From contig JAFIES010000083.1 in the NCBI GenBank assembly GCA_020832415.1, positions 1 to 53,246 on the forward strand: a DNA stretch of 53,246 bases, in the 5' to 3' direction. The notes under the pieces are model-generated. The model did not search any database and was not told where the DNA came from. It saw nothing but the letters and a program-made list of their open reading frames with translations. The number at the start of each line of letters is the position of its first letter. Position 1 is the stretch's first letter. This stretch comes from Balneolaceae bacterium (GTDB lineage Bacteria > Bacteroidota > Rhodothermia > Balneolales > Balneolaceae). The translations under genes and the position numbers were made by a program. This document shows positions 1-53,246 of this stretch, in pieces.

Positions 1-527
1 ATGGTTATGTAAATACCAATTACAATTACAGTGACAATTACGCCTATCCGATAATCTACACCCAGCATAACTTCAAATGCCGTGGCTGCGGCTACCACCT
101 GTGCCGTAACGTAATAGATGAGAAGAAGCGACAGCAGTGCAAAGCCAACTCTAAGAAAATCGCTGTCGAACCGCTGGCCCAAAAACTCGGGGAGGGAGTT
201 CGACCGAAATGCATCTCCTGCACGTTTAATCAGCTGGACGGATAATATCAACCCGATATAGATTCCGATCGGATAGATTGCAGGATACCAGAGAGCCGGA
301 AAACCCTTATCGTAAGCCAAACCGGGAATCCCCATAAATGTAGACCCGCTGGCAATGGTAGATGCAAGTGCAAGAATGAGGATGTACGGACCATACGACT
401 TACGGGCTACTGCAAAGTCTTCGTCTGTTTTCGTTTTGGTCATGGCATAAAAACCAATACCAAGCGTACCTGTAATAAAAAAGACTAACCAGAACCAGGC
501 CCACGCACCAATTGAGAGATCTTCCAT
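1..527 (-). CDS. Sodium:solute symporter (SSS family), 5' part only
   Basis: The reading frame is open from an ATG at 527 to the window edge, giving the first 175 residues of a larger protein (family members are usually about 450-600 residues). Several hydrophobic membrane segments are visible. The stretch with FAVARKSYGPYILILALA followed by STIASGSTFMGIPGLAYDKG is typical of the conserved early region of SSS transporters, which import a solute together with Na+. The substrate cannot be read from this part. Only 6 nt separate its start from the stop of a 29-residue membrane ORF, so the two are probably cotranscribed and translationally linked. The family assignment is strong; subfamily is open. 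Confidence 0.88.
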   Translation of the reverse strand, partial: MEDLSIGAWAWFWLVFFITGTLGIGFYAMTKTKTDEDFAVARKSYGPYILILALASTIASGSTFMGIPGLAYDKGFPALWYPAIYPIGIYIGLILSVQLIKRAGDAFRSNSLPEFLGQRFDSDFLRVGFALLSLLLIYYVTAQVVAAATAFEVMLGVDYRIGVIVTVIVIGIYIT

Positions 528-533
528 AATCTA

Positions 534-623
534 TCAGGTCCAGTCTTCTTTTTTGCTTACGTAATAGATACCGCCCACCCAGTAGATGAGAATAATAATT
601 CCGAGCAGGATGAGGAGATTCAT
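534..623 (-). CDS. 29-residue membrane peptide, possible symporter small accessory protein
   Basis: This short ORF reads MNLLILLGIIILIYWVGGIY followed by YVSKKEDWT. It is one hydrophobic helix with a short charged C-terminal tail, and it ends 6 nt before the start of the SSS symporter. The Tyr/Trp-Gly-rich helix and the position just ahead of a symporter resemble the very small accessory peptides found next to some sodium symporters. That function is inferred from context. No strong Shine-Dalgarno sequence is seen, which is common in this phylum. The alternative is a chance ORF, but its composition and exact placement argue against that. Confidence 0.6.
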   Translation of the reverse strand: MNLLILLGIIILIYWVGGIYYVSKKEDWT

Positions 624-667
624 ACTTCTATATATAAAATTAGGAGAGAAACGAACAGCCAAATAAC

Positions 668-707
668 CAGGCATCGGGATAAATACTGCATTCAATCCCG
701 ATGCCTG
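668..707 (-). terminator. Strong hairpin after the MBL-fold gene
   Basis: A perfect 13-bp stem (668-680 with 695-707, arm CAGGCATCGGGAT) closes a 14-nt loop. It lies 20 nt beyond the stop of the minus-strand metallo-hydrolase gene. There is no good T-run in that direction, so it may act as an inefficient terminator or an mRNA 3'-end stabiliser. Confidence 0.55.
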
Positions 708-726
708 ATTTGGCGCTAATTAAACA

Positions 727-1584
727 TCAGTCGTAGTATTCTGGGAGCAATCGTCTTTGCTGAAACTGCTCCATACTGTGGCCAAGCCAGATTTCGCCAT
801 TTTCACGGTCCCGAATCAGCTTCATCCGCTCGATGGCTTCCATTGCTTCCTGTACATTCCATACAATACCGGGGATGGTTCCCTGGAGATTTTCAGGCAT
901 GTAGGCAGCATCAGCGGCAAGAATTACGGTTCCGGTATTTGGCAGGCGTACAATGAGAGACTGGTGGCCTTGCGTATGTCCTTTGGTATCGATCAGCTCA
1001 ATGGCACCATCACCGAACAAGTCCATATCTTCGGTTAACTCAATGAAATTGAAGTTTCTGGTTTCCATGTAATCATCCAGTACATAAGCAGCGCGCTGAA
1101 ACTGCTCCGGCCACCAGGCGTTTTTAAGCTCCGCTTTGCGAACAATATGCGTTGCATTGGGGAACATCGCAATATTACCGGCATGATCGAGGTGAAAATG
1201 AGAGTGAATTACATATTTAACATCTGATACTGATTTGCCGATTTGCTGCAATCTCTCATCAATACCCTGATCGCGTGTCATTGATGGAATAAATGCCTGT
1301 GAGACCGGCCCCCAGTATTCGGCTCCATTATCCGGAACAACATCTACGCTCATCCCGGTATCGAATACAACAAGACCTCTTGGATGATCAATAATATACA
1401 TGGGAACGGGTATATCTATCATGGTTCCAACATTCGTCATAGCTGTGAGCCAACCTTGATCGAGTTGAAGCTCGCCACTTGTGGTAACGTACATTTTGAT
1501 ATCACTATCCTGAGCGTGGATTGAAGTGAGAAGTGAAACCATCAAAAAAAGAGAAAGTGTAGCTGAAAACAGATGCTTAATCAT
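727..1584 (-). CDS. Secreted metallo-beta-lactamase-fold hydrolase, AHL-lactonase-like
   Basis: The 285-residue protein has an N-terminal signal peptide (about residues 1-24, ending near IHA-Q), so it should act in the periplasm or outside the cell. It carries the full two-metal site of the superfamily: HFHLDH (H129, H131, D133, H134), H203 in the GHTQGH segment, D225 in LAADAAY, and a C-terminal H269 in WLGHS. This layout matches the N-acyl-homoserine lactonase branch, which opens lactone rings and is often linked to quorum quenching. The actual substrate is unknown; other lactones or esters are possible. It appears to be a single-gene unit, divergent from the M15 peptidase gene. Confidence 0.85.
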   Translation of the reverse strand: MIKHLFSATLSLFLMVSLLTSIHAQDSDIKMYVTTSGELQLDQGWLTAMTNVGTMIDIPVPMYIIDHPRGLVVFDTGMSVDVVPDNGAEYWGPVSQAFIPSMTRDQGIDERLQQIGKSVSDVKYVIHSHFHLDHAGNIAMFPNATHIVRKAELKNAWWPEQFQRAAYVLDDYMETRNFNFIELTEDMDLFGDGAIELIDTKGHTQGHQSLIVRLPNTGTVILAADAAYMPENLQGTIPGIVWNVQEAMEAIERMKLIRDRENGEIWLGHSMEQFQQRRLLPEYYD

Positions 1585-1724
1585 ACTATGGACTGGTTAA
1601 ATTTAAAGTTTCATAAAAGCGCTTCCGAGATTTTAGTAAAATGATTCCATGATCGCAACATTAAACAGCAATCTTTACATTTTATCTTAAATTATTTTTT
1701 TAACTCAACTTACTCCGGGGTATT

Positions 1725-2519
1725 ATGAATAAAAGGATTCGGGTAGTACAGCAGTTATTACAGCAAATGGGTTTGTATGATGGTGCCATTGATGGAATAG
1801 CGGGACCAAAAACCATGCATGGTCTGGCACAAATTGACCAGGTTGATACTTCCTTACCGAAAACACGCCAGATTACATCTTATATCCAAATTGAAGCTAA
1901 ACGACGAAGTATAGACGCAGGCCCTATTGATGGACTTTGGGGCCCTCGAACCTCGGCTGCTTTCGATGGGTTGGTCTATCTGCTGGAACATGGATCGCCA
2001 CAGCCACCCTGGCGCCCTGATGAAATTGAAGTGCCAAATCCTCATCAATGGCCGCTGCAGAGGAGTGCTGAGTTTATGGATTTTTTTGGTGAAAGAGGAT
2101 CTCAGCTTATCATGATAGATTTACCATTTGAGATGAAACTTGCCTGGGATCTGCGCTTAAAAACACGCCGAACACAGTGCCATTCAAGAGTAGCCGATAG
2201 TATTCAACGTGTACTCAGCAAGGTTAAAGAGATCTATGGCGAAGAGAACATCAGCCGCCTTCGGTTAGATCATTTCGGAGGATGTTACAACGACCGGCCA
2301 ATTCGAAATGGATCGTTGCCTTCGATGCATTCCTGGGGAATTGCACTCGATTTTGATCCCACGCACAATCAACTAAACTGGGGACGCGACCGAGCCACAC
2401 TCGCCCATCCCGATTACTACGACTGGTGGAAATGCTGGGAAGAAGAAGGGTGGATAAGCCTTGGCCGCAAACGAAACTTCGACTGGATGCACGTTCAGGC
2501 AGCCCGGCTGCCGGAGTAA
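1725..2519 (+). CDS. Peptidoglycan-binding M15-type peptidase
   Basis: The 264-residue protein has two N-terminal peptidoglycan-binding-like units (about residues 5-35 and 45-80). Each has a YDGAIDGIAGPKT- or DAGPIDGLWGPRT-type motif. A C-terminal M15-like domain follows, with SMHSWGIALDFD (the SxHxxGxAxD zinc motif) and a late DWMHVQ histidine. Such proteins cut peptide bridges of the cell wall as DD- or LD-peptidases. There is no signal peptide, so it resembles phage endolysins or needs another exit route. No phage genes surround it. It converges on the FG-GAP gene with only 7 nt between the two stops. The fold is well supported and the exact bond cleaved is not. Confidence 0.78.
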   Translation: MNKRIRVVQQLLQQMGLYDGAIDGIAGPKTMHGLAQIDQVDTSLPKTRQITSYIQIEAKRRSIDAGPIDGLWGPRTSAAFDGLVYLLEHGSPQPPWRPDEIEVPNPHQWPLQRSAEFMDFFGERGSQLIMIDLPFEMKLAWDLRLKTRRTQCHSRVADSIQRVLSKVKEIYGEENISRLRLDHFGGCYNDRPIRNGSLPSMHSWGIALDFDPTHNQLNWGRDRATLAHPDYYDWWKCWEEEGWISLGRKRNFDWMHVQAARLPE

Positions 2520-2526
2520 AAATCAT

Positions 2527-5500
2527 TTACTCTGCAGGTTGCCGGTAAAGATATGGAATAACCGGCTCACCATATCTTCCAAGCAGAAAAAGTGATCCCA
2601 GTGGACTGGGAACAAGCTCAATGCTGCGCACATCACCTACACCATAAAATCCAGTGATACGTGGTGGTACTACATCATACTCAAAATCACCCTTCGCCTT
2701 CAGCATAATTCCCTGATCTGCCATGGGCCCAATTTCCGGCCGGGTTCCGAAATTATTTCCCGCAGCCATGATATCGGGCAGGCCATTGGCAAAGAAATCA
2801 CCCACAAACAGATCATAAATCGGTGCTGCCTGGGCTCGTTTTGGCAATGCCTTCCGGCTGAATGTGCCATTCCCATTATTCACAAAAATGGATGATTCAA
2901 ATGTATCTACACGAAACTCCTGTGCTGTTCGCCGGGCATGTGAAAGAATATCCACCACATTGGCAGCTGCCCATGATGCATAATCCGGAAACTGATTTCT
3001 GAAGGATGGAAGCTGCTGCAAAAATATATCCCGCTCGGGAAAAGGAACTCGCCTCCCTTCGGTTACTTTTGTGATGAGTGGATCATTTAGCCCGTTGTTA
3101 TTGAAATCGCCCAGGTAGAGAATTGCAGGATCATCTGCTGATGTTTGCAGTTGGGTGTTTAGTCCCCGGTTACCGGCAATGATGTCCGGCAGACCGTTTC
3201 CGTTTAAATCGGCAACTTCAATCACATTCCACCAACCTGCACTATTTTTCAGGCCAAATTCTTCCGTCTTCTCTATGAATGTATCATCTCTGTTTTTAAA
3301 AATACGGATTGGCATCCACTCGCCTGCCACTATCAGTTCCGGTTTACCATCACCGTCAACATCCGCCCAAACAGCTGATGTTACCAGTCCGGGACGCATC
3401 AGTTCGGGTGCGAATTGAGCTGTTACATCATCAAAACGTCCATTATTATTTCGTAGAAGGTAGCTTCTGGGTGATGATGGATATTGACCTGTAAGAACGC
3501 GGCCACCCACAAAAAGATCCGCTGAACCATTGTTTTCAATATCAATTGCGATTACTGTACCGCCACTGCTGTGCATTTGCGGAAGTGCATCGGCCTGATG
3601 ACGAAAATTCCCGAAACCATCATTTATATAGAGCCTATCCTGGTACAACTCACCATTCATCTGGTCAAAATTACCGCCGCTAACCACGTAGAGATCCGGT
3701 ATTCCATTGCCGGTTGCATCAAAAAACAGGGCGTCTGTATCTTCAAAATCTGCATGGCGATCAAAATCGGGTACAGTTGCCCTGAAGAATGTGCCATCAG
3801 GTTGCTGCAGAAACAGCGCCGAAGATTGCCCTTGGCCACCTCCCATAAAAATATCCGGAAGGCCATCGCCATTAACATCCGCCGATGTAACTACTGCCCC
3901 TAGATTTGAAAGAGTATGGGGCATCAGCGGGCTGAAAATTCTGTCTCTGAAAAAACTTCGCTCATGGGTAAAATCGAGGCCAAGTGCTGAATCATCAAGC
4001 AGAACAAACATCGGATCGGGCTGCTCCGGACTAGTTACTCTGTCCCCGCCGGCATCAGTTTGCTGAAGAGTAAGTGTACGGTTTACATCCACATTTTCAA
4101 TTATTTGAACGGTTTGATCGGGCCAGATCACCTCAACCGTTACCTTGTCTCTGTTACCAAGCCCAAAATGCAGAACGGGATCAATGGTGGATTGGAAACC
4201 ACGCGTTGTAAACGCCTCCTGAAAAAAGAGAGAGCCATCATCTGTTGTTAGTTTTACTTTTGAACCGATACCGTATGTGTTTGCGCCTGAACCCCTAAGG
4301 CGTATTTTCAGATAGTTAAAATCATTCTGCAGATGAGCGTTGTTCTTATAAATAAATGGCGGCTCATTAATATTATTCACAACCAGATCGAGTGCCCCGT
4401 TATTATTGAGGTCTACATAGGCGGCACCTCCGGAAACACTCGGGCGTTTTAAACCCCACTCTTCGGTTGCATCAGCAAACGTAAGATCCCCTCTGTTCTG
4501 AAATGCAAAATTGCTCATTTCAACTTCTTCCATTTGGGTTACAAGCCTGTAGAGAATGGATGGGTTATCGGGCAGATCTTCATCCGGGTACTCTCTCCAG
4601 AGAATGTTATTTAGATAATCCAGATTGGTATAAAATCGCGGAAATCCATTTGTAATGTAGATATCCTTGTAGCCGCTGTTATCAAAATCTGCCAGTAGTG
4701 TGGCCCAGCTCCAGTCCGACTTATGAACACCTGCAAGCTGACCCACTTCGGTGAAAACCCCGTCACCATTGTTCAGTTGCAGTACATTGCGCATATTTTT
4801 TCGATGATAACCGGCTGCCACATGCTGATCGTAATTGTCGTAATCGGGGGTTTTAAACACTTTTCTGCGTTCGTAATCGGGTGGCAGCATATCTGCCACA
4901 AAAATATCAGATAAGCCATTATTGTTGATATCGGCGATATCTGAACCCATTGAGAAGTATGAGGTAACATCCGTTCGGGAGAGAATTTCGTCGCGAAAGG
5001 TACCATCACCCTGATTGATGTACATGTAATCGCGTTCCATAAAATCGTTGGCCACATAGATATCCGGAAGGCCGTTTCCTGTAAGGTCGGATACTGTAGC
5101 GCTCAGTCCAAAACCTATCGGGTTTTGCATGATACCCGCTTCTCTGCTTACATCGGTGAAGGTGCCATCATCGTTGTTTCTGTATAACTTATCACCGGCA
5201 AACTCATCCACCTCATTTCGGATAGTGCGGATATCAAAACCGCGAAAAGCACGTGTGTTGTAATTCACAATAAACAGATCGAGAAGGCCATTACCGTTAT
5301 AATCGAAAAATACCGGCTGGGTGCAGTAGCCGGGATCATCAAGACCAAATTCAGAAGCCCTCTCTGTAAATGTAGGCAGGCCCGTTTCCGGGTTCACACC
5401 ATTATGGATAAATAACTTATTTCGCCGATCTTCTACATCAACTTTACCGGCCTTACAAACATAGATGTCGAGGAGTCCGTTACCATTTATATCGACCATA

Positions 5501-5835
5501 GCAACTCCGGCACTCCAGCCGCCACTATCTCCAACACCTGCCTCATCCGTTATATTTTGAAATCGGTAATTGCCTCTGTTCAGATAGAGGGCATTTTTAC
5601 CCTGATTAGCTGTAAAGTATAGATCCGGAAACCCATTTCCGGTAATATCACCTACTGCAACACCACCACCGTTGTAGAAGAATTCAGATTCGAGAATGTT
5701 GTTGCCGGGCTTCTCTTCAAGATAGTTTATAAAATCGATACCGGTTCGTTCCGGTGGCAACAACTCAAACAGCGTTTCTCCTAAAATGGATTGCTGCATC
5801 GAAAAAAGAATTAAAAAATATGTAAGCAGAATCAT
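2527..5835 (-). CDS. FG-GAP/VCBS repeat protein with ASPIC/UnbV domain (CRTAC1-like)
   Basis: This 1102-residue exported protein begins with a signal peptide (about residues 1-19). It carries many FG-GAP/VCBS repeats with the D-x-NGNG-x-PD calcium-binding pattern, for example DITGNGFPDLYF, which should fold as beta-propellers. An ASPIC/UnbV domain sits near residues 505-590 (TYGIGSKVKL, TTRGFQSTIDPVLHFGLG), followed by a second propeller block. CRTAC1-like proteins of this kind are common near SusC/SusD genes in Bacteroidota and probably bind ligands or adhere at the cell surface. No catalytic domain is recognised. A terminator separates it from the upstream susD gene, so it has its own promoter. 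Its size and repeat layout look complete. Confidence 0.88.
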   Translation of the reverse strand: MILLTYFLILFSMQQSILGETLFELLPPERTGIDFINYLEEKPGNNILESEFFYNGGGVAVGDITGNGFPDLYFTANQGKNALYLNRGNYRFQNITDEAGVGDSGGWSAGVAMVDINGNGLLDIYVCKAGKVDVEDRRNKLFIHNGVNPETGLPTFTERASEFGLDDPGYCTQPVFFDYNGNGLLDLFIVNYNTRAFRGFDIRTIRNEVDEFAGDKLYRNNDDGTFTDVSREAGIMQNPIGFGLSATVSDLTGNGLPDIYVANDFMERDYMYINQGDGTFRDEILSRTDVTSYFSMGSDIADINNNGLSDIFVADMLPPDYERRKVFKTPDYDNYDQHVAAGYHRKNMRNVLQLNNGDGVFTEVGQLAGVHKSDWSWATLLADFDNSGYKDIYITNGFPRFYTNLDYLNNILWREYPDEDLPDNPSILYRLVTQMEEVEMSNFAFQNRGDLTFADATEEWGLKRPSVSGGAAYVDLNNNGALDLVVNNINEPPFIYKNNAHLQNDFNYLKIRLRGSGANTYGIGSKVKLTTDDGSLFFQEAFTTRGFQSTIDPVLHFGLGNRDKVTVEVIWPDQTVQIIENVDVNRTLTLQQTDAGGDRVTSPEQPDPMFVLLDDSALGLDFTHERSFFRDRIFSPLMPHTLSNLGAVVTSADVNGDGLPDIFMGGGQGQSSALFLQQPDGTFFRATVPDFDRHADFEDTDALFFDATGNGIPDLYVVSGGNFDQMNGELYQDRLYINDGFGNFRHQADALPQMHSSGGTVIAIDIENNGSADLFVGGRVLTGQYPSSPRSYLLRNNNGRFDDVTAQFAPELMRPGLVTSAVWADVDGDGKPELIVAGEWMPIRIFKNRDDTFIEKTEEFGLKNSAGWWNVIEVADLNGNGLPDIIAGNRGLNTQLQTSADDPAILYLGDFNNNGLNDPLITKVTEGRRVPFPERDIFLQQLPSFRNQFPDYASWAAANVVDILSHARRTAQEFRVDTFESSIFVNNGNGTFSRKALPKRAQAAPIYDLFVGDFFANGLPDIMAAGNNFGTRPEIGPMADQGIMLKAKGDFEYDVVPPRITGFYGVGDVRSIELVPSPLGSLFLLGRYGEPVIPYLYRQPAE

Positions 5836-5953
5836 AGAGATTAGTAACGGATGATGTTCCCAAAAAATTTATCTGATTTAAAGACAAACAGAAAGTTTTG
5901 GTACTTAATAAATCTGTGATAGTGTATAACTCTAACTAAAAACTTTAGCACAT

Positions 5954-5983
5954 AAAAAACCCGGCACTGAGGCCGGGTTTTTT
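5954..5983 (-). terminator. Rho-independent terminator of the first susCD operon
   Basis: A 12-bp stem (5954-5965 with 5972-5983; GC core CCCGGC/GCCGGG flanked by A and T runs) has a 6-nt loop. It lies 28 nt past the stop of the minus-strand susD-like gene, and in that direction the hairpin is followed by a T-run. Confidence 0.85.
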
Positions 5984-6011
5984 CTTAATCACTCACGTAA
6001 AGATGCTCATT

Positions 6012-7556
6012 TTACTGAACATCCCACCACATGCGAGTTGTAAACTCATCTGGTCCCTGCCGTGAGACTGCCGCTTCGTAATTTGAGCGGTTGTTTGCAG
6101 GTTCCTGCACCGGATAGATAATTCTTCTTGGAATGGTTCCGCCGGTTACATTACCCGGAGCATTAACAGGAGTTAGCTGAGGATAGCCAGTTCTTCTCCA
6201 GTCTGCGTAAGCCTCATATCCATTTAAGAACAGGGCGATCCATTTCTGGATGGCAATCTGCTCTAAATCTGCAGGAGGCACATTTGCAATATAATCCTGT
6301 ATTTCACTGTCTGGAATGTTTAGTCCATAAAGACTAAGGTGCCTCATTGCAGCATCTATTCCAGCCTCATAGTGAGTTTGTGCATCGCCAGGAACATTCC
6401 ATCCTCTTGCAGCTGCTTCAGCCAGAACAAACCGTACCTCAGCATAAGTCATGAACAGATATGGAGAATCGTATGCTGCCATGTTTTCTCTGTTTGGCAT
6501 GGCATAGCGGGTTTCCGGGTCACCAAGGCCCCAGTTATTGGAAATAGCCGAACCATCAAGCCCATTAGGTACACCACGATACTCAAGCGGATCTGTGGTT
6601 GCTACATTGCCATCACTATCGTAAACACGTGCAATTCTGGTAAGACGCGGGTCAATGTTTGCATTTCCATTTTCTGCATCGAGGAGGATATTTACAAATG
6701 TATCACTCATTGCAAATCCATGGCCAGTAAGGCCGAAATTCTGAAATACTGAACCAATGGCATTTCTGTTTATTCCTGATTGATCAACATGATTCACCCA
6801 TGCAATATCATCATTACTTTGCATAAGGCCACCGGCTGCGGCTGCCTCTACAGTTGCTTGGGCAAATGACGGATCTACTTCAGATAATCTCATACCGAGG
6901 CGGAGTTTTAATGAGTTTCCAAAACGTCTCCACTGGTCAACATCTCCGGAATAGAGAAGATCATTGCTTCCGAAGGTAAGAGGTCCTTCCGATAAGGAAG
7001 CTACTGCTTCAGTGAGTTCATTGATCATATCTCTGTAGATCTCTTCCTGAGGGTCGTAGGCTGGATTGGAAATGCCTTCTGTAAATCCTTGTCCGGCCTC
7101 AGAGTAAGGAATGTCACCATAAAAATCTGTAAGTCTGTGGTAAACAAAAACCCGCAGAATTCTGGTTTGAGCGTACATATTCACCATATCAGGATCATCT
7201 TGCACCTGGGCCATGATATCCTCAATGGTTTTTACTGTATTTGGATACATTACATTCCAAAATGCACCTGTGTACTCATTATTTATGGTGTATCTGTCGC
7301 CCGACCATCCTGTGATAGTTGATGAGAGGTGTTGAATCATGCTTGAAGCATGAATGAGGTTGCCTCTCCAGGTTTCAAATTCATCCTCTGCAGCCTGTAA
7401 TACTGCTCGTGTAAACTTGAATTGTGGGTCAAGTTGATCGGCCTGCGTTGGATTCACGTTAATGTCTGTCAAACCATCGTCGCATGCCTGAAACAGAAAT
7501 ACTGCTGCAAACAATACAATGGCTGTTCTGAAAAGTTTTTTCATGGATAATTTCAT
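6012..7556 (-). CDS. SusD/RagB-family nutrient-binding lipoprotein (first pair)
   Basis: The 514-residue lipoprotein has a hydrophobic leader ending in the lipobox LFQAC (C25), followed by DDGLTDINVNPTQ, the usual start of SusD-like mature proteins. Internal features such as YHRLTDFYGDIPYSEA and the late IALFLNGYEAYADWRRTGYP are hallmarks of the SusD-like family. It should sit on the outer-membrane surface and act as the lid of the SusC channel encoded 18 nt upstream, capturing an oligomeric ligand (often a glycan, sometimes a peptide). The substrate is not predictable from sequence alone. It is the last gene of the operon, followed by a terminator. Confidence 0.93.
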   Translation of the reverse strand: MKLSMKKLFRTAIVLFAAVFLFQACDDGLTDINVNPTQADQLDPQFKFTRAVLQAAEDEFETWRGNLIHASSMIQHLSSTITGWSGDRYTINNEYTGAFWNVMYPNTVKTIEDIMAQVQDDPDMVNMYAQTRILRVFVYHRLTDFYGDIPYSEAGQGFTEGISNPAYDPQEEIYRDMINELTEAVASLSEGPLTFGSNDLLYSGDVDQWRRFGNSLKLRLGMRLSEVDPSFAQATVEAAAAGGLMQSNDDIAWVNHVDQSGINRNAIGSVFQNFGLTGHGFAMSDTFVNILLDAENGNANIDPRLTRIARVYDSDGNVATTDPLEYRGVPNGLDGSAISNNWGLGDPETRYAMPNRENMAAYDSPYLFMTYAEVRFVLAEAAARGWNVPGDAQTHYEAGIDAAMRHLSLYGLNIPDSEIQDYIANVPPADLEQIAIQKWIALFLNGYEAYADWRRTGYPQLTPVNAPGNVTGGTIPRRIIYPVQEPANNRSNYEAAVSRQGPDEFTTRMWWDVQ

Positions 7557-7574
7557 AATTAGCAGTTCCTTTTT

Positions 7575-10500
7575 TTAGAATTGGAGAGATATATCGAACC
7601 CGAAGCTTCGTGTACTTGGAAGCGTGGCATGCTCCAAACCCTGTGCGTTACCTGTATTAATTACAGATTCAGGATCAATGTTTGGAGTATTCTTATGAAT
7701 GAGCCAAAGGTTGCGTCCCACGATTGAGAATGATGCACCACTCAAACCAATACGCTGAACAAGATCTACAGGCAACGAATAACCAATCGCGAGAGACCGA
7801 AGTTTTACATAGCTGGCATCGTACACAAAATCTTCACTAATGTTTGCTCCAATGTGGCTGTAATACACTTGCGGATCTACTTCTGTAGTGTTGGTATCTC
7901 CATCTTGTGTTACACCTTCTCCAACAACGCCTCCACTAATGAAGTTATCATCAGAATCGAAGGTTGCAGTTGATCGGCCGGGAATCGTGTTTTTATGCAA
8001 TCCTGTTTGATACATCTGTGCATTTGTAAGAGAGTAGATTTGCCCACCGCTACGAATGTCTACCAAAGCAGTCAGAGACATATTTCTAAACGTTACATTG
8101 TTTGAAATACTTCCTGTCCAGTCTGGTGTGTAGTTTCCAAGAACCACATTGTTATCGAATAATGGCAAACCGGAACTGTCGTGAACTACCCGCCCCTGGG
8201 AATCACGCTGGTAAGCACGCCCCACAATCTGGCCGTATGGCTCTCCAACACGGGCATCAACAAACGTGTGCTGAGAACGGCTAATTCCCAATCTGAGTGA
8301 CTCCAGATCTCCTTCGAGTGAGACTACTTCATTTCGGTTTCTTGCATAATTTACGCCAATATCCCACTGCAGGTTTTGTGTTACTACCGGGCGGCCGGTT
8401 ACTCGCAGCTCAATTCCACTATTATCAATTTCACCGGCATTAATCACACGGCTGTCAAAACCGGATGCATTAGATATAGTAGTAGCAAGAATCTGGTCAC
8501 TTGTAGTTTGCTGGTAAACAGTTGCATCCAGCCCAAGACGACCATCAAAGAAACGTAAATCAATCCCGGCTTCAAGTGCTGTAGTTGATGTTGGCTTGAG
8601 GTCAGCCAAAGGAATTTGACCGCCACTTATACCACCATGAGCAGCATTGCCGCCATCTTTGGTAGGATGACCACCTGAAATAGCATAAGTAAGGCTTAAC
8701 TGATATGGATCTGTATCACCACCTACACTTGCCCAAGAAGTTCTGAACTGACCATAGTTAAACCAGTCGTTGGTTAGACCAAGCGCTTCAGCAAAACTAA
8801 AGCTCAGGTTAACAGATGGGTAAAAATATGAATTGTTATCACTTGGCAGCGTAGATGACCAATCATTTCTTCCTGTGATTTCCAGGAAAACAAGGTTTTG
8901 ATAATCAAACTGTGCTGAACCAAACAGTGAGTTTACCTGCTTCTCATTGAAGGCGTATCCAACACTTCTTGAACTTTGAGTGGTGTTTCCAATGGTAATC
9001 AGGTTGGGAATGATAAATGTATTTCCACCATAAGACACCTCTTCAAAAGTTTCATAGGTTCTTGCAGCACCAAAAGTTGCATTTACACCAATATCACTGG
9101 TTATGCTTCTTTGCAGCTGAAAGAAAGCATCTATGTTATCTTCCCGCACATTGTAACTCTGCTCGTTCATCTGGCCATTAATAACCCATGGTGTACCTGT
9201 GTTATCCCATGTGGTTCTTCTCAGATTATAGAAATCAGTACCTAATCTTGCCTGGAAAGAGAGCCAGTCAAAGATTTCGTAATTGGCCCGGACAAAACCA
9301 ATGAGTCTTCTGCGGTCATCTTCATTTCCATTTTCATTGAAACCCCAATATGGATTTGGCCTGAATGCGCCTGTATTATACGGTATGTGGTTACCCTGCT
9401 CATCCTTGTAATTCTGCAGTTGACGCACATCAAGTGTAAGCGGCATATAACTTAGAGAAAGCGCAGGGTTTGAAGGGTTATCTGATAATTGAGGCCGGAA
9501 ATTAGTGGCTTCAATAATATAGTTGGCTTTCGCCTCAACAGTTAAATCGCCTACCCTTCTTGAACCGATAAAGTTGATATTATCCCTGTCAACAGTACTT
9601 GTCGGAATAATACCGGTGCTATTTAACCGATTAACAGACAAACGAAAACTTGAATTTTCAGTACCACCAGAAACAGCAATTGAATTAGAAATATTTGTTC
9701 CTGTATCGTAAAAGTTTCTCAGATTATCATTAACAACATAAGGCCTCATTTCACCATCAAATTGTACTACTTGCTGACCTTGAATTGGCTCACCCCAACT
9801 TGCTGTTCCAAAATTAACAGCTTCCGTTTGAGTTCTAGGCGCTCTTCCTCGTGAGCCCATTCCAAACTCTTCCTGCACCTCATCATATCCAACAAGAACA
9901 TTCTCAAAAGTTACGTTACTACGCACACTTACTGAGAATCCGTCTGTGCCGGCCCCTGATTTAGTTGTTACAATGATTGCTCCATTTTGCGCTCTTGATC
10001 CGTAAAGAGCAGTAGCTGATGGGCCTTTTAGAACAGTAAGGTCTGCAATATCATCCGGATTTAAGGCAGAAAGACCTTCACCGCCGTCAAAACCTCCCCA
10101 CTCGCCGGCTTCGCCAATAGTTCGATTATCCATTGGAACACCATCTACAACAATTAGAGGCTCATTATTTCCTGTAAGTGAGGTAACACCTCTTAATACC
10201 AATCTGGTAGAACCGGCCGGACCTGTAGGAGGTGATGTAACCTGCAAACCGGCTACCTGACCCGATAAATTATCACCAATGTTTGTGGATCGGACACGGG
10301 CAAAATCTTCTGTATTTACCCTTCCAACAGAGTACCCGAGTGATCGCTCCTCACGCTGAACGCCAAATGCTGTCACAACAAGATCATCAAGTTGACCTAC
10401 CTCCTGCTGCATTCTAATAGTAATATTACTCCTGCCATCTACATTTAGGGTTTGTGCCTGATAGCCAATAAATGAGACTCGGATTTGTACATCAGCCGCA

Positions 10501-10739
10501 GAAACTGTCAAGCTGAATTCTCCATCTGGATTGGTAACCGTTCCGGTTTGTGTACCAACTTCAACTATGTTAGCTCCCGGTATTGGATCATTGGTTTCGC
10601 CATCAACAACCTGTCCTGTTATGTCGAACCCCTGCGCAAATGCAGAGTGCGGCAAACTGATTGCCAGGCATAGCAAAAGGCTCAGTAAGCCCACTGCTTT
10701 TCCTGTAACTTTAAAGATTTGATTGTACGGAATGTGCAT
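7575..10739 (-). CDS. SusC/RagA-family TonB-dependent outer-membrane transporter (first pair)
   Basis: The 1054-residue protein has a signal peptide ending near AFA-QG. A carboxypeptidase-like regulatory domain follows (about residues 39-115, with GQVVDGETNDPIPGANIVEV), then a TonB plug domain (about 118-265, with VVTAFGVQREERSLGY and PLIVVDGVPMDN). The rest is a long beta-barrel ending in the terminal aromatic residue F. It imports oligomers across the outer membrane using TonB energy, with the SusD partner directly downstream. The length is normal for the family. Upstream lie a Bacteroidota-type promoter and a LacI-type palindrome, which suggests sugar-responsive control. It is clearly paralogous to the second SusC in this window, also 1050-1054 residues. 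Confidence 0.95.
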   Translation of the reverse strand: MHIPYNQIFKVTGKAVGLLSLLLCLAISLPHSAFAQGFDITGQVVDGETNDPIPGANIVEVGTQTGTVTNPDGEFSLTVSAADVQIRVSFIGYQAQTLNVDGRSNITIRMQQEVGQLDDLVVTAFGVQREERSLGYSVGRVNTEDFARVRSTNIGDNLSGQVAGLQVTSPPTGPAGSTRLVLRGVTSLTGNNEPLIVVDGVPMDNRTIGEAGEWGGFDGGEGLSALNPDDIADLTVLKGPSATALYGSRAQNGAIIVTTKSGAGTDGFSVSVRSNVTFENVLVGYDEVQEEFGMGSRGRAPRTQTEAVNFGTASWGEPIQGQQVVQFDGEMRPYVVNDNLRNFYDTGTNISNSIAVSGGTENSSFRLSVNRLNSTGIIPTSTVDRDNINFIGSRRVGDLTVEAKANYIIEATNFRPQLSDNPSNPALSLSYMPLTLDVRQLQNYKDEQGNHIPYNTGAFRPNPYWGFNENGNEDDRRRLIGFVRANYEIFDWLSFQARLGTDFYNLRRTTWDNTGTPWVINGQMNEQSYNVREDNIDAFFQLQRSITSDIGVNATFGAARTYETFEEVSYGGNTFIIPNLITIGNTTQSSRSVGYAFNEKQVNSLFGSAQFDYQNLVFLEITGRNDWSSTLPSDNNSYFYPSVNLSFSFAEALGLTNDWFNYGQFRTSWASVGGDTDPYQLSLTYAISGGHPTKDGGNAAHGGISGGQIPLADLKPTSTTALEAGIDLRFFDGRLGLDATVYQQTTSDQILATTISNASGFDSRVINAGEIDNSGIELRVTGRPVVTQNLQWDIGVNYARNRNEVVSLEGDLESLRLGISRSQHTFVDARVGEPYGQIVGRAYQRDSQGRVVHDSSGLPLFDNNVVLGNYTPDWTGSISNNVTFRNMSLTALVDIRSGGQIYSLTNAQMYQTGLHKNTIPGRSTATFDSDDNFISGGVVGEGVTQDGDTNTTEVDPQVYYSHIGANISEDFVYDASYVKLRSLAIGYSLPVDLVQRIGLSGASFSIVGRNLWLIHKNTPNIDPESVINTGNAQGLEHATLPSTRSFGFDISLQF

Positions 10740-10894
10740 ATGTTTAACCGTTTTTTTGCTGGTTTATGTGATTACTCGATTAAGCCTTTAAGTATTGTAA
10801 ATTGCGTTTGCAGCTGGATTCTTAAGTGTTAAAGCTTACTTATGATGGTGCTTTTACAACTTCTGCTAATAATTTACAATTTGATAATACCACA

Positions 10895-10924
10895 CAAGTA
10901 TACACATCTGTTAATTAGAAACAA
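10895..10924 (-). promoter_or_regulatory. Putative Bacteroidota-type promoter of the first susC gene
   Basis: Read on the minus strand, TTG (10922-10924) is followed after 19 nt by TATACTTG (10895-10902), close to the TAnnTTTG -7 element. The -33 box directly abuts the operator palindrome at 10925-10942. The implied 5' leader is about 150 nt long. Confidence 0.5.
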
Positions 10925-10942
10925 TTTGGAACCGGTTCCAAA
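10925..10942. promoter_or_regulatory. LacI-family-type operator palindrome upstream of first susC
   Basis: This is a perfect 18-bp palindrome, TTTGGAACCGGTTCCAAA. The inner 14 bp TGGAACCGGTTCCA differ at one position from the cre/LacI-type consensus TGWAANCGNTTNCA, with the diagnostic central CG. It touches the -33 box of the proposed susC promoter. The same 14-bp core stands upstream of the second susC gene, so both pairs probably answer to one regulator. No LacI-family gene lies in this window. Confidence 0.7.
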
Positions 10943-11020
10943 AGTATTATTAAGTTCATGAATTGCTTCCTTTACATGTATTGTATTATTAATAGAAAGC
11001 TTTAAACAGTCCTTGAAACA

Positions 11021-11053
11021 AAAAAAGCCCGGTTTTAATACCGGGCTTTTCTT
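11021..11053 (-). terminator. Rho-independent terminator of the second susCD operon
   Basis: A 10-bp stem AAAAGCCCGG (11023-11032) pairs with CCGGGCTTTT (11041-11050) across an 8-nt loop, with A/T runs on both sides. It lies about 55 nt past the stop of the second susD-like gene. The rest of the 365-nt gap 10740-11104 holds the first susC promoter, the operator and a long leader. Confidence 0.85.
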
Positions 11054-11104
11054 CTTAAGTGCTGATCTTTATAACTATATCTGCTGTAATAGCATACTCG
11101 TTAT

Positions 11105-13015
11105 TTATGGTTGTTGTGCCCACCAAAGAGGAGTTAACACTTCGTCACTTCCATTTAAATAACCAACTGCCTGTTGATATCCAGCTGGGTTTTCGTTAGA
11201 CAACCTTGACGGATATCGCAATCTTTGCGGGAAAAATGAAACCCTGCTCTCCATAAAGTTACCCTGGTTCAGTGCGGGCAGATTTGCAATAGGAAGTTCA
11301 ACCGATGGATTTTCAAAAAACGGTAATCCTAACCTTCGGTGATCGTTCCAAGCCTCAAGTGGCAGGTATGGAAGCTGAGCAAGATATTTCTGGGTGATTA
11401 TTTTTGTAAGGTGATCGTTCTTCACGTTACCGTTTGCATACAAATGATTGTCAGGGAATGTAAACTGAAAGGTACCCTCTTCATTTGTGTAACCATTGAT
11501 GTATCTCTTGGTAACCGATGCGGGTGGCTCAGTTGTATGATCCCAGCTAACAGATGTGCCCGTACGGTTGAAGCTTTCAGAACGGAGATATTCATCCGCA
11601 AACTGATCAACTCCGAAAAATGCAAAGTTAGACCTGATTCCCTGCTCATAAGCATCTTTTGGGCTCATCGGAACACTCCAGCCTCTTACTCCTGCTTCTG
11701 CGATAAGGAAGTGTGTTTCCCAATCAGCAAAGAAAATTCGTTCACCGTTGCCTGTTCTGAACCTTTGGCTCAATCGGGGTATTGTACCAACATAGGCTGC
11801 AAGTTGATTTCTCGGAGCTTTATCTCCCCAATTACCCAAAGGAGTAGCATTCCAATGGCCGGTGGCATTAACTGTCTTCAAAACTTCACCATCTTCGGCA
11901 ATCAGGTTTCTTTCCACGGTGAACGCATCCTGAGTCCATGATGGGAAGTGACTGAAGTTCGAGTTATCAAACCAACCCGGAACAATAAACGCCTGATATG
12001 CACGCGGATCTATTGTGTGCGGTAAACCATCTTTCCAGAATCCCGCAGAAGGATCGTTTGTATGGGTTCCAAGATGATTTTCCAGCCTCAGCCCTAAATA
12101 GTTCTCCGGCTTGATGTGATCGTGCATACTTGCAGGAACCTGCCTGTCAGATGTAATACCTCCAAGCCCTAAATAAAGATTATTTAATGTTGCTGAAAGT
12201 GGCTGAGCATTCCATTCTCTCGACATAACTGCGGTCAGATCATCCCAGCCACCACCTTCAGGAACAGAAAATGTATGGTCGGCATTGGCAATAATCAGGC
12301 CTGAAGCAGCCTCTTCGAAGTGAGCCTGCGCTACTGATGGTGCTACTTCGGACAAACGCATAGCTAACCTCATTCGCATCGAGTTTCCGTAACGAACCCA
12401 CTTTTCAAGGTCAAAACCGTAAGCTTTATCAAATCGATGAATGCTTGAGGGCACCGGAGTTCCGAGATCTATACTGTTAACGGCATCTCTCAGCTCATCG
12501 AGCATAAAGTTATACACTGTTTCAACATCTCTGAACTCAGGATTTTCACCCTGAAATCCATCAATCGGCATTGGCCCGAAATTATCGGTGAACTCACTCA
12601 TAAGGTAAGCGCGCCAAATTCTTGCAACCTGAATAAGGTTACTTGTGTAAGCAAAATTTACACCTTCCTGAATTTGTTCTTCACCAACGGTTACAGCAAG
12701 GTTAGCAGTGCGCAACCAACGTGATAATGAACCATAGTAGTCATTAGTCCAGTCATCGTTATAGCCTCCCAATGCCAATGATCCGTTTACACGATGCTGC
12801 CGGGCTGCAGTTTTCCAGTAAAGAATAAATGCACGCTCGGCGTCGTGAGGATTCATTTGGGCGCCGGTAATCGAAGAGTTGATAAAGTACTCTACCTGAA
12901 CCTGATCGAAGCTGGCGGCTTTAGGATCTGTATTCACATCCAAAAAACCGTCAGTACAGGAACTTACTAACAGAATAACCGCAAAAATTAGCGTAAGATA
13001 TATAAGTTTCTTCAT
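11105..13015 (-). CDS. SusD/RagB-family nutrient-binding lipoprotein (second pair)
   Basis: The 636-residue lipoprotein begins with a leader ending in LVSSC (C20), followed by TDGFLDVNTDPKAA, typical of SusD-like proteins. Conserved family landmarks include MSEFTDNFGPMPIDGF and the late region around YLAQLPYLPLEAWNDHRRLG. It is about 120 residues longer than the first SusD here, with extra sequence in the middle (about residues 240-400), so its ligand is probably different. It sits 11 nt downstream of its SusC partner and should form the surface lid of that transporter. The ligand is unknown. Confidence 0.92.
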   Translation of the reverse strand: MKKLIYLTLIFAVILLVSSCTDGFLDVNTDPKAASFDQVQVEYFINSSITGAQMNPHDAERAFILYWKTAARQHRVNGSLALGGYNDDWTNDYYGSLSRWLRTANLAVTVGEEQIQEGVNFAYTSNLIQVARIWRAYLMSEFTDNFGPMPIDGFQGENPEFRDVETVYNFMLDELRDAVNSIDLGTPVPSSIHRFDKAYGFDLEKWVRYGNSMRMRLAMRLSEVAPSVAQAHFEEAASGLIIANADHTFSVPEGGGWDDLTAVMSREWNAQPLSATLNNLYLGLGGITSDRQVPASMHDHIKPENYLGLRLENHLGTHTNDPSAGFWKDGLPHTIDPRAYQAFIVPGWFDNSNFSHFPSWTQDAFTVERNLIAEDGEVLKTVNATGHWNATPLGNWGDKAPRNQLAAYVGTIPRLSQRFRTGNGERIFFADWETHFLIAEAGVRGWSVPMSPKDAYEQGIRSNFAFFGVDQFADEYLRSESFNRTGTSVSWDHTTEPPASVTKRYINGYTNEEGTFQFTFPDNHLYANGNVKNDHLTKIITQKYLAQLPYLPLEAWNDHRRLGLPFFENPSVELPIANLPALNQGNFMESRVSFFPQRLRYPSRLSNENPAGYQQAVGYLNGSDEVLTPLWWAQQP

Positions 13016-13026
13016 GACAATATATA

Positions 13027-16000
13027 TTAATATGATATTGTTAAATTAAATAGATAGGTTCTGGATGTTGGAGGTGCTGCATTCTCAAAACCCAGTGCAT
13101 TTGTTCCGGTGGCAAATACTGACTCAGGATCATAACCATTAAGGTTACTTCTGATCATCCACACGTTATTTATAGTTGCTCCAAGCCTCATACCTTGAAT
13201 CGGCAGGCTTTCAATTATCCTTACCGGCAAATCATAATTTAGGTTGATATATCTGAGCCTTACGTTTGTGGCATCGTAGATATTTGCCTCGTTGATTCCC
13301 AGGTTGCCTGTTCCCGCAACTACCGTCCAGTATTGCTGTTGTGTTATCTCCGTGGTGTTTGGGCTGAATGATCCGTCACCATTTTGCACAACCCCATCAA
13401 CAACCATGTTATTTCTTTCACCACCCGGTGCTGTAACAGCAGCCATTCCCATCAATTGCATTTGCTGGTTGGTTTGTGAGAAAATCTCACCGCCAATTCT
13501 TGCATCAACCAGGAAGCTTAAACGCACGCCTCTGTAAGCAAAGGTATTGGTTATGCCCATAAGAGCCCTTGCTTGTTGATTTCCTAAACGTACGTTCTGC
13601 TCAACTTGAGGAAAGCCGTTAGAGTCAACAATTTTCTGGCCAAAGAATGGGCTGCTTTCATCATCAACACGCAGGAAGCCTGAACCATAAATTTCGCCAA
13701 ACGGCCTGCCGGTTTCTGCCCGGATGGAAAGGTTATCGAAACCCCCAAGCCTGTAGAAATCTACATTCTCATGCAGTTCAATAATTCTGTTTCTGTTTGT
13801 TGAAAAATTGAAAGCTGTATTCCACTGGAATGAGCTGTTTTGTAAAATATTCGCATCAATCATCAACTCGGTTCCTTTATTCTCAATGTCGCCGGCATTT
13901 ACAAGCCTTGCGCTGAAACCACTAAGCGGATCCATAGGGATAGGAATCAACTGATTGGTTGAGTTGGACTGATACCAGGTAAAGTCGATACCAAACCGGC
14001 CTTCCAGAAAGCGCATGTCTATACCCAGTTCTCTTGAAGTGATTAGCTCACTTTTTACATCAGGGTTGAACAAGGTTCCTCTTGAATCAGCAGTGGTATT
14101 TCCAAGTGGATCGTTCCCAATTGCAAACGTATTGAACAGCTGATATGGGCCAAGGGCATTACCTACCTGCGCTACCGAAGCTCTCACCCGGCCAAACGTA
14201 ATCCATGATGGCAATGACATATCCATTGTGCTCAGCATATCGGTAAATACCACTGAAGCACTAACGGAAGGATACATGAATGAGCGGTTATCTCTGCTAA
14301 GGGTAGAGGCCCAATCATTTCTAAGGGTACCTTCAAGATAGATGAAATTATCCCAGTTAAACTCTACCATACCATACATAGAAGCAATTCTCTGCTCTGA
14401 AAAGAATTCGTTAACAGATGGGTTGGTCGTGCTGTTATTCAGCGAGAAGAGGTTTGGCACTTCAAGCTGGCCTGCATTAGATGAAATACCTTCACTCTGC
14501 TGCATCATGATATTACCACCAAAACTTCCAGAAACTCCCAGCCTCTCGATCAGGTTATCCTGGTTTGCACGAATCAGGTAACTGAAATTATGTTCGTGGA
14601 AGGTGGTTTTACCCATAGAAAATTCACCATTCGGTGATAGAGGGCCACCGGCAAACATTCTGTTATCTGAGCTTGTGGTATACATATCAGAACCAGCAGT
14701 TATTTCTGCTCCGACCCAATCAGTAAATTGATGGCTGAGTGTTGCCTGCAGAATAAAGCGGTCTCTTGTATCTCTGTTCAATCTGTTTTCCGCTGTCCAA
14801 TATGGGTTTAACTGACTGCTGCCACCATACCATATCATATTGCCATTTTCATCAACAGATCGTTCAAACTGCCGTATATCCATACTTAAAGGTAACCTGT
14901 ACATGGTAAAGAACGGGTTTGATGGATTATGGCCAAGAAGAGGCCTGTTTCTCGCTTCAGTATTCATATACTGCACTTTTGCATCGATAGACCAGTTGTT
15001 GTCATTACCGAAGTGAGATATTGCCCTTGTTGAAAGATTGGTTCTATTTAACTCTGTACCCGGTATCATACTGTTATCATCCCTTCTTGTAACAGAAGTA
15101 AAGATGGATGTGTTATCAAAACCCTGCTGATAAGATAAGCTGTAGTTTTGGCTGACACCTCTGTCAAAAAAGTTACTCACATTATCGTAGGGAGCAAGCT
15201 GAACCTGTGTACCATCCCAGTTTTGTACTGTTTGGCCTTCAATTCTCGGGCCCCAGCTGGAGTTTGATTCGTTCTCAAAAACGCCATCTGTACCCTGGCC
15301 AAAAACTGTTTGTCTGTTTGGATTGGCAAAAATGGTCTCAACGCCTATAGATGATGAAAATGTCATCCCAAGACCCGGCCGGCTCTGGCCTGACTTGGTT
15401 GTAATGAGAATTACACCGTTACCTGCACGAGCACCATAAAGCGCCGCTGCTGAAGCTCCCTTAAGTACAGAAATGTTTTCAATATCCTCGGCATTTATAT
15501 CACCAATTCCACTTCCCATATCGAGTGATGGGTTCCAGTAGTCTGTATTTTCTGCACCGGTAAAGTTATTAATTGGGATACCGTCAACAACAATAAGCGG
15601 CTGGTTATCACCCACGAGCGATGAATGCCCTCTGAGGATAATTTGAGAAGATCCTGCAGGGCCTGTGCTGGAACGAATCACCTGCAATCCGGAAACTTTA
15701 CCCGTTAATGCATTTGCAACATTTACTTCTCTGCTTTCGAGAAGTGCTTCTCCCTGAATATCCTGTATGGCGTAACCGAGGGATCTGCGTTCTCTCGGAA
15801 CTCCAAAAGCTGTTACCACAAGATCACCAAGCTGGCCAACCATCATGGATAAGCTTATCGTTACATTGCTTCTGCCATCAAGATTTACAATCTGTGGCTC
15901 GTAGCCAATAAATGATGCACGAATCTGAACATCAGGCCCGGAGACCATAAATGAAAATTCGCCATCAATATTTGTAACTGTACCTGTCTGTGTACCAACT

Positions 16001-16179
16001 TCAATTACGTTGACACCCGGAATAGGTTCACTCGTTTCGTTGTCAATAACCAGTCCTGAAACACTGAAACCCTGCCCAAAAGCAGCGTTTGGCAACAAGA
16101 AAGTTATTCCAAACATCAAACCGAGCACCACTGATACTTTTAGTATCTCACCAATCTTTTTATAGTAAGAAGTGTGCAT
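13027..16179 (-). CDS. SusC/RagA-family TonB-dependent outer-membrane transporter (second pair)
   Basis: The protein has the same domain order as the first SusC. A signal peptide ends near AFG-QG, a carboxypeptidase-like domain follows (GLVIDNETSEPIPGVNVIEV), then the plug (VVTAFGVPRERRSLGY, PLIVVDGIPINN), then a barrel ending in an aromatic residue. I prefer the ATG at 16179 (1050 residues). It aligns with the MH start of the first SusC and has GGGA upstream; an ATG at 16191 would add four residues. The sequence has diverged clearly from the first pair in the barrel, so this is an older duplication rather than a recent copy. A LacI-type palindrome lies 149 bp upstream, shared with the divergent CBM9-like gene. 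Confidence 0.94.
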   Translation of the reverse strand: MHTSYYKKIGEILKVSVVLGLMFGITFLLPNAAFGQGFSVSGLVIDNETSEPIPGVNVIEVGTQTGTVTNIDGEFSFMVSGPDVQIRASFIGYEPQIVNLDGRSNVTISLSMMVGQLGDLVVTAFGVPRERRSLGYAIQDIQGEALLESREVNVANALTGKVSGLQVIRSSTGPAGSSQIILRGHSSLVGDNQPLIVVDGIPINNFTGAENTDYWNPSLDMGSGIGDINAEDIENISVLKGASAAALYGARAGNGVILITTKSGQSRPGLGMTFSSSIGVETIFANPNRQTVFGQGTDGVFENESNSSWGPRIEGQTVQNWDGTQVQLAPYDNVSNFFDRGVSQNYSLSYQQGFDNTSIFTSVTRRDDNSMIPGTELNRTNLSTRAISHFGNDNNWSIDAKVQYMNTEARNRPLLGHNPSNPFFTMYRLPLSMDIRQFERSVDENGNMIWYGGSSQLNPYWTAENRLNRDTRDRFILQATLSHQFTDWVGAEITAGSDMYTTSSDNRMFAGGPLSPNGEFSMGKTTFHEHNFSYLIRANQDNLIERLGVSGSFGGNIMMQQSEGISSNAGQLEVPNLFSLNNSTTNPSVNEFFSEQRIASMYGMVEFNWDNFIYLEGTLRNDWASTLSRDNRSFMYPSVSASVVFTDMLSTMDMSLPSWITFGRVRASVAQVGNALGPYQLFNTFAIGNDPLGNTTADSRGTLFNPDVKSELITSRELGIDMRFLEGRFGIDFTWYQSNSTNQLIPIPMDPLSGFSARLVNAGDIENKGTELMIDANILQNSSFQWNTAFNFSTNRNRIIELHENVDFYRLGGFDNLSIRAETGRPFGEIYGSGFLRVDDESSPFFGQKIVDSNGFPQVEQNVRLGNQQARALMGITNTFAYRGVRLSFLVDARIGGEIFSQTNQQMQLMGMAAVTAPGGERNNMVVDGVVQNGDGSFSPNTTEITQQQYWTVVAGTGNLGINEANIYDATNVRLRYINLNYDLPVRIIESLPIQGMRLGATINNVWMIRSNLNGYDPESVFATGTNALGFENAAPPTSRTYLFNLTISY

Positions 16180-16327
16180 AGTTTTTCCCATTTATTTTAT
16201 TTTAAGTGATGTTATAGCATTTATTCTGCTACTAAACACACCGTGCTGTCCTTTTTTTTCTTTTTTGGCATGGTGTACTAACTATAAATATACTATAAGT
16301 CCATTCATCTGGAATCATCAATCGGTA

Positions 16328-16341
16328 TGGAACCGGTTCCA
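16328..16341. promoter_or_regulatory. LacI-family-type operator palindrome between second susC and the CBM9-like gene
   Basis: This is a perfect 14-bp palindrome, TGGAACCGGTTCCA, followed by AA. It is identical in core to the site at 10925-10942. It lies in the 257-nt gap between divergent genes, 149 bp from the second susC start and 96 bp from the CBM9-like start. It could therefore control both directions. No clear -33/-7 pair was found on either side. Confidence 0.68.
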
Positions 16342-16436
16342 AAGCGTAAGCAGTTATTTACATACTTCTGCATACTGCTTATATAAAAGAAACTCCCATA
16401 CACATTGCCAAATAAACAAAATGCCAACCTCGCAAA

Positions 16437-17561
16437 ATGAATAGGCTCACACTCATAATTATCTCTTTTTTGATGCTGCCTTGTGCAACAATGCCTGCCT
16501 TGCATGCACAAGAAGTAAGAACCCCCTCCATTTCCTTTAACCCTGAAACTTATGTTGTTTATAAAACCGATCACCCTCTAAACATTAATGGAAATCTAGA
16601 TAAAGAAGCATGGAAACATGCGGAATGGACAAGTGCTTTTGTGGATATCCGTGGCGGTGAGTACCCCACTCCCCGGTATGAAACCAGGGCAAAGATGCTT
16701 TGCGATGAGGACTATTTCTAATTAGCTGCAAAACTTGAAGAACCGCATGTATGGGCCACCATAACCGAGCGGGATGCCGTGATTTACATGGATAACAATT
16801 TTGAGATTTTCATAGACCCAAACGGCGATACCCACAATTACTACGAGCTCGAAGTAAATGCACTTGGCACATTCTGGGACCTGATGCTAACCAAACCGTA
16901 CAGAAACAGTGGCAGGGCGATTAACGCGTGGGATATCAAAGGGCTTAAAATTGGTGTTGATATTCAGGGAACACTAAACAACCCGACCGATATCGATGAG
17001 GGCTGGACTGTTGAAATTGCCATTCCCTGGAGCGTGCTTCTTGAAGCCACTCGTGGCGGAATGCCTGTTGATGGAACACAGTGGAGAGTGGGTTTCTCGC
17101 GTGTTCAGTGGCAAACTGAGGTAATTGACGGGGAGTATGTAAAACTGAAAGATCCTGAAACCGGCAGGGATCTTCCGGAAGATAACTGGGTTTGGTCGCC
17201 ACAAGGGCTTATCAATATGCATTATCCCGAGATGTGGGGGTTTGTTCAGTTCAGTGAAAAAGCAGCAGGTGAGGCTGATGTTCAGTTTAACTGGAAACCC
17301 GCTGAGGATTACAAATGGCTGCTTCGTGAACTGTACTACCGGCAAACCGAATATCGAAACAGACATGGACGATACTCAGAAAACAGTGCAGATCTCGGCT
17401 TTAATGAAAGCTTTGACAAGCTGTTTGATGAGGATACACCGCTGCCAAAACTTACTATCTCTGTGTTAGATAATACCTACATCATGCGCCTTCAGCCGGA
17501 GGATATGAACTATAACTTTTACATCCGGAACGACAGCAAAGTCTGGAAAACTGAACGATAA
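16437..17561 (+). pseudogene. CBM9-like carbohydrate-binding protein broken by an in-frame TAA
   Basis: The frame starts at 16437 with a signal peptide (about residues 1-25, ending LHA-Q) and runs 94 codons to a TAA at 16719-16721. It then continues in the same frame, with no shift, to the stop at 17561. Without the TAA it would be a 374-residue protein of the CBM9-like (DOMON-type) family. Characteristic parts are INGNLDKEAWKHAEWT, KLEEPHVWATITERD, NFEIFIDPNGDTHNYYELE and GWTVEIAIPWSVL. The TAA follows DEDYF, where a tyrosine-type codon (TAT/TAC) would be expected. The family binds sugars and often accompanies surface glycan degradation. Either the gene was recently inactivated by one point change or the base is a sequencing error. 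A restart at ATG 16779 would lack the signal peptide. Confidence 0.82.
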
Positions 17562-17586
17562 CCCAATCTGTAAACAATCAGCTAAT

Positions 17587-18675
17587 ATGAAACGAAAAGA
17601 TTTCCTCAAAACAATTAGTGCCGGATCAGCCGCACTTGCCGCCGCTACAGCTTTCCCACAATCCGTAATTGCCAAAAGGCAGGGCCGCCGGTGGAATTCT
17701 AAAAATTACACATGGGTATCGCACCACGGAGATAGTGACGATGAGGCAAGAAGGCGTCTCGAACAGATCAAAAAATCGGGGCTGAAGGGAATCTTGCCAT
17801 CCGGCCAGTATGAACGGTGGGTTGGGCTGGCCGAAGAGTTCGATCTGGAAGTTCACGCCTGGTGGATAACTCTGCAGCGCGGCGGCGATAATTACCTCAT
17901 TGAAAACCACCCTGATTGGTTCATGGTGAACCGAAATGGTGATTCTTCAGTTGATAAACCGGCTTATGTTGACTACTACAAATGGCTCTGCCCCACTCGT
18001 CCAGAAGCTCAGGAATATCTGATGAAACAGGTTGATCAGATCCTGGCAATCAGCGAGATCAAGAGTGTACACCTGGATTACATTCGCTACCCCGATGTTA
18101 TTTTGCCCATTCAGCTTCAGCCTGTTTATGATATTGTGCAGGACAGAGAGTACCCTGAGTACGATTACTGCTATTGTGAAGCGTGCAGGGCAAAGTTCAA
18201 AGATCTGCATGGAGAAGACCCCATCGATTTCACCAAGCCGGAAGATCACGAAGTCTGGAACCGGTTCAGGTACAACCAGATTACACATCTGGTGAATCAA
18301 ATAGCAGTAAAGGTCCGTAATCGTGGTACAAAGCTCACTGCAGCCGTTTTCCCCACGCCCGATATTGCCCGTTCATTGGTTCGCCAAAACTGGCCCGACT
18401 GGTCATTGGATGCTGTTTTCCCCATGATCTACAACCATTTTTATCATAAAGATGCGCGATGGGTTGGTGAAGCTGTTGCCGAGTGCCGCCGTGAAATGCC
18501 TAAAACAACGCCGCTCTATTGCGGTCTCTACATCCCCGAAATGAGTGCAATTGAGGTTTCGCAGGCGTATGAATACGCTATGGAAAATGGGGCAGCTGGT
18601 GTTACCATCTTTCCTGATCACACCATGAGCGAAGAGCAGTGGAATTACCTCAGCAGGGTTATTTTACAAGGATAG
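17587..18675 (+). CDS. Family-10-like (GHL10/DUF187-type) putative glycoside hydrolase
   Basis: The 362-residue exported protein starts with a Tat-like leader (KRKDFLK, with the second arginine replaced by lysine) and an Ala-rich segment ending near VIA-K. The mature part looks like a TIM barrel of the GHL10 type: KKSGLKGILPSG near the start, EVHAWW, then HLDYIRYPD (D164, D170), CYCEAC (C195, C197, C200) and VFPMIYNHFYH. Related enzymes are thought to cleave beta-linked glycans, with acidic residues at the barrel end. It lies 25 nt after the CBM9-like frame and is probably cotranscribed with it, divergent from the second susCD operon. The fold is confident; substrate and bond are unknown. Confidence 0.82.
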   Translation: MKRKDFLKTISAGSAALAAATAFPQSVIAKRQGRRWNSKNYTWVSHHGDSDDEARRRLEQIKKSGLKGILPSGQYERWVGLAEEFDLEVHAWWITLQRGGDNYLIENHPDWFMVNRNGDSSVDKPAYVDYYKWLCPTRPEAQEYLMKQVDQILAISEIKSVHLDYIRYPDVILPIQLQPVYDIVQDREYPEYDYCYCEACRAKFKDLHGEDPIDFTKPEDHEVWNRFRYNQITHLVNQIAVKVRNRGTKLTAAVFPTPDIARSLVRQNWPDWSLDAVFPMIYNHFYHKDARWVGEAVAECRREMPKTTPLYCGLYIPEMSAIEVSQAYEYAMENGAAGVTIFPDHTMSEEQWNYLSRVILQG

Positions 18676-18776
18676 CTATCAAGCCAAATACATTTCATTT
18701 TAATATTCGAACATTCCAGAGGGCGATTCTGTTGATTTTATTAGTAACAGAAACCTGTAATAAACAGATTGTCCAA

Positions 18777-19217
18777 ATGAGAACTTCAGTTTTATTAACA
18801 CTTGGAATTTTTTTGCTGCTGTTTACCATAGCTTGTGATGAGGATACAACTTCAGCCGACTTTGAAGAAGATGCCCTTGGTGTTTTTGTTGAAAACATAG
18901 GCACTTCCGACCTGATTTTACGTCAGGTAATCGTAACATTTTGTTATGAAGGAAGCGGATGTGTAGAAAGCAATGTTTCAAACTTAACACTATCTGCCGA
19001 TGCCGGAGCACCGCTGGAACTCGGCATTTCTGATACTGGTCAGCAGGCTGTCGGCGTCATCGTGACTTTCCAGGCTGTAACCGGGCAGGGATCTCTTGAA
19101 ATACAACAGGGCTCACCCATTGGTGCCAGTGAATTCGAAGCAGCCGACATCCTGAAAGTATCAGACTTTGGCTCCGGAGAAACGGTTAACATCACGTACG
19201 GAGATACTGAATTTTAA
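18777..19217 (+). CDS. Small lipoprotein of unknown function
   Basis: I take the start at ATG 18777 (146 residues). This gives a clean lipoprotein leader with lipobox FTIAC (C20), whereas the longer frame from 18639 would bury it. The mature part is acidic at first (DEDTTSADFEEDALG) and then beta-rich, with two cysteines near residues 56 and 62 that could form a disulfide. It looks like a small immunoglobulin-like domain. It follows the glycoside hydrolase by about 100 nt and may be its last operon partner. No family was recognised. Confidence 0.72.
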   Translation: MRTSVLLTLGIFLLLFTIACDEDTTSADFEEDALGVFVENIGTSDLILRQVIVTFCYEGSGCVESNVSNLTLSADAGAPLELGISDTGQQAVGVIVTFQAVTGQGSLEIQQGSPIGASEFEAADILKVSDFGSGETVNITYGDTEF

Positions 19218-19341
19218 CGGAAGAATTACACAACTCTTTTACACCTGAAGCCAGTAATATACTCTCTGTTATTTAAAGAGAATAACCAATAATTTGTATT
19301 TATATTGAAGTTGGTGCAATTTTCAGCAAGCCGGTACAAGC

Positions 19342-19902
19342 ATGCAAAAAAAATCAGAGTACATCTTTAAATATCCGCCAAATCTGCAAGAACTCGATCT
19401 CGCAACGATGGTGAGTATGTATCGGGACAGGGGAGAACCGCGGCGTGCAGCGCCAGGAAAATATTTAGCCTGCGCAGTTACCCAAAAGCTTTTAAAAAAT
19501 GCCAAGTGGTGGTTTGGCATTTACTACAGTCAGCCGGCGTGGGATAGCCTTCTCACTAAATCATCAGAAGGGTACCCGCTAACTGAAGCCGAACTCAACT
19601 TACTTGGCCTTCTTCTTACTCTTGATGAAGAACCCCCGCAACGCGAATACGTTGAAAAAAACCTGGGCGTATTGCCCAAACTTGGTTATCTCATCGTGAA
19701 TGACCTGCGTCAATTCGGATTCATTAATGAAGATGATTACGGATGCCTCAGCATAACTACTGCGGGCGAACGGGCTTTACAAGGGATCTGCAGGCGATTG
19801 TATGGCAAACGGTTTACTCCGGAAATGCTCGAACTCTATCATATTGATCCATCCTTTGCACGCAAAACAACTTCCTCAAATGATCAGCCTTCTCTTTTCT
19901 GA
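19342..19902 (+). CDS. Uncharacterised 186-residue cytosolic protein
   Basis: I do not recognise this protein. It has no signal peptide or membrane segment. The middle (about residues 75-110, with TEAELNLLGLLLTLDE and then YVEKNLGV) and the part around residues 115-155 (LGYLIVNDLRQFGFINED, LSITTAGERALQGI) resemble a winged-helix arrangement ending in a beta-wing. A nucleic-acid-binding role is therefore possible but unproven. The N-terminal segment has YRDRGEPRRAAPGKYLA, a basic patch. It precedes argS by 113 nt on the same strand. Codon use looks like that of the neighbours, so I think it is a real conserved gene. Confidence 0.68.
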   Translation: MQKKSEYIFKYPPNLQELDLATMVSMYRDRGEPRRAAPGKYLACAVTQKLLKNAKWWFGIYYSQPAWDSLLTKSSEGYPLTEAELNLLGLLLTLDEEPPQREYVEKNLGVLPKLGYLIVNDLRQFGFINEDDYGCLSITTAGERALQGICRRLYGKRFTPEMLELYHIDPSFARKTTSSNDQPSLF

Positions 19903-20015
19903 TGACACGTAACCCATTCTAAAATCCAAAAGAAATGGGATCGGGAAAGCGGTATATTTAAGCTTGTTATAAAATCAGAAACAGAATGTACCCGCACTGA
20001 TCACTACTTCGTTTT

Positions 20016-21650
20016 ATGGAATCATATCTTCAGGAAATTATTGGCAACGCTTTACGCAGCATGGATCTTGATGAAGATCAAATCCCGGAAATTAAAATCG
20101 AAACTCCAAGAGATCCCGACCACGGAGACGCCGCAACAAATGTGGCCATGCAGCTTGCAAAACCACTTCGAAACAACCCCAGGAAAATAGCTGAACAACT
20201 TGTTGCAGCACTCAGCCTTGACCCTTCAAAGATTTCTGCTGCAGAGATTGCCGGGCCCGGATTCATCAACTTTCGTTTTGCTGAAAACTATCTCTACACC
20301 GAACTGGAAAAACTGCTGAATGAAGATACCGATTATGGAAAAACCGCAGATAATAAAGGCATCAAATGCCTTGTTGAGTTTGTAAGTGCAAACCCTACCG
20401 GACCACTTACCGTTGGCCATGGCAGAAATGCCGTTCTGGGGGATACTGTTGCCCGCCTATTGGAATGGACGGGGGCCGATGTACAGCGGGAGTACTATTT
20501 CAACAATGCCGGGAGGCAGATGAGAGTGCTCGGGCAGAGTGTTCAGGCACGCTATAAAGAACTTCTTGGTGTTGAAGGTGATTTCCCGGAGGGGGGATAT
20601 GAAGGTTCTTACATTGCCGATATTGCACAACAGCTTATTGATGAACATGGTGATAAACTACTCACTGAAACGGATGAAAAACTGTTCAAAGAGAAGGCTG
20701 AGTCTGCCATTTTTGATGAGATCAAAAAGACTCTCGAGCGGATGAATATCGTGATGGACTCTTTTTTCAATGAGCACTCACTCTATGAAAACGGTTCGAT
20801 CGATCAGGTGATCAAAACATTTCGGGATAAAGGTGTTGCCTACGATAATGATGGTGCCGTTTGGTTCAGAACCACTCAATTTGGGAAAGATCAGGATACT
20901 GTTTTGGTAAAAAGCTCCGGTGAACCCACCTACCGCCTGCCGGATATTGCCTACCATGCCGAAAAACTGGATCGTGGATTCAATCTCTGTCTCGATGTAT
21001 TTGGTGCCGACCATATTGACACCTACCCCGATGTAATGAGTGGTATTGAAGTTCTGGGGTACGACAAAAACAGAGTTGAAGTATTGGTCTATCAGTTTGT
21101 TACACTGGTTAAAGATGGCAAACCGTATAAAATGAGTACCCGGAAAGCCAACTTTGTTACACTTGACGACCTTATGAATGAGGTTGGAGAGGATGTAACA
21201 CGCTTTTTCTTCCTGATGCGATCTCCCAATACGCACCTCGAATTTGATGTAAACCAGGCGAAAGAGGCCGGTGATAAAAATCCCGTTTTTTATCTGCAGT
21301 ATGCACATGCCCGTATACAATCTATCCTCAGAAAAGTAAACAGCATTGAAAATTTTACAGAACAGCCAAAGCTCGATCTTCTTCAACACCCGGCAGAGAT
21401 AACACTCATCAAAAAGCTCCTCAGTTTTCCCGGAGCTGTATCAAATGCTGCTTCTCACCGTGAACCGCATCGTTTAATTACCTACCTGAATGAACTTGCA
21501 TCCGAGTTTACGTCATTCTATCACGATTGCAGGATTGTAGGAGAGGAGAAGGAGCTGATGCACGCTCGAACTAAACTGGCCGGCGCTACTGCACAAGTGC
21601 TCGCAAACGGGCTTGCCATTCTGGGCATCACCGCGCCCGACAGAATGTAG
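20016..21650 (+). CDS. argS: Arginyl-tRNA synthetase
   Basis: The 544-residue class I synthetase charges tRNA-Arg with arginine in the cytoplasm. The N-terminal tRNA-binding (Add-1) domain covers about residues 1-90. The HIGH signature appears as TVGHGRN after SANPTGPL, and the KMSKS-type loop as YKMSTRKANFVTLDDL. A C-terminal DALR anticodon-binding domain ends near LAILGITAPDRM. The length is a little short but complete for the family. The start at 20016 keeps the conserved N-terminal domain whole. Confidence 0.97.
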   Translation: MESYLQEIIGNALRSMDLDEDQIPEIKIETPRDPDHGDAATNVAMQLAKPLRNNPRKIAEQLVAALSLDPSKISAAEIAGPGFINFRFAENYLYTELEKLLNEDTDYGKTADNKGIKCLVEFVSANPTGPLTVGHGRNAVLGDTVARLLEWTGADVQREYYFNNAGRQMRVLGQSVQARYKELLGVEGDFPEGGYEGSYIADIAQQLIDEHGDKLLTETDEKLFKEKAESAIFDEIKKTLERMNIVMDSFFNEHSLYENGSIDQVIKTFRDKGVAYDNDGAVWFRTTQFGKDQDTVLVKSSGEPTYRLPDIAYHAEKLDRGFNLCLDVFGADHIDTYPDVMSGIEVLGYDKNRVEVLVYQFVTLVKDGKPYKMSTRKANFVTLDDLMNEVGEDVTRFFFLMRSPNTHLEFDVNQAKEAGDKNPVFYLQYAHARIQSILRKVNSIENFTEQPKLDLLQHPAEITLIKKLLSFPGAVSNAASHREPHRLITYLNELASEFTSFYHDCRIVGEEKELMHARTKLAGATAQVLANGLAILGITAPDRM

Positions 21651-21806
21651 AGAATGTGAAAACATGTTGAATCTATACGATCAATAATCATTCCATTGCA
21701 CGTATTTAGCACACTCACTGCCCGCTGTAAGCAAAACGTATAGATATAATACTCAGTGATTTCTCTGGCTCTGTAGCTTTTTTCTTGAAGTGAATGAAAA
21801 ACATAA

Positions 21807-21830
21807 TGGCACTAGCGGACGCTCGCGCCA
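21807..21830. repeat. GC-rich imperfect palindrome, possible REP-like element
   Basis: TGGC-ACTA-GCG-GACGCT-CGC-GCCA can fold with TGGC/GCCA and GCG/CGC stems. It is a GC-rich island within an AT-rich gap between the convergent argS and methyltransferase genes, ending 10 nt before the methyltransferase stop. Only one copy is seen here, so its repeat nature is a guess. Confidence 0.3.
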
Positions 21831-21840
21831 GTATTTGGTG

Positions 21841-22647
21841 CTATACCGGTTTTAACTTTGTGAAGCAGACAATTCCTTTTATAATCTGATCTTCAATTTC
21901 AAATCCTGCCCGCTTAAACAGGTCGTTGCTCTGTTCTGCTGTCCAGAATTTTATTCCGCTCCATTCAGCAGAATTTTGCAAAATCCTGCCATACCAGCTA
22001 CCGGCCTGTATAAGGTGCATCACAAAAAATACCCCGTTTTTCTTTAGCACGCGTCGGCATTCATAAAGCACTTTTAATTCATCACTGAGCTCATTCAGTG
22101 TTCCGCCCATTACAACTCCATCAAATGTGGCAGCAAAAAAGGGCATTTCACGGGCGTCTGCACGAATCAAAAAGAGATCTGTCTGGTCGGCCTCTGCCTT
22201 AAGACGGGCCTCTTCGAGCATGGCAAGTGAAAAATCGATCGCAACTTGTGTGCTTTCCGGTTCTGCTTTTTTTAATGATCTGGCATACAGAGCCGTGGAA
22301 CAGCCAACATCAAGATAGGTGCCGCCGGGTTTTGGATGAACCCATTTGTTTAACAACTCTTTCTCCTTTTCAATGGGAAATGGCTCGCCGGTGAGAAGAG
22401 AAAGCGAACGAACTCTCCACAGATCTTCATAAACAGAAGCTGTTACGTTCCAGTGATTGGTGCTTTGTGCAAGGGTATAGTGCTTCTCTTCGGTAATCAG
22501 ATCTGCAATATTGTTTTTGATTGGATATTCATCACCTTTGGCCGAACATATACTCCCGCTGAACGGTTTGGACAGATCGGCTGCTTCGGCAGGAATTGAG
22601 ATTTTCTCTCCATCAAAAAGTGGGGAACGAAGATCGGGTTTTTTCAT
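21841..22647 (-). CDS. SAM-dependent class I methyltransferase
   Basis: The 268-residue cytosolic protein has a class I methyltransferase core. Motif I is TYLDVGCSTALYARSL (about residues 110-125), an acidic motif II lies at VAIDFSLAMLEEAR, and LIRADAREMPFFAATFDGVV follows, as in the UbiE/MPBQ-MSBQ-like branch. The first 55 residues resemble a degenerate Trm112-like N-terminal domain (CSAKGDEYPIKNNIADLI) of the kind fused to several small-molecule methyltransferases. The substrate is unknown. It lies 53 nt downstream of the SAM hydrolase gene on the same strand and may share its transcript. Confidence 0.85.
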   Translation of the reverse strand: MKKPDLRSPLFDGEKISIPAEAADLSKPFSGSICSAKGDEYPIKNNIADLITEEKHYTLAQSTNHWNVTASVYEDLWRVRSLSLLTGEPFPIEKEKELLNKWVHPKPGGTYLDVGCSTALYARSLKKAEPESTQVAIDFSLAMLEEARLKAEADQTDLFLIRADAREMPFFAATFDGVVMGGTLNELSDELKVLYECRRVLKKNGVFFVMHLIQAGSWYGRILQNSAEWSGIKFWTAEQSNDLFKRAGFEIEDQIIKGIVCFTKLKPV

Positions 22648-22700
22648 AGATTGCTATTTAATTACCCCAAATAATACGCAAACAGAGTGCGCGTGTTACG

Positions 22701-23489
22701 CTATTTCTGATTGATGATAGATATCTGAGCTCCCTTCTCAACACCTAACATCTCTTTAGCATTTCCTTTATTGATGGCTACCTCGAGTGTACCCGAACTG
22801 CCGATGTATGCTGCCGGCTCGCCATCAGGCACATCACCATATGTGAGAACAATATTTTTCAGGATTGTATTGCCTACATAAATTCGAAACTGTGAAGAGT
22901 TTACAGCCTCTTTGATCAACGATTCCGGAATGTTTGAGATCAGGTTTCCAAAACGATCGATGTGAACAATCCAGCCCTGCACTCCATCTCTGTCTGAAAT
23001 AGGTATGGCCCAGCGAAACGTCACAAGCTTTTCGAGTGATCGCCCAAGGTGGCTGATATTCAGACCCTTCGACAGATGAGCTGCAACCGGTGCAAAAATA
23101 TCCCTTCCATGAAAGGTATGAGATCTGTCCTTTCTCCAAAATTTTTCATTATCCAGCACAACGGCTTCGTATTCAAAATCCTCACCGATTAATGAAAAAA
23201 TACCATTATCAGGACCAACAAAATATTGGTCCTCAATTTTTATGGCTACAGGATTTCTGTCAGTGCCAACACCGGGATCAATCACAACAAGATGAACTGT
23301 ATTGGGAGGATAAAGCATAGTTGCATTGCGAACCACCCATGCACCTGCCATGATATCCTGCGGAGGTATTTGATGTGAAATGTCAACCAGCCGTACGTCG
23401 GGAGCTATTCCCAGGATGGCTGCTTTTATGGCACTTACATAGTGATCCTGCAAACCAAAGTCGGTGGTAAGTGTAATAATTGATGCCAT
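22701..23489 (-). CDS. SAM hydroxide adenosyltransferase (DUF62 family)
   Basis: The 262-residue protein has the SAM-hydrolase/fluorinase fold. It starts with IITLTTDFGLQDHYVSA, followed by VDISHQIPPQDI, HLVVIDPGVGTDRNP and FVGPDNGIFS, the characteristic family motifs. Members split S-adenosylmethionine to adenosine and methionine using water. The halogenases are a small specialised branch, and nothing seen here points to that branch. Its immediate neighbour is a SAM methyltransferase, so the two may belong to one SAM-related unit. Length and motifs are complete. Confidence 0.9.
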   Translation of the reverse strand: MASIITLTTDFGLQDHYVSAIKAAILGIAPDVRLVDISHQIPPQDIMAGAWVVRNATMLYPPNTVHLVVIDPGVGTDRNPVAIKIEDQYFVGPDNGIFSLIGEDFEYEAVVLDNEKFWRKDRSHTFHGRDIFAPVAAHLSKGLNISHLGRSLEKLVTFRWAIPISDRDGVQGWIVHIDRFGNLISNIPESLIKEAVNSSQFRIYVGNTILKNIVLTYGDVPDGEPAAYIGSSGTLEVAINKGNAKEMLGVEKGAQISIINQK

Positions 23490-23606
23490 AAATATTTTTG
23501 GCCACTTGATTTACAGCCGTTAAGAACGGGCACATTTTTTAATAATGCAGAGCTGTAATGTACTACCCATTCCGCAAGCTGATGTTTCTGCCTGCTTCCT
23601 GATTGT

Positions 23607-24728
23607 TTATGCGTAGCTGTTCAGCATTACCGGCATCACAAGCATCAGCATCTCTTCGCCTTCATCTTCTTTTGCAGGTTTTACAATGCCTGCACGATTT
23701 GGCGTAGAGAATTCAAACTTTGCCTCTTCACCGTCTACATTGCTGAGCACATCCGCCAGATATTTTGCATTAAATCCAATCTCCATGCCGTCTGCACTGT
23801 ACTCACAGGCTATGGTCTCTTTCGCTTCGCTGCTCATGTCGAGATCTTCTGCCCGAATGGTAATTTTATCGCGCTCCAGCTGCAGTCGTATCTGCCTTGT
23901 GGAACTGCTTGAAAATACAGACACACGCCGAACAGTTGATAACATCTGATTCTTATCGATCAGTAAATTTTTATCGTTATCGCGTGGAATTACAGATTCG
24001 TAGTTGGGGTACTGCTCATTGATCAACCTTGTGATAACAATTGTGCTTCCGCTTTTGAATTGTGCGTGATCGCTTGAAACCTTCAGCTCGCAATCGGCTC
24101 CATCCAGAGCTTTTGAAACCAGGTTCAACGCTTTATCAGGTACGATAAACGATAGTGGCTTTTCTGACGTAAAGTTGCGGTTTATAAAACGAACAAGCCG
24201 GTGACCATCAGTAGCTACAAATTTTGTGGCTTCTGTGCCAATGTCAAAATATACACCCATCATAGCCGGGCGGAGGTCATCCGTAGAAACAGCAAACATG
24301 GTTTTTCCGATAGCATTCTGTATCAGCTCGGTATCGGTATTGAGTGTTTCACCCGCTTCCATATCGGGAATTTCAGGAAATTCATCGGCCTCTTCACCTA
24401 CCAGCTTATACTTTCCTTTATCGGTTTTAAATTCCACATTTTGATCGGCATCAACCTCGAAGAAAACCGGAATATTCGGAAGCTGTCGCAATGTTTCCAA
24501 AAGCCGTTTTGCAGGAATAGCTACTGAACCTTCCTCCTCAATTTCAGCATCGATATATTCAATTATTGAAATCTCAAGATCGGTAGCGGTAAGTTTTAGC
24601 CTGCCATCTTCACTTTCAAAAAGAATGGTTTCGAGAATGGGTAGGGTTGCCTTGTTTGGAACGGCCCCGATTACAGCTGAAAGGCCTCCGTTTAAATCGT
24701 TACTTGCTACATTAAATTTCATAGTCAA
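23607..24728 (-). CDS. dnaN: DNA polymerase III beta sliding clamp
   Basis: The 373-residue protein has the three repeated clamp domains. It starts MKFNVASNDLNGGLSAVIGAVP (MTMKFNV with the preceding codons) and ends in the conserved hydrophobic C-terminus LMLVMPVML. The motif GHRLVRF in domain two is typical. As a ring-shaped dimer it tethers the replicative polymerase to DNA. It is not next to dnaA or gyrB here. ATG 24728 is used; an alternative ATG two codons later would make little difference. Confidence 0.96.
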   Translation of the reverse strand: MTMKFNVASNDLNGGLSAVIGAVPNKATLPILETILFESEDGRLKLTATDLEISIIEYIDAEIEEEGSVAIPAKRLLETLRQLPNIPVFFEVDADQNVEFKTDKGKYKLVGEEADEFPEIPDMEAGETLNTDTELIQNAIGKTMFAVSTDDLRPAMMGVYFDIGTEATKFVATDGHRLVRFINRNFTSEKPLSFIVPDKALNLVSKALDGADCELKVSSDHAQFKSGSTIVITRLINEQYPNYESVIPRDNDKNLLIDKNQMLSTVRRVSVFSSSSTRQIRLQLERDKITIRAEDLDMSSEAKETIACEYSADGMEIGFNAKYLADVLSNVDGEEAKFEFSTPNRAGIVKPAKEDEGEEMLMLVMPVMLNSYA

Positions 24729-24902
24729 AAATCAAAATTTGTGGTCAGTTTTCTCGTAGGTTTCTCTAACAATTTTCTATTCAGTCAATCAGCATATACT
24801 AACAAATCCTGCTTCTTACCGCAACTTTCAATAAAGGTTGAACAGCAAAAAACAGATGACTTAAAATTGGAAATGAACGGGCAAATCGTTGCCTGCTTTT
24901 TA

Positions 24903-25358
24903 TCAGTTTTCTTCGGCCCGAATACCCAGTTTTTTACAAAGTTCCGAAAGTGTCTCTTTCTCCTTTTCCGTAAGTACTCCGAACTCCTCTTTAATTTTTT
25001 CCAGATGTTTCGGAAAAAACTCCTCAATAAACGTTCTTCCCTCATCAGTTAAGTGGATAAGAACGGCACGGCGGTCGTTAGGGTCTTTTTCCCGTTTTAC
25101 ATACCCGCTTTTTTCCAGGTTGTCGATCACCATGGTGATATTTCCGCCGCTTTTCAGAAGTTTTTCACCTATTGCACGCTGGTTTAGCGGCCCTAAATGC
25201 AGTAGTACTTCAAGTGTGCCAAACTGACTGACGGTTAAATTTGCATCCGCAAGATGCCTGTTTAGTCGGTTATTAATTGATTCGGTTGCCCTCATCATTT
25301 TAATAAATGCATTCAGCGTATTTTTATCTGATTTTGAGCCTGAATAATGAGTTCCCAT
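24903..25358 (-). CDS. MarR-family transcriptional regulator
   Basis: The 151-residue protein has a MarR-type winged helix. LTVSQFGTLEVLLHLGPLNQ leads into the helix-turn-helix, followed by GNITMVIDNLEKSGYVKR and the wing segment KDPNDRRAVLIHLTDEG. Such dimers usually repress nearby or self genes and release DNA when they bind a small ligand or are oxidised. It lies 61 nt downstream of tyrS and could be read from the yqeY-cvpA-tyrS transcript or from its own promoter. The target genes cannot be named. Confidence 0.9.
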   Translation of the reverse strand: MGTHYSGSKSDKNTLNAFIKMMRATESINNRLNRHLADANLTVSQFGTLEVLLHLGPLNQRAIGEKLLKSGGNITMVIDNLEKSGYVKREKDPNDRRAVLIHLTDEGRTFIEEFFPKHLEKIKEEFGVLTEKEKETLSELCKKLGIRAEEN

Positions 25359-25419
25359 GCCGGTATTCGTTTAAGTAAACTTCTTCAATGCGTGCAATAT
25401 ATCATTTATATCCATAGAA

Positions 25420-26634
25420 TTACGAACTAACCAGCCGGGCGTATTTTCTCTTTCCAACTTTAAGCTCCAGCTCATCCCCCGAAGAAAAAGTGATGGTGTA
25501 ATTAGGATCGTTAATTTTCTCCTCGTTGATACTTACTCCGCCCTGTTTCATCATCCGCTTGGTTTCGCCGTTACTGCCGGTTAATCCCGCATCAGATATG
25601 ATGTCCATCAGCCTGTGTTCACTGCCTGCATTAAAATCAAAAACCGGGGCATCATCCGGAATGTTCTTTTTGATGACTGTCTCTTCAAAATGTTTCCTCG
25701 CAGCCGCAGCAGCTTCTTCTCCGTGATACATTCTGGTTATGGTGTATGCCAGATGATGTTTCGTATTCCGGGGATCGGTCTGAGCTTTTTCCTTCAGTGC
25801 CGGGAGCTGATCAACAAGAATATCCGTAACCAGTTCAAAATATGGGAAGATCAGTTCATCAGGAATAGAGAGAGATTTACCGTACATCTCATTGGCCGGT
25901 TCATCAATCCCGATGTAGTTATCGTACGATTTACTCATTTTCATTGAGCCATCCGTGCCAACGAGAAGCGGCATCATCAAACAAACCTGTGGATCAATTC
26001 CATCAGCCCGCTGCAGGTCCCTGCCTACAAGAAGATTAAATTTCTGATCGGTTCCGCCCAGTTCAACATCAGACTTCAGATGAACAGAATCCTGGCCTTG
26101 TGCAAGCGGATATAAAAATTCATGAAGAGAAATGGGCTCGTTATTCTGGTATCTCTTGGAGAAATCGTCCCGTTCAATCATCCGTGCAACCGTCAGTTTC
26201 GACGATAACCGAATAACATCCATAAAGGTTATCGGGCCAAGCCAATCGTTGTTATTAACGATGGTTGTTTTTGATTCGTCCAGAATTTTCTTCGCCTGTT
26301 CGATGTATGTCTCTGCATTTTCACGCACCTCATCATCTGTAAGTGGCGGACGTGTTTTATTCTGGCCGGTGGGATCACCAATCATGGCAGTAAAACCGCC
26401 AATAATCAGAATAGCTTCATGGCCCAGATCCTGGAATTGCCTCAGCTTCCTCAAAATAACGGAATGGCCAAGGTGCAGGTCGGGCCGGGTGGGATCAACC
26501 CCAAGTTTAATCTTTAAAGGTGTATTGGTTTGCCGTGATTTTTTGAGCTTTTGTTTGAGCTCATCTTCAGGAACAATTTCAACGGTTCCTCTTTTTATCA
26601 CAGCCATTTGTTCGTCAACCGATATAAAACTCAT
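25420..26634 (-). CDS. tyrS: Tyrosyl-tRNA synthetase
   Basis: The 404-residue class I synthetase charges tRNA-Tyr. It shows the HIGH-type motif PDLHLGHSVIL, the KMSKS loop KMSKSYDNYIG, and a C-terminal S4 RNA-binding domain (about residues 340-404, with MKQGGVSINEEKI). Its start overlaps the stop of the cvpA-like gene by 4 nt (ATGA), so the two are translationally coupled. Confidence 0.96.
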   Translation of the reverse strand: MSFISVDEQMAVIKRGTVEIVPEDELKQKLKKSRQTNTPLKIKLGVDPTRPDLHLGHSVILRKLRQFQDLGHEAILIIGGFTAMIGDPTGQNKTRPPLTDDEVRENAETYIEQAKKILDESKTTIVNNNDWLGPITFMDVIRLSSKLTVARMIERDDFSKRYQNNEPISLHEFLYPLAQGQDSVHLKSDVELGGTDQKFNLLVGRDLQRADGIDPQVCLMMPLLVGTDGSMKMSKSYDNYIGIDEPANEMYGKSLSIPDELIFPYFELVTDILVDQLPALKEKAQTDPRNTKHHLAYTITRMYHGEEAAAAARKHFEETVIKKNIPDDAPVFDFNAGSEHRLMDIISDAGLTGSNGETKRMMKQGGVSINEEKINDPNYTITFSSGDELELKVGKRKYARLVSS

Positions 26635-27206
26635 GATTCGGATTCGGGTTCAGGTTTATCAAATATGGGTAAGGATCTGAGTGTATTGTTTTCCTTAATA
26701 CTCTTTTCGATGGTTTCAACAAAGTTTACAGCTTGCGGGTAGACGGTAGCAATAATGTTGAAAGCAGCGGGCGCTATGGTAATTGTGGTACTGTATGTGA
26801 GTGAATTTTGTCTTGAATCTTCATTTGGCCTGTCAAAGCCTGCAAGCAGAAGAAGAATTGCACTTATGAGGAGCGCTATTTTCAGTCCTCCAAAAAATGC
26901 TCCGCTTACTGCATTGATAATTCCCAGACGAGCGTAGGTAAATATACGTTCCAGCCAAAACGCAGTAACTTGTACAGCTGCCAGTGTAACAAAAAAGATT
27001 ACAACTCCACTAATGAGTACAGCGTTGTCTACATTATCTGCAAATGGGCGTAAAAAACCGGATATGGGCCCCATATAGTTAAATGTGGCAAAGATGGCAA
27101 TTACGAGCCCCGCAACACCAAAAAACTCTTGTATAAACCCCTTCATAAAACCCTTGTAGGCAAAGTAGCCAACAGGTACAAGAATAAAGAAGTCGAGTGC
27201 ATTCAT
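26631..27206 (-). CDS. CvpA-family membrane protein
   Basis: The 191-residue inner-membrane protein has four hydrophobic segments in about the first 150 residues. It starts with the CvpA-type opening MNALDFFILVPVGYFAYKGF followed by MKGFIQEFFGVAGLVIA. In other bacteria the family is linked to colicin V production, envelope stress and biofilm formation, but its molecular role is unclear. The C-terminal tail is hydrophilic and ends in acidic residues. It lies 6 nt after yqeY and overlaps tyrS by 4 nt, the middle gene of a tight three-gene operon. Confidence 0.86.
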   Translation of the reverse strand: MNALDFFILVPVGYFAYKGFMKGFIQEFFGVAGLVIAIFATFNYMGPISGFLRPFADNVDNAVLISGVVIFFVTLAAVQVTAFWLERIFTYARLGIINAVSGAFFGGLKIALLISAILLLLAGFDRPNEDSRQNSLTYSTTITIAPAAFNIIATVYPQAVNFVETIEKSIKENNTLRSLPIFDKPEPESES

Positions 27207-27212
27207 CTATTT

Positions 27213-27671
27213 TCAGTTTGAAAGTTCATCTTTAACCACTGAACTGATTAATGCTCCATCAGCTTTACCCTTCAGGCGCCCCATGAGAGCGCCCATTACT
27301 TTGCCCATATCAGCTATGGTTGAAGCGCCCATTTTCTCGATCTGCTCTTTAACAATTGTGCGAACTTCATCCTCATCCATCATTTTTGGGAGGTATTTTT
27401 CGATGATTTCCAGCTCCCTTTTCTCTTTATCTGCAAGATCGGGCCGGTCGCCGGCTTCAAACTGATCTATCGACTCTTTTCTCTGTTTGGCTGCCTTCAT
27501 CAGCACCTCAATAATCTGTTCTTCACTCAGAACAGATTCTCCGCCTGATCGCTCAGCAATCTCTTTTTCAAGAATTTTGGCCTTCAATGATCTCAATACC
27601 ATTGTAGTACCGGTATCCTTTGCCTTCATGGACGTTTTAAGATCTTCAAGAATAGCTTCTTTAATACTCAT
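27213..27671 (-). CDS. GatB/YqeY-domain protein
   Basis: The 152-residue helical protein belongs to the YqeY family, which resembles the C-terminal tail of GatB, the tRNA-dependent amidotransferase subunit. Seen features are SIKEAILEDLKTSMKAKD at the start, the middle IIEVLMKAAKQRKESIDQFE, and the end GKVMGALMGRLKGKADG. It is thought to touch tRNA or aminoacyl-tRNA, but its exact role is unsettled. It is the first gene of the yqeY-cvpA-tyrS operon. The length is normal. Confidence 0.92.
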   Translation of the reverse strand: MSIKEAILEDLKTSMKAKDTGTTMVLRSLKAKILEKEIAERSGGESVLSEEQIIEVLMKAAKQRKESIDQFEAGDRPDLADKEKRELEIIEKYLPKMMDEDEVRTIVKEQIEKMGASTIADMGKVMGALMGRLKGKADGALISSVVKDELSN

Positions 27672-27818
27672 TTAATCTGATTTTAAATGAAAAATTTATG
27701 ATGGGTTGTGCGTAAAAGTATCCTGCAAAGCCCCCAACCCTGAATGTAATCAATTCGAACACAAAAAAAGTGCCAGAAATAGCCAGAAAATCAACAATAG
27801 GGTAATTTATGGATAAAA

Positions 27819-27853
27819 AAAAAGGTTTCATCTTTTTAGGATGAAACCTTTTT
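27819..27853 (-). terminator. Terminator of the rpmB-rpmG-DUF4295 operon
   Basis: A perfect 13-bp stem AAAAAGGTTTCAT (27819-27831) pairs with 27841-27853 across a 9-nt loop. It lies 16 nt past the stop of the DUF4295 gene, and on the minus strand it ends in a T-run. Confidence 0.88.
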
Positions 27854-27868
27854 ATATAGCCTTGTAGC

Positions 27869-28039
27869 TTATGCTTTATTCTTCTGAATAAAATCTGTCA
27901 CTTTATCCTGCTCAACCATAGTTTCCCTGTAAGAGAATTTACCTCTTTCATTCTTGGTTGAGATGATAACTTTAGCCATTCTCTTATGAGAGCCTTTCAG
28001 TGATTTTGCGTCTTCGCCAAATACCTGTTTCTTAGCCAT
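27869..28039 (-). CDS. DUF4295-family small basic protein
   Basis: The 56-residue protein begins MAKKQVFGEDAKSLKG and continues with a lysine-rich part containing KVIISTKNERGKFSYRE and MVEQDKVTDFI. Its small size, basic charge and position third after rpmB and rpmG match the DUF4295 family. That family is found in this ribosomal cluster across Bacteroidota-type genomes and is suspected to be ribosome-associated, although its function is not established. It ends just before the operon terminator. Confidence 0.85.
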   Translation of the reverse strand: MAKKQVFGEDAKSLKGSHKRMAKVIISTKNERGKFSYRETMVEQDKVTDFIQKNKA

Positions 28040-28048
28040 AACAACTAC

Positions 28049-28213
28049 CTATTTAATTTCTTTGTGAACGGTGTGCTTTCTCAGCGCCGGATTGTACTTT
28101 TTCAGTTCGAGCCTCTCTGTTGTTGTTCGCCTGTTTTTTGTAGTTACATAGCGAGAACTACCGGGCTTTTCTGTGCATTCAAGAATAACTTGTATTCGAT
28201 TGCCTTTTGCCAT
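28049..28213 (-). CDS. rpmG: 50S ribosomal protein bL33
   Basis: The 54-residue protein reads [18 protein letters not shown], then the conserved [20 protein letters not shown] and [12 protein letters not shown]. It is a large-subunit protein near the E site. It has only one cysteine (in ECTE), so it is the zinc-free (C-minus) type. It is separated from rpmB by 3 nt and from the DUF4295 gene by 9 nt, so all three are cotranscribed. Confidence 0.95.
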
Positions 28214-28216
28214 GGT

Positions 28217-28462
28217 TTACACCTCTTTTAATAAAGTTCCTTTTTTCTTGGCTTCTTTAAGTACAGCAGTAATACCCTTCTTATTGATGGTTCTCAATGT
28301 TTTTGCTGATACTTTTAAAGTAACCCACCGATCCTCTTCGGGTATATAAAAACGTCTTCTTTGCAAATTCAGATGAAAGCGATGCTTTGTCTTGTTATTC
28401 GCTTTTGACGACCGGTAACCGTTTAATGCTGATTTTCCAGTAATATCGTCTTTTCGTGCCAT
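28217..28462 (-). CDS. rpmB: 50S ribosomal protein bL28
   Basis: I place the start at ATG 28462, giving an 81-residue protein that begins MARKDDITGKSALNGYRSSK, the usual bL28 start with ITGK and the conserved KANNKTKHRFHLNLQRRRF. An in-frame ATG at 28528 would add 22 non-homologous residues. It also overlaps the proposed promoter and lies upstream of its expected transcription start, so I reject it. An AGGTAAAAG sequence precedes the chosen ATG. No zinc cysteines are present, which matches the zinc-free bL33 next to it. Confidence 0.95.
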   Translation of the reverse strand: MARKDDITGKSALNGYRSSKANNKTKHRFHLNLQRRRFYIPEEDRWVTLKVSAKTLRTINKKGITAVLKEAKKKGTLLKEV

Positions 28463-28497
28463 ATCTTTTACCTGTTGACTGAATTTTTGATAGACCC

Positions 28498-28528
28498 CAA
28501 AATTAGGGGTTATACTATTTAATTTCAA
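28498..28528 (-). promoter_or_regulatory. Bacteroidota-type promoter of the rpmB operon
   Basis: On the minus strand, TTG (28526-28528) is followed after 20 nt by TAATTTTG (28498-28505), a perfect match to the TAnnTTTG -7 element. The expected start lies about 30 nt before the bL28 ATG at 28462. Confidence 0.65.
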
Positions 28529-28806
28529 TAATTATTTCACACCTTTTATTCAGCCTGCATTTACCTGTACGCAAACCGCCTGCATCGTTCAATTTGCGCC
28601 CCCTTTTTCTGCCTGAGCTTTCAAAACTTAATAACTTTAGAGACCGGCGAGAAAAATGAATTTTAAATGAATTTTCAGGTCAATTTTTTTTGTGTTTTCC
28701 GTCAAATTCACATAGCTTTATCCCGGATTTATTCCGCATCAACAACCTGCTGAAATTTGAATAGATTCTATCATCTCGTCAATTGCCATCTAAAAAGACT
28801 CTTTTC

Positions 28807-28837
28807 TTTGATTTTGCGCTTATAAGCGGTATTTTTA
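28807..28837 (+). promoter_or_regulatory. Putative Bacteroidota-type promoter of gyrB
   Basis: TTTG (28807-28810), 19 nt, then TATTTTTA (28830-28837) matches seven of eight bases around the TAnnTTTG form. It would start RNA about 36 nt before the gyrB ATG. The other part of the 416-nt gap 28463-28878 holds the divergent rpmB promoter and no ORF that I believe. Confidence 0.55.
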
Positions 28838-28857
28838 AGCGTCTAAGAGGCTATTAA

Positions 28858-30819
<1,962 letters not shown>

Positions 30820-30923
30820 CATGAGCAGTAAACAGGCATTGTTTAAAAGGTTTAAGAGAAAGATCTCAAACCTCAATTTTTCCTGATACTAACTCAAGAC
30901 ACACTACTCAATACTCTATATAA

Positions 30924-33392
30924 ATGGCTAGCGAAAAAATTATTCCAATTACGATAGAAGACGAAATGCAATCATCCTACATCGATTATTCGATGTCGGT
31001 AATTGTTTCACGCGCCCTGCCCGATGTTCGGGACGGTCTCAAGCCGGTGCACAGGCGTGCTCTCTACGGAATGAGCGATCTGGGCATGCTTCACAACAGA
31101 AATTACAAAAAGAGTGCCCGTATTGTTGGTGAGGTTTTGGGTAAGTATCACCCCCATGGCGACTCTGCCGTGTACGACTCCATCGTAAGAATGGTGCAGG
31201 AGTTTTCGCTCCGCTATCCACTTGTTGATGGCCAGGGTAACTTTGGCTCGGTTGATGGCGACTCTGCAGCGGCCATGCGTTATACAGAAGTACGTATGCA
31301 GCGAATTGCCGAAGAGCTGCTCACCGATATCAACAAGGATACAGTAGATTTTCAAACCAACTTTGATGATACGCTTACAGAACCGACCGTTCTGCCGTCG
31401 ATGTTGCCGAATCTGTTGCTGAATGGCGCTTCAGGTATTGCCGTGGGAATGGCTACAAACATGCCCCCGCATAATCTTAAAGAGGTGGTTGATGGCACCG
31501 TTGCCGTAATCGACAATCCAGAGATTGAAACCAAAGAGCTGATGAAGCTGATCACCGCACCGGATTTTCCAACCGGTGGGATTATCTACGGATATGAAGG
31601 TGTGAAAGAAGCCTATGAAACCGGCCGTGGAAAAATTACGATGCGCGCCCGCGCCAATACAGAAGAGCTTCGAAACGGCCGCGAACAGATTGTAGTAACA
31701 GAAATTCCATATCAGGTTAACAAAGCCACGCTTATTGAAAAGATTGCATCGCTGGTGCATGCGGAAAAGATCACGGAGATATCTGAGATTCGTGATGAAT
31801 CAGACCGCGACGGGATGCGAATTGTTATCATCCTGAAGCGTAATGCGAACCCCGGTGTTGTGCTGAACCAGCTGTTCAAATACACGCAGATGCAGCAAAC
31901 ATTTGGTGTGATTAACCTCGCCCTGGTAAAAGGCCGGCCAAAAGTAATGGCCTTGAAAGAGCTTATTGAGCGATTTATTGAGCATCGTGTTGAAGTGATT
32001 ATCCGTCGTACGATCTATGATCTCGACCAGGCTGAGGCACGCGCTCACATACTTGAAGGACTCAAGATCGCCCTCGACAATCTCGATGAAGTGATCCGAA
32101 CCATACGGGCTTCAAAAAATCCGAATGAGGCAAACCAGGAACTTCGAAAGAAATTTGCCCTCACTGATATCCAGGCAAAGGCGATTCTGGATATGCGCCT
32201 GCAAAAACTAACCGGACTCGAGCGGGATAAAATTGACCAGGAATATCGCGACATCGTTGACAAGATTTCCGAATTCAGAAGTATTCTTTCAAGCAGAGAA
32301 AAGCAGAATGAAATTATCAAACAGGAGCTTCTGGATCTGAAAGACCGCTATGGCGATGAGCGCAGAACACAAATTGTTTACTCTGCCGAAGATTTCAGTA
32401 TTGAAGATATGATTGCCGATGAAGATGTGGTGGTAACCATCTCCAATAAAGGATTCATCAAACGAATGCCTGTAAGCGGCTACCGGCGGCAGCGACGCGG
32501 TGGCAAGGGAATGAAGGGGACCACAACGAAAGATGATGAATATGTAGAGCATCTGTTTGTGGCAACCAATCACAACTATATTCTTTTCTTCACGGAAAAT
32601 GGAAATTGTTACTGGCTCAAGGTGTACGAAATTCCCGAGGGATCACGATTATCACGAGGCCGCGCAATTGTAAACCTGATCGATATTGCCAAGGACGATA
32701 ACATCAAAACTTTCGTACCGGTGAAAACCCTGGAGGATGAGGAGTACATCAACTCTCACTCTATTATAATGGCAACCAAGCAGGGCCAGGTTAAGAAAAC
32801 AACGCTTGAGGCGTATAGCCGTCCGCGACGTGATGGTATTATCGGCATCAACATTCGCGAAGGCGACAGCCTGCTGGGTGCAGCTCTGACGGATGGTGAC
32901 AGTAACATTATTCTTGCCAACAAAAAAGGGCGCGCCATCCGCTTCCACGAAAGTGACGCACGCGAAATGGGACGAAATACTTCCGGCGTTCGCGGTATGA
33001 CTCTCGGCAAAAACGATGAACTGGTAGATATGGTAGTGATTAAAAACACCCATGAAGCCACAGTTCTTGCAATCTCGGAAAATGGATATGGCAAGCGCTC
33101 TCTCGTGGATGATTATCGTGAGCAGAGCCGGGGCGGAAAAGGGGTAATTACCCTGAAAGTAACCGCCAAAACCGGCAATCTGATCGCCCTTAAAGAGGTG
33201 TCGGACAATGACGATCTGATGGTAATAACCGAGCGCGGAAAAGTGATCCGGATGCAGTGCAAAGGCATTCGAACTATGGGCCGAAACACACAAGGTGTTC
33301 GAATTATGCGCCTGGACGAAGATGGTAAAATTGCAGCCATCACCCGGGTAGTGAACGAAGATGACGAAGAGGCCGAACCACCGGTAGTCTAA
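30924..33392 (+). CDS. gyrA: DNA gyrase subunit A
   Basis: The 822-residue cleavage subunit starts with the winged-helix/tower region ([33 protein letters not shown]). The catalytic tyrosine lies in [14 protein letters not shown]-terminal six-bladed beta-pinwheel follows with a clear GyrA-box, QRRGGKG (in [14 protein letters not shown]), needed to wrap DNA. This box argues for gyrase rather than ParC. The quinolone-region residues run [15 protein letters not shown]: the serine at the E. coli Ser83-equivalent position and an aspartate at the Asp87-equivalent position look wild type. It is followed by a strong terminator. Confidence 0.96.
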
Positions 33393-33416
33393 AGTCCGTT
33401 CTACTCTGCAGAAAAT

Positions 33417-33453
33417 GAAAAGCTGAGCAGCGAAAGTTGCTCAGCTTTTTTTA
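33417..33453 (+). terminator. Rho-independent terminator of gyrBA
   Basis: A 9-bp stem AGCTGAGCA (33421-33429) pairs with TGCTCAGCT (33438-33446) across an 8-nt loop and is followed by seven T. It lies 25 nt after the gyrA stop and may also serve the convergent serine hydrolase gene. Confidence 0.88.
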
Positions 33454-33465
33454 TCTTCAAAAAAT

Positions 33466-34626
33466 TCATTCCATCGCTTTATACACCCTTTCCATAAACT
33501 CGCCAAGGGCACTGTTATCCATCCAGCGCAAAACTACAACCAGGTCATTCTCTTCATCAATGATGATGTAGTTTCCTCCAAACCCCGCAGCATAGTACAC
33601 ATGATCGGGAACGCCCTCCCATGTTGTATCTCCCTTGAGGGTCCACCACATATAGCCATATGAGGGATTGGGTTCTGATGGAGCCTTCGCTTTATCGATC
33701 CACTCTTCAGACAGCAACCGTTCACCATTCCACATTCCGCGGCGGGCAAAGAGCAATCCAAATCGCGCCTGATCCTGCGTATTGATAAACAGGCCGCCTC
33801 CATGATGCCCCCCGCCGCTCACAGATTGCATGTTCATTCCGTCAACCATCGTCCAGGAGTCATCATATCCAAACCATCGCCATGTTGTTGAAGCACCGAT
33901 TGGGTCCATGATATTCTCACGAAGTATCACAGGCAGTGGCTCCCTGAAAACCTGCAACAGAGAATAGGAGAGTACATTCACGCGTACATCATTATACTCG
34001 TAGTGAGTGCCGGGAGTACGAAGTTCGCGCATGCGCCAGTCATCAATTCCACCATCGCGCGGGGGACGATCTCCCCAGTCTTCGAGGCCAAAATGTGTTC
34101 CCGACCAATCGGAGGATTGATTGAGCAGATGATGCCAGGTGATGGAACTGTTGTGTTCACCATCAAACGTTCGGTCCCACACGTAATCCTTCACAAAATC
34201 GTCCGTGCCTCTGATGAGCCCCCGGTCCCGGGCCAGCCCGGCAACAGTGGATAGGTAGCTTTTGGTTACGCTGAAAGTCATATCCACCCGTTCCAGATCC
34301 CCCCATTGGGCAGCTACATAACCATTTTTGATGATCATTCCGGCCGGGCCTCCCCGTTCCCGTACCGGACCCTGCAGCTCATGATACGGCTCCCTGCTGA
34401 ATGCCTGTAAAATCGCCAGCCGAAGATCTTTCTCAACGCTGTTTTCATTATCAATGGCAAACTGAACAAGGCTGTTCAATTGGTTTTCGTCAAACCCGGC
34501 TTCTGATACCGTAATTTCTGCCCATTCGCTGCCTTGTGCGGGAAAATAGAGCTCCTGAGCAGGCAGTATCTGTACGGCGGTAAATGTAATGAACAGAGAG
34601 AGCAGGAGTGATAGTGGTATTTTCAT
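33466..34626 (-). CDS. Exported serine hydrolase of the class C beta-lactamase/esterase fold
   Basis: The 386-residue protein has a signal peptide (about residues 1-23, ending near LPA-Q) and the catalytic SxxK motif SVTK (S119, K122). The second motif reads YND rather than the usual YxN (in HYEYNDVRV), and a GGGHHGGGLF segment replaces the third (KTG-like) motif. The family includes esterases, D-amino peptidases and 6-aminohexanoate-dimer hydrolases besides beta-lactamases, so a beta-lactamase call would be unsafe. Tryptophan-rich loops such as YMWWTLKGD suggest a bulky substrate. It appears to be a single-gene unit. Confidence 0.82.
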   Translation of the reverse strand: MKIPLSLLLSLFITFTAVQILPAQELYFPAQGSEWAEITVSEAGFDENQLNSLVQFAIDNENSVEKDLRLAILQAFSREPYHELQGPVRERGGPAGMIIKNGYVAAQWGDLERVDMTFSVTKSYLSTVAGLARDRGLIRGTDDFVKDYVWDRTFDGEHNSSITWHHLLNQSSDWSGTHFGLEDWGDRPPRDGGIDDWRMRELRTPGTHYEYNDVRVNVLSYSLLQVFREPLPVILRENIMDPIGASTTWRWFGYDDSWTMVDGMNMQSVSGGGHHGGGLFINTQDQARFGLLFARRGMWNGERLLSEEWIDKAKAPSEPNPSYGYMWWTLKGDTTWEGVPDHVYYAAGFGGNYIIIDEENDLVVVLRWMDNSALGEFMERVYKAME

Positions 34627-34891
34627 TCGAAAAATTCTGATTTACATTGCATGACATGGAATATAGAAAATATCGAATTCTGTACCCGTTTGAAGATGGC
34701 CAATTTGATTGGCTAAATCAGAAATGATTAAAAAATTTCATTTTGAGACACAAAAAAGAAGACATTGAGCTCTCAACTTTAAAGAAATCATTAAAATTAT
34801 ACCCACCACCAATTGGTGATGGATAATGAATTAGTAAGAGAGATTCTGCTATTTTTTGGTTTCTAAATCACAGAACATGGTTATATATAAA

Positions 34892-35284
34892 TTAACAGAC
34901 ATATACCTGACTGATGCGAACAGAATCCTGATAAACTTCTCCATCAACTATTGCTTCTAAATATACAACAAGTGGGTTGTATCCACATTCGCTTGGTGTG
35001 AAATTTGTAGTAAATTCTTTACCTGTACCTAAAAGCCGCCTCTCTGTTAAATCATTTCTCATTAAATACCATTTTAAATCTTCACCAGCAATCTCCGATT
35101 TTTCATTGTTATCCCACCCCACACCCTGAAAGGTTACATCATCCATCATGTCCACCCCATGTAATTCATGACCATCATCTGGTGATGAGATCTTAACAAA
35201 ACTTTCTTCACATCCTACAAAGAAACAGATATATGAAAGCAATATTAGAAGTTTACATAGGTTTTTTAATTTAAAATTATTCAT
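34892..35284 (-). CDS. AT-rich small lipoprotein of unknown function
   Basis: The 130-residue protein has a lipoprotein leader ending FFVGC (C25). A short beta-rich domain follows, with VKISSPDDGHELHG at its start, VTFQGVGWDNNEKSEIAGEDLKWYL in two parts, and cysteines near residues 99 and 130. The layout suggests one immunoglobulin-like domain. The gene and its flanks (34.6-35.6 kb) are visibly richer in A and T than their neighbours, a possible sign of transfer. No partner gene is adjacent on its strand. Confidence 0.68.
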   Translation of the reverse strand: MNNFKLKNLCKLLILLSYICFFVGCEESFVKISSPDDGHELHGVDMMDDVTFQGVGWDNNEKSEIAGEDLKWYLMRNDLTERRLLGTGKEFTTNFTPSECGYNPLVVYLEAIVDGEVYQDSVRISQVYVC

Positions 35285-35364
35285 AATTACACCTTTTTTT
35301 GATTAAATATTGCGCAAAGTATTCACTCTACTTTATGACATTAGATTTCCATAGTAATATTTAG

Positions 35365-35413
35365 TTATTTGTAACAAATAATTATTATTTGTTATAACCG
35401 GAATTTGTTATAA
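35365..35413. promoter_or_regulatory. Cluster of TTTGT-type palindrome and direct repeats, possible operator
   Basis: A 17-bp palindrome TTATTTGT-A-ACAAATAA (35365-35381) is followed by two perfect 11-bp direct repeats ATTTGTTATAA (35387-35397 and 35403-35413) spaced by CCGGA. The whole lies in the 367-nt AT-rich gap 35285-35651 between divergent genes. A third dyad, TAATTAGT-AGA-ACTAATTA, is at 35522-35540. A repressor or activator site is plausible, but low complexity makes chance likely too. Confidence 0.4.
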
Positions 35414-35573
35414 AACTATGACTTACTATTACAAACGAAATTTTTATATTATTTAGCTCATTCTTTATGAGAAATTTTCATCAATAATTAAGTGACTATT
35501 CAGTAACAAACCCTCAATTGGTAATTAGTAGAACTAATTATTTGATAGCATAAAACTCTATTTTGCCCTCATT

Positions 35574-35601
35574 TTGAAATGACCAATCTTTTTTATTTTT
35601 G
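35574..35601 (+). promoter_or_regulatory. Bacteroidota-type promoter of the DUF305-LVIVD operon
   Basis: TTG (35574-35576), 17 nt, then TATTTTTG (35594-35601), a perfect TAnnTTTG match. Transcription would start about 44 nt before the DUF305 gene. Confidence 0.55.
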
Positions 35602-35651
35602 AATCTTAGAAATTATGCAGTAACGTTCAAACTTGTTTTAATCCAGCTCTA

Positions 35652-36434
35652 ATGTTAGTTATGCCACAGCAACCATTTTCTATTCCATCACTGTTTTTAT
35701 CCATTTTTGCAATATTTTTAATTATTCAACTGCCTGCCTGCTCATCGTCAGAGCAGGCCGCTCCGCCATCAGAACCGGCAACACAGGAGCGAAATCTCAC
35801 CGATCTCGAATCATTATACTGGGCCAGAATTGACAGCTCAAGAATGAACTTTGTTCAGGCTGATGTGGATTTTATGACCGATATGATTGCCCACCATGCG
35901 CAGGCACTCATCATGTCGAGGCTGGCTCCGGAAAATGATGCAAGCCGATCCGTACAGGCACTCGCTGCAAGAATTATCAATGCCCAGTACGATGAGATCG
36001 GCACCATGCAGAAATGGCTGCGCGATCGTGGTCAGCCGGTACCCGAAGTACACATCGACGGCCTTATTTTAATGATTCATATGGAAAATGGTGATGATGA
36101 TGAAATGGACCATGCCGCAATGGGTCATCACGATCACCATGCTGGCCACGGCGGAATGGGTCACGACGCCATGGCGCACCACCACGATATGCCCGGAATG
36201 CTCACTCAGGATCAGCTCGAAGAACTTGCCAAAGCGCGCGGAACCGAATTCGACCGAAAATTCCTGGCCTTTATGATAGAACATCATGAAGGTGCTGTAT
36301 ATATGGTGGATGAGCTTTTTTCTGCCGACGGGGCTGCCCTCGACCGCGAAATCTTTGATCTCGCTTCCGGAATCAACGCAGAACAAATTACCGAAATTGA
36401 GCGCATGCGGCTTATGCTCGAAGAGATCGAATAG
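35652..36434 (+). CDS. DUF305 lipoprotein with His/Met-rich metal-binding linker
   Basis: The 260-residue protein has a lipoprotein leader ending LPAC (C30), so it should be anchored in the envelope. Two DUF305 half-motifs frame it: DFMTDMIAHHAQALIMSR (H81, H82) and FLAFMIEHHEGAVYMVDE (H211, H212). Between them, about residues 142-183, is a run very rich in His, Met, Asp and Gly (pieces such as GHHDHHAGHGGMGHD), which looks suited to bind copper or another soft metal. The domain is ferritin-like in shape and linked to metal handling in other bacteria. A second ATG three codons in is equally possible as the start. It is 57 nt upstream of the LVIVD gene. Confidence 0.88.
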   Translation: MLVMPQQPFSIPSLFLSIFAIFLIIQLPACSSSEQAAPPSEPATQERNLTDLESLYWARIDSSRMNFVQADVDFMTDMIAHHAQALIMSRLAPENDASRSVQALAARIINAQYDEIGTMQKWLRDRGQPVPEVHIDGLILMIHMENGDDDEMDHAAMGHHDHHAGHGGMGHDAMAHHHDMPGMLTQDQLEELAKARGTEFDRKFLAFMIEHHEGAVYMVDELFSADGAALDREIFDLASGINAEQITEIERMRLMLEEIE

Positions 36435-36491
36435 ACCAACACCTTCAACTCCTTTAGAAATATCAACACTACATAATCAAACCATCAAACT

Positions 36492-38477
36492 ATGAAACAA
36501 TTCGTACCAGCAATACTGCTTGGAATGGCTGCTTTAATTGGCATCTACAGCTGCACCTCAACCGAGCAGCTTCAGCAGACAAGTACCTCAACACTGCTCC
36601 CGATAACTGAAATAGAGCAGCCCTATCCCGATCCCCGGGTTGGCCTGCAGGCCGGAGTTTTCGATGCCGAAGAGACCATCTGGAACCTCCGAATGATATC
36701 AACCACTCCGCCGCCGGATGATTTTATCGGATCGTGGGGAACGGACCTCGCCTTTAAAGACAACTATGCCATCCAGGGCAACTACAATGGATTTATTATC
36801 TGGGATATTTCCAACCCCGAAAGCCCTGATGTAGTGGTCGATTTCCTCTGCCCCGCCTCGCAAAGTGATGTTTCCGTCTATGGCGACCTTCTCTTTGTAT
36901 CGGGTGAAGGATTAGGCGGCCGGCTCGATTGCGGTACGGAAGGTGTTCGTGAAACTGTAAGTGCTGACAGACTTCGCGGTATCCGTATTTTTGATATTTC
37001 TGATATCCATGAGCCCGAATATATTGCCAACGTACAAACCTGCCGCGGTTCGCACACGCACTCCGTTCTGGTTGATCCCAATGATGATGAGAACATCTAT
37101 GTATATGTTTCGGGGTCAGCGCCAGTTCGCCCGGAAGAAGAACTTGCCGGCTGTTCCGATGCTTTCCCGGATGAAGATCCGGATAGCGCACTCTTCCGAA
37201 TTGAAGTGATTAAAGTGCCTCTTGCAAACCCCGAACTGGCAGAAATTGTAAGCTCACCACGAATTTTTGATGACCTGGAAGCACCCCCAACGCACGGCCT
37301 TGCACCGGAAGAGCAGGCTGTTGTTGATAGAGCCATTGAAGCCGGCCGTTTTGTAGCCAATTATGGTGAAACTCAGCGAATTGTGAATGATGGAATGGTT
37401 CGCAATTTCCTCTCACAAATTGTAGAAGAACGAGGTGGCGAAGGCGAGCCGACTGAAGCCGACAGTACACTACTCAGAGAACGCCTGGATGATATGTACA
37501 TGGAATTTATGGAGGAGCGACTTGCTGCACGCGGAAGAGGGCTTGACCTGGGCCCAAACCAGTGCCACGATATTACACTCTATCCTGAAATTGGCCTTGC
37601 CGGCGGTGCCTGCGAAGGGTACGGTTTACTGATTGATATTTCTGATCCGGTAAACCCGGTTCGTATCGATGCCGTTGCCGATTCTAATTTTGCATACTGG
37701 CACTCGGCTACATTCAACAACGACGGAACCACCGTCCTGTTTACGGATGAGTGGGGAGGCGGTACGCAACCAAAATGCCGCGAAACCGATCCATACGAAT
37801 GGGGAGCCAATGCCATTTACACCATCGTTGACGGTAAAATGGAGTTCCAAAGCTACTTTAAAATGCCGGCTCCGCAAACGAGTACAGAAAATTGCGTAGC
37901 CCATAACGGTTCTATGATTCCCATCCCCGGGCGTGATATCATGGTACAATCCTGGTACCAGGGCGGTATCAATGTGTTTGATTTTACCGATCCTGCTAAT
38001 CCGATTGAAATTGCCTACCACGATCGCGGCCCGCTTAGCGACGACAGGCTTGAAATTGGCGGAAGCTGGTCTATCTACTGGTACAACGGATTGCTAATAA
38101 ACTCCGAGATTGTACGCGGCCTCGATATCTTCGAACTGGTACCAAGTGATTTTATCACGGAAAACGAAATAGCCGCATCCAACACAGTTCGGATGGATTA
38201 CTTCAACCCGCAGGGACAGCCGATGTTCACCTGGCCGGCATCCTACGCGCTGGCACGTGCGTATGCCGATCAACTTGATCGCAACCGTGAACTCGATATG
38301 CAGTCCATACAAATGCTGCGTACCGGCATTGACCGTGCTGAACGAACAAATGGAAACGAGCAAACCCGTATTCTCACCGAACTCGCAGCTGAAATGGAAA
38401 GCAGGGCAACAGGCTCAGCCAACAGCAACAAAGTGCTGAAGATTGCTGAAACCCTCAGGGAGCTTGCCGAGGGGTAA
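36492..38477 (+). CDS. LVIVD-repeat beta-propeller lipoprotein
   Basis: The 661-residue protein has a lipoprotein leader ending IGIYSC (C21). Repeated units of the LVIVD type follow (YNGFIIWDISNPESPDVV, GIRIFDISDIHEPEYIA, LLIDISDPVNPVRIDAV, GINVFDFTDPANPIEIA), which should build a beta-propeller. The C-terminal 90 residues are helical and charged. The repeats carry no catalytic signature. Such proteins are often found next to DUF305 genes, as here, so a shared role in surface binding or metal handling is likely but unproven. It is followed by a strong terminator. Confidence 0.87.
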   Translation: MKQFVPAILLGMAALIGIYSCTSTEQLQQTSTSTLLPITEIEQPYPDPRVGLQAGVFDAEETIWNLRMISTTPPPDDFIGSWGTDLAFKDNYAIQGNYNGFIIWDISNPESPDVVVDFLCPASQSDVSVYGDLLFVSGEGLGGRLDCGTEGVRETVSADRLRGIRIFDISDIHEPEYIANVQTCRGSHTHSVLVDPNDDENIYVYVSGSAPVRPEEELAGCSDAFPDEDPDSALFRIEVIKVPLANPELAEIVSSPRIFDDLEAPPTHGLAPEEQAVVDRAIEAGRFVANYGETQRIVNDGMVRNFLSQIVEERGGEGEPTEADSTLLRERLDDMYMEFMEERLAARGRGLDLGPNQCHDITLYPEIGLAGGACEGYGLLIDISDPVNPVRIDAVADSNFAYWHSATFNNDGTTVLFTDEWGGGTQPKCRETDPYEWGANAIYTIVDGKMEFQSYFKMPAPQTSTENCVAHNGSMIPIPGRDIMVQSWYQGGINVFDFTDPANPIEIAYHDRGPLSDDRLEIGGSWSIYWYNGLLINSEIVRGLDIFELVPSDFITENEIAASNTVRMDYFNPQGQPMFTWPASYALARAYADQLDRNRELDMQSIQMLRTGIDRAERTNGNEQTRILTELAAEMESRATGSANSNKVLKIAETLRELAEG

Positions 38478-38505
38478 TTCCGCGCTAATCTTTTGACATT
38501 TTATG

Positions 38506-38540
38506 AAAGGCAACTATCTATTCGATAGTTGCCTTTTTTA
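38506..38540 (+). terminator. Terminator of the DUF305-LVIVD operon
   Basis: A perfect 13-bp stem AAAGGCAACTATC (38506-38518) pairs with 38524-38536 across a 5-nt loop and runs into a T tract. It lies 28 nt after the LVIVD stop. Confidence 0.9.
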
Positions 38541-38718
38541 TTGAAATAATCTGCCTAAAACATTGATAAAAAATATTTAAGCAGACGTCTTTGATTTTAT
38601 CATATGAAATGGTAAAATATTCGTTCAAATTCTGATATTTATTCACAAGTATATATTATTATACAACATTAATATATCGATTTTCATCAACCTATTACAC
38701 AAAACAAACCATTATTCA

Positions 38719-41700
38719 ATGAAAAGATTGCATACACATAGACACAAGAATGACTTTATAAATAAAGGTCTATTAGAATTGATTTGTAAAGCTTCGTGGA
38801 TAGCGATTATACCGGCTTTTTTATTTATGGCAAATACAGTTCAGGCTCAATCGTTTGCCGGTGGAGATGGAGAAAGTCCTGAAACTGCATTTCAAATAGA
38901 AACATGGAAACATTTAGATAATGTTCGAGACCATTTATCCTCATACTTCATTCTAAACAACAACCTGGATGAAAACACAGACGGATATGATGAGTTTGCC
39001 TCTGAAACCGCCAATTCCGAAAATGGCTGGATTCCAATAAGAAGTGGTAGTGGTATTGGCATCATACTCAAAAGCTTTCCAGGTAATGGCGCCGGTATTG
39101 AAACTGATGACGAAGAAGATATATCAGTGTGCTTCCGTGGCAACTTCAATGGAAACGGAAACACAATTAGTGATCTTTACAGTTTGAATACATTTAACAC
39201 AGGCCTGTTCGCCTGTATTGAAGATGCTGAAGTGTATGATCTTACATTAAACAATATTGATGTTACAGGCTTTATTGCTACGGGTGGCTTAGCGGGACAG
39301 TCTATCAATAGCTCCATATCAAATGTATCTGTAAATGGAACCGTATCAGGTTTATTTTTTACAGGTAGTATTGTAGCTGTCAATGAGCAGGGAGTAATAA
39401 GCGGCTCTTCAAGCTCAGGAGAGATTCTTGCTGATACAGGTGCCGGGGGAATTGCAGCAGTAAATATCGGTACCATAAACTCATCTTCTTCTTCAGCAGA
39501 TATTTTAAATGACTTTTCAGCTGGCCCTCCTATTCTACAAAAAATGCCTGATGATTTCTCATTAGATCATTTCCCAACACTAACGTTCTCTTCAGACGAA
39601 CACGACGATGAATCTGGATTATTCGGAGGTTTTGGGGGATTAGTTGGTTTCAACAACGGTGTTATTTCCAACTCTTTTGCTACTGGAGATTTGGTTATCG
39701 GTTTTTCGGAAATAATCTTACTTAATGAACCTGCAAAACTAATGAGTAATCCCTTTGAATTGATGCAAAATGGTGAATTTTACCTGCGCCCGGATGATGA
39801 AGAACTCCAATACTCTTCAGGAGGGCTTGTTGGAATCAATACAGGCCTCATTGCGCGTTCATACTCTACAGGTACTGTTGTTAACACTGTAGTTGTTGCC
39901 GGTGGATTAGTTGGAGTAAATGCTGAATTCTCTGAGATATTATTCAAATCTATACCTTATTCAGGTGGCAGTAATTCTATGATAGATTTTGGTTTGGATT
40001 ATGGAATCATAGATTCTTACTCAGTAAGCAACGTTGCTACCGTTGCTTTTGGAGGCGGGCTTGTTGGTTATCTTATTGGCGGGGAAGTTAGAAATACCTA
40101 TGCGGCAGGTGAGTTAGAAATGTTGCCGCCTGAATTCATCTTTAAGCAAGTCGGGGAAATTGATCAAGGTAATGTTGAGGAGTTTGATTTTGAAGATACC
40201 TTTGGGGGGCTTATTGGCATAAACGATGCTCTGCTTGTGTCAAAATCTGTCGGCAGTACCTCACCATCACAGGGTGGTATTATGCTTGATGATTATCCAA
40301 ACATTGTTAACTCATTCTGGGACACACAAACCACCGGTTTCGATGTTAGCCAGGGTGGCACCGGAAAACCAACCAGCCAAATGAAAACCATCTTCACCTT
40401 CACGGATACAGATACCCCGGGACTCAACGAATCCTGGAATTTTTCTGACTTATGGACCATTGATCCCAATCCGTTTATCTCCTATCCCTATTTTGGCGAA
40501 GGTTCCGGTGCCCCGCGGCAGGATCCTTCACCGGGCCTGGAAATCTCCGATGAATTCTTATCAAGCCGTATAACTGTTCCATCAGGCCAAACAACCGTGA
40601 TTGATGATACAGCAATAATCCTCGGCATTGATACAGATATTGATATTACCGGCATAGGGCCTAATGGGGTGTTTGAACTGAATGGCTCTCCACTTTCAGT
40701 TGGCGATGATCCAACAAGAGGTGAAATTGAGAGCGGGATGCTTACGTTTAACCCAGATGTTGGCAGTTCAAAACTAGCATACGGTTACAATTACTCTTTC
40801 CTTGAGTACAGTACTTCAGCAGGGGATTTTATTCTGCATATAGACCTTGCTGCCCTTGCCATACCGTATGAAATTGCAAACGGCTGGATACTTACTGCCT
40901 CACCTTCTATTGATCAGGAAATAGGTGATTTTCTATCAACAAATACTACGGTTGGCTTCCCGGGCTCAACAAATCCGTCCGATCCATTCCCATCAGTATA
41001 TACGCTCGATCAGGAAGCATACGACTGGGTGGCAGCATCAAGTTCATCACAACAAATGGAAGTTGGTAAGTCACTATTAACTTTTATCTTCCCGGAAGAT
41101 ACGCCAAAAGCAGAAATGTTCCATTCACCGGGGCCATGGCTGCCTCTTGATGGTACATTTACGTTTGATGAGTTTCTTGGTTATGATTTAGATCAGGGTG
41201 AGTTTGGTGACAGCCATTTCCTCATTGGCAACCCGCACCCGATTGCCATTGACTATTGCCAAATGCTGCTTCGGGAGCCAACTCTCGCCAATTCAATCGA
41301 TATCTGGTTCCCGGAAGCAAATGATGGAAATGGAGGCTATGTAAATTACGGATGTTTCCTTGTTCAAAAAGAGTTCTCTACTTCATCGGGTGAACTTATT
41401 CCATCTCTCTTTTTCGTAGAACCACTTATGGGTTTCTGGGTGAGAACACTGGAGGAGAATCCGTCCCTATCTGTATTGGAAGAGGATTATGTTTCATACG
41501 GTGAATTTACACTCTTAAAAGAGGATAAGTTAGGGCTTGAGCCTCTCACACTTGCACTGAAACATAATGACCGTAACTACGCGAACCTGCTTCATGTGTT
41601 ACTCTCAAGTGAAGGTACATTTGAACTTGATGCATTCGATGCGATTAAATTGAGCTCAAAGGGACTTGCTGAAAGATATCTCTCTTTCTTTGCAATGGAT

Positions 41701-42321
41701 GAGGGTGGCAGAAAATTTGCCACAAGAAGCCTGCCCGATACCTTTACGGATGATATACAGATACCGCTGGCTATCGAAACAACAGAGGCCGGAAGCTATA
41801 CTATTGAATGGAATGTACCGGCTGAATATGCCGGCATAAACTTCTCCCTGCGTGATAATCATACAGGTGAAGAAGTGGTACTTAGAAATGGAATGAGTTA
41901 TACTTTTACTCTCTCTGATGATGAGACAGATGCTGTTGCTGATAACTCTGCAAGAAGTATTGGAGACATTTCATTGAATAAAGAAGCTTCATCAGTTGAA
42001 CCGAGATTTATTCTTACTGCAAGTATGTTTGGGAATGGAGGTCCAGATGAGTTACCTGCAGCTGTAGCCCTTAGCCAAAACTATCCAAACCCGTTTAACC
42101 CGAGTACAATCATACAGTACCAACTTCCGCAAACTTCACATGTTTCCCTGCAGGTGTTCGACATGGCAGGGCGGCGTGTAGCCCAATTGGTAAACGAACA
42201 GATTAGTGCCGGTACTCATACAGTTACCTTCGATGCAAGCAACCTTTCGAGCGGAGTTTACATGTACAGATTACAGGCAAGAAGCACTACTCTCACAAGA
42301 AAATTAACCGTAATTAAATAA
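38719..42321 (+). CDS. Large T9SS cargo protein with GLUG repeats and sorting domain
   Basis: The 1200-residue secreted protein has a long leader ending near VQA-Q. The first half holds GLUG-type repeats, seen as GGLAGQSINSSISNVSVNGT, GGLVGINTGLIARSYSTGT and GGLVGYLIGGEVRNTYAAGE, which form a beta-helix-like adhesin stalk. A middle region (about residues 610-1080) has no family I know. The last 85 residues are a classical type A T9SS sorting domain (LSQNYPNPFNPSTIIQYQLP, DMAGRRVAQLV, GVYMYRLQ, LTVIK). It should be secreted by the type IX system and attached to the surface, probably as an adhesin or matrix protein. Its stop codon shares one base with the start of a small downstream ORF (TAATG). 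Confidence 0.9.
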   Translation: MKRLHTHRHKNDFINKGLLELICKASWIAIIPAFLFMANTVQAQSFAGGDGESPETAFQIETWKHLDNVRDHLSSYFILNNNLDENTDGYDEFASETANSENGWIPIRSGSGIGIILKSFPGNGAGIETDDEEDISVCFRGNFNGNGNTISDLYSLNTFNTGLFACIEDAEVYDLTLNNIDVTGFIATGGLAGQSINSSISNVSVNGTVSGLFFTGSIVAVNEQGVISGSSSSGEILADTGAGGIAAVNIGTINSSSSSADILNDFSAGPPILQKMPDDFSLDHFPTLTFSSDEHDDESGLFGGFGGLVGFNNGVISNSFATGDLVIGFSEIILLNEPAKLMSNPFELMQNGEFYLRPDDEELQYSSGGLVGINTGLIARSYSTGTVVNTVVVAGGLVGVNAEFSEILFKSIPYSGGSNSMIDFGLDYGIIDSYSVSNVATVAFGGGLVGYLIGGEVRNTYAAGELEMLPPEFIFKQVGEIDQGNVEEFDFEDTFGGLIGINDALLVSKSVGSTSPSQGGIMLDDYPNIVNSFWDTQTTGFDVSQGGTGKPTSQMKTIFTFTDTDTPGLNESWNFSDLWTIDPNPFISYPYFGEGSGAPRQDPSPGLEISDEFLSSRITVPSGQTTVIDDTAIILGIDTDIDITGIGPNGVFELNGSPLSVGDDPTRGEIESGMLTFNPDVGSSKLAYGYNYSFLEYSTSAGDFILHIDLAALAIPYEIANGWILTASPSIDQEIGDFLSTNTTVGFPGSTNPSDPFPSVYTLDQEAYDWVAASSSSQQMEVGKSLLTFIFPEDTPKAEMFHSPGPWLPLDGTFTFDEFLGYDLDQGEFGDSHFLIGNPHPIAIDYCQMLLREPTLANSIDIWFPEANDGNGGYVNYGCFLVQKEFSTSSGELIPSLFFVEPLMGFWVRTLEENPSLSVLEEDYVSYGEFTLLKEDKLGLEPLTLALKHNDRNYANLLHVLLSSEGTFELDAFDAIKLSSKGLAERYLSFFAMDEGGRKFATRSLPDTFTDDIQIPLAIETTEAGSYTIEWNVPAEYAGINFSLRDNHTGEEVVLRNGMSYTFTLSDDETDAVADNSARSIGDISLNKEASSVEPRFILTASMFGNGGPDELPAAVALSQNYPNPFNPSTIIQYQLPQTSHVSLQVFDMAGRRVAQLVNEQISAGTHTVTFDASNLSSGVYMYRLQARSTTLTRKLTVIK

Positions 42322-42332
42322 TGGAGCGCCCA

Positions 42333-42464
42333 ATGAATATCAATCAGCCTGAATTATCGAATGATCTGAACAGCAAAAAACTTTGGGTATCCCCTGAAGT
42401 TCATGTTCTGCCAATTGAACAAACCAACCAGCTGCCTCCGCCACAGCAGCCGGAACCATCTTAG
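42333..42464 (+). CDS. 43-residue leader-like peptide downstream of the T9SS cargo gene
   Basis: I favour ATG 42333, which has GGAG at a good distance; an ATG at 42321 overlaps the stop of the T9SS gene and would give 47 residues. The protein reads MNINQPELSNDLNSKK, LWVSPEVHVLPIEQTN and QLPPPQQPEPS. The W..PEV..L.I..T segment resembles the leader pattern of some RiPP precursors (including lasso-type leaders: aromatic-xxP, a hydrophobic spacing, Thr before the cut site). The short Pro/Gln-rich tail would be the core. No B, C or other maturation genes are in the window, so the biosynthetic idea is a hypothesis. A chaperone-like or adapter role with the upstream cargo is an alternative. A strong terminator follows. 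Confidence 0.6.
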   Translation: MNINQPELSNDLNSKKLWVSPEVHVLPIEQTNQLPPPQQPEPS

Positions 42465-42487
42465 TTTTAGATCACTTAACATTCCAG

Positions 42488-42518
42488 AGGCAGCAATATC
42501 ACATTGCTGCCTTTTTTT
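42488..42518 (+). terminator. Terminator after the T9SS cargo and small-peptide genes
   Basis: A 10-bp stem AGGCAGCAAT (42488-42497) pairs with ATTGCTGCCT (42503-42512) across a 5-nt loop, followed by six more T. It lies 24 nt after the peptide's stop codon, so the peptide is inside the transcript. Confidence 0.9.
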
Positions 42519-42713
42519 ATTCTACTCTACAAACACACTTTTTTGGGATGTATCCATTTGATACGTCAAAATGCGGTACTTACCCAAAATGCTTATCCTC
42601 AATTAGCAGTTAACCTATTCCTTACTTCGATTATTCTTATATTTAGGTGAATATCATACCCTTGTTAATTAACATTTTAGTATAAGTTTACATTCTAATC
42701 TGCTCTGATCACA

Positions 42714-43565
42714 ATGTTAAAAAACGATTTTATTACAGCTTTTTTTAATGCCCACAAAAACATAGGCCTAATCGCTATTTTTGCAATCTCTTTCTATGGA
42801 ATAACTTCGTGCATCTCAGACAGTAATACAGATATTACAGATGAAGAACCCATCGAAGAAGGGCCAAACGAGATTGATCATCCCTGGCATGATGCTTTTG
42901 AAACTCAGCTCGGCACTCATGACAGCAGTATGTTCCACATGGCAAATGGATGGAGTAACGGAGACCCGTTCTACAACGTTTGGCGAGCATCTCAGGTAAT
43001 GTTTGATTCTGAACATGGCGGCCAAATGACCCTGACCCTGGACTTTGATGATGAGGGTCCCAACTATGATCATAAATCCGGCGAGTACCGAAGCAATGAG
43101 AATTATGGCTATGGGCGTTTTGAAGTCAGAATGAGAGCTGCCCGTGGTGATGGCCTCGTCTCTTCATTCTTTCTCTACACCGGGCCATCTGAGAATAATC
43201 CCTGGGATGAAATTGATATCGAATTTTTGGGTAAAAACACCAGGGAAATGCAGATCAACTACTATACCAATGGCGTTGGTGGAAATGAAGTTATGATTGA
43301 CCTTGGTTTTGATGCTGCCGATGATTTCAACAACTACGCATTTGAATGGCTGCCCGACAGAATTAATTGGTTTGTGAATGGTGAACTCGTTCATACTGAA
43401 ACAGATGAGTCGGGAACCCTTCCTTCACACGCTATGAAGATAATGGTAAACCTCTGGCCCGGTATTGGTGTAGATGAGTGGCTGGAACCCTTTGATAGCT
43501 CCATTCTTCCTGTTGAGGCCGTTTACGAAATGATCCGCTTCACCCCATACCCTTTTGAAGATTAG
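42714..43565 (+). CDS. GH16-family endo-beta-glucanase lipoprotein
   Basis: The 283-residue protein has a lipoprotein leader ending ITSC (C33), so it is probably on the cell surface or in the periplasm. The GH16 fold is clear: GYGRFEVRMRAARGDG, LVSSFFLYTG, and the catalytic EIDIEFLG (E166, D168, E170). A later tryptophan-rich WLPDRINWFVNG segment follows. GH16 enzymes cut beta-1,3 or beta-1,3-1,4 glucans, agarose or related polymers; the lichenase/laminarinase branch seems most likely from the short EIDIEFLG form. It is a single-gene unit, not part of the susCD cluster. Confidence 0.92.
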   Translation: MLKNDFITAFFNAHKNIGLIAIFAISFYGITSCISDSNTDITDEEPIEEGPNEIDHPWHDAFETQLGTHDSSMFHMANGWSNGDPFYNVWRASQVMFDSEHGGQMTLTLDFDDEGPNYDHKSGEYRSNENYGYGRFEVRMRAARGDGLVSSFFLYTGPSENNPWDEIDIEFLGKNTREMQINYYTNGVGGNEVMIDLGFDAADDFNNYAFEWLPDRINWFVNGELVHTETDESGTLPSHAMKIMVNLWPGIGVDEWLEPFDSSILPVEAVYEMIRFTPYPFED

Positions 43566-43604
43566 TTCGCTTTGCAAAAAACCGGGTTGTTCATTATGCC
43601 ACTG

Positions 43605-43632
43605 CCCCGACCCAATACATTTTGAATCGGGG
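43605..43632. terminator. Weak hairpin between the convergent GH16 and isocitrate dehydrogenase genes
   Basis: CCCCGA (43605-43610) pairs with TCGGGG (43627-43632) across a 16-nt loop. No clean T-run follows on either strand, so it may only be a partial terminator. Confidence 0.3.
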
Positions 43633-43692
43633 AGCGGTTAAAAACTTCTGATTTTTATAAGGGCATCAAAGAATTTTTCAAATTCAGCTACA

Positions 43693-46008
<2,316 letters not shown>

Positions 46009-46138
46009 CTACTTGAAGAGAGGGGAGGATTTTGACCGATCTGCTGTACGAATGGCAGAAAAAAATATGAGTTAATTGACAGCCGGCACTAATTACACCC
46101 TAAGAACAGATCATGTAAGCACATCTCATAAACCAAAA

Positions 46139-46177
46139 AACCCCTGCAAAGTCATAAATATATGCCTCACAGGGGTT
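46139..46177 (-). terminator. Terminator after tRNA-Phe
   Basis: AACCCCTG (46139-46146) pairs with CAGGGGTT (46170-46177) across a 23-nt loop. It begins 10 nt past the 3' end of the tRNA, and on the minus strand it ends in a T-rich stretch. Confidence 0.6.
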
Positions 46178-46187
46178 TAATTGAGTG

Positions 46188-46260
46188 TGGGACCGGGCGG
46201 AATCGAACCGCCGACACATGGATTTTCAGTCCATTGCTCTACCGACTGAGCTACAGTCCC
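46188..46260 (-). tRNA. tRNA-Phe (anticodon GAA)
   Basis: The minus-strand sequence folds as a full cloverleaf of 73 nt. The acceptor stem GGGACTG pairs with CGGTCCC (one G-U), the D arm is GCTC/GAGC, and the anticodon stem ATGGA/TCCAT holds loop CTGAAAA with anticodon GAA. The T arm is GGCGG-TTCGATT-CCGCC and the discriminator base is A. The CCA end is not encoded (CAC follows). Confidence 0.96.
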
Positions 46261-46423
46261 TCACAGACTGATAAAGATAAGGGCTTTTACTTCTTTACAC
46301 AATGAATTTTTTTCAAAGTGAGAACAAAGCAGAATTGTATAATTATGAATCGCGTGTTCAATATTGTATTCAATCGATAACTGTGATTAAAGCATTATCT
46401 ACTTGTATCACTTTAAAATCTAA

Positions 46424-48136
46424 CTAATCGTTAACGTGAATATCTTTCAATCGCATTTGAATGGTGCGCTTGCCGTTCCAGAAATTTTCTTCCAGCACAT
46501 ACGCCACATCAATACGATCTTCCCGGCAATTCCGAAGCCGGGGCTCGTACTCATGCATATTAAACCCTATGGCATCAAAAATTGCTGAGTTATCAGACTT
46601 TATCCTCATTTTCAGATGACCGCTTCCCACAATACTTGGCAGGCCTTCTATGCATACATTCCGGCTTACAAAAACCGGTCGCATATTACCGGGGCCAAAG
46701 GGTTCAAACTGGCTGAGAAGTTTCCAGAACTTTAAATCCACCTGGCCCAGGTCCAATTCACCTGAGATTTCCAGTTCCGGTTTAAAATCGTTGTTCAGCA
46801 GGGTGTTGTAAGCAATTTCGTTCATTCGCTGCCTGAACTCATCCAAATTCTCCCGGCTCATGGTCAGGCCTGCAGCAAATTCATGCCCGCCAAACTGATC
46901 CAGCAGATCTTCACACTCTTTCAGTGCATCATAGATGTTAAAGCCCTTTATGGATCGCGCCGATCCTTTTATTTTATCCTCAACAGTACTCAGCATTATT
47001 GCCGGCCGGTAATGGGCATCCACAAGGCGCGATGCCACAATTCCAATCACGCCAAGGTGCCAGTCGGGGCTGTGCAGAACCATAGCCGACATATCATCGA
47101 TGTTATACTCATTTTCGAGCATCTCCGTAGCCTGGTTCATCGTTTCCATATCGGCGGTTTTTCGCATTTTGTTTACTGACTCCAGCTCTGATGCAAAACG
47201 GCTTGCAGTAATGGGATCATCTGCAATCATCAGCTCAACCGCTGTGGTTGCATCACCCATTCGACCGGCAGCATTAATACGCGGGCCTATTGAAAACACT
47301 ATGCTTGATGTGGTAACACTTCCCATTTTTGCGCCAATCAAATTGAGCAGCGCCTTAATGCCAACACGAGGCTCGGTGTTGATCAGTTCAAGCCCGCGCC
47401 TCATCAGCACCCGGTTTTCATCCACAATCGGCACAATATCCGACGCAATGGAGATGGCTACAAGGTCCAGAAACTGATCGGGCAGTGTAGACGGCAATCC
47501 AAGTTTTTTAGTTGCACCCTGAACAAGTTTAAACCCAACGCCCGCACCGGAAAGCCCATCGAACGGGTAGCTGCAATCGGGCCGTTTGGGATCGAGTACG
47601 GCAACTGCATCGGGAATTACATCACCCACGGTGTGATGGTCGCAAATAATCAGATCAATCCCTTTCTCTTTGGCATATTTGGCCTCTTCAATCGCGGTGA
47701 TTCCACAATCAACCGAAACAATCAGATTTGCCCCTTTTTGAATTGAGAACTTTATTCCATCCGGGTTGATGCCATATCCCTCCTTAAATCGGTGAGGAAT
47801 ATAGTACTCCACATCAAGCCCAAAACTTTTCAGAAACGTATAGAGAATACTAACCGCTGTGGTGCCATCCACATCATAATCTCCATAGATAACTACTTTT
47901 TCCCGGTTGCGTATGGCTGATGAAAGACGGCAGGCACCCTCTTCCATATCCTTCATCAGGAAAGGATCGTACAGATCTTTACTTTCGGGTCGAAAAAATG
48001 TTTTGGCCTGTTCAAATGTGTTGATATCCCGAATAGCGAGTAGGCGGGCAATCTCCGCGGGTACGTTGAGCTGATCTTGCAACAACGGTATAGTCTCCTC
48101 CCGCGATGGTTTGGCGAAAGTCCATCGGTATGACAT
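46424..48136 (-). CDS. recJ: Single-stranded-DNA-specific exonuclease RecJ
   Basis: The 570-residue 5'-3' single-strand exonuclease belongs to the DHH family and acts in recombination and mismatch repair. The motifs are in order: VVIYGDYDVDGTTAVSILY (motif I), LIVSVDCGI (II), LIICDHHTVGD (III, DHH) and a later FAAGLTM with GGH in LLDQFGGHEFAA (DHHA1). The OB-like C-terminal domain is present (DVAYVLEENFWNGKRT). Length and motif order match intact RecJ, without a DnaX-like tail. The start at 48136 begins just before MSYRWTFAKPS. Confidence 0.95.
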   Translation of the reverse strand: MSYRWTFAKPSREETIPLLQDQLNVPAEIARLLAIRDINTFEQAKTFFRPESKDLYDPFLMKDMEEGACRLSSAIRNREKVVIYGDYDVDGTTAVSILYTFLKSFGLDVEYYIPHRFKEGYGINPDGIKFSIQKGANLIVSVDCGITAIEEAKYAKEKGIDLIICDHHTVGDVIPDAVAVLDPKRPDCSYPFDGLSGAGVGFKLVQGATKKLGLPSTLPDQFLDLVAISIASDIVPIVDENRVLMRRGLELINTEPRVGIKALLNLIGAKMGSVTTSSIVFSIGPRINAAGRMGDATTAVELMIADDPITASRFASELESVNKMRKTADMETMNQATEMLENEYNIDDMSAMVLHSPDWHLGVIGIVASRLVDAHYRPAIMLSTVEDKIKGSARSIKGFNIYDALKECEDLLDQFGGHEFAAGLTMSRENLDEFRQRMNEIAYNTLLNNDFKPELEISGELDLGQVDLKFWKLLSQFEPFGPGNMRPVFVSRNVCIEGLPSIVGSGHLKMRIKSDNSAIFDAIGFNMHEYEPRLRNCREDRIDVAYVLEENFWNGKRTIQMRLKDIHVND

Positions 48137-48395
48137 GATTTATGTTCTGTTTTGTTATCATTTAAGAGGAGCGGGAGAATCACCTCATCCACACCAAAGC
48201 GTGCATCCTGTTGATAATCAGTAACGGATGCTTTTATAACCTGTATTATTCTGTACTATTATACTAAAGTGAACAGAAAATATGTATATGCGATCTTTTT
48301 TTTCTCAAAAGCAGTGTTTAATAGTGCCATATCTATTGCCGGAAAACAAATAAAATTTTAGGTTTACTTAATCATATAAAACTTTTTTCTGAACC

Positions 48396-49529
48396 ATGAC
48401 TTTTCATCTGACCGCTGCTTTTTCCTCAATTCTTACAGTTATACTTTTATTCACTTTTTTTGGCTCAACCAAAGAGAAACGTAGTAATGATAACGTGCTG
48501 TTTTACCCGGCTTACGGTTATTCTTCGGGTGATGACTGGGTTATCCCGATAAGAGTTTATGTGTATGAATACAGGCCCGGCACCCAAAGCCTGGTCCGCA
48601 GGATGTTCACACGAATTCGAGGTCTGAATGAAGAACAAGCGCAGATTTTCAATTCCAGAATTCGTGATTTTGTTGTGGATAGCGAATCGCGCGAAACCGT
48701 GCTTTTTTCGTTTGATGATGACCCGCAAGAGGAAGTTTTTGGCATCCCCGATGGTGAAGGGAGTTACCGTAGCACCGGCCTGAATGGCTTTGCAGAGGGT
48801 GAGTTACGCATTTCAAAAGAGAGAATGAAAGAGATTACGGCCGCTCAAAATCCTGCTGATGGCTGGCTTACGATCCGGGCTGTATCTGATGGGCATCCCG
48901 GAGAAGGCCGCATAAAACTCATTGAACCTGAAGGGCATTCTGTTATTTCTGATGTGGATGACACGGTGAAAATAACCGAACTGCCTGCCGGCTCGCAAAT
49001 TGTTATCCGAAATACATTTTACAAGGAGTATGTTGCCGCACCCGATATGGCAGAGTTTTACCACAGTTTTGGTGAGAATACCGCTTTTCATTACGTATCC
49101 GGCTCTCCCTGGCAGCTTTTCAGGCCGCTTTCACAATTTCTGTTTGGTGATGAAGCCGGTTTCCCCGAAGGTACATTTCACATGAAAAGTGTTACCAAAA
49201 ACTTCTTGAGCCTCAATACCTGGCGAGATCTTCGCGAATTGGTGATGAATGAAGATGTAACGTTTGATCAGAAAATCACCCAGATTTCTCAAATTTTGGA
49301 GCATTTTCCACAACGGGAATTCATTCTGATTGGAGATTCAGGCGAGGCAGATCCTGAGGTATTCAGTACAATCCGCGAGATGTTCCCCGATCAGGTGAGG
49401 GAGATATATATACGTGATGTGGTAAATGCCCGTGAACTTGCACCCGAACGCCTCGAAGATATGCACATCATTCCCGCTCCAACAATCGTGTTTGGCTCAT
49501 CGCAGTTTGATGAGCTGCCCGAAGAGTGA
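48396..49529 (+). CDS. App1-type phosphatidate phosphatase (DUF2183)
   Basis: The 377-residue protein has a signal-like hydrophobic start (about residues 1-25). A C-terminal domain of the App1/DUF2183 family follows, with the HAD-type nucleophile motif D186-V-D188-D-T190 (VISDVDDTVKITEL), HYVSGSPWQLF and FILIGDSGEADPEVF. Fungal App1 releases phosphate from phosphatidic acid. In bacteria the substrate is not known. The N-terminal half (about residues 30-170) is a less conserved beta-rich region. It is divergent from recJ, with 259 nt between them and no ORF or clear site there. Confidence 0.88.
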   Translation: MTFHLTAAFSSILTVILLFTFFGSTKEKRSNDNVLFYPAYGYSSGDDWVIPIRVYVYEYRPGTQSLVRRMFTRIRGLNEEQAQIFNSRIRDFVVDSESRETVLFSFDDDPQEEVFGIPDGEGSYRSTGLNGFAEGELRISKERMKEITAAQNPADGWLTIRAVSDGHPGEGRIKLIEPEGHSVISDVDDTVKITELPAGSQIVIRNTFYKEYVAAPDMAEFYHSFGENTAFHYVSGSPWQLFRPLSQFLFGDEAGFPEGTFHMKSVTKNFLSLNTWRDLRELVMNEDVTFDQKITQISQILEHFPQREFILIGDSGEADPEVFSTIREMFPDQVREIYIRDVVNARELAPERLEDMHIIPAPTIVFGSSQFDELPEE

Positions 49530-49782
49530 GGGTTTCAGAAATACTATATTCGAAACATGGTATTTCTTGCATATCAACGCACGGTTCTCTTTCCTATTAA
49601 AATCTCATGACAACTTCGCTCTTCGATCGAATATGAAATACTATGTTTTAGGGATGCCTCGACCTGGACGAAACAGGCGGTACTTCATTCCCTTAAGCTT
49701 CGGGAATTTCCATCCCGCACATCATCGCCTTTTTTTGTAATTTCACACCTGCAAAATTAAGCTATCAAACAAAATCATTTTC

Positions 49783-50970
49783 ATGTACGGATCACTCAAA
49801 AACAGCCTCCAAAACGAACTCAATCAAATAAAAGCAGACGGCCTCTACAAGGAAGAGCGTATCATTACCACACCACAGGGCGCAGTTATAAAGACGGATA
49901 AAGGAGATGAGGTGATTAATTTTTGTGCCAATAATTACCTGGGGCTCTCCTCACACCCGAGGGTAATCGAAGCCGCCAAAAAAACGATTGATGAGTACGG
50001 TTTTGGGATGTCGTCCGTACGGTTTATCTGTGGTACACAAACCATCCACAAAGAACTGGAACAAAAAATAGCTGATTTCCTGGGCACGGATGATTCCATT
50101 CTCTACGCTGCTGCTTTTGATGCAAACGGAGGAGTGTTTGAGCCATTGATCGGCAAAGGTGATGCCATAATTTCCGATCAGCTGAACCACGCTTCAATTA
50201 TTGATGGCGTTCGTCTCTGTAAAGCCGATCGGTACGTGTACAAACATAACGATATGGCCGATCTTGAAGAGCGGCTCAAAGAGTCTCAGGATGCCCGTAC
50301 TCGGGTGATCGCCACAGACGGTGTTTTCTCGATGGATGGAACCATTGCACAGCTCGATAAAATCTGCGATCTGGCCGATAAATATGATGCCCTCGTGATG
50401 ATTGATGAGTGCCACTCAACAGGTTTTGTGGGCAAAACAGGGCGCGGTGTACACGAATACCACGATGTGATGGGCCGTGTGGATATCATAACCGGAACGC
50501 TGGGGAAAGCCCTTGGCGGGGCATCGGGTGGTTTTACGGCTGCACATCAGGAGATTGTGGATATGTTGAGGCAGCGTTCACGCCCTTACCTGTTTTCCAA
50601 TACGCTGGCACCGGCAATAACGGGAGCATCCATTGAGGTTTTAAAGCTGTTAAGTGAAACCACTGAACTGCGCGACAAGCTCGAAACCAACACGCTCTAC
50701 TTCCGCGAACAGATGACCAAAGCGGGCTTCGACATCAAACCGGGCACACATGCCATTGTACCGGTGATGCTGTATGATGCCAAACTATCGCAGAATTTTG
50801 CCGAAAAACTTCTCGAAAAAGGTATTTATGTGATCGGGTTTTACTATCCGGTTGTGCCGAAGGGCCAGGCCAGGATTCGTGTGCAGTTATCTGCTGTTCA
50901 TGAGCGCGAACATCTGGACAAAGCAATTAGCGCATTTACAGAGATTGGTAAGGAGTTGGGAGTGATCTAG
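49783..50970 (+). CDS. kbl: Glycine C-acetyltransferase (2-amino-3-ketobutyrate CoA ligase)
   Basis: The 395-residue PLP enzyme splits 2-amino-3-ketobutyrate with CoA into glycine and acetyl-CoA, the second step of threonine breakdown. It is a fold-type I (alpha-oxoamine synthase) protein with [42 protein letters not shown] and the lysine motif [10 protein letters not shown] (K242) that binds PLP. The length is normal. Its stop codon TAG at 50968-50970 coincides with the left end of the inverted-repeat element. The tdh gene that should follow directly is separated from it by that element. Other alpha-oxoamine synthases are the main alternative, but the tdh neighbour fits. Confidence 0.95.
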
Positions 50971-50990
50971 TAGGCAGTAGGCGTAGGCAA
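50968..50990. repeat. Left arm of imperfect inverted repeat flanking the four-helix-bundle gene
   Basis: TAGTAGGCAGTAGGC followed by GTAGGCAA is an internally repetitive GTAGGC-type sequence. Aligned to the reverse complement of 51412-51435 it matches 19 of 24 columns. The left arm starts exactly at the kbl stop codon. The two arms enclose a 422-bp segment, giving an element of about 468 bp. Confidence 0.55.
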
Positions 50991-51012
50991 ATGTAAAAGT
51001 TGATATTTTGGT

Positions 51013-51393
51013 ATGTCATACAGTTTTCGTGATCTAACGGTTTACAAGAAAGCATACTCATTGGCAATGGACGTATTCGAGATTACGAAATCATATCCAA
51101 AAGAAGAACGGTATGCACTTACTGATCAGCTCAGACGGTCTTCTCGTTCTGTTTGCAGGTCCATTGGTGAGGGTTATCGGAAACGGCAATATCCTAAACA
51201 CTTCAAGAGTAAAATAAGTGATGCAGATATGGAAAACAGTGAAACTCAAATATCCTTAGATTTTGCTTAATCATGTGGATATATCACATCAAAAACTAAT
51301 TCAGACCTGCGTGCTAAATCAGAAGAAGTTGGTAGAATGTTAAATCACATGATAGAAAATCCAAAAAAATATAAACAGAAATCCTCACAGTAA
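51013..51393 (+). pseudogene. Four-helix-bundle (S23-type) protein gene with an in-frame TAA
   Basis: The frame opens at ATG 51013 and reads MSYSFRDLTVYKKAYSLAMD, then LTDQLRRSSRSVCRSIGEGYR and FKSKISDADMENSETQ. A TAA interrupts at codon 86 (51268-51270). The same frame continues to 51393 with SCGYITSKTNSDLRAKSEEV and GRMLNHMIENPKKYK, which is the expected C-terminal half. In this family a lysine-type codon usually follows DFA, so AAA has probably become TAA. The intact protein would be about 126 residues. The family was first seen as 23S rRNA intervening-sequence proteins; its true role is unclear. It sits between kbl and tdh and is flanked by inverted repeats. Confidence 0.85.
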
Positions 51394-51411
51394 ATTAGAG
51401 GTTAGTAGAAA

Positions 51412-51435
51412 TTGCCTACTGTCAACTGCATACTA
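51412..51435. repeat. Right arm of imperfect inverted repeat flanking the four-helix-bundle gene
   Basis: TTGCCTACTGTCAACTGCATACTA is the reverse-complement counterpart of 50968-50990. It ends 39 nt before the tdh start codon. Both arms carry the same GTAGGCA-type motif. Confidence 0.5.
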
Positions 51436-51474
51436 TTAAAGGACTTGAAACTGATTTTAAAACACATAAACTAA

Positions 51475-52428
51475 ATGAATAAAATACTAATCACCGGGGC
51501 TTGTGGGCAGCTGGGCAGTGAACTTACCGAAGAGTTACGCAAGCGGCATGGAAACGATTATGTCATTGCATCGGATATATCAGAGCCGAAATCCTCGCTT
51601 TCAACCGGACCCTTTGAACATCTTGATGTACTGGACCGGGACCGGATTGAAGAGATAGTCGATAAACACAATATCGGCACCGTGTACCATCTTGCCGCCC
51701 TGCTATCTGCCACCGCAGAAAAGAACATCCATTTTGCGTGGAAACTAAATATGGATGGGCTTCTGAATATTTTAAATACAGCAAGAGAAAAATCCCTCGA
51801 AAGGGTCTTCTGGCCAAGCTCAATTGCAGTATTTGGTCCGGACGCACAAAAGGTGAAGACACCTCAAACGGCTGCATGCAATCCTACCACAGTGTATGGC
51901 ATCAGCAAACTGGCAGGGGAGCAGTGGTGCGCCTACTACCACAACAAATTTGGTGTAGATGTGCGCAGTTTGCGCTATCCCGGCCTTATCGGCTACAAAT
52001 CTATGCCCGGTGGCGGTACTACCGATTACGCCGTAGATATTTACCATAAAGCCCTGGAGGGTGAACCTTTCCACTGTTTCCTCGAAAAAGAGAGCGCCCT
52101 GCCAATGATGTACATGGCCGATGCGGTAAAAGCCACGATCGATCTGATGGAAGCTCCGTCAGAAAATATCACCATTCGTACAAGTTATAATGTATCTGCA
52201 ATCAGCTTTTCGCCCGAAGAGATAGCAGCTGCTATCAGCGGGCAGCTGGAAGGGTTTGAAATAACCTATACACCCGATCACCGGCAGGCTATTGCTGATT
52301 CATGGCCAGACAGCATCGACGACACACCCGCCCGCACAGACTGGGGCTGGGAGCCTTCGTTCGATCTTGAATCGATGACCGATGATATGCTGAAAAATCT
52401 CTCAGCCATGCTGAAAGAAGACGAGTAG
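51475..52428 (+). CDS. tdh: NAD-dependent L-threonine 3-dehydrogenase (epimerase/SDR type)
   Basis: The 317-residue protein has an extended short-chain dehydrogenase fold. The dinucleotide motif is TGACGQLGSELTEEL, followed by VYHLAALLSATAEKN and the catalytic YGISK (Tyr-x-x-x-Lys). The PGLIGYKSMPGGGTTDYAV loop is typical of the SDR-type threonine dehydrogenases. It would oxidise threonine to 2-amino-3-ketobutyrate, the substrate of the kbl product upstream. A UDP-sugar epimerase is the main alternative, but the kbl neighbour and the GGGTTDYAV loop favour threonine. It is followed with no gap by the TRIC gene. Confidence 0.9.
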   Translation: MNKILITGACGQLGSELTEELRKRHGNDYVIASDISEPKSSLSTGPFEHLDVLDRDRIEEIVDKHNIGTVYHLAALLSATAEKNIHFAWKLNMDGLLNILNTAREKSLERVFWPSSIAVFGPDAQKVKTPQTAACNPTTVYGISKLAGEQWCAYYHNKFGVDVRSLRYPGLIGYKSMPGGGTTDYAVDIYHKALEGEPFHCFLEKESALPMMYMADAVKATIDLMEAPSENITIRTSYNVSAISFSPEEIAAAISGQLEGFEITYTPDHRQAIADSWPDSIDDTPARTDWGWEPSFDLESMTDDMLKNLSAMLKEDE

Positions 52429-53061
52429 ATGAACGTTTCAGCCGAAGAGATACTGCTGATTATAGAAGCTGCCGGAACATTTGCATTTGCTGTTTCCGGT
52501 GCAATGGCAGCGATCCGCAGCAGGTACGATCTGTTCGGCATTTTTGTACTGGCCTTCGTAACAGCCATCGGCGGCGGTACCATTCGCGATCTGCTGATTG
52601 GCAACGTTCCCGTTACATGGCTCACCAACTCCCTCGCAATCTATTCGGTGCTGGCCGGATTTATCTTTACCCTGATCGTTTTCAAGCGAATCAACAAGCT
52701 GGAAGGCTGGCTTTTTACGTTTGATGCGGCCGGGCTTGGTCTTTTCACCGTAATGGGAACTCAGATCGGGCTTGAAGCGGGTATGAGTCCCGGCATCTCT
52801 GTAGCTCTCGGAGCCATAACCGGCTGTTTTGGTGGTGTGATTCGCGACGTTCTGGCGGGCGAACCACCACTTATCTTTCAAAAAGAGATCTATGCAATTG
52901 CAGCCGTTGTTGGAGGTATCATCTTTATCACAATTATCGAGCTGTTTGATACCCTTTTTATCGCTCAAGTTACCGGCATACTCATTATAATTCTCATCAG
53001 ATATATTGCCGTAAAAAGAGAACTTGGATTGCCGCGCTTTCAGCTGCCGGAGAAGTCGTAA
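52429..53061 (+). CDS. TRIC/UPF0126-family cation channel
   Basis: The 210-residue inner-membrane protein has about seven hydrophobic segments in two homologous halves. Each half has the signature glycine motif: GGGTIRDLLIGNVPVTWL and GGVIRDVLAGEPPLIFQ. These are the YadS/YicG-type relatives of the trimeric intracellular cation channel, which pass K+ and similar cations. The physiological role in bacteria is unsettled. It starts in the base right after the tdh stop (0 nt gap), so it belongs to the same transcript. Its last base overlaps the start of the first copy of the 51-bp repeat. Confidence 0.9.
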   Translation: MNVSAEEILLIIEAAGTFAFAVSGAMAAIRSRYDLFGIFVLAFVTAIGGGTIRDLLIGNVPVTWLTNSLAIYSVLAGFIFTLIVFKRINKLEGWLFTFDAAGLGLFTVMGTQIGLEAGMSPGISVALGAITGCFGGVIRDVLAGEPPLIFQKEIYAIAAVVGGIIFITIIELFDTLFIAQVTGILIIILIRYIAVKRELGLPRFQLPEKS

Positions 53062-53111
53062 GCCACATTGAAGCGTCCGAAGGTCCTTCAATCGTGGCGG
53101 GTTCACGACCA
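53061..53111. repeat. 51-bp structured direct repeat, copy 1
   Basis: This copy matches 53195-53245 in 50 of 51 positions and has the same orientation, with the starts 134 bp apart. Each copy contains a dyad, CCAC-ATTGAAG ... CTTCAAT-C-GTGG, that can fold as an 11-bp stem with one bulged C, plus a small GAAGG-T-CCTTC palindrome in the loop. The repeat ends in a GGCGGGTTCACG tail. It begins at the last base of the channel gene's stop codon. No T-run follows, so a plain terminator is unlikely. Confidence 0.8.
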
Positions 53112-53194
53112 TGCCTGTCTCAAACAAACTCACCACCCAACATACCACAACGCTGCGAGGTACAAGTACGCTCGAAGGTTGTTTAAAATAACTT

Positions 53195-53245
53195 AGCCAC
53201 ATTGAAGCGTCCGAAGGTCCTTCAATCGTGGCGGGTTCACGCCCA
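53195..53245. repeat. 51-bp structured direct repeat, copy 2
   Basis: This is the second copy, with C for A at repeat position 48, running to the edge of the window. The stretch 53112-53194 between the copies has no ORF that I believe. More copies may continue beyond the window. Confidence 0.8.
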
Positions 53246-53246
53246 G

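Follow-up and report, generated by a model that had tools for sequence, protein, structure and literature searches.

Precursor-like peptides encoded behind T9SS cargo genes in a Balneolaceae-related genus: candidate linear RiPPs with enzymes in trans

Introduction

The described systems closest to the peptides reported here are the phosphorylated lasso peptides of the paeninodin type and the linear polyphosphorylated peptides (LPPs). Paeninodin-type systems (PadeA/PadeK, ThcoK) combine a [Y/W]xxPx[L/V/I] leader, a Thr at −2 and a C-terminal Ser with a discrete RRE, a B2 peptidase and an HprK-like kinase; the sections of PMC9266682 on the kinase describe PadeK as the kinase that phosphorylates the paeninodin precursor on its C-terminal Ser, and this site as conserved wherever kinases of this sort are found. 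For LPPs, the biosynthetic sections of PMC13381572 propose that an RRE and an HprK-like kinase make linear phosphopeptides without a cyclase. In Bsf-type kinase lasso peptides, according to the passages of PMC10368454 on the enzymes, BsfB1 speeds both kinase and peptidase. Among prochlorosins, many precursors scattered over the genome are served by one enzyme set, as the relevant passages of PMC10783134 put it.

Here we analyze a 53,246-nucleotide stretch of a Balneolaceae genome (the window) that encodes a short precursor-like peptide behind a T9SS cargo gene (Table 1). The family to which this peptide belongs shares the paeninodin-type features listed above, but no cyclase was recognized, its cores are short and lack a fixed ring acceptor, and its precursors are dispersed behind T9SS cargo genes, with enzymes in trans and RRE and B2 on different contigs. 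LPPs, as portrayed in those sections of PMC13381572, have YxxP leaders with a FETxxS stretch, are phosphorylated at core Ser3, are cut by a signal-peptidase-like enzyme, and lie in compact clusters reported to be restricted to Bacillota, whereas the window family has WxxP leaders with an invariant Trp and no FET stretch, a predicted phosphorylation site at the final Ser, a predicted B2 cut, and a dispersed, T9SS-coupled arrangement. The HprK-like kinase motif and its spacing, and an RRE that helps kinase and peptidase, are points in common with the Bsf type, which differs by its cyclase, its phosphorylated Ser3 and an Ile at −2 in the passages cited. The scattered precursors recall prochlorosins, which are, however, lanthipeptides made by ProcM and for which those passages mention no surface proteins.

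Dispersion and T9SS coupling thus set the family apart from its closest kinds. A search of open-licence PMC papers found no published description of T9SS-coupled RiPP or lasso-type precursors or of lasso peptides in Balneola, and no such coupling is described in the part of PMC8831229 on the Amoebophilus lasso cluster; the coupling of such precursors to T9SS surface proteins appears to be new.

Table 1. Features of the window and leader-only ORF loci elsewhere
Feature	Coordinates	Strand	Basis and remarks
T9SS cargo gene paired with the peptide; encodes 1200 aa with GLUG repeats and a sorting domain at the C-terminus	38719..42321	+	Pfam Por_Secre_tail 45.4 bits (cut-off 27), Glug 36.6 bits
T9SS C-terminal sorting domain of the cargo	42082..42312	+	PF18962, 50.7 bits
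47-aa precursor-like peptide gene	42321..42464	+	translation, family, selection; alternative start, ATG at 42333
W22 to T35, W..P.V..L.I..T, leader segment predicted to bind the RRE and to be recognized by B2	42384..42425	+	W, P, T invariant in 35 A2 rows; function by analogy with lasso leaders
Predicted core Q37-S47 (QLPPPQQPEPS), C-terminal Ser the predicted phosphorylation site	42429..42461	+	T-x-Q 41/41, final Ser 39/41; cleavage and phosphorylation predicted
Terminator-like hairpin 3' of the peptide	42486..42514	+	12 pairs, 5 G-C, T-rich tail; present after both orthologues too
Leader-only ORF locus	L047:5870-6140	-	
Leader-only ORF locus	L126:9200-9430		
Leader-only ORF locus	L127:8900-9130		
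Leader-only ORF locus	L128:8700-8930		

Results and discussion

A peptide family under purifying selection

The small reading frame, whose translation is MERPMNINQPELSNDLNSKKLWVSPEVHVLPIEQTNQLPPPQQPEPS, is confirmed as a genuine gene. A preliminary description of the window, made from this one sequence, had singled it out by a stop-start overlap, a GGAG site before a second ATG and a leader-like W..PEV..L.I..T segment, and the sequence bears out all three: in TAATG the cargo stop overlaps the first ATG of the peptide gene (distance −1), GGAG occupies 42323-42326, 5' of the second ATG, and WVSPEVHVLPIEQT matches the pattern.

We sought relatives in 58 genomes, namely the window's genome (G000) and 57 relatives. 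Orthologues 98% and 82% identical to the window peptide are present in two other genomes (G002 and G004), and G000 itself holds eight further matches at E ≤ 10. With a profile of 20 members (A1), 12 of the 58 genomes gave matches at E ≤ 2.2e-4, 41 in total, and the family counts below rest on all of these; the window's Balneolaceae-related genus accounts for 40, spread over 11 of its 28 genomes, and the sole remaining member belongs to G047, from another family of the same order. By a 35-row profile (A2), which leaves out six of the 41 (one identical copy, two contig-edge fragments, both G015 members and G011:C5b), G000 has 10 members at E ≤ 0.001. The identical fragments G013:C76 and G013:C157 may be one gene. 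Close relatives occur at five loci of Balneolaceae metagenome assemblies.

Members follow the pattern W..P.I..L.I..T-x-Q..PP..S, in which W, P, T, Q and one P of the PP pair are invariant across the A2 rows. All 41 carry T-x-Q, which places a Thr at −2 and agrees with the earlier suggestion of a RiPP-type leader with Thr before the cut site. The last residue is Ser in 39; the others are the G047 member, which ends in Thr, and G011:C5b, which has no PP core and no stop to end its frame. Both G015 members end in Ser and lack PP. Predicted cores span 9–17 residues (median 11; 41 members). The NCBIfam model of paeninodin precursors (NF033524) weakly matched seven of 35 members (best E 0.0027), and the window's member gave no match.

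Pooled over six pairs, including one paralogue pair from a single genome and one partial pair, we counted 41.0 synonymous changes over 153.8 sites against 39.0 non-synonymous changes over 545.2 (pN/pS 0.27; binomial p = 1e-8). Instead of the missing homologues or many stops in relatives that the preliminary description had set against its own reading, homologues exist and the family's reading frames are under purifying selection.

Beyond the genus, a 395-genome sample of the phylum yielded three matches in two genomes at E ≤ 0.001. There the peptide adjoins ORFs resembling, by eye, an HprK-like kinase, a B2 or an asparagine-synthase-like protein, and no T9SS cargo was seen within ~1.5 kb on either side of the three matches. 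The G047 look-alike ending in Thr (L154:1543-2183) lies 350 nt behind a T9SS cargo, and none of RRE, B2 and kinase finds a strong match in G047.

Peptide genes follow T9SS cargo genes

Upstream of 31 of the 41 members, the stop of a same-strand frame that ends in a T9SS sorting domain lies at a distance of −1 to 382 nt (median 86); orthologues are counted among them, and these are therefore not 31 independent coupling events. The search of related genomes proposed in the preliminary description thus found the W..P pattern beside T9SS cargo, and its view that the peptide is encoded together with a large surface protein holds for the window, whose cargo carries Por_Secre_tail, and for the family. 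Eight of the 10 members without an upstream cargo stop have <500 bases of contig upstream, which leaves two true exceptions: G000:C61, whose peptide gene immediately precedes the cargo gene, and G015:C60a, beside an HprK-like kinase gene.

Stop and start overlap in three of the 31 (the window gene and its two orthologues), the rest starting 15–382 nt after the cargo stop, so tight translational coupling is ruled out as a family rule. The terminator noticed earlier behind the window peptide is there as a 12-pair terminator-like hairpin. As a family trait it is not general, since terminators directly 3' of the peptide accompany 4/41 members versus 34/820 random windows. None was found in 27 cargo-to-peptide gaps, which is weak evidence given that base rate.

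The peptide-linked cargos are a distinct subset. G000 has 34 sorting-domain matches, of which 30 were fetched and 28 could be parsed; eight of these 28 have a peptide directly downstream. One extra loose pattern match behind a G000 cargo, beside L204, is by eye not a family member. Ahead of the sorting domain, 19 of the 28 cargos are alike, and in a tree of their last 480 residues (the C61 cargo scored as coupled, a 161-residue C101 fragment left out) the eight coupled cargos are split from all the others by a single branch (support 98/99; 0/500 shuffles as low). In a quick 38-row tree with other genomes, its uncoupled rows mainly from G000, a group of 22 (SH-aLRT 84) took in 21 of the 25 coupled cargos, with the C61 cargo as its remaining row; G004:C218, G025:C223b, G011:C5b and G047:C8 fell outside. 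Judged by the sequence of their C-terminal module, the coupled cargos of G000 are one clade. Their N-terminal parts vary (GLUG, cadherin/Big_9, DUF285, fn3, LDL-receptor-b), and with the C-terminal module in common this suggests a cassette of module, sorting domain and peptide carrying varied heads. The predicted fold of the module (mean pLDDT 71) gave many partial Foldseek matches, beta-sandwich and other, at low TM-score, none of them informative.

Such a clade also suits a view in which an originally functional precursor gene was duplicated together with the 3' end of an often-recombining cargo gene and most copies now do little; several copies at contig ends, as repeats do, and the coreless, stopless G011:C5b point the same way. 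We regard this as quite improbable in view of the pN/pS of 0.27, the retention of T-x-Q and final Ser across tails of differing length, and the co-occurrence with a stand-alone kinase described below.

Two further features were seen around cargo genes. Those ahead of two G005 peptides (L036:8452-13099 and L141:5864-8868) are split across several frames, by decay or sequencing error. At four of 21 loci compared (L027, L028, L032 and L040), a pair of genes of ~187 and ~700–960 aa lies ≤7 kb from the cargo; the two look like genes for a sigma factor of the ECF type and for a Ser/Thr kinase.

Candidate maturation enzymes are encoded elsewhere in the genome

No maturation enzyme genes were found adjoining the window peptide gene. 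The genome as a whole does contain candidates, in answer to the concern raised earlier that RiPP maturation genes might be missing from it. A single PqqD-type RRE (B1) scores above cut-off in G000, on contig C70 (69.8 bits, cut-off 23.4); against the NCBIfam Bacillus lasso PqqD model it reaches 68.8 of the 80 bits required. Its closest solved relatives are lasso RREs (TbiB1, PbaB1 and TfuB1) and one LPP RRE (LppB), entries 9x90 and 9x8z being named PbaB1 and LppB in PMC13381572. In a hand alignment, the position of PbaB1 Q79, which bears on the question of a Trp versus a Tyr pocket, is Glu in most of 13 RREs. The only PF13471 protein above cut-off is on contig C19 (79.3 bits, cut-off 26) and is also recognized as NCBIfam lasso_biosyn_B2 (94.8 bits, cut-off 33).

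Next to the RRE on C70 lies an HprK-like protein that scores below cut-off both in Pfam (25.7 bits against 33.3 required) and in NCBIfam (31.7 against 200). H102, G117, G120, G122, K123, S124, D140 and D141 are invariant in eight kinase rows, and this H-G-G-G-K-S-D-D motif is spaced as given for the lasso precursor kinase BsfK in the relevant passage of PMC10368454. The top Foldseek matches of the kinase model (pLDDT 72) are HPr kinases and PEP carboxykinases, at modest TM-scores. RRE, kinase and B2 are all unlinked to the peptides in G000, and the B2 is also unlinked to the RRE.

A conserved protein of ~250 residues, presumably ScpA, is encoded near the stand-alone kinase in nine genomes (G002, G004, G005, G011, G013, G019, G020, G025 and G016); in G000 the contig ends before the place of this neighbour, and the stand-alone kinase of G015 is elsewhere, beside a peptide gene. 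At that G015 locus (L152:5276-7074), an HprK-like kinase, a formyltransferase-like gene (Formyl_trans_N) and a PP-less family peptide lie in a row; a second PP-less peptide of the same genome sits near a contig end with no cargo visible.

The presence of these enzymes follows that of the peptides across the 28 genus genomes, in counts that ignore kinship and include G016 at 86% completeness. An RRE above cut-off is present in all 11 peptide-bearing genomes versus four of the 17 peptide-less ones (G010, G012, G016 and G023), a B2 above cut-off in 9/11 (absent from G002 and G013) versus 2/17 (G010 and G016), and a kinase at E < 1e-50 in 10/11 (not G017) versus 1/17 (G016). G016 and G019 have two kinases each, one in a lasso-type cluster and one stand-alone. 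In G016 the kinase of the lasso-type cluster has its full length, and the stand-alone one (L272:6280-6906, minus strand) has internal deletions relative to that of the near relative G019 (L271:7240-8230, minus strand), so that intact stand-alone kinases number 10/11 versus 0/17 (p = 8e-7, kinship ignored). The peptide-less G010 has a contig-edge kinase fragment below threshold (E 2.1e-11) beside B2 and RRE.

Between kinase and RRE, four genomes (G000, G002, G013 and G025) keep a leader-only ORF of 21–23 codons with the pattern W.KP.II.LD, which stops where a leader would continue; a GTG start was assumed in G002 and G013. In G000 it reads MDNNKTANKKSWHKPEIISLD. Between G000 and G002 it shows 8.75 synonymous changes over 11.8 sites and 14.25 non-synonymous over 51.2, and between G002 and G013 one over 12.7 and two over 50.3. 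It is either the remnant of a former precursor or a ligand titrating or activating the RRE. A W.KP stretch of another form occurs in the same gap in G004.

A titrating ligand would fit peptides that stay in the cell as regulators, their phosphorylated or RRE-bound forms gating the making or export of the cargo while the leader-only ORF titrates the RRE. The retention of that ORF in four genomes, the encoding of peptide with cargo, and the fact that no signal sequence was seen are consistent with this role, yet a leader alone would be enough for RRE binding, whereas T-x-Q, PP and the final Ser are conserved as well and B2 accompanies the family in 9/11 genomes; we consider it rather unlikely.

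Overall, the earlier interpretation is partly supported. Its genetic side (gene, selection, cargo coupling, and presence and co-occurrence of the enzymes), as established by sequence comparison, is stronger than was claimed; the conserved final Ser and its association with an HprK-like kinase were invisible to a reader of one sequence.

Ring acceptor and cyclase

The part that did not hold up is the lasso ring. The preliminary description had placed the acceptor at E9 of the core, but this residue is absent from the 82% identical orthologue (core QLPPPEQPVQS), and D or E stands at positions 7–9 in 28 of the 41 predicted cores. Gln at position 1, which had seemed unusual, is the rule in the family. 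With the acceptor not conserved, cores short and no cyclase recognized, we reject a lasso product as the default, and the label "lasso peptide" is not supported.

The cyclase evidence is as follows. PF00733 has three matches in G000, two weak asparagine-synthase-like proteins (442 and 557 residues) and, by eye, an NAD-synthetase look-alike; all three look unlike the lasso cyclase of G019, and no lasso cyclase was recognized in this genome. The G019 cyclase has no match at E ≤ 1e-10 in G000, G002, G004, G013 or G025, strong matches (E < 1e-100) in G005, G016 and G019, and weaker matches (E between 1e-11 and 1e-26) in another seven genomes of the genus, including the peptide-bearing G011, G015, G017 and G020. 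The lasso-type precursors of G005, G016 and G019 have the same W..P leader and final Ser as the family. The cyclase genes of G005 and G016 (L125:9157-11097, plus strand, and L131:6765-8708, minus strand) each have an in-frame stop, and the adjoining RRE and B2 look intact.

True lasso peptides would need a threaded core closed by an unrecognized cyclase in trans, for example an AsnB-like protein on C131 or C14. Phosphorylated lasso peptides come with just such a leader pattern, RRE, B2 and kinase, D or E does occur at positions 7–9 in most cores, and both the weak asparagine-synthase-like proteins of G000 and the strong cyclase matches in three genus genomes speak for it. Still, the acceptor is lost between orthologues, Gln would be an unusual ring nitrogen, G000 lacks a match to the G019 cyclase at the threshold above, two of the three strong cyclases carry an in-frame stop, and cores of 9–17 residues (median 11) are short for a threaded ring, known threaded lasso peptides being longer than ~13 residues. 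We judge this outcome very unlikely.

A proposed pathway to linear peptides

We favour, with moderate confidence, a reading in which the family consists of dispersed precursors of linear peptides that are RRE-bound, phosphorylated at the C-terminal Ser, cut after T-x and active at the envelope. Peptide and cargo would be made from adjoining genes, which at the window overlap and probably share one transcript. The stand-alone RRE on C70 would bind the W..P.V..L segment (W22..P25 in the window peptide), the HprK-like kinase encoded beside it would phosphorylate the C-terminal Ser (Ser47), and the lasso-type B2 peptidase on C19 would cut after T-x (between N36 and Q37). By analogy with the described systems, we infer these three steps for the family peptides. 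The product would be a linear, Pro-rich peptide starting with Gln (an 11-mer at the window), possibly closed to pyroglutamate, and no ring would be formed. That it acts at the envelope in concert with its cargo is a guess prompted by the cargo coupling.

A variant to which we give only the slightest credence would place the mature peptide, phosphorylated at its C-terminus, on the cell surface, where the C-terminal module of the cargo is linked to it or holds it; it might, for example, serve as the acceptor or the linker in a sortase-like T9SS step. The RiPP would then be a built-in part of a surface protein, with no diffusible product.

Linear peptides matured in this way would make a RiPP system without a compact cluster, its precursors dispersed and its enzymes in trans, and genome mining by cluster could be expected to overlook such a system. 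The copy-by-copy coupling to large T9SS surface proteins also gives an experimental handle, leading from one peptide, kinase or RRE to one named surface protein.

Elsewhere in the window, positions 6012-16191 (minus strand) hold two adjoining SusC/SusD-type pairs, whose SusC-like proteins are 37% identical.
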